A stretch of 64,000 nt of DNA from Exophiala sp. HKRS030 (Eukaryota > Ascomycota > Eurotiomycetes > Chaetothyriales > Herpotrichiellaceae): the NCBI GenBank assembly GCA_023897205.1, contig JAHWDD010000003.1:3289665-3353664 (forward strand), written 5' to 3'. The notes below the pieces were generated by a model, which saw only the letters and a list, made by a program, of their open reading frames with translations, searched no databases and was not told the origin of the DNA. Made by a program: the position numbers and the translations under genes. Of the stretch, positions 1-64,000 are shown one piece after another. Every line of letters starts with the position of its first letter. The first letter of the stretch is position 1.

Positions 1-1526
1 CAAGTATTACAGGATTCTGGACCACCAGATATCTGGGAGCTACACGATCTTGACCCTGAAGTCATTCTGACTGATGTCTGCTGAAACACGCCACGACATA
101 GGGCATCCTTCTTACGAGGTTATAAGTCAGAAGAACAGTTCAACCACTAAGTACTAAGTAGTAATACTCATAATAAGCATTGGCTGCCATGTCTCCCTGT
201 GTCTGTAAAAGAGGACAGCCAAAATCCGAAATTCCTATAGAGATATAAAGTACTAGTAGTTCATCAACAATACTCACAGCCCAAAGCTCTACTGCTCATA
301 CTAAATATTCTTTTCGCTAAAGTAAACTCATGGAGGCGTTCGGCCTATTCGTAGACTCTACAGTATACTATCGACGCTCAAGAGGACCAGGCACGGCGCT
401 AGTTCTTTTTCGGCATCCACAATGGCGCATTTGATGTTCCCAGCTCTGCGCCACTCCCGTTAAATTCTTTAATGCTTTCCCCTAGAATCATTTATTCTAT
501 ATATACTGCGGCTCTAGGAACAACATTACTATGATATACTTAGTACTCATAGAGATATTAAAGTCCTGAAAAATCTGATAGCCAGTAGTAAGTACCAAGT
601 ATATAATAATGATAACCCGGTCAATACCGCGTAGTCTCTATCTATATAGGAGCTGTATATATCAAGAATACTAGTAGTGAATAACTATCTCTGTTCAGGT
701 GGCTAGTAACCAGCCTTAATAAGTAAAGACTACAAAAGCTTGATAAGACCTCTTGCAGTTGGCTAATGACTGTTCTAACAGGATCTTTAGACTTAGTATC
801 AAGGTCAATCAATACTCAGTCTATACTAGTACAGTAACAAAATCTATGAAGCCTAATGGGTCTATATCTACATTATGTTCGAAGTAGCTATAAGTAATCT
901 CTTTCCTGATATCTAACCTAGCCCAGGCGTTAGCAGCGGAGTCACAATTCATACAGATTCTTCGTAGTGGCATGCATTAAGTACCTGACAGTCTTCGAAA
1001 GGACTACCGGCAATTGTCCTTGAGCATAGGAACAACTTCTAGTTCTCTGTGAAGAAGTACTTACTAAGTACAAGTCGCGCGCCGCCCGAGGACGATTTCT
1101 TTGCAGAAGCAGCCCTGCCTCTCCGGGAAGTGAACGAGACGTATTTTCCTAAGCGGTCCTAAGTCCTCGATAACGCTAGAAAATGTCTCCTGTAGATAGA
1201 TAATAATGACAGCACACTCGCTCAGATAAGACCAGTCGAGGTATTAAGCGCTGCTTTAATATTAAGGCCCGTATACGAAGTACTTAGATTTCAGAAGCAT
1301 ACAGGAAACAAAAAAGGGACTGCCAGTATACATAATTATGGAAACGCTAAGTAAGGATTCATACAAACGGAAAAACTGATGGAGTGACGGTATGTTGTAG
1401 TATGTTGTGCATTGACCTAGGTCGAGTAACTTTCTTCTCTAGTTGACGCATTACTTTCCCAAGTTCAAACATACACCATACCACAGCAAATATATCAAAA
1501 TCAAAAAAGAAAAGAGCATCATCATG
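1..1526. other. AT-rich, stop-dense relic region without an intact gene
   Basis: No open frame of useful length is present on either strand. TA dinucleotides and short TAGTA/AAGTA words are very frequent, as expected after repeat-induced point mutation of a transposon, though no terminal repeats or recognisable pol motifs survive. The first 84 bases read open on the plus strand and end in TGA with a protein-like composition (…DIWELHDLDPEVILTD…), so they could be the tail of a gene starting outside the window. RIP is an inference from composition by eye only. Confidence 0.45.
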
Positions 1527-1652
1527 CATCCCAGGTGGGACTCGAACCCACAACTATTGACACAGTTAGTCTCAAAGGCAGCGCGTGTAATGGAGGATAT
1601 TGCTTACCCTCCAGATTAGAAGTCTGGCGCGCTACCATTGCGCCACTGAGAC
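1527..1652 (-). tRNA. tRNA-Arg (anticodon TCT) interrupted by a 54-nt intron-like insert in the variable loop
   Basis: Read from 1652 downward, all tRNA elements are present: acceptor GTCTCAG pairing with CTGGGAT, D stem GCGC/GCGC, anticodon stem CCAGA/TCTGG around loop CTTCTAA (anticodon TCT), and T arm GTGGG-TTCGAGT-CCCAC, with discriminator G. The A box (TGGCGCAATGG) and B box (GGTTCGAGTCC) match consensus. Pol III terminators follow as A-runs on the plus strand at 1510-1513 and 1503-1508. The anticodon loop is complete without an intron at the usual 37/38 site. Instead 1554-1607 interrupts the variable loop. Removing it gives loop AGGTT and a 72-nt tRNA, with U48 able to pair with A15. 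A pseudogene is possible, but both promoters and every stem are intact. Confidence 0.85.
1554..1607 (-). other. Putative spliceosomal-type intron inside the tRNA-Arg gene
   Basis: On the minus strand the insert starts GTAAGC, holds CTAAC (complement of 1565-1569) with the branch adenosine 12 nt from the 3' end, and ends ATAG. These are the three signals of a short fungal mRNA intron, and 54 nt is a normal fungal length. Splicing would give TCTGG-AGG|TT-GTGGG, a five-base variable loop. The insert also contains TGAGAC and CGCGCT, which could pair with or derive from the tRNA 5' half, so an inverted partial duplication is an alternative origin. Confidence 0.55.
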
Positions 1653-2672
1653 AAACTCTCCGACGTACAAAGATGCAGTCGACGAGAATGTGGCGTCAAG
1701 TTAAGCTAAAATTGGCTGGCAAAAAATATGAAATAAAATTTTCTGGTCACGTGTGGTGCCTCTGTTTCCGGTATGTAGGCCACTTGCCAAGCCCCAACGT
1801 CAAGCTGTCTCGCAGTTGTCTCAATATATACAACTTCATATCTCTCTTCCTTGGAGACTTCTACCGTTCGCAAGCCTTGAACGTGGACCTGTTTGTACGA
1901 TCACATTGTCCTTCCATGAGCTGGAATGTCTTTAGTGCCAACGCCTATCTACTCAAGGCCAATTCCTCTGGCCAAATGTGTCATCACGATTGCGTTTGTC
2001 ACTATGCGGTAGGGGATTTTGATTTGACCGCCACTACAGCAGTCCTATAACTCTCTATCCTTCATAGCATACAGCACAAGGCACAGTACTCTCATAAAAC
2101 GGTCTCGCTGTGGCGAAGCCAAGGCACCACACGTCCAGATTCAAGGTAGCCAGCTTTATCTGACTCTGGGCGCAAAGGGTAAGGTTCGTATTGCACAACA
2201 TGTTTGAGTCTCACTTGATCTTTGTTTCCAACATGTTCACATTATGTCTTTCGTCTGCCTGACACAGGTGCCACCTCTACAAAGGAACGCATGCTTCCTG
2301 TACACTTGGTCAGAAAGCGAGCGAGGTGAATCGGAATCTAGGTTCTGCGTGGAGAAAGCAGTTAAGACATAAAAGACTTCTCTCGTTCCTGGCGCAACCT
2401 GGATGAAACATCTTCTTTGAAAATTCATCTTCTGGTCCAACCCATTGTCCATATCACCGACCCAGGTCAAGGCAGTTTCAGAGAAGCAAACAGCCTCTTG
2501 CTGATATATAGCCTGTTGGCTTTTGGTCAAGATGAAGTCTTCAGGGGATCAAATCAATCGCTTGGAGAAAATTTTAAATATCTGGACAACACTGTCGCAG
2601 TCTCTTCCTCGATATTGACCTCACGTTGACCGTAAAGGCCTGCACTATACCTCTGTCGGCAAAGCCGCAGTT
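1653..2672. other. Intergenic spacer, no confident gene
   Basis: Short open frames occur on both strands (for example 2237-2530 minus and 2417-2629 plus), but none shows a recognisable domain, splice logic or protein-like bias. It serves as the upstream region of both the tRNA (minus) and the hypothetical gene at 2673 (plus). Confidence 0.5.
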
Positions 2673-3913
2673 ATGCGGGAAAATATTGTCTTGACCATCT
2701 CTCCAGACGCAAGCACGACAAGACGTTCATCCTCCACGACAGTTTTCCTTCCACTTCAGTGGAGATCATCATTCGACTCAGAGACTACAATCGACAGAAA
2801 TGACCAATCACTCGACGGTCCTCGATATACGACTGTGTTCAATCTCGTTCGAGATCTTCGCTTGCTTCGTCAGTCATCATCTACTGCACGTAGATCCATC
2901 GACTCAACGGACCTGGTCTCACCTACAACACAAATCCCGACTCCAGACGATATTTACTCTGCATCTCTCTTTGAGGAACGTAGGATTGCACATGGTTGCT
3001 TCGACAGGAGTCACTTCGATAGACTGGAACTAGATCAATCGTATGAAACTGTTCTCGCAGCATTGTTGAAATCCTATGGGGACGCTTTGGAAGTTATCGT
3101 CGACCTTGTGGTCGAGAGTGTCAACAACTACGATGAAGTCTACGAGCGGCTTAGAGCTCTTGGACACATCCTCATCCAAGCAAGAACTCTCATGGGTTGG
3201 TCGGACCAGGTCCACTTCGGATACCCAGGTTGGGTTGAAGATCCTGGTGATGCGGCCTTTGTTGTCATCGTCTGGAAAGTGGTCTGGATTCTTATGGTAG
3301 ATTACAAGGGTCCAGAATATATCCGCAATCACTTCTTGCGACGTTTGACTACATTCCTATATGGTTGCACCTACGCTCATGGACAGAACCTCATGACCGA
3401 AGACCTCCGTGAAATGTTTGTCCGCGAACGAAAAACAGACATTGTCAAACTCTGTAAGGATGTCTCCATGTTTCACGCAAAGGTCGGATGTTCATCAGAC
3501 AGAATCTTAGGCCATTGGAGAGCTTGTGTCCGATCTACAGCTTTAGGTAGATCTAGACTCCTGCAAAGACCCTTGAATTGACAGAATTCGAAGAATTGGT
3601 CGACCTTGGGCGTCAACTTCAACATGATCTTGAAGAAGCTAGGAAGGAGTGGGATCTTATGGAGACTCTGCAAAGAAGTATCTCAAAGGTTGTTGACAGA
3701 GTACTAGAGGACGAGCAAGCTGAACATGTCAGAACTTCACACCCGTATCTCGAATTTGTTGACATTGGTGTGTCTCAATCAACCTTCCTATCCGTCCGAG
3801 AATTGATGGCCAGAGCAACAGAACATCTCGAGGACATGGTCACCACCGTTGAGGGTGTTCTGGACTCTATCGAAGAGATCAGCGAAACCCATACTGTGAG
3901 GGAGATGCGATGA
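2673..3913 (+). CDS. Hypothetical protein (about 413 aa) with one frame break
   Basis: I do not recognise the family. The frame from ATG 2673 runs to 3581 and a second frame continues coherently from about 3557 to TGA 3913. The two join if one C is restored in the CCC at 3570-3572, giving …LLQRPLELTEFEELVDLG…. The only in-frame intron alternative, GT at 3547 to AG at 3584, would be 38 nt, shorter than any other intron here. The product is soluble and mostly helical, Ser/Thr-rich at the N-terminus, with charged amphipathic helices in the last 110 residues (LVDLGRQLQHDLEEARKEW) that resemble a coiled coil. No signal peptide or membrane segment is visible. The break matches the same-sign breaks in seven other genes of the window. 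Confidence 0.5.
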
Positions 3914-4489
3914 TTGTTCGGATTCAGTTATGGAAGACAATTCGAGATGTGGAATGGCTGTCAGAATATGTACAAGCGATCGTGGACGGCGAAGGAGACA
4001 CAATGGCGACGTGGAATGATCTTTTTGACTTTTTCGAGGGATTTCCGGGTTTCGACGGCGTGTGATTGACTGATAATGATGGGAGAAGTAGCGATGCCAA
4101 TTTAAAGGGTGTGTATATCAACAACATGGGGTTGGGTTGAAATGGTCTCTTTGTTTATACCCATATGTCTGCTTGGCTTAGACAATAGGGGTAGGAATTG
4201 CAATATATATGTCTGAACTTGACACAACTACTGCTGTTCCCAGTCAACCTATTGAATCTCACTAAAATTGACATCTAGAGATCCTTCTAGGCCAACCTTT
4301 GGAAGTTCAAGCTTCTCGACCTGCTGCATGTAAGAATCAAGGGAGTGGGGGGTGTGAAAAGTGTACCAAGACATCCCAAGCCCGGGCGACGCCGGTTAGC
4401 TTTTGACATAATCGACGACAATCAATCAAGATAGCTCTTCACTTTCAACTCCTGTGGATGAAAGGAAGGCAAAACCCCATAGGAGAAAG
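3914..4489. other. Intergenic spacer upstream of the SDR gene
   Basis: About 575 bases between tandem genes on the plus strand. No gene or distinct repeat is seen. It presumably carries the terminator of the hypothetical gene and the promoter of the SDR gene. Confidence 0.5.
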
Positions 4490-5368
4490 ATGCAGCTCAA
4501 GGATCAGGTTGTGCTAGTCACTGGTAAGTCTTCTCGTCTGCTATTCGAGTGAAAAATGTGCAGTAAAATCCGACTTCGAAGCTCCGACATTCAAGAAAAT
4601 TAGGGACTCAGTATCAGAGACTAAGTTACGAATTTATCAGGCTCTTCCCGCGGTGTTGGCCTAGCTATAGCCCGAGCATTTTGCAACGAAGGCTCAAAGG
4701 TAGTACTCAATTACTACAAATCCGATCCAGATTTCGTCGAACGACTAGCCACAGATATTGGTGCATTCGCATTCCGAGCCGATGTTACCAAAAAGGAAGA
4801 AGTCCAAACACTTTTCGCTGCCGCCAAACAGCATTTCGGCAGCCCGATCACGACGGTAGTCAACAATGCCATCATCGGTGATTTCGCCTTCAACGGCGAC
4901 GCGAGACCCAAAATCGCGGAGCTCACCTGGTCACATTTCGACTCGCAATTGCAAGGTTTTTTGAAGGGCACGCTCAACACGACCCAAGTGGCAATACCTG
5001 GGTTTGAAAGCGCGGGATTCGGTCGAATCATTAATATTGGGACGAATCTCTTTCAGAACCCAGTCGTGCCGTACCACGACTATACGGCGGCGAAAGGCGC
5101 TCTGTTGGCCTTTACGAGGACATCTGCAGCTGAGCTTGGCTCGAAAGGCGTGACAGTAAACCTCGTCGCTGGAGGTCTGCTCGATGTCACTGATGCTAGT
5201 GCGAGCACTCCCAGAGAAGTCTTCGATCATATCAAAGCCGTGACACCCTTGAGAAAGGTGACGACACCGGACGATCTGGCTGGAGCTGTCTTGTTCTTCG
5301 CCAGTCCATGGGCAAGTGGTGTGACAGGACAGCAGATTGTTGTCGATGGTGGTCTGGTGATGAATTGA
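4490..5368 (+). CDS. Short-chain dehydrogenase/reductase, FabG-like (253 aa)
   Basis: Two exons, 4490-4523 and 4641-5368, are joined across a 117-nt GTAAGT…ATCAG intron that splits the glycine of the cofactor motif. The spliced protein begins MQLKDQVVLVTG and continues SSRGVG, the TGxxxGxG NADP(H) site of classical SDRs. Further motifs are VNNA, and the catalytic Tyr and Lys in YHDYTAAKGA. The C-terminus ends VTGQQIVVDGGLVMN, typical of the 3-oxoacyl-ACP-reductase-like subgroup. At 253 aa it is the usual classical SDR length and lacks a signal peptide, so a soluble oxidoreductase is inferred. The substrate cannot be told from sequence. It is convergent with the MDR gene, the stops lying only 54 bases apart. 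Confidence 0.9.
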
Positions 5369-5422
5369 AGCTCGGGGATGGTCGGGGCCTGGCATTTTGC
5401 AGAATAGATATAAATGAGTCAT

Positions 5423-6488
5423 TCATAGTTTCGAATTAAGTGTCTCCGGTTGTACTTCGATCACAGCCTTGCCATAGACTTTCCGTGCTGCAAGATCATC
5501 CAGGGCCTTCGGTATGCTCTCAAGTCCAGAGTATGTTCCATAGATGACGGGCTTGATATCACCCGTCGCAAGAAGCTCATTGAGTTCTCGCCAGATCAGT
5601 TCGTTTTCTTCAGGATTTCGCCGTCCTGTCTCACCATATCTCTGGAAGACTGTTAGCTCGTGCATCTCCAGCACATGAACAGAAACTCACGTATCCCAAC
5701 AGCTTTGCTCCTCTGAGAAGAACACGATTCATAGCCAAACTCTCCATCTTACCCCCTAGCCCTGCAAAGCCAGCAATGACAACATTACCACCAAATTTCA
5801 AACAGCGGATACTTTTCGCCACAAGCCCGACAGTGTCATAGACAGAATCCACGCCAACATTGCCAGTCAACTTCAGAACCTCTTTCTCCCATCCCTCCTG
5901 ATCATACCTAACCACACCCAAGACACCCAATTTCCTCACGGCCTCAGCCTTCGATTCACTCCCAACAGTCCCAATTACCTGTGCACCGAGTGCCTTTGCG
6001 ATCTGCACAGCTGCCACTCCCAACCCTCCGGCGGCAGCGTGAACAAGAACAATTTGACCTTTTTCGACCTTAGCCACCCGGGCTAGCGCTCCATAGCTCA
6101 CCGGTGCTGTAGCCGCCCCTAAGCCTGCTGCCTCTCTCAATGACCATCCAGTCGGGACATGCTGCAAAGTCTTCACCGGCACAGCAATTTGTTCCGCAAA
6201 ACATCCGACGGCTGAGCCCCAGACTCGGTCGCCAGGTTTAAACCCAGAGTCCGATGGAGCAGAGGCCACAATACCGGCATATTCAAGACCTAGGTTGAAC
6301 GGAGGTTTAACGAGGCCGATGTGATTATTTTGATGAAGGCCTCGGGCGTATAGCAGATCGACGTGGTTTAAAGCGCTGTGGGTTATGGTCACCAGAGCCT
6401 CGTCGGGTTTCGGTTTTGGCGCTGGGATGTCAGTGACTTTTAATTCCGAGTTCGACTTCACGAATTGGGTGATCTGTATGGCTTTCAT
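5423..6488 (-). CDS. Zinc-independent MDR oxidoreductase, quinone-oxidoreductase-like (338 aa)
   Basis: Exons 6488-5691 and 5641-5423 are joined across a 49-nt intron (GTGAGT, branch GCTAACA, CCAG). The N-terminal GroES-like fold (about residues 1-130) is followed by a Rossmann domain with AAAGGLGVAAVQIAKALGA, the AxxGGVG-type NADPH site of quinone oxidoreductases. The structural and catalytic zinc ligand patterns of classical alcohol dehydrogenases are absent. The C-terminal helix region contains LNELLATGDIKPVIYGTYSGLESIPKALDDLAARKVYGKAV… (cut here), the usual family ending. Likely role: NADPH-dependent reduction of quinones or enones in the cytosol. The gene is complete and shows no frame break. 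Confidence 0.9.
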
Positions 6489-7853
6489 CTTCGAAGAGTT
6501 GGCAAGGATAACTGTTGGGTGTCTTCAATGGCGTTTATGGTTGCTGTAATGCTTCAAAAGCCTGAATCAGATTTTCCAATGTCGCTTCCTTGGTCGCGGT
6601 CGTCAGGTACCTGCAATGAGAGTGACGGAGGTGTTCAGAGGGACAGATGACAATAATAGACTCCGAAATGGGAAAGAGTATTGTTATATTCGTGCTAGTA
6701 CTCAGTCCCTACAGAAGCCGTCATATTGTGTGGCTATCTTCGTTCGGCCAGGGTCTGTAAGAGAGCCGAGGTCCGACGAACGCTTGAATTCCGAGGAGGA
6801 AGTCTGTTCTCTTCACAACAGAAACACCATTTACAGGGCCTGAAACATAGGAGAGATCCAATGCTGATGACATGCTGTTATGAACAAGCATTAGACAGCA
6901 TTTCTACGGGAGCGGAGTTTTGGAAGTAGTTGATACAGACAGATAGTTTGACAGAATCTCTCGGGAGTTCAATGTGGGCCCCATAATCGCGAAGTCCTGG
7001 GTAAACAGAGATACGATGTCTACTGGATTATTCACGACAGCAGGCGACAGGCAATATTCATGGCATCAAAACGTCCGGTCGGCAGATGGTAGTGAGGAAA
7101 ATAGGAACACCGGTTATCGGCTTTCAAGTAAGCCTGGATCCTGGCAATATCTGGTACTGGAAAGAGACGACGGCTGGCCGAAAGCCATTTCACGCGTTGA
7201 GATACGTGGCTGTAGGGGAGGGCTGTGATACTTTGGATGTTCTTGCTCTGAGAGTCTTGTTCTCTCGCATTCATGCTCATGCCCAAAGGGTTCTGTGTAA
7301 GATGGAGCGCCGATTTGGTCAATTCACACGTCGAGAGCGCTTACGCTCAAGATCATTTTCGGAGCTGTGTTGCCGTTCTGACGCCCTCTTAGAATATCCG
7401 GATCAGGCAAATCAGTCTGAAAACCCGAAGGAGAAATTGTGGACTTTTAATGGTCGGTGTCGTTACCTTGTCACCATTCCATAAAGCGACCACGCGATCT
7501 TTTCGTGGCGTTTCATTCCGAAGGCAACGGTGGGCAGAGTCGTCATGTCTTCACAGTCTCACAGATTGTTGAAATGGAAGAACACGACAGTCCCAAGTAT
7601 AAATCGAGTCACCTCGGCGTCGTATCGTCGTATCAATGTTCCACAATTTGCTGGCATAAGAAACGAGTGACAGAAACGCCGAGGGCGCTGGACAGGTCAA
7701 TGTGAGTGAACTCTCAATTGCGCTGAGATGCTTCAATGCGCGATTTCCATTTCCATAACAGATGTCTATGCTTGTTGTATATACAATGACCCTCAGCCCA
7801 TTTCATTGGGAGGCACTCTTGTGACCCTGCATTTTCTCCACGTTCACCAAGCC
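6489..7853. other. Intergenic spacer, no confident gene
   Basis: About 1.36 kb upstream of the MDR gene and downstream of ATP18. Several 60-130 codon frames exist on both strands (largest 7086-7484 plus), but none shows a domain, a consistent splice pattern or homology I can recognise, so none is called. Confidence 0.45.
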
Positions 7854-8197
7854 TCATTGAGGGATTTTAATGTTGAGCTGGGGTTTGGCATCGCCTTTGA
7901 AGTTGGGATTTCGGGGATCATTTCTGAATTCGTCCGCTATAAAGTAGCTCTGTCAGTCCCTCTGTTGTGTTTCGATCTAGTCTCCTAGCCATTCGATGAA
8001 CCATCTTCGGAGAATCACTCACATTGCATGTAAGCCTTAGCGCCAGCGTTGACTGCGTACAGGACAATGACACCTGCGGCGAAAAAAGGGATCATCGGCT
8101 CGGCTGTAAACAAAGTTAGTCACATAGGAAATCCGTCAATGTATAGGAATAGCTGACCAATCTTGCCGGGGAACTTCTTGGGGATCCAGGAAGGCAT
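7854..8197 (-). CDS. ATP18: Mitochondrial F1Fo-ATP synthase subunit J (67 aa)
   Basis: Three tiny exons, 8197-8158, 8103-8023 and 7936-7854, are separated by introns of 54 and 86 nt with GT…AG ends (the first with a CTAAC branch). The product begins MPSWIPKKFPGKIAEPMIPFF, has one transmembrane segment AAGVIVLYAVNAGAKAY, then the conserved tail DEFRNDPRNPNFKG. Yeast Atp18 (59 aa) has the same plan: short basic N-terminus, one TM helix and an NDPRNP motif. The protein sits in the inner mitochondrial membrane with the peripheral stalk of the Fo sector and supports dimerisation. The gene is too finely split to appear as an open frame and was found by joining exons. It shares a 331-bp divergent promoter with SPC19. 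Confidence 0.9.
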
Positions 8198-8528
8198 TTT
8201 GAAGGTGTTTTGTTTGACAACGAATACTTGGGTGCAAAGAGTCGACGACGTGAGCTCTGGTCGATGTCCTGGAGCTTTGAAGACGCTAACCACTCCTGTA
8301 ACAGATCTTGGCAGATTTGCAACATTTGCCTTGCTCGCCGGAAAATCATATCTCCAGCAACCGGCGCGTCGCGGGGAAATTGTCCTGAATGCGTTTCTTA
8401 TTTGGTTGTTTACATACACTTAGACAATCAGTGGTATTTGACAGCATTTACATGAGTGGTCTAGCACGACTTCAAGGCTAGTTCTTCTCTCTATTGATCT
8501 CCGCATACTGTAGATCTCAATTTTCGCG
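8198..8528. promoter_or_regulatory. Divergent promoter between ATP18 and SPC19
   Basis: The 331 bases between the ATP18 start (minus) and the SPC19 start (plus) must hold both promoters and 5' leaders. No clear TATA box is seen. Joint regulation is possible but not shown. Confidence 0.5.
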
Positions 8529-9047
8529 ATGGCTTCTCTTGGACCCGCCGTTACTTCTCTGAAATCATCTCTGACTCTTCTAGAATCAAGCATCTCTATA
8601 CTTGACGAAGGGGTATCTGACTTCCCTCGTCTTTGCAAAGTCCTACAGACACAGCAACATTTCGAACTCTTGGCCGAACCAACTCTAAAAGAGGCGCAGC
8701 AATCTTTGGTTGACGAGATCGTGCCAGCGATCCATCAATTAGTCTCAACAGCAGAGCGACATGTCAACCAGCTTAGCAGAAAAGAAGAGAGTCTCAGGGC
8801 TAGATCAGAATTGTTGGAGGGACGCCTGAACAGCAGTAGGAGGAATTCAAGCTACAGTGGTAACGCTCAACCATTACGAAGCCAAAAGTCGACAACATCA
8901 ATTGGACTTAGTGATGCCAAATTGCTGGAGATGAAGCGCCTGCAACAGAAGAAGGAAAGACTACAGTATGCAATTGACAGGCTAGAATTACAGAGCAAAC
9001 AGCGGGAGCGGGAGTTGAGGAAAAGTATGGCATTTGTTGGCGAGTGA
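8529..9047 (+). CDS. SPC19: DASH complex subunit Spc19 (172 aa)
   Basis: A single exon reading MASLGPAVTSLKSSLTLLES…, with the segment SISILDEGVSDFPRLCKVLQ characteristic of Spc19. A conserved stretch HFELLAEPTLKEAQQSLVDE follows, then a long helical, charged C-terminal region (about residues 120-165, KRLQQKKERLQYAIDRLEL) likely to form a coiled coil. Spc19 is one of ten subunits of the DASH/Dam1 ring, which couples kinetochores to spindle microtubules in fungi. Length is close to that of other ascomycete Spc19 proteins. The gene is intact, with the start supported by the conserved N-terminal helix directly after it. Confidence 0.9.
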   Translation: MASLGPAVTSLKSSLTLLESSISILDEGVSDFPRLCKVLQTQQHFELLAEPTLKEAQQSLVDEIVPAIHQLVSTAERHVNQLSRKEESLRARSELLEGRLNSSRRNSSYSGNAQPLRSQKSTTSIGLSDAKLLEMKRLQQKKERLQYAIDRLELQSKQRERELRKSMAFVGE

Positions 9048-9439
9048 CCTTGACAGCTGGTCCATATACACAAGTGTGCATCCCAGGCTATACAACGAAA
9101 TGGGACCAAATCGAACGATGCAAGCATCGCGCAGCATGATCAGCGCCTTCGACTGGCAGACGGTAACTGCTACCAGAGCAATATATGACTGCAAGAGAGA
9201 GTCCGGACGTGTCGGGAATGACCCATAACGAGATCTTCTCCCTGATTATCATTGTCACCCAAATTTCTGGGCAAAGGCTCAGCTATCAATGTGAGCATAT
9301 GTTCTGAGGGCAATATTATTAGAACACGGGAATGCTTCTGACTCGAGGATTGGATGTGCGCTTGAACCGAGATGCAATCGCCTAGGTCCTGATCAGCATT
9401 CAGGTATTGGATGTATCATGACCGTAAACATCTTGACTT

Positions 9440-9692
9440 ACTTGGAAGCCAAGGGCAATCTTTCGCGGGACGGTATGGTTCTCCTATCGCTTACAACCCA
9501 ATGATCTCCATTTCGTTCTATCAGAGCAAGATGCAGCCAAAAGCAAGGGCTACATCATCACGGACTTCACTTCCGGCAAGGCTGAAGAAGTCATCTACGT
9601 CACGCACTTGGCAGGTCGGACTGTATGATTTCATGAACGAGGAACCAGTACAGCCTCATGTATCATTCGAACGAATATTCAGAACCGTCTGA
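9440..9692 (+). CDS. Possible 3' exon of an unrecognised gene, frame broken
   Basis: One frame from about 9440 reads protein-like (…NDLHFVLSEQDAAKSKGYI…, …GKAEEVIYVTHLAGRTV) and stops at 9605-9640, where a second frame continues YDFMNEEPVQPHVSFERIF to TGA 9692. The shift has the opposite sign to the homopolymer breaks elsewhere, so this is either a gene fragment, an unrecognised splice, or decay. No upstream start or domain is visible between 9048 and 9440. Confidence 0.25.
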
Positions 9693-9760
9693 AAAACACC
9701 CTTCATAACCAGCTATCACGCTTCAAGTGCTCGAATCAACTGAAAAGATCACAAGACAAA

Positions 9761-10878
9761 ATGACTTCACTATTTGGAAGCAACACGTTCAACCCAGACA
9801 AAGACATTGGGGATCTCACAGGCAGAGTAGGTGGCATTTGATCTGAAACTGTGCCCATTTGCTGACTGATTATAAGGAGTATGTTGTGACAGGAGGCTCT
9901 GCAGGCATTGGGTTCGGAATCGTCGCACATTTGCTTCAGCATAATCCAAACAGCATAACCGTCCTCTCGAACAAAGAAGACCATTTCAAAACTGCTTTGG
10001 AGGAACTGAAGGAGTATGGTGACACTAGCAAAGTGCATTGGATGAAATGTGACTTGGAAGATCTCAAAGCAACAGATCGCGTTGCGAAAGAATTGGCAAG
10101 TACACACAAGAAGATCGATGGTGTAAGTGTCCCTCTAGATTCGACTCATTCACTGGTCGCCGTTCATTGCCTAGTCTCGTCCCTGTGTGGTGATCACCCA
10201 ATCACAGACGTTCCCCTGGCTGACTTTGACTTACAGCTCATCCTCAACGCCGGACTCGGAGTCGGAGTATACAACGAAACGGTGGACGGGATCGACTCAC
10301 ACTTTCAAGTGAACCACTTATCACAATTCCACCTTCTTCTAACTCTCCTTCCTGTGCTCAGTTGCGCACCAAACCCCCGTATCGTTCTCCAAGCATCCGA
10401 TCTTCACCGCGGTGCCACCGACGATGTGCAATTCGCCGACGAAGCCGAGATCAACCGTGACATCGGACCGACCAAACTGTACAACCGTACTAAACTCGCC
10501 CAAATCCTGATCGTGCGTGCTTTGGCGCGACGAATCAGTGACGGGCGACTAGGCGACGGCAAGAAGATCTACGTCAATGCCGTGCATCCTGGCGCCGTTG
10601 ACACCGATCAGCCTCTACAAGCGGAAGAAGCTTACGGCACGCTTGGCGTCATCGGCCATAACCTCGTCAAGCCACTGATGAAGGATCCGGTCTCGAAAGG
10701 CTGTCGACCGGCGTTGTACGCTGCGACCAGCGAGGAAATCGTGGAAAAGAATATCATCGGACAGTATATCGTGCCGGACAAGAAAGTCACGGATCCGAGC
10801 GCCCGTGCAAGGGATGACACACTGGGAGAGAGATTATGGGCGTTAAGTGAGGATATGCTGAAGAAACGCCTGGGTTAG
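9761..10878 (+). CDS. Short-chain dehydrogenase, retinol-dehydrogenase-like (317 aa)
   Basis: Three exons, 9761-9826, 9877-10122 and 10237-10878, with introns of 50 nt (CTGAC branch) and 114 nt, both GT…AG and in phase 0. The N-terminus MTSLFGSNTFNPDKDIGDLTGR precedes the cofactor motif TGGSAGIG. ILNAG follows the second splice, NHLSQF supplies the conserved Asn, and YNRTK is the catalytic Tyr-x3-Lys. This is the layout of the atypical SDR subgroup with retinol dehydrogenases and WW-domain oxidoreductases, where fungal members act on diverse carbonyls. No signal peptide is evident. The substrate is unknown. Exon 3 is richer in G/C than the flanking spacer, consistent with genuine coding bias. 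Confidence 0.88.
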
Positions 10879-11403
10879 CATCCATTCGTGAAGCGAAGTA
10901 GTTACCCCCTCCACAAACGAGACTTCCTCAACACCGAGGGCTACTTCAGATACTTTCGTCTCTTGCTGCAGTGTCAACAAGACTGGAATTGTTTTCTCCA
11001 CATCAACCCACTCCGTATCATTGTCGAATATAGGCTTATGAGGACTGGACTTTGTACGTCCACAATGCAACGCCACTTAAGTCGGCAATCTGTTTCCATC
11101 TGGACCTCCTGCGTAAAGCTGTACTCTATAGCTAGTTAGACGAGCTCGAGTAGCTCGCCCAAATCACTTCATCCACATGTGATTAAGTCTTCCAACCTCC
11201 TTACAGTATTTCCTACAGACGAATACTCCAAGCTGTAAGGTAGCGCGCTAACTACCTAGTTACCTAGTTAGTAGTCAGTCAGAAGGAAAATTGGGGATGC
11301 TGACAATACAGAACCGGCCTAACTACCTCGTAAGTAGGCCTCAATATTTTTGTGACTCTGGTTTTGGTTGGTTGGCGGTCTGTCTGTCTCTCTACATATC
11401 TAT
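10879..11403. other. Intergenic spacer with a TATC microsatellite
   Basis: Between convergent genes. It holds repeated TAGTTACCTAGTTAG-like words near 11250-11275 and a short (TATC)n run at about 11396-11414 just downstream of the photolyase stop. No gene is seen. Confidence 0.5.
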
Positions 11404-13677
11404 CTATCTATCTACTCGTATCCATTTAACTAGATGTCTAGCCCCTTTCCTCGTCCGGCTAACAATGCCATCGAGGGTCTTTTGCTCGCCCTTTTTCTTA
11501 CCCTTGTTCATCTTTTCATTCTGCTTCGCATTCCCATTCCGGTCCAGGTTCTGATTCGTCCTAGCAGCCTTTTTCGGTTTCTCCTCCTCCCCCTCCTCGC
11601 CTCCCTCCTCCTCATGTGTCTCATCGCCCTCATCCGCATTCTCACCCATATCCACATCCTCATCCTCATTGTTCACCGGCTTTCCATCCACGTGAGCATT
11701 CACTTGACTATCACTTCGTGCGCGCTTGGTTCCTCGCGATAGCGATCCAATACCCTCCTCCTTGCGCTCGGCACCTTGATCATTATAACCGAAGATCTTC
11801 TTCCACTCGCCACTGAGCACGCGCTCGTCGTCGCCGTACAGACCCACGTCATACGCCTCCTTGACCTTGTCGATGCAGAACTGCCGGCGCTCGTTGAAGT
11901 CGAACATGGGTTTTGGGTAGACTTTGATCTTGTCATCACTAACATCGCCACGACCATCACCATCACCATCACTACCACCACCACCACCGCCGCCGCCAGC
12001 GCTGCCTGCTCCATCACCTCTAATCAGACAGCCCCAGGCCTTCTGATCCACAATGGGCGCCTTATGCGGCTCGTAGATATACTTTGCATCGAAGCGCGCA
12101 AGCTCAGGGACATAACGGCGCACAAAGACACCGTCCGGATCCCACTTCTTGCCGAACGCGACGGGCGAATAGCAGCGGTAGAACATGTTGAAAAACGCCG
12201 TGCAGCTCAACCACATCCAATTCCCTGCGTTGCACGCGACTTCATGGTCGATGAGCCACTCCTCGAAGACCTCGGCGCCGCGCTCCCAGCTGACATAGCA
12301 GCCGCCGCGGGTCAGGAAGCAGGCGACGGCGTGGCGCCCGAGATGGTGGATCCAGCCTTCGGTCTTGAGCTGGCGCATCAGCGCGTCGATCCACGGAAAT
12401 CCCGTGCGCCCTTCCTTCCACCGTCGGAAGTATGTCTCGGCTTGCGCGTCGTCGACTGTGTATGTGCCGTCGCTGATGGGTTTGCCGTCCTTCTCGCCAA
12501 CGACGTAGTTGGACTGTAGGTGCCAGGGGATGAAGCGCGCCACGGGGTTGCCGACGGCCTGTCCGAAGGGGAATCCGACGGCCGCGTGCGCAGCGAAATA
12601 CATGTCGCGGAAGAGGAGTTGGCCTGGTAGGTTGACGGGTTCGTCGCTGTTGTGTTTCTTAGCCTTGGTGCGTCGGGCGAGCACGTCCTGTACATCCCAC
12701 CAGAATTTGCGCACTGATACGCTGCCGAAGTGCATGTGTGGCGAGAGGAGGGTGGTGGCTTGTGGTTCAAAGTCGGTCGGTGCGGTTTTGGGCTTTTCGA
12801 ATGTCCCGATGTACTCTTCGTCGGCGATGTATTTCGCAAGCACGGCGAGGCCGGCTGTCTCGCCGCCGTGGTGCGGGCTTGTCGCCATGCTGGGATCGAT
12901 GCCCATTTCGTCCAGCGTGGGCACGCCAAAGTCCTTGTTCGGTCCCATGATGCCCGTCTCGTACTGCGTGTTCTTGCCCTCGCCGAGCGTCCTTTGGGGC
13001 AGGTTGTAATCCATTGTCTCTTTCGACCCGCCGTCCTTGACCAGGTGATCGCCCTCATCTAGCTCAGATAGATCCATTTCCTCGGCGGGCAAAGGATCAG
13101 GTAACGTCGTCGGCGCGTCTAGCGGTTTCTTAGGCTTCCCATCACCGATCTTCGCACTAGCGTTGATCAACTGCTTGATGCTCATCGTGGGTTTTCCACC
13201 ATTTACACGGACAACTTCATCACTATCGAACAACGTACGCCCGGACAGCCTGACGACCTTAACACCTAGACCCTCGGCGATCTTCTGGACCTCAGCATCA
13301 CGCATGCGCGCATATGCATCGGTATCGGCCTCGAAGACAAGGACGTCGATCTTCCACCTCTTCAGGAGCTCGGGCATGACTAGAGCCGGCGCGCGGCGGA
13401 CGACGTGCAGTTTCTGCCGGTCGTTCAATTTGGTCAACGAGGCTGACACGTCCGCCATACATGTGACCAGGAAATTCCAGCGGTTGGCGGCTCCTCGCTG
13501 CCGATACACGTAATGAGGGTCCCAGCACCACAGCGGTATCAGGACAGAAGGGTCGAGTGAAAGAGCGTGCGTGAGTGCTGGTGAGTCATGCAGGCGTAAA
13601 TCTGTGCGGAACCAGTATAGCACGCGAGGGCCATTGCTGTTTGCAGTGGACGTGGGTTTCTTGAACTTGGGCGGCAT
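11404..13677 (-). CDS. (6-4) photolyase / animal-type cryptochrome homologue (757 aa)
   Basis: Single exon. The N-terminal Rossmann-like photolyase domain starts at VLYWFRTDLRLHDSPAL. The FAD-binding domain contains GRTGFPWIDALMRQLKTEG and EGWIHHLGRHAVACFLTRG, the signature of the (6-4)/animal cryptochrome clade with the two active-site histidines used in (6-4) repair retained, then NWMWLSCTAFF and DPDGVFVRRYVPEL. Fungal members include PHL1-type proteins that affect repair and light responses. A Gly/Asp-rich low-complexity loop (GGGGGGGGSDGDGDGRGD) interrupts the C-terminal part of the core, and about 150 residues of acidic/Lys-rich tail follow, with likely nuclear-localisation KK/KR clusters. 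I take MPPKFKK at 13677 as start. The frame is open upstream to 13746, and the extra 23 residues could be a leader but are not family-like. Confidence 0.9.
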   Translation of the reverse strand: MPPKFKKPTSTANSNGPRVLYWFRTDLRLHDSPALTHALSLDPSVLIPLWCWDPHYVYRQRGAANRWNFLVTCMADVSASLTKLNDRQKLHVVRRAPALVMPELLKRWKIDVLVFEADTDAYARMRDAEVQKIAEGLGVKVVRLSGRTLFDSDEVVRVNGGKPTMSIKQLINASAKIGDGKPKKPLDAPTTLPDPLPAEEMDLSELDEGDHLVKDGGSKETMDYNLPQRTLGEGKNTQYETGIMGPNKDFGVPTLDEMGIDPSMATSPHHGGETAGLAVLAKYIADEEYIGTFEKPKTAPTDFEPQATTLLSPHMHFGSVSVRKFWWDVQDVLARRTKAKKHNSDEPVNLPGQLLFRDMYFAAHAAVGFPFGQAVGNPVARFIPWHLQSNYVVGEKDGKPISDGTYTVDDAQAETYFRRWKEGRTGFPWIDALMRQLKTEGWIHHLGRHAVACFLTRGGCYVSWERGAEVFEEWLIDHEVACNAGNWMWLSCTAFFNMFYRCYSPVAFGKKWDPDGVFVRRYVPELARFDAKYIYEPHKAPIVDQKAWGCLIRGDGAGSAGGGGGGGGSDGDGDGRGDVSDDKIKVYPKPMFDFNERRQFCIDKVKEAYDVGLYGDDERVLSGEWKKIFGYNDQGAERKEEGIGSLSRGTKRARSDSQVNAHVDGKPVNNEDEDVDMGENADEGDETHEEEGGEEGEEEKPKKAARTNQNLDRNGNAKQNEKMNKGKKKGEQKTLDGIVSRTRKGARHLVKWIRVDR

Positions 13678-14611
13678 ATTGACGGCGAGGGTTGTGGTGG
13701 CCAGTCGCAAAGTGAAATATCCGGTAATCAACTCAACCCAACGCAACCAAGTCTCAGTGCCGAGACCTGTTCCCGAATATTACCTGTCTTGTAAGCGTGA
13801 GTCTATCTCCTCTGGCTACCTCTGCTTACAAGACGTTCAAGTCAGCATTGACGATGGTATGTAGCCGTGACCATTGCAGTAGAGCTCTCAACCAGTATCG
13901 AAAGAGGAGATTCGGTCTCAAAGGTGGTATTTTTGGTAATGGGAGCGATAGTCGAATTTGGGTTCGTGCTTTGGATACATTTCTGTATGATCGTGTCAAA
14001 GTCGACGACTATGGCAAGGGGAAGAATCAATGACGACATTTCTGAAAGGCAAATGAGTAGCGGCCGTGGGTGGTTCGTGTTGATCTGGCTCTACGGCCCT
14101 TGCGCCTGGAGGCTTGCCCTGACTACCAAGACTGATCAAGATCCAGCTAGGCAGAAAATGGTTAAGTATTCGATTGCCGAAGATCCGAGTGCATCGATGA
14201 AGTGTGGGAGGAACTTGGCTTCGTGGGGTCACCTCCCCTCCACAAGTTATATACCAAAACCAGGCGACGCAAGAATGCAAAAGATTTCCGCAAAGATTAA
14301 TTTTGACATTCAAGCTATCTGTGAATCATAAAATATTCTCTTGTGTTCATGCACTAGACACCCAATGGAGATACGTTTCCTCACGTACCATATTAAACAA
14401 CGACCCAGAAGATCTTCTTGACACAAACACCACTTGTCGCTGGACCAGTGTGCTACGCGTCGCCATTCGCCACGTCTTTCTTTGGTCAACTCAACTTTTG
14501 CCTTTCACTGGACGAAGCCATCTTTCCATTCATTGGTCTTCAATTAAATTATCGATAATTTCGTTTCATCGTAAACATCGTTTCCAAAAGGCATTGGTTA
14601 TCATCCCAGAT
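13678..14611. other. Intergenic spacer between photolyase and GH3 genes
   Basis: Contains the photolyase promoter (minus strand, toward higher coordinates) and the GH3 3' flank. Open frames at 13867-14331 and 14204-14662 on the plus strand lack any domain and are not called. No repeats stand out. Confidence 0.5.
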
Positions 14612-17600
14612 CTAGCCACTCGTTGTGTGAGGTCCAGGGGCATACCAGCTTTGAAACCCTGATGAATGATCGCCCCACGGCTTTCCTGTGGAATATGGAG
14701 CTGCAGATACGGGTCCGCTAGACACATAGGAAGATGAAGCCGAGCTAGGACTCACAGTACTGATAGTAGCTGGAGGGGGTGGTACGGAACCGCCACCGCT
14801 ACCACTGTTCAGTGCGCCACTAAGTGGTAAATTGCGGCTCGACGAACCAACGTAAATGACAGGATTATCAACCTCGATCCAGTTCTGGGTGACAGTATCC
14901 CAAGTCGAGACATCACGACGAGTGAGTTCCGCAATGAAGAAAGCAGATGCACCAGGTGCAATGGTCAAACGTTCAAATCCACGAAGAACTTTAGGTGGCT
15001 CGTCCTCACCGAGACTGATGTATAATTGAGCAACCTCATCGCCTTCAACCGAGCCGGTATTGGTGATGGTCGCAGTCACGGTCGCCACAATTTCCCACAG
15101 TCCAGCATTTCCACCAGGCTGACCACTGGCAGGAAGCCTAGGCTGTGGTGAAGCATCAGTAGCTCCTGCTGGGATGTATTGATCTGTAGGCAGACCATAG
15201 TGAGGGTCAGCAGATGATTCCTTAAAATCTGTCGAGTTGAGATATGGATAGATGAAAAGGCGGGGTCTATATGGAATACTTCCATTCGGAAACAAGTATT
15301 CTGACAAGTCAGGACTCGAACTTCCAAGGACTGGTGCGGGACCGGTTTCACCGCTTGTTGGGACATATGGTGCGGGATTGCCCGGTGTGATGACCAGATT
15401 GGAGTATTCAAAAGTCGTGTAGCTGAGGCCGAATCCGAATTCATAGATGGGATCTATACCATTTGCATCCAGGTAGCGATAATCGATGTAGACACCTTCG
15501 GAGAAGTAATCTTGTGGGGTATCGAATTGGCCATTGTTGGGAATGTAGAGGACATCTGTTCCGAAATCTTCTCGGTTTCGTGCAAGTGTGAAAGGCAATT
15601 TACCTCCAGGATTGACGAAACCATAAAGCACATCCACAATAGCATTGCCACTCTCCTGTCCGGGAAGTCCAGCCCATATGATGGCCGTGATATTTTCATT
15701 GTCATACCACGATGAGACGTTGACAGGTCCAACCGTGTGTAGAACTACGATCGTATTTGGGTTGACTGCGGTGACATTTTCGATGACACGCTCAGCATTT
15801 TCCCATAAAGTTAGATTGTTGCGGTCTCCTGTGTTGCCGTCAATAGTGATAAAACCCTCACCAGATTGAGCATTGGCGAATACAATAGCCACATCAGATT
15901 GTTCAGCAACGGAACTGATTTGACTGCTTGCAGAGTTTTGCAGAACCGCAAAGACTTGACCATTGGTCTGCGTGAGGACGTACTGTTGAATGGCTTGCTC
16001 GGGAGTGACAAGATATGGGAACTCGGAAGTTCCACTACCATATCCCATTGCTAAGGTGCCATTATTGCAACCGCGATTGGCACATCCGTTAGCACCTTGT
16101 GGATTGCTACCTGCGTCGTAACCAAAGATACCCACTTGCTTCTCCTTTCCAGTAAGAGGCAGTGCACCATTGTTTTTCAATAGGACATTTGATTTTGCGC
16201 CGACCTCACGGATGATGTTTCTGTGCTCGGCTTGCACATTGACATGCTCATTGACGAGGTCTTCCGGGGAATCTGATACAGCAGAATGAATACGGGCATA
16301 TGTGTTCTGGCTCCACTAGAGTAAGAGTTAGCGGCAGTAAGCCTTGGATAGTGGGAATTTCTCACAGAATAGAAGTTGGTGGGGACATAAGATTGATCTC
16401 TTCCGACGTAATAATAGGCGGCCATGATTCTTACAGCCATATCATCAACACGCCATTCGGGTACAGTTCCATTAAGCACGGAAATTGTCAAGTTTGTACC
16501 CCAAAAGGTATGTCCCGAATCGAAAACTGTGTCTCCAGGCATTGACATGTCTAACCCGGCCAAGGCGGTGCCGACTCCGGAATGTTGGGCTTGCCAATCT
16601 GACATGACGAAGCCTTGAAAGCCTAGTTCGTTCTTGAGCAAATGATTCAAGGCGTAAGAATTGGCGCAGCCATAAGAATTGTTGATCTGGTTGTATGAGC
16701 ACATGATAGCACCGGTTCCGGCACGAACAGCGTCGGCGAATGGCCATAGATACAATTCATGCATCGTCTTATCGTCAATGTTGGAACTGAGGGATTCGGT
16801 GATGTTAAAACCTAGACCTTGGGCCTCTCCGGATTGTCTGAAGTGTTCCTGCTCGTTGGCGATGTAATGCTTGGTTGTCGCAATAACACCGGCACTTTGT
16901 ATGCCCTGGACAGAGGGTGCAATCAAAGCGCCCGTAAGATATGGATCGGGACTGAAGCCTTCCCAATTTCTGCCACCTTCTGGGGCACGTCCAAGAGGAC
17001 CACAGACGGGGCCCAATGCAATATCGACGCCTTTGTCTCTGAACTCCTCTCCCATGGCCTGCCCACGAAGATATGCCAAATTGCGGTCCCAGGTGGCTGC
17101 TACATTGACGCCCGCAGGGAATGCAGAGACATAGTCGGCTAAGTCATGTTAATGTGGAACACATATCTCGTAGGCTGACAATCTGCTCACCGAATCTGAC
17201 ACCTAGAGGAGAATCTTGCAAACATAGACTGGGAAGGCCAAGACGCGGAATTGAGCCAGTATTTCCCACACAACGGTCAAGTCCCCAACTGAGGGAAAAG
17301 TGGTCAGCTCGTAGATGGCAATGGGGTAGGTAGTGGCAGAGATCACGTACCCGACACCTGTCGTAAGATTCACCTTCTCGAGTAACGTCAACTGACCAAC
17401 AAAGGCATAGGCCTTGTCGTAGGCAGAAGCCCAGTCACCCGTTCCCTCACCCCAAGGAGAAGGATAACTGGGAGGAGAATTCCATAAAGGGCCATCGTAG
17501 TCGTTGGTGTATGGTTGTGCAGCTTGTCTTTTGTTGATGAGATCGGAAGAGTCGACGGGCTGTAGAGTCAACAAGGATTGTAAGTATGGTGAACTTTTCA

Positions 17601-17896
17601 AGGTTGCGTTCAGAAGATAGAAGGCCGACAAGGGGATTTGCATGGTTCAAGAATTGGCCCTCGTATTGCACGTGCTGGGCATGAACGCCAGTTCCTGCGT
17701 CGGGGAAGGGGCAAGGCACGGAAAAGCTGCTGTATGGAGAGGGCCAGGGGTGGAATTAAATGGACTTTTGGAGGCTGCTGGGCCGCCGCCGGGGTTTCCC
17801 TGGCGGGATTGGAATTTAGGCTACTTACACTTGCTTGGACGCGGGCGTGGGGGTGACCACCAAAGCCGCCGCCGCCAATGTGGCTTGCAACCACAT
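14612..17896 (-). CDS. Secreted GH3 beta-glucosidase (about 949 aa)
   Basis: Exons 17559-17351, 17288-17191, 17138-16366 and 16315-14612 are certain, with introns of 62, 52 and 50 nt. The protein has the GH3 N-terminal barrel ([44 protein letters not shown]), the nucleophile Asp in [13 protein letters not shown], a C-terminal sandwich with acid/base-region motif [18 protein letters not shown], and a fibronectin-III-like end ([18 protein letters not shown]), then a Ser/Pro/Thr-rich tail. It hydrolyses terminal beta-D-glucosyl bonds, probably in cell-wall or cellulose breakdown. The start is uncertain. A first exon 17896-17831 encodes [20 protein letters not shown], a good signal peptide, and joins in frame to 17559 through a 271-nt intron with a weak GTGTAA donor. 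The alternative ATG at 17643 is also in frame but lacks a convincing signal sequence. Confidence 0.88.
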
Positions 17897-20414
17897 TTTG
17901 GTGATGTTTCTGCTCGCAATAGGCTGAAGGAGTGGAAAATGGTTAAGTGCTAGAATAGATCAAGTCTGTGATAGGTCGATATGCATAAAGATCGTGTTGT
18001 CTTGCAGCTCTAGACGATTACGCGGAGATCAGGAGCGTGGGTGAGAGGGACTGAAGGATGGATAAGTGGCCGGAGAACAGCCGGTAGACGGTCGCAGTTG
18101 CCCGCCAGACGCAGACCAGGACCTGCTTAGGTAACTTCCTAGGTAACTGCCTAGGTAAGCACCTTTGAGTATTGGACTATTAAGTGAGGCAGGTACGATG
18201 GTGACGACGATTTCGTGGGGACGTCAAATGGAAGTTGCGACTGTGAATCAACAACGAGAAGGTGCTATGGGCAACGTGCGAGGTTATAATATAATATACC
18301 CTTTCACTGTCATTACTACCACGTAGGTAGTATTGATGATTGATCTGATGATTCAATATCCTGATCTAGAGAAGCGTGCAGACTCGTAGAGTTTCGGTCG
18401 ATGGAGCACAAATTATGGAGCACAAATTCTATAGCTGGTCTGAGGTGTACAAAACTGTGGATGTGGATGTGGTGGGTATAAGCTCCATGATTTGTGGGAA
18501 GACAAATCCATGGGTTAGTTGCCGGTCTCGGGAAGGGAAGAAAACGACCGTCATGCATCAGATGGGGAGTACGGCAGGAAATCAAGTAAATGCGGATTGT
18601 GATATAGCAGTCACAGCAGTAGGAGGTAGTCACACGGTTGGCTACTCAGAATTCAGTCTATGCCGGCTGGTGCCTGTGCTTCGTCATTCCATGCAATAGT
18701 CGACAACATGGTTGCATTTCTGGAAGGTGGTAATAATACATACCTAGGTCTCTACCCTCTCAGCCGACGTGATGTTACAGCAATCATCAGACTACTACAA
18801 TGCACCCCGCAATACGCATCCCCATACCTCTTCTATAGCTAGGCAAGATTGGGTGGATAGGTACTGGGAAGATGTAGTCTTGCATGGTTAGCTGCTGCAA
18901 GTCAATAATATCGACTCGTCATAGTCATGGACATCCCTGTTGCAATGGAAGCAGGTGTTCTTTTGAATAGTCATGTGGCGACATCGGTAGATCGACCTCA
19001 GTCCAGTCCAGGTCCTTGACCTAGTTAGAACCCCGGTATAGCACAGACCAAGGACTACAGATACATACATACCAGGTAAACAAGGCCCGTATTCTCGATC
19101 CCTAGATACCTACCCAACCACGCCTACGTAGTGCCCAAGTACAGGTGGTCCAGCTACCTACTTCCAGGCGCATATCAAAAAAGCTCCAAGCCAAGCGAGC
19201 CTAATGATCCCCCGAAGCTCCAGGGACCCTTGCTTCCCCGCATTGGCGGTGGACGTGATGGGCTAGCGTTGCTAGTTAGTACGGGCACTACGGAGTACAT
19301 CAATGATCTGTTCGTGCCCATGGACGCCACCGATGACAAGCCGACGCCTCTATTTCCCCACTGGGACAAAATCCAGCGATCCACAAACTCCAAGGCCCGA
19401 TATTCTTCCTATTTGCTGATCAAAGCTCCAAAGGTCCTCCAGGAGTGTCCAGGCTACCGTAAAGGCCCCTCGCCTTTAACCAATCCCCGGACTTCCGCAC
19501 TGAAAAAGGATCCCTTCGGCATTTCACATTTCCGCCCAGTCGCGACACTTTATTCCACAGGACCACTGTAGAGCAAGCTTCTCATTACAACATATTTGTA
19601 CATGATTGTCTGATTTGCAAGCTGCCTGTCCCACCTGACCTTTCGACAGGACACCCACAGGACACCCACTGACAATGTAACCTTGACAAGGAAGACTCTC
19701 TAGTCCTGGAGAGAGGAATAATCCACCCCAAAGCTTGGCTTGGACGTGAATCATCTTGCTTGCAAGGTGCTTGTCGTACCTCTCTGTACCTTCCACTCAC
19801 CCGGCAGCTAACGTCTCCCCCAAGAAGCAACAATGAGGCTAAATAACTTCGTCACTCCATCCAAATCATGACACTCCACTGTGTCGGAACTCCAAATTGG
19901 ATGTACTTGTGGACGCACGACGGTGTGTGACTCGACAAGATCCTCGTGCCACAAGTTCTGGGCCATCAACCCCAAACCACGCCTCCGAAATCACCATGAT
20001 CAACGACAGGCACCTGATAGGCAATGGGGTGCCTCGGGGCATAGTTGAATACATTGATAGGATCATGGTCGACTCGGTCTTTGTAGTATAACCGTAAACC
20101 CGAGATCTTAGCCCGTGCTACTCCGGCATTCCGCGTGGGGATTTCTAGCTTCCATCAAAAGATCATCCACCCAATAAAGTTGTACTGAAACGCCGCTGTT
20201 CGATTTTCAAGGCCACCGTTGGTGGCTCAAAGTCAGAAGTTCTGCTCACTCTTCCGGGTGGGCCGAGCCACGTCTGGTGCAACCAAAGTTGGATATACCA
20301 TCGAATTCAGGTCCCCACAGAGAGTCGTCAGAAGTCAAGTCCAACCTTTTGTCATAGTAGATCAGCTCGTCAAGAATTCAAAACTGTCCTCGGGTGGATC
20401 TTCCTTCCAATTTA
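17897..20414. other. Long intergenic spacer with CCTAGG palindromes
   Basis: About 2.5 kb with no convincing gene. Palindromic CCTAGG words flanked by GTAA recur at 18138, 18150 and 18743. The longest plus-strand frame (19131-19571) is Pro/Gly/Ser-rich, has no domain and is not called. This is the upstream region of the GH3 gene and the downstream region of the membrane-protein gene. Confidence 0.5.
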
Positions 20415-21294
20415 TCACTCCTGCTTGTCATGAGTAGATCCGTCCAACGCGCCGACAATTTCGTGCCCGAGCACATACGCCATGTAAGACGGAAAGATAA
20501 TCCAGAGGCCGTTCGGCAGAATCCATAGCCAAAATAAGTCCCAGGCTGAATTATGGCCTATGTGCCTGAAGCCGGAGAAGTATTCATTGAGCCCTGTGAT
20601 CATGGTTAGCAAAGGGACTCGAAGGCCTGGATACAAAGCACCAAGGAAAACTGGCACCACACTCACAGTATAATACCGTCTTGCTGATTGTCATGATCGC
20701 GGCAGAAAAAAGTACTAACACAGCCTTTGCCACACCAGGTGCCGCAATCGTCTTTTCTGCATTTCCAAAGAAGAGTGTCTTTGCATCGCTAAAGGTATAG
20801 AGATTCTTGGCCGAGGTTTGAAATATGGCAACCAGATAGTAAATGTACATCAAAGTCTCGGCAACATTCAAGGACGACTGAGCTGCGGTAAAGCCATCAT
20901 GACCTTCCCAAGCTGGCCAACCATAGACATAGTCTACTGTACCGTACAGAGCGTACAAATGCCAGACGGGAAAATGAAATCGACCACCAGGCATGGAATG
21001 TGGGCGCAAGAAAACATATCCGGTGTCCCAAAGAACGAGCGGCAGTGAAACCGTCAACCAGATTATCAAAAGGGGAGGCACTGTATGCACAAATTTTTTC
21101 CCCACTACTGATCCCGACTTTGCTATCGATGTAGCTTTGGCGTGAGTCTTCTGGGGACTGGAAGAGTTGGCAACCACGATCGATCCACGTGGGGGTGGTG
21201 AGGCACGTATTGGCGATACGCTTCCATTGCTGCGATTGGAAGTGGGCGTTGCTGGTTCGGGAAATGGCCGAGGGTGGTGTCTAGTTGAGACCAT
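20415..21294 (-). CDS. Conserved fungal multi-pass membrane protein, EXPERA/emopamil-binding-like (268 aa)
   Basis: Exons 21294-20667 and 20593-20415 across a 73-nt GTGAGT…CACAG intron. The start is the ATG in TCACCATGG, a strong context; the frame upstream of it has no ATG. A Ser/Pro-rich cytosolic N-terminus of about 75 residues precedes four or so hydrophobic segments: PPLLIIWLTVSLPLVLW, FPVWHLYALYGTVDYVYGW, SLNVAETLMYIYYLVAIF and AVLVLFSAAIMTISKTVLYW. It ends LWIILPNG-like (LWILPNGLWIIFPSYMAYVLG). The WDTGYVFLRPHSMPGG and KTVLYWLNEYFSGF words recur in a fungal family that I believe relates to EXPERA membrane proteins, but this assignment is tentative and no catalytic role is claimed. Confidence 0.75.
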
Positions 21295-22513
21295 GGTGAC
21301 GAGACACAACAAGCTTAGGGTGTGAAGATATGACCTGCAAACAGTCCCAGTTACCGCGACTAGGGATGCTGGTTGTCGGCACAGCAGTTTATGAGGCGGT
21401 CTCAGAAATGATGTGTACTCTCAGTGAGGACCAAGTTGCGTGGTGAGCAGCGGCAGGTAGACCAAAACACCCAATCACGTCCTCCTCCTTGGGGAGATCC
21501 TCTTGTGCGGTCTGCTCTTTTTGAGGGGTTTCTGAGGCGTTGCTGCAACGTTTTATTTCGAGGGGAAGAGCCTGAACCTCGGATGCTGCACGGAGGTAGG
21601 GAGGTGCTCGTCAATGTTGTAGTAGATTCGTGGAAGACGCGCTTCAGTCGTGGCTGTGTGGTAGATCTGAATCTCCTTGCGCTCGTGTGATTTGATTATG
21701 GTGGTAGGTAGAAGAAGTCTCAAGAGAGCGAGTGAAGGAGGAATTTCGAAAGATAGCCACTAATCCGGATTCTGGAGGGGAACTGGAAGTTACCCCGGAA
21801 AATTGCACAAAGGACTCAAGGAGCCACGCGGGATGGCGAGTTTAAATCAGCCCACTCTTGAGCGGTGTTATTGGTCAATGGTATTCGGCATCTTGTATCC
21901 CGGTAAGCCACTCTTCCAGGGTACTATGTACAAAGTGCACTTTCTCTCACCTTGATAGATCATGCCTACAAAATCCAGCTCACTTGATCCTGGGCTGTTC
22001 TACTGCCATCTCGTCCATATAATGTTTGTCAATATTAGGGTTTCATGACATTGATGTGGATAGACGTCGTATTGGTAGTTTAGTTGTTTCCATCCAAGTC
22101 CCGTCCCGGCTGCTTCAGATGTTCGGGTGGACCGACGAATCATGCTTCAGGCTCGTGATTTCTTGCACGATCGTACCTGCATTGCCCAGAGGCACAACAC
22201 GTGACTCTTCTTTCTGAAACGCGGGCAAGACCAAATTTATACCAGCATGGGCAGGTACTGTACCTGCCTCGCTACAGGTGTTGAGCAGGAAGGCACGTGG
22301 TGACAGACCACGTGAGCACAGGCCACGTGTGATCTGAATTGACATGATGGTCACATTTCCCATTTCCATCTGCGCTCGAGCACCCGAGAGATATAGTCGG
22401 CACTGTATCCAGGGGAAGGAAACATCATTTCATCTCTGTGGAACCTCTGAGTCTCAGGTAGATCTAACTGTGACGCATTGAATCCCCCGTGGTATCGATA
22501 TGGGTTTGTGCCA
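21295..22513. other. Intergenic spacer with a cluster of CACGTG sites
   Basis: Upstream of the membrane-protein gene (minus) and downstream of MED31. No gene is called. Four CACGTG palindromes lie within 132 bases at 22198-22329. Confidence 0.55.
22198..22329. promoter_or_regulatory. Cluster of four CACGTG (E-box) sites
   Basis: CACGTG occurs at 22198-22203, 22294-22299, 22309-22314 and 22324-22329, the last three with exactly 15-base spacing. CACGTG is bound by fungal bHLH factors such as Cbf1/Pho4-type proteins. The nearest start is the membrane-protein gene at 21294, some 900 bases away, so the target is unclear. Confidence 0.5.
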
Positions 22514-22918
22514 TCAAATTATGGCACTGCCGCTGTTATCGTTGTCAATGACGTTTTCACTCTGCGACTCCGAAGACTCTGCTTCAAACAGCCTGGCGAT
22601 GACATCGGGTCGAATGATGTCTTTCCGGAATTGTTCATGTTGAAGCAATTCCAAATTTCTTAGCGTTGCGCCGGGATGGGTGAGATACTGGACGTATTGG
22701 GGGGTTTTCCAATAGCTGTACAAGTACTTGAGGTACCGCGCAAAACGTGCCTCATCTGAGTCATCTGGATTGACAGAAGTGTTTGCAGGCTTGTTCAGCA
22801 AATGAGGATAGTTGACAGCCAGGTACTGTAGATATTGTGGATTTGACAGGCAGAGGACGAATTCCAGCTCGAGGGTGAAGCGATGCGACAGAGGGACGGG
22901 TGGGGAGGGTGTTGCCAT
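22514..22918 (-). CDS. MED31: Mediator complex subunit 31 (134 aa)
   Basis: Single exon. The product [20 protein letters not shown]… contains the Med31/Soh1 core: [21 protein letters not shown], then [21 protein letters not shown] and [16 protein letters not shown]. Med31 is a small, highly conserved subunit of the Mediator middle module that binds Med7 and supports RNA polymerase II initiation and elongation. The frame is open upstream to 23077, adding 53 Pro/Ser/His-rich residues, but the ATG at 22918 lies just before the conserved helix and gives the usual family length (yeast 127 aa). The core has an acidic insertion (NPDDSDEA) between its two halves, common in filamentous fungi. Confidence 0.93.
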
Positions 22919-25314
22919 ATTGATACTGGGCGAAGGTGTACAGTTTGTGCGAGGTGGTGATGGACGAGAGATTGATAGATGATGTCTGTTGTCTGTTGAA
23001 GAGAGCTTTGATGACATGAAAATATGTGGATATGACTGGTGGAGGTGTTGTGGTGGTGGGGGAAGTGATACGTTCAAACGAGTGGGAGGAAGGTAGGGTC
23101 ACATGATCTTATAAAAGTATTTACTCCCACGACTCCGTACCTCGGTCGTGTGCCTAAGCGTGCCTGCTCCAACGAGTGCTGACCAAGTGCCCCGTGCCTA
23201 AGGTTCTCTAATAGGCTTTCACAGTCAGACTTAGGCACGTCAGGCACGTTGGTTGATGGATTGGGTGCTTTGACCGCTTAACGTCTACTCCGTACTCCTC
23301 CAAGCCCAGCACGTGCCCCGCAGTCACGAGTGACTACTTGGTAGACAGCCACGACAGCTTCAGCCTCCCATTCTTGTGTTCGTTGTTGACAGGAATGACA
23401 GCTTCTTGATTGATTGTTTTGTGAACCTTGGTAATCAAAACTACGTATGTGGTTACAGTAGCGCAGAGATAGAGTTGCAATTTACTTTGAGCTTTGAAGG
23501 ATACGCGGACACGCAAATCGGATCGTCACGCATTTTGATAGAGTGGCACGCGTGGTTCAGAATGGGTGAATGGTTGTTGTGATGACTTTGGAACGTGACT
23601 GATTGAGTTTTGGGTAGATACCTTGGTCGGCACGGCACCTACACGGTAGAGTATTAGGAATACTGACTCCTGAGTCCTGGGCATGTTTCAGTGGTAGGAG
23701 GCTGTGCATTGATATATACGGACGTGACGGAGTAGACTGTAGTACGGATTACTCTGTACTTGAGCACAATTCACATTTCATGCCGGGCATGTACTGTACC
23801 CGATAGGTATGAAGGCTTGCGGAGTGTACGGAGTAGAGTGCGGAATCCTTAGGGTGGGCGGGCACCTGGCGGGCACGAGTTTGTGGCAAGACTATACCTA
23901 GGCACCTAGCTCCGTAGTAGGTACTCTACTGTAAGTGCCAAGTCACAGTGATGCCCAAAAAGCCGATCAACAGTAAAAGAAGCGATCAAGTCTCCAGCGC
24001 AGCCACCTCCAGCTCTACCAAACATGGTTAGAGGACATTCAGACTCGACATTGCACCAATTGTCAGGATTGTCAGGATTGTCAGGAGATGAACTACCCTC
24101 GTTTGTTGTTTTTAGTCAAGTGTCTTTCAAGTGTCTTACCTCGAGGCTCCAGGTGTCTGACCCAAATACCTAACCATCCGTGCCATCCAGCGCCATCCAG
24201 TGCCATCCCTAACCTAACCTAGGCACGCTAGGCATACCCACGATACCCTAGGACCAAGGTATCCAGGGATTCGTTTAATACGGGGCACCCCAAGAGCCTC
24301 ACGTGGAGCCTCCTACGCCTCCTCAACGGGGGAGCAACACATTCCACCTGTACCTGCGCCCCAGGCCCATAGGTACCCAACTTAGCAAGTTACTGGTTAG
24401 TCAGGCACTCTGGGGACTTCGCCGTGATCACCCAAGGCTAGGGCTAAGGTAGGCCCAGCGATGCCCGAGGAGCCCTTACCTACTCCGTACACACACTCTT
24501 GAGTCTTCTCAGCACCGCGCGCCCACTGACGGTGGATTATTCACAACGCGTATTATCAAACTCGGGTGGGTTGGGTGGTCCACGGTGGTTGCACCTCGAC
24601 TCACACCCACTCCCACTCCCACTCCCTCTCCCTCACCCTCACCCAACCAACCACTTACCAACCTTTTCAACTCAACCCGCCTGCACCCTGCACCCTGCAC
24701 CCGCACCTTGTACGCTGCGCACTGCACCCAGCGCCTGCATCATCCAGCACTCCGTACCTCTCCTCACTCACTCACTCACTCCTCATTCCTCGCCGTCCTT
24801 CTCAATAATAACAACATCTCGTCTTACCGCACCCCAAATTTCAATCAATCCTAACCACCACTCAACCATCTGGTATCCTTTGTATCGCCTTGATCCAGCA
24901 TACCCTACTGTCCAAATCTCACTTATCCAGCCTGGGGACCTGGAAATCGTCATCTCGAATACCGGCTTGTTGGAGCGAATCTCCCCATCACCTTTGGATA
25001 CACTCGGCCCTGGAAAGGGGTCCTGGCGATCAACTCTGATCATCCCATTATTCCACAATTCTACGCAAAGCCACTCTCCCACACGTCCCTCACGACCCAC
25101 CTTTGACTTCTTGACTCTTGACTGTTGTCCGTCACTTGTCTTGGAATCCTCTCGTACCTGTTAGGTGCCTGTCGTACCTCTCTTCCTATCCCTTAGTCCT
25201 CTGGCACCTTGGACAATCCAATCCATACAACCCTTCCCAAAGAAATTGTCCTCCCAATCGTCTCTTCACACCCTGCCCTCGGACGACCAAGCCTCAATTT
25301 CACATAACATCAAC
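22919..25314. other. Long intergenic spacer with short tandem repeats
   Basis: About 2.4 kb between the divergent MED31 and Pal1 genes. It contains GTCAGGATT repeats at 24060-24086, GCCATCCAG repeats near 24178-24208, a CCTAGG palindrome at 24218, and pyrimidine-rich CTCACTC and CCACTCCCACTCC tracts around 24600-24790 upstream of the Pal1 start. Frames at 24499-25164 are low-complexity artefacts of these tracts. Confidence 0.5.
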
Positions 25315-26990
25315 ATGGCACAAGCTGCCCCTGCGACTGGTGAGTCGAAATCTCTTCGCTCTTCTCCCTTGCCTTGCGCCCATTTCTTTGTCATCTGGCG
25401 CAACAACTGCTTCTTCCCGACATCAAAGACATCGCTGAGACTGACCCTGGTGACAACCACAGATCGCGGCCCTACAATCCTCGCATCCAACAATCCTTTT
25501 CGTAGTCGTGTGTCCCCAATCTCTACCACTCCATCAGCTGCTCCCAACAGACCCGTCAGCACCAACCCATTCCTCGACGCCTTCGAGATGGTCGCTTCAC
25601 CTCAAAAGTCCTCACCTACTGGTGCCGAAAAACCCCTTGTAAAGTTGGCTTCCCCGGAGCATACCATTGATATATTTGTAAGACATATCTCAAACCTCCT
25701 ACTGAACAATACAGCTTACCACTTCAGGCATCTTTGAACATCAACGAATCAGGAAACTCTGTTCCTCGAAGAGAGAATGGTGCCCCTGCCACCAGAATGG
25801 GCCCTCCTCCTCGGCATGCCACCAATCCTACCGACGAGGAGCACCGTCGACAACGAAGTCGGAATCGCCCTCCAAAAGAATTGGATATCTTCGCCGATCC
25901 CTCCCCTCTTGACAAAACTCGTTCTCGCGATAGACGACCTCCGCGACGAAACTCCGAGTCGTCTATCCGAGACAAACCAAGCACTCTGGACCCCGAAGCA
26001 GAAAAGAGACGTCGTGAAAGAAAACTTCGCGAGGAACGGGATGGTCGTAGCTCCCAGAGGTCTAAGAAACCCAGTAGGAGATTGGACATTATCGATAAAT
26101 TGGATGTCACCAGCATTTACGGTACAGGATGTAAGTATGTCCCATTGCTCAAAGACTACATGTACTAATTCATTCAAGTGTTTCATCACGATGGTCCATT
26201 TGATGCCTGCAATCCTCATCGTAACCGGAAAGGCGCTCGCCAGGCTCCCATGCAAGCCTTTCCAAAAGGATCTGCGAACATGGCTTTGGGAGGATCCGGC
26301 CCAGTCAATTCAAACCTTAACCTGGATCAATATCATGGCCGCGGCCAGGAAGCGCACAATGACTACAACGAGGCAGTTGTCGTAGACGCAGATGCCGAGT
26401 ACATGCGCAGACCTCAAACTGCACGAGCTGCCAGTTTCAACCCAACCACCCGGACGGAACCTGTTCATGGAGATCCCTCTGCCGGCCTCGGGACAAGTAC
26501 TTTCCTCGAGGGAACCCCTGCCAGCAGAATTGCCATACAACGCCGAGAAAGCGAATTCGAGGCCGCCCAGAGGGATGAGGCCAACGGACTCTCACGTAAA
26601 AAGAGTTTGGCCCAACGCATCAAATCTGTACGACCAAAGGTCGGGGATGTACCTCGTGTCACTTCCCCTGCACCTATTACTAGTCCGACCAGCCCGCTAG
26701 GTTCGGGCAAACCTGATCAAAATACAGCCAACCCATTCTTCAAGGACTATGACCGCGACTACGAAAGGAAAGGAGCGCAGATCGCTTTTGCTGAGGAGCA
26801 GAACAAGACTGGACGACCAAGAGCACCTAGTAGCCCCAAACGTGGATTGGGCTTGGAAAGGAAATTGACAGCAGAAAGTGCGACTGGGGAGGAACCCAAG
26901 AGTGTTGCTGGAGGGTTTCTGAATCGTATGAAGAGCATGAAGGGCCGGAGCAAAACTCGTGAGAGGCGCAACACTGAAACTTCGGCATAA
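25315..26990 (+). CDS. pal1: Pal1-family cell morphology protein (484 aa)
   Basis: Four exons, 25315-25339, 25463-25677, 25728-26130 and 26179-26990, with introns of 123, 50 and 48 nt. Splicing the third intron creates the family hallmark IYGTGLFHHDGPFDACNPHRN. Two NPF motifs (NNPFRSR, STNPFLDAF) lie near the N-terminus, the type bound by EH domains. The middle is a charged RDRRPPRRNSESS region, and the C-terminus carries a KSLAQRIKSVRPK motif and a basic end (KSMKGRSKTRERR). Fission yeast Pal1 keeps cylindrical shape and binds Sla2; budding yeast Pal1 joins early endocytic sites via Ede1. The same cortical/endocytic role is inferred. No frame breaks. Confidence 0.92.
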
Positions 26991-27715
26991 AGGACGAAAG
27001 CCAACCAAGACATTCGGGTTTTATACTGCCGTTATATGAATGCAAAGCTGGAGCATGTATGGCTAGTGAAAGCAACGCATATTGACCAAGCAAGAGGCAT
27101 TTTGTTTTCTTAGAGAGATTGATTCGACGACTTGATGACATGACAAGATGAAAAAGGGGCGTTCGTTGGACAAGTCAAAGGGACTGGAACAGGAACGGGA
27201 CCAGGAATAGGAAATGGGTCCAAAGGGCATGGATTCGGGTCTTCTGGAAAGATATTAACAACTGGCGTCTCTTTCGTTGATAAGTTCAACGATGACATCG
27301 TACCGAGTAGATTGTGGATTTTGAAACAATTCAAACCAAATCAAAGCACACGCGTATCATCCAAATTCTTTCACGATGTAAATGTGAACGTAAATACCTT
27401 CCCTAGGTATTTGAACATACATAACTAACCAGTTAGGTAACCGAGTTCTCCCACCCCATACTCCCCTTGCGACATTCATTGAGACACGACAACGTTCCCT
27501 TAATTTCTCAACAACATTTCCTCAATTACGATCCATCCACCCTTTTGGAGCCCTTGAGCCCTTGAGTCCTTGACCCGCGACCCCAACGACAATCCTGGAC
27601 CAGCATGGTCCTTTTCCCCCCCTAACCCTTTGACATTACCGATTACCGATTACTGGACACTGTGCACTGTGCACTGTGCACCGTGTTGCACCGAGGAGCC
27701 AACGACATCTCAGTC

Positions 27716-27750
27716 CGGATTCGGCTTCGGATTCGGATTCGGATTCGGTT
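27716..27750. repeat. (TTCGGA)n hexamer microsatellite
   Basis: About five copies of TTCGGA with one C substitution. Confidence 0.85.
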
Positions 27751-27783
27751 GCGAAGATATACGATATAGAACAAATATACTAG

Positions 27784-27835
27784 GTTATATATATATATGT
27801 GTGTATGTGTGTGTGTACATATATATATACACGAG
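27784..27835. repeat. (TA)n/(TG)n compound microsatellite
   Basis: TATATATATA, then TGTGTATGTGTGTGTG, then ATATATATATAC. An alternating purine-pyrimidine tract able to adopt unusual DNA structure. Confidence 0.85.
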
Positions 27836-27923
27836 AATGAAATACAGATGCACGCGCACACGCGCGCCGCTGTGTACTGTATAGTACGCGGTATATACAT
27901 AGTATAGTATATAGTACGTGTAT

Positions 27924-27956
27924 AGCTCGTAGCTCGTAGCTCGTAGCTCGTAGCTC
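27924..27956. repeat. (AGCTCGT)n tandem repeat
   Basis: Four perfect heptamer copies and a partial fifth. Confidence 0.85.
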
Positions 27957-28327
27957 AAAGCTTGTAGTTCGCTACCAACCCCGAACAACCTGACAACCTG
28001 ATAACCGGACAAGCGACAATATGAAAACCTAACGTGCTGACCTATTATTGATGTTCTGCGCCTCTTTATTATTATCCTCCTATATCCTCCTCCTGCTCCT
28101 CCTTCTCCTCCTCTGCCGTCTGCCGTCTGCCGTCTGGTCTGTCTGCCCTTTGCCAGTAACTCCACTCAACTCAAATCAACTCCACTCATCCCGAACCCGC
28201 CCCCTCCCTCCCTTCCATCCTTCCTCCGTCTATTTTCCCGTGCCGCGCCGCCCATGTATATAGTACATTTGTACACTGATACTTCCCGCCGTGGGGAATC
28301 ATGAGGTGGCAGGGGAAGGCGAAAGGG

Positions 28328-28420
28328 GAGTGAGTGAGTGAGTGAGTGAGTGAGTGAGTGAGTGAGTGAGTGAGTGAGTGAGTGAGCGAGTGAGTGAGTG
28401 AGTGAGTGAGTGAGTGAGTG
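28328..28420. repeat. (GAGT)n tetranucleotide microsatellite, about 93 bp
   Basis: Some 23 copies of GAGT with one C interruption (GAGC) near 28386. The interruption suggests a stable, older array. It lies in the spacer between two convergent genes, so it is unlikely to be a promoter element. Confidence 0.9.
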
Positions 28421-28812
28421 TTTTTGTCAGTGATGAGTAGATGAGGAGATGGAAAGGGGACGAGGATTGAAAGACTTGGAGGTTTTCTTTTAATGAGTGA
28501 GTACTGTGGTATGCATCTGTCTCAGATACTAGGTATTGTAGGCCGGATTCTGACATATATTGTCAAGTTGTTGGTCCTGATGGTCCACAGTCTACCTGAC
28601 CTCACTGACTAGTGTGTTCATTTCCAATATACTTATACTTATACCCAATCAACCACATGTTGGTGATTCAATTGTCCTACTTCTTACATGAAAAGTGTTG
28701 ACCTGAACTTCGATCTCCCTGACGATCGTTGATGACATACATATACTCCGTAACATCCATCCAACCCCATCAAATACTTGCTGACCACATGTGATTTGAA
28801 TCGATCCCGCAA

Positions 28813-30057
28813 TCAGTCGCTTGGCCCACCAACCCAATCCAGCGCAATTCCAACTAGCACTGTTCCCACACCCCAGATACCAGCATATCCGAGAGCACCT
28901 TCGGCTTCAACGCCCTCAATCGTACCCCATACACGTACCAAGGTTTGAACCACAACCAATACGGTCAATAATGCGGTTCTTGAGATCAATGTCTTTTGAC
29001 GTGTCGTGTACCATCCCCAGGTATTGTATTTGATATGACTTGCTAGTGTGGCGGTGACAGGATCAAATTCTACGGCAGTGACCAGTGGACCCGGTGAAGC
29101 TGTGGATGGAGTGAAGATGAACTCTTGACTCGCGACGCCAGCAGGAAGTAGGGCGAGCAGTAGCGTTGGCAGACCTGCTGGACCTAGATGTGCAGCTTCG
29201 AGAGTGCGTAGGCCCCGGAAGTGTGTAACCAACCAGGTTGGGAGAACAGTAGCGAAAGAAGCTTCCAAGAGGACAGCAAAGATTGCTGCTGAGAGAAGAG
29301 AAGTGGCTATCGTTGTGTAAGGATCTGTGAGTATGGAACGGTTGCGGAGGAGAGATTTCGGGGCTGAGGACGGTGAATGAGCGGGTGAAAGCGGACGAAG
29401 TAGATAGTATGGGACAGTGAGCGAGACAAGCGAGGACAATGTCGTAGAGAGAAGAGTACTCGGAGAGATTTGATAGAAGAGCCCAAGTAGGAGAGATGTT
29501 GGAGTGGTTTGGAGGAGCGAAAGTGAGGCGACGTCGTAGGCTACAGGAGATGGAAGAGTTAGTCATTGTGTTCGATTGCGACAAGAAAAGCCATTGGATG
29601 GTCATGTCAACGTACCGTCAAACCCTCCGAACCAGTATACGGCCAACTGAGTGATCTTCCAACCCAGTAGTCCGGATATCTCCAGCCATGAATCTGATCG
29701 TTTGGATATAGCTGCTAAGTCGCCCGTGCCCAATTGACCTGCAACCGTCTGTAACCCCACCTCCAAAGTTATGCTCAACAAAACCGTCGCAACGAACTTC
29801 CACACGCTATAATCTTGAGCTGGTGACGCGACGACAGGTTCAAGCTTTTGTCTGGGCGCAGGGATGACCACGATGGGTGATCCGGGCGGAGAGGTAGTCG
29901 ACTTTGCACGCGGTTTCCTGGCCGCAACAGGAGATGATGATTTCGAACTGCGAGCAGGTGTAAGTGTCTCGCCGTTGCTGGCGCTCGCGACGGCTGTACT
30001 GCCACCCGTGCTCGAGGCAACACTGCCAGATTTGGAATGACGGCTTCGTGGTGGCAT
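28813..30057 (-). CDS. Conserved fungal multi-pass membrane protein of unknown function (389 aa)
   Basis: Exons 30057-29616 and 29540-28813 across a 75-nt GTACGT…TGTAG intron. The first 85 residues are basic and Ser/Pro-rich (MPPRSRHSKSGS…KPRAKSTTSPPGSP). Hydrophobic segments follow: VWKFVATVLLSITLEVGLQ, GWKITQLAVYWFGGF, YDVASLSLLQTTPTSLLLG, TTLSSLVSLTVPYYLL, IATSLLSAAIFAVLLEASF, LPTLLLALLPAGVAS, TALLTVLVVVQTLVRV and GVGTVLVGIALDW, so six to eight membrane passes are likely. I do not recognise a named family. ATG 30057 is chosen because the open stretch upstream (to 30318) is unlike the rest in composition, though it also contains possible starts. Confidence 0.75.
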
Positions 30058-30856
30058 GGTGGTGTTGGTGGTAGTGGAAGTTATCGCGCGTGAGTGTTGC
30101 TGTTCCTCTTGATGGACGAGATGACCAGTGAGTTCGAGGAGGTCGTCTAGCATGAAATCACGTTTGTCGTCGGGGAGTATAGGGTGTTGTTGATCTGAGA
30201 GTCGTGGCTGAGTGACAGAGAATAAGCGCGTCGAGGGGAAGCCAACAGACGATGGAGGGCAATGGGAATTGGCAAGATGCGAAAATGCAAGTGGCTGGAA
30301 GAGGAAGGCACGCTCCAAGTTTCGCGATCAGCCTGTCATTGGTGGGAATGGCGTCACAGATTGATGTTCAACCACAACGTCATTCATTCCCGGTGAACAC
30401 TGAAGAAAACAGACTTCGACGGAGTAAATCCCTAGCCACCCAGTAGGCACCTACTAACTAGCTAGGTAGGGACGTATTATACGTACCTCAAGTACTTCGG
30501 GAGTCACAGCAGGTATTACCTCAGTGCTCTAACCGTATTATTGGTTTGCGATCCCAGCGAATCATATCAAAATTTCAGAAAGGTGTCACTCATCGACTAG
30601 TAATACTCATGTCTGACAGCGATTACTCTAGCTTCTGCACGCGGTCTAGGGAGTTTCAGCATGTCAGACAACTTATATAATTTCTGACACCATTGAACTC
30701 TCCCCGGACTCTCTTCCTAAGTCATTGAGGTAACGTGTTCCCCTACGTGTTCACGATGGAAAAACTGGTCTCACTCGAAATGATCATCTTGACAAGGTTG
30801 TTGTATCAGAACAATGATCAAGTCCAAGAAGAACCACCTAATACGAACAAAAATTG
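30058..30856. other. Intergenic spacer
   Basis: About 800 bases with no gene called. CTAGCTAGGTAGG-type words occur near 30460-30475. It carries the promoter of the membrane-protein gene and the 3' flank of the small hypothetical gene. Confidence 0.45.
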
Positions 30857-31386
30857 TCAAGACTTTGTCTCCAAGTTGATCCTGTCCTCCTTCAGCAAAG
30901 AAATGCCTTTTAATTCGACACAACCCCTCCGATGCCGATATACTTCTAAACCAAGAATTCCTCCCAAGTATCTTACATTGCGCAGCGGTCCACCAGGAAT
31001 CACAATCCCTCTCCGAAAACCGTGCATGACCGCCTTGACATAAGAACCCCTAACGTATTGAGTCCGCCCGTTCCGCCCGTCGTATTTCCCAGGCTCCAGA
31101 TCCACATTCACCCGTAGTTGCTGTTGTCCTTGTTAACAAAAGATGCTCGAAACCGTCCTCCACAACCGGATAACCAACCCCATTCCGTAACCCACTTCTT
31201 CCCTGTGTCAGCCGTCCTTGCATTTTTCTCGTTCCACACCATATTGCGGTCGTGTCTTATGTGCCAACACTCAAATCGCCGTGTTCGGAGTTCCATTTTC
31301 TGCATGACAGTTGCTGGGATAGAACCGAGTTCATGGGAGTGTCCCTGGCTGCTAAATCCGATTTTGATTGTGTCACAGTCGTTCAT
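30857..31386 (-). CDS. Small hypothetical protein (about 176 aa) with one frame break
   Basis: Two open frames abut at about 31110. ATG 31386 reads to …RASFVNKDNSNYG then TGA, and a second frame continues VNVDLEPGKYDGRNGRTQYV… to the stop at 30857. Restoring one G in the GGG at 31112-31114 (CCC on the plus strand) fuses them into a smooth …NSNYGVNVDLEPGKYDG…. The product is basic, soluble, with several Trp in the first half and a YVRGSYVKAVMHGFRRG segment. Family unknown. It may have further exons upstream: the minus frame at 31472-31729 is weakly protein-like, but no splice was convincing. Whether the gene is expressed is open. Confidence 0.35.
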
Positions 31387-31795
31387 GTAGTCATCCGTCG
31401 ATGATCCCCTTCTCAGGTTTTCTCGAATTATTGGGAGTCACGAAAGGTGAGCTGCTTCGATGAGGTTCCCATCACTGCCCATGGTTGGAGGTTGGCATGG
31501 ACTGGCGACTTACGGCAAGCCGGTGTACCGAGATAGTATGAACAGTCAACTGAAACACATGGGACCTGGTTCCTGGACTGATCCAAGTTTCGATTGTTGC
31601 CGTCAGTAGGAGTGCCCATAATGGAGCTTCGATATTGTTTTTGATCCATGTGAAACCATCAAACGTAGCGACATATTCTGCTAATCCCTGCCCGCCATCG
31701 AGCCTTATTGACCAGATTTCGCCTACCACGTCTTATCCGAGGTCAGGTTATAGTTGCAATACTCTGAACTTCGGCTTGGAAACTCCCAACTCCTT
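31387..31795. other. Short spacer, possibly containing an unrecognised exon
   Basis: Minus-strand frames cover 31428-31729, one beginning MVGEIWSIRLDGGQGLAEY, but no splice partner is clear. Confidence 0.35.
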
Positions 31796-33546
31796 TTAGT
31801 CATCATCTTTGTCTTCCGGCTTCTCATCAGGTACCACTCTCATCTCAATACTGCCAATATCACGGCCTTTGTGATCTTTGTTGGTGAACGTATATTTGCC
31901 TCTCTGATCGCCGGTCTGAATTGTCCAAAGATCCTTAAAGGTAAGCTCTTTTGTCCTGTTGAGACTCTCAATTGCCGAAATCCGATCAAGAGTCGCTTCC
32001 AGGTAATCATCAAACCCTTCTTCTGCGCAAATCTCTCGAAATGCATTCATCATTGGCACCGAGTCAGCACGCACCATGGCATGACTGTCAATCGTGAAGA
32101 TATTGTCGTGGTCGTACATCTGAATGAAATCGGCTCTGGTCATGATCTGCCGAGCAATGTAGAGAGGGATATTGGGTAGAATATGCCCTCTGTTCTCGTC
32201 ATACTGTGAATCCATCTCCTGGCTACGCTTGACCAGTTCTCTAGCCAGTACCATGGCCGCACTAGCATACTTTTGTTGGTCCATGACATCGTCATCCATT
32301 TCTTCCCCAGGATGCCACATTTGTTGAGAAACCAGGTCTTTTCTGACTCGTTAATTTGCTTGCACATCTTCAACATATCGGAACTCTTAGCCACACGACT
32401 GAGGAAGTTGAGCCGCCCGCCTACCGAATCGTAGACTTGTTTCAGTATTTCAGGTTCGTTGTGTTGGTCAGGAAAATATTTAGACCTATAGCGGGTCAGA
32501 GCGGCGATGGCTTTATCCTTAGGGAGATCGAGGACAGGAATCACTTCCATTCTTGTTGCGTAACGCTTCAGGCGTTCGTACACCCAATAATCGTCTGAAT
32601 TGAAGATCATCGTGACCAGATTTGCGGCGGCCCATTGTTCAGCACGTTGTTGCATCAACTCAATCAAGTCATTTCCGTCTTCGTCGTCACGAATTAAATG
32701 TGCACAATTGACGATGACAACCAGCGGTCCTCTGCGGCGAGATGTAGCTTTACGATTCTTGTTTCGATGTAACAGCGCGATCTTTTCGAGCTTATTGAAT
32801 GCCCGTTCGATGTCGAGAAGTGCAGTGGTGTCTCTTGGTCCACGGATAGAGAACAGTGACCCAATGTAGTCTTCGTGGAATTCATAGTTGAGCGCTTTTC
32901 CAAGGCGAATTCGAAAGATCTCTAGGTCGGCATGAGCTTCGAACATTGATACCCCTTCCCCGTCAATCTTTCGCATAGCTTCGAGGATCATGGAAGATTT
33001 CCCAGTGCCCTTTTCGCCCACCATGAGGTAGTAGCGGCCTTTTGCCTCGCCGTTGATGATGCTATCGATCTTGGCCTGTTCTGGACGTGCCACCCAATGT
33101 TCTTCATCAGTGGTTGACTCGGCGGTATCACCTGGCGGGACATGTGGGCCAGGAGGTGCAGCAAGATCCAGCATAGGATCACCTGGTGCGAAGGCCTTTT
33201 CGATCTTTCGCAAGACCAGTGACTTGTAATAAATGTGGTACGAATAGCCGGCGAAGCCGAGAACGGCGATGGAAGCAAAAGTAGTTGCTGCCGTCTCAAA
33301 TATTTTGAACAGTGTTGGACCGGCCCTGGATGATTTGGTGTCTTTGTCTGTGTTTTGTTGCTGAGGCTCTTCCTCATCTGGATCTTGTCCAGGCAAAGTA
33401 CTAGTGGGTCCGAACTGAGACGAAGCGTATCTCGTGGGTCTACCAGGAGGTCTGCCTGCGATGCGACCTCTGAGAAATGCAGGACCGGCTCGAGCCCTTG
33501 CGACCATCCATCCTTGTACGGCTTTCATGATCAAACGCATACGCAT
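31796..33546 (-). CDS. Mitochondrial AAA+ ATPase-domain membrane protein (about 583 aa), one frame break
   Basis: An Arg-rich, Ser/Ala-rich N-terminus (MVARARAGPAFLRGRIAGRPP) looks like a mitochondrial presequence. One transmembrane segment follows (TTFASIAVLGFAGYSYHIYY), then a P-loop domain with Walker A GEKGTGKSS and Walker B PLVVIVNCAHLIRDD. The frame reads to …WFLNKCGILGKK and the true C-terminal half continues in another frame as EEMDDDVMDQQKYASAAMVL…. One extra C in the CCCC at 32305-32308 (G on the coding strand) restores …ILGEEMDDDVMD…. Similar fungal proteins, as I recall them, are continuous here. Function is not established; an inner-membrane ATPase is inferred. A real inactivating deletion is the alternative. 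Confidence 0.75.
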
Positions 33547-34999
33547 GCTTTGATGTCTAACACAGCCGAGCGACTTGCGTCGTGTCTACCTCTGAATGAT
33601 TGTAGTGGAACTGAATAACGCGACTTTTCGCGTCACAAGCGCGCAAAGGATAGACTCGACGACATTAATAATACATAGCATGAAGACACAACATCGGAAT
33701 GAGATCAAAAGAGTGACTTTGAACGTAATGATGAGCTAGAAACTTTCAAAGGAATGATGTCGGCTGGCAGCAATCAAAGTTGGCCAAAAGGGATGAGATT
33801 ATACGACTGGCCAAGCATTTGGATAGGATTTAGGCGCAGATTGGGTCCTCTAAGGAGTGTCCATCCGACTTCGAGGGGTTGGATTGGGGCTAGACGCTTC
33901 CCCACCGTGTCAGTTTTGCAAGAGTCTTGACTCTACTGATCATTATTTTATGATTCATTACAGCGTGGATGGGTCGGTCGCGTATTCATCAATTCATCGC
34001 AACAAGTTGGCGTTGCTCACGAGTCATGGCTCTTGGTCTTCGTGGTCTTCTCGTGATCTGCTCTCCTACAGCGGAGCACAAGTACATCTCACAATCAGTA
34101 CGGTGGGGGACTGCTTGTTCAGAAACATCCAGCGACGTATGGAGGACTCAGAACAATACGATCCTGCTGAATATGCTGCAAAACACTTTCTGCTGTAAGC
34201 CTGTACTCCGTAGCTCGAAGAAGATCTACAGGTAAATTGGATGGCGTATGAGGGAATATATCCCCGGGCACGTTCGGGAGTCACGGTTTACGGCATTCTC
34301 TTGGGCAAGTTTTCTGGCTTGGCCGGCATCTTTGCCGGGCCTCAGACAGCATCTATTGCCCTGTGCTATGCCTGGAAAGACGGAGGTCTAGGCACTATGA
34401 TGTAACCTTATAGGCATTATGAGTGCCTCACGGTGCCTGTCCGGGGTGACCCCCAGGAGGCCGAGGCCGGTTCCGTGAAATTCTCTTGTCGTCTCGAGTT
34501 GCAGTTTATCCGTTAGCCAATCATATACCAGATCCCCGGTCGGCACAACGGGAATTTCCTGGTGTCATGCTAGTTATTGGAGTCGAGTCGACTAATGCAT
34601 TTTAGTTCCTACTAACAACCTCTCCTACGCCTTCCGCAACCCCATCCCTGTGGCATCCGCGCCCATTCACCCTTCGAGAAGAAGGCCATTTAGCGAGTCT
34701 AACGCCTCTAGCTCGTCTAACCACTCCAGACTAGCCTCTTTTGATTTGCAGCTCCAGAAAAATAATTCCTCTCCGCTGCATTCAAAGTTCCAAATCCGAG
34801 TCTGTCTCAATTCATCTGTTTTCTTCTCATTTCACCTTGTTGTCTCTTCATTTCCATTTCTTCAGCCACTGTATAGTCGCCAGCTCTTCTTCGCCATTCT
34901 GTACATTTTACTTGCCACTACTCTTGTCACTCATTTTGTCCTGTTCCATCCCGGCTCTGACCTGTACATTATTGCATCTTTGCATCCAAAAATCTCCTA
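33547..34999. other. Intergenic spacer upstream of two divergent genes
   Basis: About 1.45 kb separating the AAA ATPase gene (minus) and CLU1 (plus). Open frames near 33857-34235 have no domain. Pyrimidine-rich leader sequence (TTCTTCTCATTTCACC) lies at about 34800-34980 before the CLU1 start. Confidence 0.5.
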
Positions 35000-37900
35000 A
35001 TGGCCGACTCCAATGGTGACGTGAACACTACTCAGAGTATACCACATGCCCCAGATTCCCAAGACTCACAATTCTTACATGGTTGCAGATGCAAATTCGC
35101 TCAAAGATGCCCAAGACGCCGCTGGCACCTTGACCAATGGCACCAATGGCCACGCACATGCCCACGCACACGACCATTCCCATTCCCATGACCACGACCA
35201 CAGTCACGATGACAGCGCCGGAGGGTTGTTTCAGGTTTCGGTCAAGCTGCCGCATAAGCCATACTCGATGCAGATTACCGTCACCAGTCAAGAGCAAGTC
35301 CAGGATGTTCGACAGTCGATAGTCGAGACCCCCGATACCTTCCAATACACTTGCTTCCACCTTGAGCACAACGGTCAAAGAATAAACGACTTCGTTGAGC
35401 TTTCCGAAGTCAAAGATCTTAAACCCGATGATGAACTTGTCCTGGTTGAAGACCCATATACCGAGAAAGAAGCAAGACTGCATGTCGTCAGAATCCGAGA
35501 GCTCATCGGCGCAACAGGAGACCGCTCCGATCAACTGCACGGCATTTCGGCTGGGTTGTCGCTTCATGATGAAAAGTTTGGTTCTGTGTTAGCTCCCGCC
35601 CCAAAGTCAGAAGACAACCCCTTGGCTGGCTACGATGTCGATGCCCGTCCATCCCTCGAAACCATCCTCTCCTCTCAGCCACAGAACCTTCCCAAGACCA
35701 TCAAATCCCTCTCCGTGTCGCAGTGGAACCCTCCACCATACCATTTACGTCAACGTGGCCATCTGCTCTATCTACAATTGACTACGAACGAAGGCGAGCA
35801 GTTCCATATCACGTCCTCTGTGGCTGGCTTCTATGTCAACAAATCATCGAGCAACAAATTCGACCCTTTTCCACGACCCGCACCCAAAAACCACCAAGCA
35901 CACTCCTTGCTATCCCTAATCTCGGCCCTTTCGGCTTCCTTCAACGACACGTTCGTCGAGCTCCAGAAAGCCAATGGCCAAAAGGATCTCCTCACCACCT
36001 TTCCTTTTCAAAATGCCATTCCCGCAAATCCTTGGTTGGTGCCGGTCTCGACCGCGCAAACCTCTCAGCATCAACCTGATCCAACCCGATCGCAAGAAGC
36101 ATTTTTGATTGGTGGAGCCGACGGTGCGGAGAATCTTCGTGACTGGAACGAAGAATTCCAAACTACTCGTGAACTGCCTCGAGAAATGCTACAAGATCGG
36201 GTCTTCCGCGAGCGGTTGACGTCCAAGCTCTTCGCCGACTATAACGATGCCGCCGCCCGTGGTGCTGTCCTCGTGGCCAGAGGTGAGGTTGCTCCTTTAA
36301 ACCCTACCGAAGGTCGCGATGCTCAAATTTTCATCTATAACAATATCTTCTACTCCTTTGGCGCCGATGGCGTCCAGACCTTTGCGAGCGAAGGTGGTGA
36401 TGAAGCTGCGAGAGTCGCTGTTGGCAAAGACGTTGCCGGTGTCAAAGCGGTCAACCAGCTGGACATCAATGGCCTCTTTACCCCAGGTACTGTTGTTGTT
36501 GATTACCTTGGTAAACGCATAGTTGGTCAAAGCATTGTGCCTGGCATTTTCAAGCAGCGTGAGCCTGGTGAACATCAGATCGATTATGGTGGTGTTGAAG
36601 GCAGGGATATTGTTACTGAAAATGAGGCCTTCGTTCCTGTTTTCGAGAAACTCTCCAAGGCGCTTCACATCAAGAAGCATGCGGTTTGGGACAAAGATGG
36701 CAAACGCCATGACCTAGAGGGAAGTGTCGAAACCAAAGGACTGCTGGGCACTGATGGCCGTAAATATGTCCTCGACCTGTATCGAATTACTCCACTTGAT
36801 GTGGCTTGGTCCGAAGAAGTGGAAGCCGATGGTGGCGACAAATACCCTCATCGTATGTCTGTCCTCAGACTGGAGCTGGTTGAAGCATATTGGCGCACGA
36901 AAATGCAAGAATATGTACGTAGCGAAGTTGAGAAACGACGCGCAAACAAAGCCAGTGGTTCTAAAGACGAGCCCGCCCAGATCGAGGACGCGAAGACCAA
37001 CGGCCACTCTGAAAAGGAGGACGACAAGGCTGAAGGTGATGGTCAGAAGGAAGCTGTTGCGCCAGCGCCTGAACAAGAGCGGGTCGACATCTCAAATTTC
37101 ACGCTAGCGCTCAACACCGACTCTTGCAGTGGACAGGTTCCACAGACAGAAGAAGAGAAAGAGGCATACTGTCAAGATGAGGAGGAAGTTCGTGCTGTTT
37201 GTGATTTTCTGCGAACCAAAATCATTCCCGATCTAATCACTGATCTCCATGATGGTGACGTTGGATTCCCAATGGATGGTCAGTCGCTTTGTCAGTTGGT
37301 CCATAAGCGAGGTATCAATATCCGCTACCTGGGACGGCTTGCAAAGGCATCCGCAGAAAAGGGCCATCGACTAAAAGCCTTTTCTGGGTCGTCCTACAAG
37401 AAATGGTGGCACGTGCTTTCAAACACATCCTCAATGGCCATTTACGCCATTTGCCCGTCATCTTTGCAACAACTGCTATCTCACATCTCCTCAATTGCCT
37501 GCTGGGTGGAGAGGTGAATTCGAAGCCACGACCAGAGATCGACGAAGAGCTTCGTTCACTTTATCCTGATGGGGATTTTTCATTTGAAAGTGTCAATCCT
37601 ACAAACTTGAAGGTGTCAATTGAGAAACAAGTTCAGCTACGATACCGATACGAGTTGCCAAAAGACTGGCAGGCCAGTGTTCAACCACTCCCATTGCTCC
37701 GTGAGATCGCTCTTAAGCTAGGATTGCAGCTGGCAGCGAGAGACTACACCTTCCACAAGGGTGCTCAACTTACAGTTGATACGTCGCCCGCCAGAAGTGG
37801 TAGCGACACACAGTCAAACAATGGCACCTCAGCCGAGGAAGGTGGAAAAAAGAAGAAAAAGAAGGGCGTAGATCAGTCTCTGGCAATTAACAACCCGGCA

Positions 37901-38971
37901 AAGCAAAGCACGACATTTACGCCCGAGGACATTCTCAATATCGCGCCAATCGTCAAGGACGCAGCACCCAGAAGTGCCCTGGCGGAAGAAGCCCTTGAAG
38001 CAGGCAAGATCTCATTGGCACAAGGTCAGAAGCAGCTGGGTCAAGAACTCGTGTTGGAGTCTCTTTCATTGCACGAACAGATTTATGGCATCCTCCATCC
38101 TGAGGTGGCAAAGATGTATCACTCTTTGTCGACAATCTATTATCAAACGGACGAGAAAGAGGCGGCGGTCGAGCTGGCTCGAAAGGCTGTGATTGTGACG
38201 GAACGCACTTTGGGGGTCGATTCTCATGATGCGATCCTGGCATACCTAAATTTGTCGCTATTCGAACATCATGTTGGCAATACACGACAAGCCTTGAAAT
38301 ATGTCAGACATGCTTTGGACGTGTGGAAGATTATTTTCGGACCAAATCACCCTGACTCTATCACTACCATGAACAATGCAGCTGTCATGTTGCAGTCACT
38401 TAAGGAGTATCCAGAATCTCGCAAGTGGTTTGAAGCTTGTTACAAGGTGTGCGAGGACCTGTTCGGAGCGCAATCGATCAATGCTGCGACAATCTTGTTC
38501 CAGCTAGCACAGGCTTTGGCGCTTGATAGTGATGCCAAGGGTGCGGTCAACAAGATGCGTGATGCTTATAGTATCTTTTTGGCCGAGCTTGGACCCACGG
38601 ATCGAAATACGAAAGAGGCGGAAAGCTGGCTTGAGCAACTGACCCAGAATGCTGTCTCGATTGCCAAACAAGCGAAATTGCTACAAAGCCGACGTATTGG
38701 CGGACTACGACAGCTGCCTCGCATGGGTGGGTTGGGTACCAGACTTCAACCACAGAGTGCAAGTAACGCGGCACCAAACACTTCGGGCAGAACTGCGGCT
38801 GCAGAACCTAGCCTTCGAACAGCCACAGGTGATCCTGCGTTGGATTCGAGGAGTATCGATGAACTCGTCAAGTACATTGAGGGTGCGGATCTTGGAAAGA
38901 GTCCAGCAAGTAAAAAGAAAAAGTCGCTCAACCCCAAGGCTCGGGGTTCAAGGAAGACGACAGCTGTCTGA
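35000..38971 (+). CDS. CLU1: Clustered mitochondria protein CLU1/CluA (about 1299 aa), one frame break
   Basis: The protein has the CLU N-terminal domain (GGLFQVSVKLPHKPYSMQIT, SIVETPDTFQYTCFHLEHNG), the central CLU domain (about residues 330-600; RDWNEEFQTTRELP, GRDAQIFIYNNIFYS) and C-terminal TPR repeats (YHSLSTIYYQTDEKEAAVEL, HHVGNTRQALKYVRHALDVW). CLU proteins bind mRNAs for mitochondrial proteins and control mitochondrial distribution; yeast Clu1 co-purifies with eIF3. The frame changes near 37376-37388 between GHRLKAF and VVLQEMVARAFKHI. One base restored in the TTTT/GGG runs mends it. The start is ambiguous: ATG 35000 with a 73-nt intron (35016-35088), or ATG 35046/35079 without it. 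A His/Asp-rich stretch (HAHAHAHDHSHSH…) follows the N-terminus. Confidence 0.92.
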
Positions 38972-40174
38972 GGAAAAGAAAGGACGAAGAACTATAAAAC
39001 ATGATGAGTGATGCCTCAGCGCCTAAGACATGATTTGAGAGTCAGATCATATGGTGAAAATTTTGGCCTAAATCGAGGGACATAATAGAGCCTTTGCTTT
39101 GCGAAGAATTTTCGACTCTCATCTACGTCGGGGTGGGCGAATGATCATCATTATTTTGTACAACAGAAAAGCAATGGTTTGATGGGTACAGCATGCCAGA
39201 GCGTCTTTGCATCTGAGACATGTTCTCACATGGCAGACCTTGATGATATTCGGTAGGCATGATAAGTTGCTCACCCGAGATGGGTAGTCATCAAGAAGGT
39301 GGTAGAACAGTCGTGTAGGTGGAGGCAGTCAATACCCAATGTTCTCAACTCCATCTCTAGTTGTCGCGTGATGTTGTCTATTGTCGTCGTTGACATTATA
39401 GAGGGCACGTGCCTTGGAGAGAGATGTTTTGGTACGTGCTCAACGGCCAACATTCGGTATGTTCGGTACATGCGTAAATATAATCCCAAATCTTATAAAC
39501 CCATTATGGCAGCGTACAGTATTTCTAACTTCTTCCAAACGGCCATGCTGTATGATTCTTCATTGGTCAGCTTTCAGCTCCATTTGTCAGCGCTACTGAA
39601 TCTGCTCCCCAGCGGCATGATCCAAGTGGCCTTTCATTGATTCTTGACACTCGTTCTGAATTCTTATCACCTGTTTGTCCAGTTCTTAGTTTCCAATTGA
39701 GATTTCAATCTCTTGAATTATTCTCCATTACGCTTTGAATTGAAGGCTTGGAATCCTGCGTTGCATCCCGCGTCATTGCCTATCTCAGTACGACTTGGTT
39801 GCCCATTGTCAGCGGATTACTGAACGTTGTTTTCCGGGCCTGGCAACGATTGCCTTTTGGACACACCTCGGCCTTGATCTTACGCCCGTGGTGCCCGTCA
39901 TCCTTAATCAACTCCTGCTCTACTTGACCTCGTAGTCACCCTCTTGACGACCTTGTCCCAGCACAGTGACGCTTCAGGCGCAGTACGCGCGCAACCTTGG
40001 CACAGTCTTGGAACAGATATCATTCTTCACCACGCAACCCTAATACCAAACTCGTCACCGCATCGCACATTTCTTCTCCGACGATAAGGCTTTATTGTAG
40101 CTTGCAGATCTCATCGCTTATTAGGACCATTGTTCCTGCAGTTGTGGACTCGGTCGAAAACATTTTGGTGCACC
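38972..40174. other. Intergenic spacer
   Basis: About 1.2 kb between tandem plus-strand genes. The frame at 39299-39640 has no domain. No strong repeat is seen. Confidence 0.45.
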
Positions 40175-41181
40175 ATGTCCAAGATCCGTCCTCTCACTAC
40201 TACCACGACATACAGCCTCGCCCACACGGCGCAATGTAAATTGAAACTCTCGGCAAATCGTCCAGACAGGAATCTACGCTTTGTGCTGGGCCATGCTTTT
40301 ACCCTAGACAACCTGATGCTTCGCATCGTGGAAATCGAAAATCGGTCGGCCAAGTCAGATTTCCTCGAAGGAAAGCCCCCAGCGAGGATGGGTTCACTCA
40401 CTACGACTGCTCAGCGGCGGCGGCAAAGCCAGCAGCATCAGCACACCCTGAACCACCTAAACCTGACGTATCAAAAACAACAGCGTCTGTCGAAGAGCCA
40501 TCAGGTGGTCGAAGGATAAGCTTTCACGATAACAACGCCCGCCCATCCAAAATCACCCCAACAGCCACACCAACAGCGGCACCAACTCCCCAGCCCGCAA
40601 TCGCTCCCCACCACCACCCATCCACACCAAGCACGAGTATCTCGACGACTCATCCTCTGAAGACGGCACATCATCCGACGACTACGACGAACCCAACTCA
40701 TACATCCCCAGCATCGACGCCAACGCCGAACCCTCCTCCACTCACACCAAGCACCACCGCCCCAGCCCGACGCCTACTCGCACGAAGAAGACGCCGCACT
40801 GGAACTCGCCGACGACGAACTCGACGACCCGCTCGCCGACGACTTCGACTCCGGGCTGTCGCTGCAACGCTTCGAATCGGCGTCTGCGCGCCCTCCACGC
40901 ATGGTGCGTTCAGGCTCGTCGTCATCCGAAGACGAAGACGACGATGACAACGGACCAGTGTCGCCGCCACAACTGCCCGTCGATCTCGACGTGCGCGAGC
41001 TCATCGAAGGCGAGAAGGACGAGGAGCTGGCCGGGCTCTACGATAGTGTCAAGAACTGTGCCTGCCATGGCCAAGTCGATGACGCCGAGCTCGCCCACGA
41101 GCCCACTGCCTTCTGGGACATTCCGAGGACAAGACCGGTGGGAAGAGGCTGGCTATTGTTGCCGTTGCCGCTGCGGCGTGA
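40175..41181 (+). CDS. Acidic, low-complexity conserved-looking protein (about 336 aa) with four frame breaks
   Basis: ATG 40175 lies in CACCATG. The reading passes through all frames: MSKIRPLTTTTTYSLAHTAQ…DFLEGKPP, then SEDGFTHYDCSAAAAKP…, then HTKHEYLDDSSSEDGTSSDD…, then PQPDAYSHEEDAALELADDE…FWDIP, then EDKTGGKRLAIVAVAAAA to TGA 41179-41181. Each switch needs one base added, at CCCCC 40376-40380, CCC 40617-40619, CCC 40731-40733 and CC 41123-41124. With these the gene is continuous. The first 70 residues are ordered; the rest is Pro/Ser-rich then strongly acidic, with a C-terminal DLDVRELIEGEKDEELAGLY helix and a hydrophobic Ala/Val end. Family not recognised. Four independent mutations of the same sign in 1 kb would be odd for natural decay. 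Confidence 0.6.
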
Positions 41182-41736
41182 AGAGGACTGATCCAGACAG
41201 CTCCCGGGGTATTGTGTAGCGAAGGAAATCGAGCTGGCTTTTTTCCCTCTTCTTTCAGGGCCGTGCAACGTGGATCACGATAACAGGGTAATCTTTGCAA
41301 GGTTTTTTTGAGCAGGGTGAACGGGATTGGCACGGGGAGCGAAAGTCGACAGTCGGATAAATTGTCTTACGGTCGGATCGGAAAGCGACAGGAGGCGTGT
41401 CTACAACGGCGCTTGCACGTAGGACTGCTATTCATATCCATACACCGGAATATGTAGGTGCGAAAACAAAACAAGCAGAGCAAACAGAAATAACTATCTA
41501 TTCAACAAATTGCCATTATTAGTGCTCGGCAGGCAATTAATTCCTCTATTCTTCTTGTTTGGGGTTCCAGAGGACGATATAAGCGAGTTCAGGTCAGCTA
41601 AAAGTCTGCTGCCCGGTTCAAAAATGCCAACGCAGAATATCGAGAACCATTGACCACATTGACTAATCTGAGCCCGGAATGTAACAGGCTTAGGTCGATG
41701 GATTCTTCGGGCAAATCAGCTAATCTTGATATCTCT
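41182..41736. other. Short spacer between convergent genes
   Basis: About 555 bases with no gene or repeat seen. It holds the 3' flanks of the acidic-protein gene (plus) and the MACPF gene (minus). Confidence 0.5.
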
Positions 41737-44609
41737 TTACACAACGAAATGGACCTCAAAGGTGGCGGGTGTGAAAGTCCCCGACTGGCTCTTGTAGAAC
41801 GCTCCCATCTCCTCCATTCTACTCCTGTAGCTCCAACCAGATGACTTCTCATCTGAGAAATACTCTCTGACACTGATCTTGGAAAGCCACTTGGCTGCGG
41901 TCGCTGGACTGTAATTCCAAGGCGCGTATGGCTCTCTCGTATACGGACTCAGATCGAGTTCACGGAAGCCCTTGTTTTGAATGACGCCGAAGTCGGGTTT
42001 CCTGCTCAGCATGCATATGAGGTGTTTTTCGCGCTCGTCGATCTGGTTGTTCTGATCGTATTCCAGAAACGCCTGGCGCTTGAGGTCACGACTCATCCAG
42101 AGATTGTAGTCGAATTTGAACACCTTGACTATGTTGTTCGTGGCGTCGTAGACGACAGGGTTCGCCGCTTCGGGTGGGTCTTTGATGTCGCGGTATGCAC
42201 CTAGCTCGAACGAGTGGCAGTACAGATGCACAAGGTCTCCGTCTTTGATTTGCTCCGTTTCGTGCTCGAGAGGACGCCAGCGATCAAAGTCCTTGGTTCC
42301 ATGGCCGACTTTGCGGAAGGACCAACGGCACAAGCGGGCGTCGGGTGCGTCGCTATGGATGATGTACCCGTCAACATCGCACCAGAGACCATTGAAGTAC
42401 GCGTGTTCCCAGGCTTTGGTGCCATTGAACCGCATCTGGCTGTTGCTCTCGGTGTTCAAGAAGATGGGCCAGTCACCTTGTAGCTGGTCAAATACTGTTA
42501 GCTTCCAGAATTTCTCACGATGATACGCCCAGTGAACTCACAGCAGGCAGTCCGGGCCAGGGCTGGTCCTTATAATCCTCGATGTTAGCGCTCAACACCT
42601 GGATATCGAGTGGAACAGCGTCGGGCGTATTTGGATGGGCGAGCCCGACCCTATGCTGATTTTTGACCTTGGATACGAAAGTTTTTGTCCCAGCATGGTT
42701 GATCAAATTGATCTTTGTTCTCGGGGTCCATTTTCCGGCTTGCTCGGCTTTCTTGACAGAAGGTGAAGTTTCCTGAATCAAGCCCGTTAAGCCTATACTT
42801 GGATCGACTGCGTCAATGAGTCTGTACACAGGGACGATTTCTTCTTGCTACACGCAATGAGCACATATAAATCTGCAGTAATCATTTGCACACCTACCTC
42901 GATTGTTCTCCAGTTCCAAAATGTTCCTACAGAGCCGGCCCAGAGAGGTGGGCTGCAAATTTAGTCCGGTTCGGTGAGACGATGAAGATAGAGGACACTC
43001 ACTTTGCGCAGAAGCGACTATCGCCTCCAATAGCTGACCAGACCAGTGAGGACTGCGCACGTGTCTGCTGTGATGCTGACTCTTGACTATTCTGAGATGA
43101 AGTGCTTGCAGACACAGAAGCCGACACAAATTTGCTGTCGAAGGCCGCAGAAACGGCGGCTTTCATTGAGTCATGGGCATTTGCGTTCTTAGCGTCAAAT
43201 ACGGATGTCGCGTACTTTGAGGCATGAAGTTGCCCTCCGAGCTGAAAAGATGTGGCGAAGATGTGGCCTGGTGTCTGTAAGAACGGTGGATGGCACAATT
43301 GTCTCATCCTTCTTACCAAAGCGTTTGTTGAAGAGTTCGACTTGGCTCTTGAACTTGTTATATAGCTCTATGCTAGGTGGCTTTGCATTTTTGTTGTTTT
43401 GGTAGTCCGTCCTGATGAGTTCAATATGACTCTTACAGGCTGCCGTCAACTCTATGCCCGAGTCTTGGTCAAGGAAAATTCTGGCACGTGGAAACTTCCT
43501 TGATCTTTAGCAAGAGACATTCCAGTATTGTCCAGATGGATCTTACACTGTAAGTTGCGAAGTATTCCTTCGTGTTTTCGGCTCCAGTCGAGCCGGAGCC
43601 ACTGGAATGGGAATCTCCGTAACTGGCCTCAACACCAAGACTTGCGAACGGAGAGGTGCCTTTACTGTTTTGCTGAATGAGAAAGACGTCCATCATGCAC
43701 GAACTTCAGACACCTACATAGCTACTTCAGCGCTTCGTGACGAAAATCCGTTCTTTACTAAGGATTTTTGGAGCTCTGAGGATGCCTCTCGAATGTCAAT
43801 TGATGAGTCGTCGAAAACTTCGAATTCAGGGTGCCAGTCAGGTTCGGTGGTATCGGCTATGAACTTGAATGCTACCACAGTCCATGGTTAGGACTGAGAA
43901 TAAGTATTGCAGAGCTCTCACCTGGAACCCGTGCTTTGACAATATCGGTATTAGTCCCATTCATTTGAGGACGAAGCACAAAACCGTAAAGGCATTTATT
44001 CATGGTGAAGATGTGATCCCATTCTTCCGAATCTAGGTCTGTTGGACGGCTAGAAGTATTTAGTTTATGCTGATTGTGGCTTTCTCAAACTTACTCAACA
44101 TGCTCGGACTCGACCTTCCATGATCCTGCATCGAGGTACTGAGCACCGAAATTTTCTGGCACCTTTGGTGCTGAAAGACGAGCACGCTTGTTGTCCTATC
44201 ATCGGTCAGGGCATTTTCCCGTATCGACTCAGCATTTGGTTGGACTGACCTTAGGCTTTTTGGCCTTATGCCCTCTTTCATCTGATTTTTCTTCCTCTTC
44301 CTCTTCTTCTTCCTCCTCCTCCTCTTCCTCGTCGTCTTCACCCTCCTCCTTGTCCTTTTTCTTGGCTTGCTTTTTCTTCTGTTTCGGCTTCTTCTCTTCT
44401 GATTCTGTCTCCCTCGACTTTTTGTTCAGCTTATTTTTTCTGGGCGTTGCACTTGATGTGCCACTATTTTTGGCCGCAGAATTCTCCTTAACATCTTTTG
44501 GATCTTGCTCCTTAGCTTTAGCAGCTTTGTTCACACTTGCTGTGTGATCAGTCTGAGCTGCTGGTATTGGTTGGCCAGTGTGGCTTTCTGCTGGCTTTGA
44601 ATCTGTCAT
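41737..44609 (-). CDS. MACPF/perforin-like domain protein, ten exons (803 aa)
   Basis: Exons 44609-44250, 44195-44095, 44049-43922, 43871-43718, 43664-43547, 43494-43317, 43267-43003, 42952-42898, 42847-42542 and 42483-41737, all with GT…AG introns of 45-58 nt and consistent phases. The N-terminal 120 residues are Lys/Glu-rich with a long Glu run and no signal peptide. The MACPF domain follows: splicing of the sixth intron creates KRFGHIFATSFQLGGQL, matching the family signature around the conserved GG, preceded by FPRARIFLDQDSGIELT and followed by SSLVWSAIGGD and WAGSVGTFWNWRTIE. The C-terminal 250 residues form a separate Trp/Tyr-rich domain, perhaps a lectin-like fold. Members can form pores, but many fungal ones are uncharacterised; activity is not inferable. 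No frame breaks. Confidence 0.8.
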
Positions 44610-45899
44610 GTCTCACCCGGACTTGTATGGAAAATTGAAGGAGAGTCTCCCAGGAATAGAGAAGGAAGAGAACTTATGAGAATAGGCAAGACCAGCAGGA
44701 AGAGCTCTGGAGGTCTGTCTGACCATGAATGACCAGATGGGAAAACAGCATCATACTGGAAAGGTGGTTCCATCACTTTACTGACTAGTTGGACTTTGGA
44801 CCTACCTATTGCCTTCTTCAGCATCATATTCGGTATATAGGTACTGAATCTAGATCTCCATTTCATACCCAGTGTTTGGCCAATAAGCGACAGCCACGAC
44901 GGCTGTTAGTGAGAGCCTGGAGCGCGAGATACGAGGGATCGACATGGTAATTGTAACGGTGCGAGAATTTTGATCGACGAGAGCCTTACAAAATGCAATC
45001 AAGAGTCTGGAGAGAAGCCTCGGGACAGTCTCGTGGCGGTCTGGTCACAGCTGAAAGTATGGCGGGATGTCAGGATGAAAACCGGTTGCCCCAGGTTTAG
45101 GTGGCTTGAACCGGATCAGGCTGTATCCATTCTAGGCCAAGATTGATCGGGATAGGAAATGTTGAATACATATGCTGACCCCTGGAAGCGTGGGCGAGGT
45201 AGAAATAAAAGTCGAGTTCAGCTCAGCCTGCTCGTATGCATGATCGATAGAAGCGAGGTACGCCAAGCTTTCATGCGATATGCCAAGAAAGCTTTGAGAC
45301 TTGGCATCGACCCGTCTCGATCCTCGCCGGCCCATGTATGCTTGCGAGCTCGTCTTTGGGTGCTGCCAAACGCTTCTGCGACTATGCTGTGGTCCCCTCG
45401 TGGTGGATTTATCACTCGCTAGTGGCCGGCAAATATGATATGATCAAGCCGGGTTGGGCTGTGGAGCGAAAACAACAACGGTTGAAACGGTCAGAGCATT
45501 CTCCCCAACCCGACACCTCTCGGCGTAACGGGGGACGACGGTCAACCCTTTCACAGGCATGAGAAAACGATTTATTCTCCTCCTGCCAGATCTGGAGTAC
45601 ACTATATCTAAGCGAGCTGAAAACTACTTGTCAAGTTTGTGCTGTTGTGATCACCCTGGGAAGGAATAGCCAGCGGCATAGCCAAATGTTGCGTACTCAC
45701 TTCTTGAACAGTCCCATGATTCGTGCTTGAGCATTTCTGGAGCCATGGAGAAGACAATCATGGTCGATCTCATCATCTTTGTTTCTGGCGCATGATAAAG
45801 AAGATGTCTGTTCTATATCATATACATTTTTTCGTTTCGTTTCGGTCTAGTATAAAACTGCTTCAATACGGACTCTAATACGCCCAGAGCAATCCAGTC
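44610..45899. promoter_or_regulatory. Shared upstream region of the MACPF gene and its divergent neighbour
   Basis: About 1.3 kb between two divergent starts. No gene is called; short frames at 45159-45422 and 45338-45562 lack domains. Candidate bidirectional control region. Confidence 0.45.
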
Positions 45900-46653
45900 A
45901 TGGCCTCACTGAATGGACCTGGTCCTATGGATGTTGTAGAAGGGCTTTTTAAGTTTTATCTCTGGGAGTCCAGCATTCTCCGACCTACGAGACGTGGCGT
46001 TCCTACGACAAGGAAAAGCTGCCTAGCAGTCAGGGATGGACAACCCAGATTTGGGTTTTCAACGACACCGATGCGACACTCGCACGCTGCGAAGATCAGA
46101 AAGACTTCCAGAACAAAGCGAGTTGGGTGGTCAACGCACCCTCAAGGACCTTCACTGCCGCGCCTCCGGATACGATTGCACCAAGGACGTGCGCGTTCTT
46201 TTTCTGCATGCCGCATTCAGGCGAAGGTCATAACTCCAACGTCGTGTCGTACTCGAAGATGAATGGTAGCGACCGTGACGAGAAGAACTCACTGTTGCGA
46301 CTGGATTGGGCGTCGTACGATGGCGATGGGAACCGACGCATGGACCCCTCCATCCAGAACAAGTACCCCGAACAAAAGTATAGGGTGAACTTGCGCACGG
46401 AGAGAGAAGTTGACCATCAGGTTAGATATCAGGTATTGTTGAGTAAGACTGGCTGTTACGCAGAAAATTGTTCGTGTGTTGATTTTATTAGGCCAAAGAT
46501 GATACCGCGAAGTCCTGCTCGAACGATAAGCATCTTGCGACATCGACCCGGTTCCAAAGGTCTACTAACCAATTGTTCTGCCTGGTGCACTACAGCAAAA
46601 CACGTCATAGACAGCTCATGCAGAGATTGATTTTGTGGAAATCAAGATGCTAA
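45900..46653 (+). CDS. Hypothetical protein (about 227 aa), divergent from the MACPF gene, one frame break
   Basis: Exon 1 (45900-46420) starts MASLNGPGPMDVVEGLFKFY and changes frame near 45964-45966, where one extra G in GGG gives …LWGVQHSPTYETWRSYDKEK… and a continuous reading through TTQIWVFNDTDATLARC, SWVVNAPSRTFTAAPPDT and NSLLRLDWASYDGDGNRR. A 71-nt intron (46421-46491, GTTAGA…ATTAG) joins exon 2 (46492-46653). The protein is small, soluble and beta-rich in appearance with several Cys. I cannot place it in a family; it does not clearly match aegerolysins, the known partners of some fungal MACPF proteins. An alternative is a short intron ending at 45973. Confidence 0.55.
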
Positions 46654-47699
46654 ACATCTTGAGAAGATCAACACGTGTCCACAAATGTGACATGTTCTCA
46701 CCGCAATTAAGTGGTTATCAGGATATTGGATATTAGATACACGAGCTCAATTAGCTACAGCAACTTTATCTGACCCCTAACCTTGGGCAAGTTTTTTTCA
46801 CGACCACATATATTCAATTGATAGTACATTGTGTCTGTCTGCGTGTCATCCGTTCTCCTCTCTGGAACTTTACATCTCCAATGTTATGGGTTGTTTGCAA
46901 ACAACCTGGCATGCACCCCTTGATTCGTATCCCCGGTTAGTAGTGCGATCCTTTCAAAGTGACCAAGTCCTTCCCACCAACATGGCATACCTTACAGCCA
47001 TATCGACAGGCACCAGGATGCTTGCGTCTTGGGCAAGTCGCCACGTGGTCATCTTCGAAGCATTTGAGCCTCGAGATGTGCGAGGTATGCGCCAAGTGCC
47101 TTCCTAGCTTCCTGACCACTGCTGTCATCACTAAGTCGAAGAGATGAGGATATGCAGATTTGTAGATAAATATATATATATAGAGAGAGAGAGAGAGAGG
47201 GAGGGAGAGAGACATAGATGAACCGCCAAAGCTCCGGTAGCATCATTGTCAGTCAACTCCCAGGCCGTAGGGGGAGATATCGTCCCGGGTCTTGGCAAAA
47301 GATGAAGTGCCAATGCATGGCTTCGGGGTCATCCCAGAGGATTTCGTGTTTGCCGGAACTTAAGGGAGAAGATATAACTCCGACCAAGCGCTGGGGCTAT
47401 GCATACGCCTTAATCGAGGACAGACTGCAAAGCCTGCTTACACAGGGTCCAGGACTGGAGTTTGCTAGATGATGGCTTCCTAAGCACATGGGCCGGATCG
47501 ATGGCACTGACAGAGAAGGCCGCATCATGGCCACTTTTGCTGAGTTCGTCGTGATTTGATGTTGATGATGGGCCCTAGTGATTTTTACCGTTTTGGCAAA
47601 CACTAGACAGGCCGGCCACATATCCTCAAGGGAAAAAGGTCAACATACAGCCCCAATCCATTCAGGAACGGCCCTGGTTGTGCTCCAGAAACCAAAGAG
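46654..47699. other. Intergenic spacer
   Basis: No gene supported. A (TA)n/(GA)n tract lies at 47170-47212. Confidence 0.45.
47170..47212. repeat. (TA)n(GA)n compound microsatellite
   Basis: ATATATATATATA followed by about 14 GA dinucleotides with two G interruptions. Confidence 0.85.
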
Positions 47700-48480
47700 G
47701 ATGCTTCTCTAGTCATCTCGTGTTCGCAGAGGACAATGTCGCAAGTCTCTACTTGATGAAATAAGAGAAATATGGCGAAACGACTGTTCAAAGACCCTGA
47801 ATTTATGTGCGGTACATTGTACACAGCACAAGGCATGCCACCAAGGACTTAAGTGGAGCCACAGTCGTGCCCCACATCTTAATGTCAGAAATCGGGTTCC
47901 TTGGCGAGTAGCAGAAAATCTCCCTGTAGCTGTGGTAGGCGTTTTTAGGACTATTGTTGCGGGATAATTTAGGGTTGCGTTTTGTTCGATATCATCATGT
48001 CGATATATCTCTGGACCACTCATGTGCTCTGGCAAAGTCTGTGTTGCCAGGAATGTGGAGTCATAGTGGAGTGTTTGTGTCTGTGGAAAGTCTAGGAGTT
48101 CCTTAAGGCCATCTTCAAAGCTGACGCGGTGGAGCATGTTCAGGTAACCAAGGAGGTCAGAGACCCGATTGAGCATGGGGGTGGCGGTGACAAACTAGGT
48201 ATATCTGGCGAAAAGGGTGTGCACGACCAAGTGATTCTTTGGATCGTGGGTTTTTGATCTTGTGTGCCTCGTCGCAGACGGCGCGGACAAACACGCCGGC
48301 GAATCTGTTGCCCATCACCTTAGAATCCGCGGTTTCAGCGTCGTCGTCGTCAATTTCTGGAGTGTAGAGGCCTTTGAGAGCGCGATGTTGTTTCTCTTTC
48401 TGCATATTTTGAAAGCCTCTGTCATGCGCCCGGCCAAGTCTGCTCGAAATGCATGAGAAGGGGGTGTGGCTGTTCGTCCA
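47700..48480 (-). pseudogene. Degenerate SNF2-family helicase fragment
   Basis: On the minus strand one frame near 48260 reads VRAVCDEAHKIKNPRSKES, the DEAH motif II of SNF2 ATPases. After a frame shift at about 48195 it continues FVTATPMLNRVSDLLGYLNML, motif III and the following helix. Upstream, frames around 48420-48480 read weakly helicase-like (AFRADLAGRMTEAFKICRK). The Walker A motif and the C-terminal helicase lobe cannot be found, and stops appear in every frame below about 47900. The main shift has the opposite sign from the single-base losses in the other genes, so this looks like real decay rather than sequence error. It lies in a gene-poor, repeat-bearing stretch, consistent with a relic of a transferred or duplicated gene. 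Confidence 0.6.
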
Positions 48481-48687
48481 AGGTTGGTGGGAAAGTAGAC
48501 TATCAGCCAGTAAAGGTAGCTAGAGGTGTCCGTAACCCAAATATGGTTTATACAATGCCTGGGGAGGGTGCCTAAGGTGTCCGTAAACCAGATCTAGTTT
48601 GGCACACTCCATGCTGAACCGGTATTTAATGTCGTGAGCAATGCGCCGTCACCGTCCCACTTGTATTGTTTCTCCCAATACAATTGG

Positions 48688-48774
48688 GTCGCTGTCTTGT
48701 GCCCCAGATAACCAGATAACTGCTTCGCCGTCTTGTGTGCAAGCAACGCCAGATAACTGCGTCGCCGTCTTGTG
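48688..48774. repeat. Three short direct repeats (about 25 bp units)
   Basis: CAGATAACTGC(T/G)TCGCCGTCTTGTG occurs at 48713-48737 and 48750-48774, with a diverged copy of its parts (GTCGCTGTCTTGTG, CAGATAAC) at 48688-48711. Function unknown. Confidence 0.75.
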
Positions 48775-51773
48775 TTTGCGAACCGACAAGGGAATATTAA
48801 GGCATAGATAAGCCGGAGTGCTGTCGTCCTAACTCGGCCAAGACTATCATTTCCCACGCAGCATTATGATGCTTCGTGCCAGCTATAATCTCGAATTGCC
48901 TACGCTTGAAAGTAGGGCGCTGTGGAGAGAAATTGCTGCGTCACTCGCATTCCGGGATTATCATCGGCTTTCTTTTTCAAAGGAAGATAAATAGCCCACT
49001 GGCATAGGGGTTGTCTTTCATTCTTCCTGTTCTCCTCGTAGGGTCTTCATTACCTCGAATTGGGAACCGAATGTTAGTCCCTCCGTCGAGAATGCGATTT
49101 CTGTCTTTATTGCAACGATTACCTAGATAACTCATTGCTGGGTTTCGCTCCATGTTAGGAAGGGCAACAGTGTCGCAATGGTGGAGATATATTGAACCTG
49201 TTCCACTTCGACGTGGTGAGCTAGTGGTTGTGGCTTTCTGCCTCACCCGAATCTCTGCGGAAAACACTCCGTTATCTGGCGATAGCTGGTCATGCGAGTT
49301 TGTATAAATCGTTTAGCGAGCCCTTCACCCACACAATGAAGTTGATGCTTCTGGCAGTATGGCCGGATAATGAAACTGAAGTCATCAGCGCACCATTTCA
49401 AGCACTTTTCCGCCCGCCAGTCGGTAATGTATACTGGCATTCGTGGAAAAATGCCTGAGGCCTCGCTGAGGCGTTCGATAACGTTGCTTCTAGCCCGCAC
49501 TCCTAGGCATTACTCTGCTGCCCGAATTGAGAGTCAACCTGGTGATGTAGTTGATCCTCTGAGGCTGGGAGACCGTGTATTTCAGAAGGCCTCCTCCTCC
49601 ACAACTAGATTGCCAATGTGAAGGACCCCGCCAACCCACAAAGCAATCAAACCTCAAGGCGTGTGTCTTGGTTGAGCCTCTGTACAGACGACGAAGGTAG
49701 GAGTGCCCTCCAATGGTTCCTACCATGGCGGTCATAGCTAGCTCATGCGTAACTCTGCGATACCTTGTGTTGTGTCATGAGTGCAACTGTTTTCCGTTCC
49801 TTGGTGTAAATGTAGCTGCTCAAAGCTCTGTTGCGTCGTTTTCGCAGTCTTTCTTGCTGTTATCCCCTGCAACAGTTGCCGGTCAGGTGGCGTACAGGAC
49901 AACCACATAGCCCGTGGCCCAGTGTGCACAAACGATCGACCATACTATTCCAGCCGTGGCCATGAACCATTGAATGGACACATTCGTTCGGTGAGCGTGA
50001 TTGTCGATCGTTCATCGGGCTGCCAGGACGCAGATGGGCAACACGGTTCCGCTTTCCGCTGTACAATAATGAAGCCCCGTGCTTTTCACCTGCGATCAAG
50101 ATGTACATACAAGGGCTCGTAACAAGAACAAGGGCTCCGACTGAATGTCTCGAGAGCGCAACGGTCTCATGCGCTAGAGGGAGGCAGAGCCGTTTCTCAA
50201 GTTTGCCTCGATTTGTTCTGCACGGTTGCGCCGCCTCGTCCCACCCGGTTTATATTGGTTTCCCCTTCGTGAGACTGCGCTGGTCTTCTTGCCAGAGGAC
50301 TACTAGTTGTACCTCCTTGTTCGCCTGGGTTGTGCTGAGACTTTTCTGGTGTTCAGTTGGCTGTCACTGCATGAGCTTACGCTGGATTTTCCGACAGAGG
50401 TTGGGTGCATGCGTCGATTATCTCCCCAGACATTGTGAAGGCTCGTTTTCCAAGCCGTGTCCCAATTTTTTGCCTGGCATTGTGCGAATTTCGTCCTTGA
50501 CATGATGCGCGCGGCTTGGGTCGTAGGTGGCTGGAATCCGAACCGTGCTGACCCCGAGGTGCACTAACTCAGATGTTCCAGAGTCGTTTTTTGCACAACA
50601 CCCTCAAGTCGAGCTGGATCCTCGTGACGCGAGACGATCCTCTGTGTGCCCTCTGAGTGGAAATCCCGTGCTCCAAGTCCTCAAGATGTCCTGCGCACTG
50701 GGCTCTCAAGCCATGCTTGCGCCCAGACACCAAGGTTGGGCTATGCCCGTATTCTTTGGCTCGAGGTGCGTTTTGCGTGCCGGAGTCGGTCTGTAGGCAA
50801 TGTCTTGAATCCATGCAGGCTCTGTGCGTGGCCATCGTGGCCACCGTGGACAGCGAGGTCGACCAGGCTCTGTGCCTCGCAGACACTTCGTAGGCGTGCT
50901 GTGCCCATTGCGGCAGGTTCGTTGAGGGTTCGTACTTTGTGGTTACTAGGCAAAGGCCGTGCTGTTTTCGACGCCCCAATGCAGTGCAGGCTGTTTGACT
51001 CGCGCTTGAGCCGTGTTCGCGACCCTGGAATTGTGCAGCCTCCAAAACTCCTCGTTGGTGTCATAGAGGACTTTCTCCCGCTCTCATGCCTTGGTCATCT
51101 CCTCTTCGGCTTTGTCTGTGTATGTATATATATAATATGGATGGTTCCTTGACAGCTATGCTGTACCCTCGTGCTCCAACGCTGGGCAGGCTCGTGAGTC
51201 CATGACCTGCGGTTGTGCTGGCGAGGCGGTGACCCTGTCGCCCGCCACAAGGCCTGGAACGACTTGAGGAGGAGATCGAGGGCTTTGAGGATGGGTCTTC
51301 TGGGATCGAGGGGCAGGACGGGGCTTTTTATAGGCCTGGGAGAGGATTGATTACGCAGGGATCAAAAGCAATGACACATCGGCGAAGGAGAGGTAACGCA
51401 CAAGACAATAGGATCGGAGAAAGTGCAAAGTTTTGAGCCAGAAATTGACCACGATATGAGTCTGTATCTACTCACCCTATCAAACATTACCAATTATATC
51501 TCATCTTGCAAGTAAGCTGTGTGTAACCAAGCGCTGCCAGTACTCCGAAAAGGTAAGCTTTGTCTCATATCGACGTGAGTCTGTGAGTCATCTAAACCAA
51601 CGGTCACAACATAGCTCTCAAAGCCGGGGTTCAACCAGCATCGCAGCGTCCAAAACCAGCAGAAAGTCGTAAAGCCAGCCGTGAAACTGCGCTCCGAGGC
51701 GAGCAGAGCATTTCACTTCTGTCTCATATCTTCATCATAAAGTCTGCACTAGAGCAAATGTCTGAGTCACCAC
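48775..51773. mobile_element. Gene-poor region, possible retroelement debris
   Basis: Three kilobases with no intact gene. On the minus strand, CCTATAAAAAGCCCC (51321-51334) resembles an LTR-type TATA box. About 250 bases further on, a frame reads EKVLYDTNEEFWRLHNSRVA before stops, which could be a decayed gag start. No matched long terminal repeats, primer-binding site or pol motifs were found, so this is only a suggestion. Other frames (49243-49500, 50569-51045 minus) are isolated and have no domain. Confidence 0.25.
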
Positions 51774-52427
51774 TCAAAGACAGTAATGACGCCGATGCCC
51801 GGAATCTCTCAATTGTGGTCCTAGTTGGTAGTGGGGAAGATTATTTACTATTGTTCTTCCTTCTCCTCGTGCTCTGGGCTGGGATTTGCTAGTTTGAGTG
51901 GGAGTCAACGGCGTGGTAGCCACTCCATCCCCAGCTTCCTGGATCCTCACGGATTTCTTGGCCTTTGCCTTTGCCTTTTTTCCATTGGCAGCAGGAAGAC
52001 CAAGACCGGATAAGAAAGAGATCCTTGTCAAGGCACCGATGTAGACGAACAAGAAATTGCCATAGTCGATTGGATTCCAGTTTCCAATATCGTAATAAGC
52101 TTGCAGACCCAAGGGGAAGCAGCTGTACAGATGACCAAAATCTGCGATCAGAAGTCCAAGCAACAAAACGCGCCAGACTTTGAGGTCGTTGGTTGCGCGG
52201 AGCACAAAGGCTTCATTGAAGGCAAAGGCAAGATACATGTTTCCTAGCTGTCGCAAGACAATGTTGGTTCCCGTGGGAACTCCCAAGATGGTTGGTGCAG
52301 ATGCAGCATGTTGCAGCTTGAGATAGGTATAAGGTTGAAACCAGCCATAGAAGGCGCCGACCAGCGTTGCGACGGGTTCAATCCACAGGAAGAATGCAAT
52401 ATATGGAATGGGGATGTTTGCAGGCAT
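51774..52427 (-). CDS. DUF7704-like fungal integral membrane protein (217 aa)
   Basis: Single exon from ATG 52427: MPANIPIPYIAFFLWIEPVATLVGAFYGWF. The segments FLWIEPVATLVGAFYGWF, NIVLRQLGNMYLAFAFNEAFVLR, VWRVLLLGLLIADFGHLYSCF and YGNFLFVYIGALTRISFLSGL make four likely membrane helices. The RATNDLKVWR and ADFGHLYS words recur in a fungal family I recall as DUF7704. The C-terminal 60 residues are Lys-rich then polar and probably cytosolic. The frame is open 27 codons further upstream, but the conserved part begins directly after this ATG. Function is unknown. Confidence 0.75.
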   Translation of the reverse strand: MPANIPIPYIAFFLWIEPVATLVGAFYGWFQPYTYLKLQHAASAPTILGVPTGTNIVLRQLGNMYLAFAFNEAFVLRATNDLKVWRVLLLGLLIADFGHLYSCFPLGLQAYYDIGNWNPIDYGNFLFVYIGALTRISFLSGLGLPAANGKKAKAKAKKSVRIQEAGDGVATTPLTPTQTSKSQPRARGEGRTIVNNLPHYQLGPQLRDSGHRRHYCL

Positions 52428-54607
52428 TGTGGTTCTGAGGAGTACAAGGCGTAGTTGGTTTGAAGATTTGGGGGCGATGCGGCGAGGCGATATGGCGAGT
52501 GAGAACAATAGATAAGGAATTGCAGAATTATGTCATAATCCTCAGCACTGGCAAAGATAGCGGGTGTGAACGTGTGAGAGCAATCTACACAGAGACAGAG
52601 ACGCAAAGTGGTTCTAATAGACGAGATTGATTTTCCTCTTGACAGATACTGAAGTGTGAAATAAATGAAAGTGTCTAGAACACGACGACAACGGCTTGGC
52701 TGAGGGAAAAAAGCTTTATGAGAGTTTTGATACAAAGATCTGAGACGTCTCCAGGTAGCAGGGGAAAGTGGCAGGGAGTCTGCGAGGTGTTGAGCTTGAC
52801 TGTGAACGGAGTAGTTAGTTAGGTAGACGAATCTCGCAGTTGTTGTTCTGGGTCAGTCCAGAGGACGTCCGTGTACATACGAGTAGATACGCCATCGACA
52901 CCGTGGATATTGCTCCATTCCGACGGAATTAAGAGGCACCTGCCCACCAGTAGTTTTAGTGATACTGACGACACCTTCAGCCTCGAATCTGGTGAGTGGT
53001 GGAATCTTGGTTGAACTTGCAGAGCCACAAATCTCAGATCTGGGAACCAGTGGAGTCCTTTTCCCTCCGAATCACGAGTGACCGAGGGCGTAATCGTTCA
53101 CGGCGCTGGTCAGTGGTCAGAGGTCCTGGGTCAGTGGTACTTGGTCGTCCTGCCCTAGGCCTTAGACCCGTGAACTGGACCAGGGTTGACACAGGCACGT
53201 CAGCGCATGAAACACCGAACACACGCCACTCGAAAAGCACTGAGCCTCAAGCTGCACAAAACTCTCGCTTGGATGCCCGGTAGGTGCCCGGGGCTGCTGG
53301 GACTTGGGAACCTTTGCCATGGGATTGGCACATGGACGAGTCAAAGGACGTGTGGAACCCCAGATGGCACTCAGGCACTGGGGCAACGACTCTAACCGAA
53401 GACTAAGACTTGGGGATCAAAAAACGCTCCTTAACTCCAAGTCCTTTCATTCCCTGGTTCGCTAACCTCTCCCCTTCAAGTCGTTCGCCCGTAGTCGGCA
53501 TGCTAAAATGGTCATGGGCATGGTTGGGCCTGGCCGCTGTCTCGACTCTTGACTTGTGAATCTTGATCTCTCCAAGCAACGACGCCGGGAAGGATTAGCA
53601 GTCGATATGTCAGTATGCAGAACAAACTTAGGAAGTGCTGTCCGGTCGATCCCGAGCTGCCACACGCTGTCATCCTGGAGACTTACGGAGTAGTCACGGT
53701 AGTGTAAGTCCTTGGTCGGTGCTTGGGCAGTAGCCTAAGTTAGCTAGTTAGCCGTGGTAGTTAGCTATCCATCTGTGGCATCTGTTTGGAGTACGGAGTA
53801 CTCTACTCTGTATTGTACTGTCCTTGATAGGTGGGTGGCAGGCTAACAAGACCCCAAGCAAGGATTGTTGAACCCCAGCGCCAATTGAGTGCCCACTGCC
53901 CACTGCCCACTGCCAACTGCCAACTTCCCACCGCCCAGTGCCCACTGGCCCTCAACTTTGGAGGTGTCTGTAAGCCCTTGACCAGTACCAGCCGGTGTTG
54001 GTTAGCCTTGTGGCCTCTGAGGTGCCCATCATTGCCTTGGCCATCCTTCAAGCCCCGAGACGCCGCCCGAGACCCTGGATGCTCGATCCCCTGTAGCCTC
54101 TAGCCTGTAGCCTGTCACCTAGGTGCCTGTGGCCTGTAGGTGCCCTGGAATCAGGAATCTGACAACCTGGGAGCCCTCACCTCCACTTTTTTCCACCAAA
54201 ACAATCGGAAACTTTTGTCTGGACTCTGCGTCAACAAATTTCTGATTCGGCTCCATCTCTTCATTTTCTCAAAGTCTTTCCCGTCCGCCTACCGTCTATT
54301 GCGGCTTTGCTGCCTTGTCCTTCCATCCTGCATTCAAACCCGGCGCCGTTACCCTCATTCTTTTCGCATGGTGTAGGTGTTGGTGGTGTATAATTACTGC
54401 TTACTTGCTTCCTCTTGTCAGTTTCCAGACCGAATACTGCTTGCCTCTCTCATACGGTCACACCAACAAGATCTGACGGGCGCCTCCCCACCGAGACGAA
54501 ACCTTGGAGACAACAAACAGTCTTCCTGCCCTTCGATGAGTCTGTGACTGGGTGTTTTGTGACTCAAGTTCAAGCCTGTCCACCAAAGCCCTGGTGAAAC
54601 CCCAACA
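52428..54607. other. Long intergenic spacer
   Basis: About 2.2 kb between divergent genes. It holds a CCCACTG(C)n tandem tract at 53890-53950 and repeated CGGAGTA words (53690, 53790). No gene is supported. Confidence 0.5.
53890..53950. repeat. Degenerate (GCCCACT)n tandem repeat
   Basis: About eight imperfect copies of GCCCACT/GCCAACT. Confidence 0.75.
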
Positions 54608-56770
54608 ATGTCACACAACGAGCCGTCATCGCTTGTTCCCCGACGCCGAACCTCGCTCCTGGTGAGAGAACGCCCACGAACGGCATATGACGCTATGACA
54701 GATGACTATCTTGTTCCTCCTAGACCCGTCACTCGTATGTCTTTCATGCCCAGCACGAATACACGAGATGTCTTGGACTGGGAGACCTTCTGTCCTGACC
54801 AAGGCCAAGCCGGCGAGCCACATTCCAACCCTCAATTTGTAGATCCGTTCGCCAACTTTTCCTCCGAGCACAGCGACCGAACCCCTCTGCATCAACGACG
54901 ATACTCTAATTTTACCCAGTCATTCAAGCACGGAATGTCAGAACTCAAGTCTCTCACCAGGAGAATGTCTCTGACCGTGAGGAGCAAGAGCACCAAGCAC
55001 AAGGAGGACTTTGTAGAGAAACGATCACAGGGCAGATCTCTACAATTAGGCAATGACATGATGGACTTTTCCGAAGCTGTATCTACGAGACCAAAGTCAC
55101 GGGGTCGTCTACTTCAATCCATGAGCACAAGAAGAAGGCCTTCATTGCCACTGCTAAACATGCATCATATCAGTGAGCCGCTGAGGGAAACACAAGATTC
55201 TCTACCGCTTACTGCACGGAGTCGTGGACAGCCAGTGCTTTCGGATCTTGTCTTTGGAGGGGCGGGAGCCAGAGCGGCCGCGGCAGCTCAAAATGAACTG
55301 TTTCATGCTTCAAGGACACCCCCACTGCCACCGTATGAGCCACGGGAGATTGGCGAGAACAAAGGAGAGCAAGACGCAGAGAGTGGAATCGGGATCGTCT
55401 TGGACACTCGCACAAGACGTGGGTCTTCGCCGGCAAATACACACGTCCTTTGCAAAGATCCAGCCACAGTCCTCGCTACAGAACTTCTCGAACACATTCT
55501 CTCGTTCCTGGATGTCGACTCTATACTGCAGGTTTCCTTGGCCTCTCGCAAATGGAACGAATTGTCCCAATCCCAGGCTGCATGGAAGAGAATTTTCCAC
55601 CAAGAGTACGCTTTGAAAGTCCCCGCGGGCCCGTGCGGCATTCCTCAAGTAATAGGGCTTGGCAAAAATAAACCGGGTCAGGACTATCGAAAACTCTTCC
55701 AGGTGCGGACTCTGATTGACAAGAGGTGGAAGAATGGCGAAGCTGCGGCCATCTATTTGAATGGGCACAAAGATAGCGTCTATTGTGCTCAGTTCGACGA
55801 ACACAAGATCATCACGGGATCGAGGGACAACACAATCCGAGTTTGGGATGCTCACACATATCAGTGTATCCGCAAGCTTGGCCCACCCAACAATCCAAGG
55901 GAAAGACAAAAATTGGTGCCTCCTGCAGTAGAACCACACGGTGTGCTTCCATTCTTCAAAGCGGATGTCTCATCGCCAGACCCACCAGCGACAGACGTGC
56001 AGTTGTGGCATCAAGCGTCTGTGTTGTGTCTACAATACGATGACGATATCCTGGTGACAGGGTCGTCTGACTTTTCGTGTCTTGTCTGGTCTATCAAAGA
56101 CGATTATCAGCCCATGTTCCGACTGATCGGTCATCATGCTGGAGTGCTGGATGTGTGTATCGACAAACAAAGAATAGTCACGTGTTCCAAGGATACTACT
56201 ATCAAAGTGTGGGATAGGTTCACTGGTCAATTGATCAAGACTCTATTGGGACATCGCGGACCAGTCAACGCAGTTCAGGTTCGAGGAAACCTCTTGGCCA
56301 GCGCTAGTGGCGATGGAATGTCCAAATTGTGGCGATTGGAAGACGGAGTGTGTATCAAGGAGTTCCAGTCCAAAGATCGAGGACTTGCGTGCGTGGAATT
56401 CTCAGAGAATGGAAGGACGATTTTCGCCGGAGGTAACGATCAAGTCATTTATGAGTACGACACCATGACTGGGGGACGGATCCGGGAGCTTCGAGGACAC
56501 CGAGACCTGGTACGGTCATTGCACCTGGACACCGCGAATTCACGCATTATCAGTGGGAGTTATGACCATTCAATCAAAGTGTGGGACGCAACCAAGGGAG
56601 AAAGCGCCGAGGACGGAGGTTTGCAGATCAATTTCGAGGGCTGGACATCGAGCTGGATCCTGGCAGCAAAAAGTAATTATCGCAAGATCGTGTGCACGAG
56701 TCAAGACGGCAGGGTCGTTATTATCGACTTTGGGTATGGCATCGATGGAGTGGAGCTTGTCGAAGGCTGA
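54608..56770 (+). CDS. F-box / WD40-repeat protein (720 aa)
   Basis: Single exon. The first 290 residues are Ser/Arg-rich and disordered, with basic phospho-site-like words (RRRTSLLV, RRRPSLPLL). An F-box follows (about 295-340: LATELLEHILSFLDVDSILQ, WNELSQSQAAWKRIF), then seven or so WD40 blades from about 390, for example SVYCAQFDEHKIITGSRDNT, VLDVCIDKQRIVTCSKDTTI and LVRSLHLDTANSRIISGSYD with IKVWD ends. Such proteins are substrate receptors of SCF ubiquitin ligases: the F-box binds Skp1 and the propeller binds phosphorylated targets, as in Met30/Fbw-type proteins. The specific target is unknown. ATG 54608 is the first in the frame. Confidence 0.93.
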   Translation: MSHNEPSSLVPRRRTSLLVRERPRTAYDAMTDDYLVPPRPVTRMSFMPSTNTRDVLDWETFCPDQGQAGEPHSNPQFVDPFANFSSEHSDRTPLHQRRYSNFTQSFKHGMSELKSLTRRMSLTVRSKSTKHKEDFVEKRSQGRSLQLGNDMMDFSEAVSTRPKSRGRLLQSMSTRRRPSLPLLNMHHISEPLRETQDSLPLTARSRGQPVLSDLVFGGAGARAAAAAQNELFHASRTPPLPPYEPREIGENKGEQDAESGIGIVLDTRTRRGSSPANTHVLCKDPATVLATELLEHILSFLDVDSILQVSLASRKWNELSQSQAAWKRIFHQEYALKVPAGPCGIPQVIGLGKNKPGQDYRKLFQVRTLIDKRWKNGEAAAIYLNGHKDSVYCAQFDEHKIITGSRDNTIRVWDAHTYQCIRKLGPPNNPRERQKLVPPAVEPHGVLPFFKADVSSPDPPATDVQLWHQASVLCLQYDDDILVTGSSDFSCLVWSIKDDYQPMFRLIGHHAGVLDVCIDKQRIVTCSKDTTIKVWDRFTGQLIKTLLGHRGPVNAVQVRGNLLASASGDGMSKLWRLEDGVCIKEFQSKDRGLACVEFSENGRTIFAGGNDQVIYEYDTMTGGRIRELRGHRDLVRSLHLDTANSRIISGSYDHSIKVWDATKGESAEDGGLQINFEGWTSSWILAAKSNYRKIVCTSQDGRVVIIDFGYGIDGVELVEG

Positions 56771-58562
56771 AAGACCCAGGGCTGGAAGAAGTGATTCATC
56801 GAGGAGCTTTGTACACACGTAATTGGTGGAAGGAGCAGCGTGAGAATCAAGGCTATGACATTCTGAAAAACGACATGGACCAAACGAGCCGGTGCGAGGA
56901 ATAGCACGGCATGCAGGAAAGGCAACAAAACAATTGTGTATGAGCATTTTCCCTTTTGAGCGAGGGCGTTGGTGGAAAACAATGGGCTGATGATCTTTAC
57001 TTGTCTCTATCAAGATCAAGGCTTTTGCTGGACAAAAAAGAGAAGATACCGAGCTAGAGCATTAATGCTATTCAAATGTGTATTTTGACTACAATAGACC
57101 ATTCATTGCCACGGAGTGTTTTTCTTGGGCGCTGTTTGTACATCGACACCTAGCCTGTCCTGTAGGCAGCAGCTGAGGTATACAGAGTACAGAAACCACG
57201 TAGCAGTAATGTAAACCTGTGAGTGATATCAAGATCCAGAGTAACAAGGCTACTAACAGTAATCCTTGACGGGACCTTTTTTTATTCGTCTCGCCTCTCG
57301 CCTTTCGGGGGACAAGAGAACAGTTGATCGGGGGAAAGGGGAACAGCAGTCCGCCTCAACAACGACTTCTCATGTAAAAGTAAGATTGATGCAGGGTCAA
57401 GGGATGGGATGGGACAAGAGGGTTTCGAATCGAGATGAGACTCCTTTGGTCTGGTGAGTGATGGGTACAGTAAGTACTGTACCTACCTACCTACCTAACT
57501 ACCAAGGTACATACATTTACGGGAGGGAGGACGAACGTGGAAGTTGTATGTACTGTATGTAATAAGCCTCGTTTATGATGAAACGCACGACACCCAAGAC
57601 ACCGCTCAATGGCAAAGTTGATTAGTTACCAGGTACATACCTAGTTAGAGCCTCAAGAGGGGCCGAGGCTTGGGAGGCTTGAAGGCTTGAAGGCTTGAGG
57701 ATTTGGAGATTCCAAGGGGTTTAAAGGGGTGTGGTAGAAATGAGATTGATATCACGTGACCGGCGGGCGGAATCGAGGGTTGAGATTCTGAGCACGTGAT
57801 CAAGAGAAGACTGCGTACAGTAACTGGGCACGGGCCATTCGGTATCAGGCTTTTGGTCGAGAAACTACTACTGTTGGAACATGTACAGTACCTATATAGG
57901 TGAGTCGAAGAGTACTTATATATATACATGTATAACTACAGAGTGGCTTCGAGTAGCAACTGTTGAACAGACTGTCAGGTTGTTGACAGTCCCAGAACCG
58001 ACCGAACAGGCTCTGTCAGATTAACTTGGAAAGATGCAAGGTTGTTGTATGATTCGTTGGGGGAGCCGAGACTTGGCGGTGACTTGCATGCTACGCCTTG
58101 TCACTTGGGTAGGTACCTTGTCATTGATTATCTTGTGCTTAGGGCTGGTGATGGGCTCTTTTGGGGGAGAGGGGAGGGGTGTTTGAATCACGCAATTGAC
58201 CGAGTACCTTATGTCCAGTAACTAAGACCTGAGTATGGAGTACATAGTACATGCTGGGGATGTTGGGTCTACCATCTTCTGAGTTGGTTGTGACTTGCAC
58301 GTGCTCATTAGCCATGTCAGTTTAAGTACCTGTGTATGTACCTTACTTTACCTTACCTCACCAAGTACTCAGGTATCTACTGCGTAAGTACCTCTGTACT
58401 TAATGAGTTGGTGGGAGTTACATGCACCCAAGAGGCTCTAAAGTACGGCGTAGACGAGTACGGAGGATGATAGATGACGTCTGGTGAAGAGGCCACGAGA
58501 GGCCACGTGAGGCCACTAACTAACTAGAGGCGTCGTGAGGTGTATTGCGTATTAACGTGGAT

Positions 58563-58599
58563 GGTCACTGGTCACTGGTCACTGGTCACTGGTCAGTGG
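58563..58599. repeat. (TGGTCAC)n tandem repeat
   Basis: Four perfect copies and a changed fifth (TGGTCAG). Confidence 0.85.
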
Positions 58600-59552
58600 T
58601 GCTTGTGCTTTGTCATTTTAACCGAGGGGCTCCGATGCCTGGAACATGATGCCGGGCACCTGTGGCACCTGCCTGGGCCACCAGTGGCCGCCCTCACCTA
58701 ACCCTAAGGTGGAAGGAAGCCTAAGGCTTTAATCGATATCGCCACTTATCGCAATGTTTGCCACCCGGTCTTCCTCAGGCTGCTGGACGCGTCTTTCTGC
58801 ACCCAATTACGCGAGACACGGCGTGCAAAAAAGTCAACACTCGTGTCATGTCATACCTACGGAGTACACAGGTACCTACCTAGGTACATACCTACTAACC
58901 TACCTGATAGATAAACAGTACATAGGCACCTAATAGGCCTCAAGTATTACTAGCAACTTAGGTAACTAGGTACTTACTACACGTGTTTGCCTCTTTTCCT
59001 AGTCGGGGTTGCTTACGCGGGTTGGGCTTGTGGTTGGGTTTGGGTTTGTGTTTTGTTCCATCATTCCATGGCTTCGATCGTCTCTTCTCCTTCTCATTAG
59101 TCCTCCGGAGTTAATAGTGATCATTCTTCACCAGCCTCCCACGCCTACCTCTCTTGTTAGTACCCATCGTGCCATCTTCCCTCGATCTTTGATTCATCAT
59201 CTTCACCCGCTTTTCATCCGCCCTCGTGGCCTAAGGAGCCTTCCAACCAGGCTACACCCACCTTGACCTACTCCCACCCACGCCCACGCTCACACTAATT
59301 ACAGGTAGTTAGTCAAAACTAACTCTCTCTGCCAGACTGCCATATTTACTCTGTCCAGATTAGTTCGTTCACTTCCTCCTACCATCTACCGTCTACCGTC
59401 CACCATCTACGGTCTACATGCAAACCTCGTTGTATACCTTCTTCACTCACCCACTTTCGCCAACCTCTTACGACACCACCACTCTTCATCTTCCATCGTT
59501 GCTTCACTGAGACGTCAGCCCACCATCACTCATGTCACCCACGACACAACCA

Positions 59553-59607
59553 AATATTCATATTCATATTCATATTCATCCTCATATTCATATTCATATC
59601 CATATCC
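59553..59607. repeat. (ATTCAT)n hexamer microsatellite
   Basis: Eight or nine copies of ATTCAT/CATATT with one C change, in the probable leader of the FKH gene. Confidence 0.85.
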
Positions 59608-59956
59608 CCAACTCACAAACTCGTCAACATTCGCCGTCACCCTCTTCTTGAGTCCTCATGGACTTGTCACCCTTGGCCATTTCTGTCGCGAATAAAATCC
59701 CTGCATCAGAACCAAAACATTGACGTCGCAAATATCCCACCATCCAAATCCTACGTATCCAACACTCGCCAATCTCAATTCCTTACCTACACCCGTCCAA
59801 CACGGACCACCACCCTAACTCAAACCCATCACCATTCACCACCGACCTCGAGTCCACACTGTCCTTTCTGCACTTCTGTCCTTACCTCGCTCCACCTCGC
59901 TCCGATTGTAAAAAATAAACAATCCTTCCTACCACCCTCCCCGGCAGTCTCACAGC

Positions 59957-62474
<2,518 letters not shown>

Positions 62475-63357
62475 AGCCCTGCTTCAATTTTCCAGGCACA
62501 ATGAGACTTGGAATGTACGGGATGTGAATGATATCAATGGAATTATCAAGACAACGTTTGCATGATTTATTTTATGACCTGTCAACCGAGGAAGGAAACG
62601 AATGGTTCTGAGAACTTTGTAACAGTAGCATGTGATGGGAAAGTGCATTTTTAGAAACGACGGGCTGGGGTTTGGTCATGACGCGGTATGGCGTTAACGA
62701 AGCATTGATATGGCTCGATTTCCATTGGTATTGAGCAATGTGTATTCCTGAACATTTGGCATGCTGGTGTGGATGGCGCCTGACGGGTTTTGTCCGCTTG
62801 TAGATAGTACTTGAGAGTCTGGAGTTCAAAACTAATTGATGGTGACTTGCACGGGACTTTGAAGGTTCTTGCGAAGCCCGACCTTGAGATGAGGAGTAGA
62901 CGCACGACAAGACCAAGAACTTGACTAAACTGTGTGCTGAACATCGCCGCACCCAGTGGCTAGATCGAGATCGACGTTGCGGCGCATGATCTACCAACCA
63001 AAGCTATGTAGACGGCCCATATAAGTCCGTGGTATTTGCAATTGTTGATCTGTTCAAGAGTGATGTAGAACCTAGATGGAGTTTGCAGATTGGGACTCGC
63101 AATTCTCATAGACTGTAGTCGATATTCCTAGACAAGACGTGGTTGGCGGCCGGCATTGGTGGCACTTTCCATTAAATACCAAAACGACTTTTGTTTGCTC
63201 TAGCCTCTCTTCTCTCTTCCTCACAGACAACAAGGAACAGCTACATTGCCTAAAGGCTAATATCAACTCATCATTCGCTGTTTAACACATCAGAATATTC
63301 TCTTACTACTTGATCACATCTATCATCTACTTATTGACTTCTACATCCGGCATCATC
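62475..63357. other. Intergenic spacer
   Basis: About 880 bases between tandem plus-strand genes. Minus-strand frames at 62572-62997 have no domain. Confidence 0.5.
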
Positions 63358-64000
63358 ATGTTCCGTCGCTTACCACACAACCTCCCCCCGATCCACAGTT
63401 CCCACCCGATCTGGAAAAGCTGGGTTTCTTCGTCAACGACCAGGATCAGATCCGCTCCATCAAAAACCCGAGCATAAATATCAGTATAAAATCAATCACA
63501 ACGATCGTGTCAACCAGACTTACAAGCAGGCCAACAACTGTAGGTGGTCACTTTCCCGATCCAAACTGCTGTTTCGTCGGTCCGTCTCATCCTCTAGTTG
63601 AAACTGACTTTTGAATCGTTGCCTTATAATAGCTGCGGTGCGGAGGATTGTCACACAGCGACTACATGCTCTCGGTCTTGAGACCGTGAGGCTTCCTCTC
63701 GGCGCAACTCCCACTGACAAACATGTCCCTATCTTCATGTCCAAAGACATTGCAAACAAGGATCGTGTCATTGTCTTCTTCGGCGAACGGAGCTTCGAAC
63801 CCGGAATTCTTGCTTGGCGCGTCATTGGTGAAACCGGGATCAAGCATGGTTCACTGGTCGAATTCGTCACAGCTGTTAATTCAGCCCCGACACAACTCGG
63901 TGGAGGTTCTGATCAGGTTCCCGCCATCGTGATTGCTAATCCATGTCAATTGCTATGGTACCGTGGTGGTGGTAGGGCGGTCAGCACCCTGGAGTGGGAG
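63358..64000 (+). CDS. Arb2-like domain protein, 5' part, cut by window end, two frame breaks
   Basis: ATG 63358 opens MFRRLPHNLPP, then, after one base restored in the CCCCCC at 63384-63389, DPQFPPDLEKLGFFVNDQDQ. After another in CCC 63467-63469, it reads NPEHKYQYKINHNDRVNQTY. A 94-nt intron (63540-63633) leads to SAVRRIVTQRLHALGLETVRLPLGA, then VIVFFGERSFEPGILAWRVI and onward to the window edge. The MFRR…LGFFVN…KNPE…YKIN…DRVN start is shared by fungal proteins with an Arb2 domain, named after the fission yeast Argonaute-complex factor Arb2 and also found C-terminal in class II histone deacetylases. A link to RNA silencing here would be speculative. The 3' part lies outside the window. Confidence 0.7.

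Follow-up and report, generated by a model that had tools for sequence, protein, structure and literature searches.

The usual teaching is that nuclear tRNAs are spliced by protein enzymes, separately from the spliceosome, and that a tRNA gene carries no more than one intron. Here we ask what to make of a tRNA-Arg(TCT) gene of Exophiala sp. HKRS030 that is broken, away from the usual tRNA intron position, by 54 nt with the donor, branch site and acceptor of an mRNA intron: is this insert a spliceosomal intron, would the spliceosome remove it, and does the gene stand alone in its genome?

The tRNA-Arg(TCT) gene and its insert

The gene lies in a stretch of 64,000 nt (the window; C3:3289665-3353664) of an assembly of 59.8 Mb in 50 contigs. 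As the first-pass annotation had claimed, a complete tRNA-Arg(TCT) gene of 126 nt occupies positions 1527..1652 on the minus strand: Rfam gives a tRNA match at these positions (RF00005, 58.6 bits), the sole one at or above the gathering score in the whole window, and a cloverleaf parse revealed the anticodon TCT and acceptor, D, anticodon and T arms that are all intact. An ARAGORN run on the window called no gene there. Exon 1 (1608..1652, minus strand; 45 nt) holds the 5' strand of the acceptor stem, the D arm, the anticodon arm, whose loop CTTCTAA is unbroken by a 37/38 intron, and bases 44-46 (AGG); exon 2 (1527..1553, minus strand; 27 nt) holds bases 47-48 (TT), the T arm, the 3' strand of the acceptor stem and the discriminator G. 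The A box TGGCGCAATGG (1635..1645) and the B box GGTTCGAGTCC (1538..1548), which fit the consensus of the Pol III internal promoter, are present in the sequence as described earlier, and so are terminator-like T runs (TTTT and TTTTTT; 1503..1513) about 14-24 nt past the gene, all on the same strand; cloverleaf, boxes and T-run terminator together are those of a Pol III tRNA gene.

Between the exons, at 46/47, sits the spliceosomal-type insert (1554..1607, minus strand). Rechecking its coordinates bore out what had been reported: 54 nt that start with the 5' splice site GTAAGC (1602..1607), contain the branch-site box CTAAC (1565..1569), whose branch A (1566) lies 12 nt from the end, and finish with the 3' splice site TAG (1554..1556). 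Removal leaves the variable loop AGGTT and makes an A15-U48 pair possible, again as proposed; the two tRNA-Arg(CCT) genes seen in the genome (L036 and L044) have this same loop. A canonical TSEN tRNA intron was considered and rejected, given that the insert sits at 46/47, not 37/38, and leaves the anticodon loop unbroken; a group I or II self-splicing intron was likewise rejected, the insert having only 54 nt and Rfam, at the gathering score, showing only the tRNA in the window.

We judged the insert against a model of the mRNA introns of this genome, trained on protein-guided spliced alignments of actin, actin-related, tubulin and CLU genes. (Ab initio training by frame bridging was abandoned; it drifted into coding sequence and yielded only 10 candidates.) From 35 candidate introns we kept 27, namely 22 that shift the frame and five in which every frame contains a stop. 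Homologous pairs from duplicated genes are among them, so that they are not fully independent. At least two of the eight dropped candidates appear genuine (L075, 147 nt; L065, 48 nt), and three kept introns (leave-one-out scores -1.1, 5.1 and 7.3), left in the model, probably have misplaced boundaries. The typical mRNA intron has GTAAGY, CTRAY (at most 36 nt from the end in 22/27) and YAG (at the end of 21/27) and is 48-141 nt long, with 16 of the 27 at 48-61 nt; leave-one-out scores ranged from -1.1 to 21.4. By each sequence feature that marks a U2-type intron here, the window insert resembles this set. It runs GT..AG with the host 5' splice-site consensus, GTAAGC being among the two commonest donors (5/27); its branch A lies 12 nt from the end (mRNA introns: 10-31 nt, median 13); its length falls in the host range; and its exact excision restores the gene, as holds also for the tRNA-Ser gene and two tRNA-Asp genes described below. 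Its score of 21.2 would rank 23 of 27 and was reached by none of 200,000 random window segments and none of 20,000 shuffles. A register shifted by one base also restores the tRNA; it begins with GG, ends with TA and scores -7.5.

Scanning both strands of the window for GTAWG, CTAAY and YAG at a length of 48-59 nt gave four matches among 1,534,560 combinations of start and length: the insert itself, one at 61190, and one place counted twice (19072/19068). The segment at 61190 (plus strand; 55 nt, GTATGT..CTAAC..TAG) lies in a region with an open Forkhead/FHA reading frame and is probably an ordinary mRNA intron.

A second tRNA-Arg(TCT) gene and the need to read AGA

Counting the other tRNA-Arg(TCT) copies had been proposed as a check. 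Targeted searches of the 59.8-Mb genome with a 301-bp probe, with the 19-nt T arm (at most one mismatch) and with the 29-nt D/anticodon half (at most three mismatches) found one more gene, at G000:C3:1653175-1653312, and it is likewise interrupted. A probe made of the spliced 72-mer returned the window gene alone, in two pieces, and is thus insensitive, since it missed this sister gene; that failure and an incomplete list of tRNA genes leave room for a third, diverged tRNA-Arg(TCT) gene.

The exons of the sister match those of the window gene base for base except in the acceptor stem; there, 6 and 5 positions differ, and the pairing is preserved as judged by eye. The sister has an ordinary 37/38 intron of 8 nt and, at the same variable-loop junction as the window gene, a 58-nt insert (GTAAGA..CTAAT..TAG) that scores 19.6 on the host model. 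The two inserts have diverged in the part from donor to branch box, whose alignment is matched or bettered by 177 of 2000 shuffles: the signals stayed and the remainder drifted. The insert is therefore not brand new. One neighbour is common to both loci, a gene 64% identical in DNA over 1.9 kb that is differently placed and oriented, so that the two tRNA-Arg(TCT) genes probably lie in old duplicated segments.

The genome at large holds conserved genes (actin, actin-related, tubulins) in diverged pairs, an example being window 4637-6491 and L099 1675-3599, and the 30 Mb published for E. mesophila is about half the size of this assembly, which together make an old genome duplication or a hybrid likely. 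Among named proteins, E. mesophila gives the best match to a photolyase (73% identity) and to a CLU protein (87% identity) of the window, with other Chaetothyriales close. Elsewhere in the window, at 24448-26385 (plus strand), three open stretches (238, 190 and 215 codons) succeed one another in the same frame with single stop codons between them, perhaps a decayed gene or a mobile element.

AGA codons are in use, accounting for 154 of the 11,451 codons counted in frames open over at least 300 codons, a set that includes a few overlapping loci. Since both genes found are interrupted and AGA is used, at least one of the two should work, which it can do only with the insert removed or tolerated, and with no intron-free tRNA-Arg(TCT) gene found, a spliceosomal step would be needed for AGA to be read. 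The first-pass annotation had left a choice between spliceosomal processing and a dead gene, into which an mRNA intron or other sequence had been inserted while other tRNA-Arg(UCU) genes supplied the function. An intact copy might lie unseen, given the incomplete inventory and the insensitive 72-mer probe, and a truncated tRNA-Asp copy described below, probably dead, carries an insert of this kind too. Against a dead gene stand the targeted probes, which find just two tRNA-Arg(TCT) genes, both interrupted; exons that are identical outside the acceptor stems, where pairing is kept; and the use of AGA. On these features of the DNA, processing by the spliceosome is the better supported of the two, and we regard a dead gene as very unlikely.

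Predicted folds of the two precursors have a feature in common. In both, the D arm GGUAGCGCG is predicted to pair with the intron, with CGCGCUGCC in the window gene and CGCGUUACC in the sister, a pairing kept across two base differences through wobbles. The intron stretch CGCGCTGCC of the window gene (1577..1585, minus strand) is the complement of D-arm GGTAGCGCG, and the sister has CGCGTTACC at the matching place. The exon sequence GGAGG beside the donor is also predicted to pair with the intron in both precursors, and the predicted fold of the window precursor contains no cloverleaf and holds the donor GTA inside a 9-bp hairpin. The duplex of exon 1 and intron as a whole was as strong in 2 of 1000 shuffles for the window gene and in 16 of 1000 for the sister. 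A comparable duplex was absent from the tRNA-Ser gene and the two tRNA-Asp genes, for which 808, 561 and 770 of 1000 shuffles were as strong. If the modelled folds hold, the D-arm pairing may stop the precursor from adopting a tRNA fold ahead of splicing; alternatively, it and the hairpin around the donor may impede splicing.

Inserts of the same kind in tRNA-Ser and tRNA-Asp genes

We searched the genome for a branch box followed by AG and then a B box, with the reversed pattern as a control. With CTAAY as the branch box there were 10 matches (control: 3), five of them in tRNA-Arg, tRNA-Ser and tRNA-Asp genes, one in a sub-threshold tRNA fragment (L087, the same as L046) and four in no tRNA recognised by eye or by Rfam; with CTGAY there was no further tRNA insert (9 matches; control: 9). 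Because the search used the branch-site pattern, CTAAY is partly selected for in the tRNA-Ser and tRNA-Asp inserts, while their donors and phasing are unselected. In one tRNA-Asp gene (L082) the pattern landed by luck on the 37/38 intron.

A tRNA-Ser(GCT) gene (L086) has a 52-nt insert (GTAAGC..CTAAC..CAG) in its variable arm, between TTCCTTCGGG and AGC, at a place where an uninterrupted tRNA-Ser(GCT) gene (L004) reads TTCCTTCGGGAGC. Two tRNA-Asp genes are interrupted at two different positions of the D arm: L082 by 56 nt between TCATGA and TTTCC, and the first copy at locus L081 by 49 nt between TCTAGTG and GTCATGA. Once these inserts and the 37/38 introns (14 and 30 nt) are taken away, the two genes give an identical mature tRNA-Asp and thus prove each other's exon boundary. 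Both loci were recognised as tRNA by eye; Rfam called neither a tRNA, at the gathering score or at E up to 5.

Locus L081 (G000:C2, ~904,950, minus strand) also contains a tandem second copy, a 5'-truncated tRNA-Asp whose anticodon stem is interrupted by 52 nt (GTATGT..CTAAT..TAG); the first copy lacks this insert. The second copy begins abruptly, with ..CTAATGCTCATCTATCAATCAG running straight into TTTCCGC, a junction that is also that of the 3' splice site of the L082 intron, and the fetched locus holds no 5' exon for it beyond that of the first copy. It is probably dead, and possibly arose by duplication of an exon unit or, as a dead copy, gained its intron recently. Close to the tRNA-Asp pair, inverted repeats (L081 946-1211) weakly match a microRNA family at 59.9 bits, the gathering score being 211, and are most likely just a repeat.

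The same kind of intron occurs in a U6 gene of this genome. There are two U6 matches, L053 (G000:C5:2143871-2144024) and L052 (G000:C5:5283494-5283592), one with a 53-nt GT..CTAAC..CAG intron after AGAGAAG and the other without an intron. Scoring with the host model revealed that the tRNA inserts look like real introns of this genome: the six have scores of 21.2, 19.6, 22.5, 19.6, 18.8 and 18.7 (ranks 23, 18, 27, 18, 15 and 15 of 27), lengths of 49-58 nt and a branch A 10-13 nt from the end, and the U6 insert scores 16.8 (rank 10 of 27). Random window segments did as well in 0-2 of 200,000 cases for each tRNA insert and in 5 of 200,000 for U6. GT..AG ends occur in none of 35 canonical 37/38 introns of this genome. 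TTTT was found in none of the seven introns and in 6 of the 27 mRNA introns, a sample too small for a claim.

Quantification of the tRNA genes places these inserts in context. At least 42 genes exceeded the Rfam cut-off when 63 of 1707 first-look candidates were scored, and the cloverleaf parse took in these 42, the sub-threshold matches L045 and L046 standing outside it. The variable region is 4-5 or 11-15 nt long in 40 of the 42, and 59 and 63 nt in the two tRNA-Arg(TCT) genes; a 37/38 intron is present in 35, the sister tRNA-Arg(TCT) included. Together with L086, L082, the first copy at L081 and a tRNA-Gly gene (L097), the last three found by eye, this incomplete census comprises 46 seemingly intact genes, five of which have an mRNA-type insert, plus the truncated tRNA-Asp copy. 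Phe, Lys, Trp, Pro, Glu and other isotypes are missing among the matches scored from the 63 of 1707 candidates. L097 contains a 37/38 intron alone and was missed by Rfam too, so a missing isotype is by itself no proof of a hidden spliceosomal intron. Our search patterns gave no match in viral and genome contig collections, as expected for those collections, and the 20 5S rRNA matches listed (47 of 2940 candidates scored) are each 120-124 nt long and without an insert.

Standard tRNA scans can misread or overlook genes interrupted in this way, as Rfam did at the two tRNA-Asp loci. ARAGORN read the anticodon correctly in one of the five unspliced genes and misread it in four; with the insert removed it was correct for three of five, giving Arg TCT for the window gene, Ser GCT, and Asp GTC for the first copy at L081, and it still misread the sister tRNA-Arg and L082. 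Published counts are 38 tRNAs in E. mesophila and 64 and 73 in two other Exophiala (PMC8709033), and from 41 to 45 across the five assemblies tabulated in the E. spinifera paper (PMC7412599); for E. dermatitidis, tRNAs for all but Trp, and 26 tRNAs with introns, are given in PMC4463862. A hidden intron could, as a guess, lie behind the missing tRNA-Trp of E. dermatitidis.

Explanations and known systems

The anatomy of the gene, the host-type splice signals, the exact restoration of a mature tRNA and the recurrence of such inserts are all present in the DNA, and on this ground we consider it very probable that the window insert is a U2-type spliceosomal intron in a nuclear Pol III-type tRNA gene and is removed by the spliceosome. 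The internal A and B boxes would direct Pol III transcription of the gene, the spliceosome would recognise GTAAGC, CTAAC and TAG in the precursor and remove the 54 nt, and the joined exons would then fold into tRNA-Arg(UCU). From the sister precursor, the 37/38 intron would be taken out separately by TSEN and ligase, and the tRNA-Asp genes and one tRNA-Ser gene would follow the same spliceosomal route.

The explanation that fares next best after a dead gene, and which we hold to be slightly less probable again, is a tRNA-type intron at an ectopic position, of the Crenarchaeota kind in which the tRNA endonuclease cuts a bulge-helix-bulge. With the register shifted by one base, both tRNA-Arg genes could pair 4/4 bases of the central helix, counting wobbles, and the sister also has 2-3 inner pairs; however, the outer helix has 0 bp in both genes and both registers, and the shifted register forfeits GT..AG, while bulge-helix-bulge splicing is not known to need GTAAG, CTAAY or YAG. 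Tested for the archaeal-type motif, the window gene has 3/4 central pairs and no outer or inner pairs; the tRNA-Ser gene has 0/4 central pairs and the tRNA-Asp genes 2, 1 and 2 of 4, and none of the tRNA junctions tested has a bulge-helix-bulge with an outer helix of at least two pairs. A published account limits eukaryotic tRNA genes to one intron and treats noncanonical positions as archaeal (PMC8450103).

Retention of the insert as a giant variable arm would recall class II tRNAs, which have longer variable arms, and the unspliced window gene is still recognised as tRNA-Arg by Rfam and by ARAGORN, which places a spurious 39-nt intron in it; but such inserts occur at five tRNA positions (one in the truncated copy), and at those in the D loop and the D stem a retained insert would break the fold. 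The inserts also have splice signals and no hairpin in common, so that retention is most improbable. An assembly error or contamination is hardly to be believed, the loci being separate, on contigs C2, C3 and C5 (5.4-8.2 Mb), with host-type splice signals and a sister gene whose insert has diverged, and no sign of either having been found in the one assembly searched.

Returning to removal by the spliceosome, inserts in tRNA-Arg, tRNA-Asp and tRNA-Ser genes imply that spliceosomal introns entered tRNA genes several times in this lineage. More tentatively, and with rather less than even confidence, we propose that the spliceosome may be obligatory for tRNA-Arg(UCU), tRNA-Asp(GUC) and part of tRNA-Ser(GCU), often in addition to TSEN, and for isotypes missed by the scans too; that introns would have been gained repeatedly, some of them recently, since the insert position differs between paralogous tRNA-Asp genes; and that the D-arm pairing may hold the precursor open until splicing. 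If spliceosomal removal is true, the tRNA precursors made by Pol III can be spliced at several positions, and decoding would be tied directly to mRNA splicing through essential tRNAs whose maturation needs the spliceosome. These genes would also make a tractable natural system for intron gain, since their exon boundaries can be read almost to the base from the mature tRNA sequence.

Among the titles and abstract openings listed by full-text searches of an open-licence library, which covers few subscription papers, none described a tRNA gene with a spliceosomal intron. According to a 2017 paper, U3 and U6 were the sole small structured RNAs then known as often interrupted by introns, and mRNA-type introns in fungal U6 snRNA genes are credited there to Tani and Ohshima 1989 and Canzler et al. 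2016 (PMC5832005). In this genome, two U3 snoRNA matches (L061 and L062) have CTAAC and then CACAG or CATAG shortly before the U3 body, which suggests the known 5' intron of fungal U3.

The inserts differ from canonical nuclear TSEN introns, which also interrupt tRNA genes, in lying at 46/47 rather than 37/38 in the window gene and in having GT..AG ends. With the noncanonical introns of archaeal tRNA genes, as described in PMC8450103, they share the use of several positions and of more than one intron per tRNA gene, but the tRNA-Arg genes here lack a bulge-helix-bulge with an outer helix and have mRNA-type signals instead. Like the introns of fungal U3 snoRNA, they are mRNA-type introns within a structured non-coding RNA, whereas tRNA is another gene class, absent from the 2017 list in PMC5832005. 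The likeness to the fungal U6 introns, present here as well, is that of a short GT..branch..AG intron in a Pol III gene for a small structured RNA; the differences are that the host RNA is a tRNA and that the intron, lying between the A and B boxes, widens their spacing.
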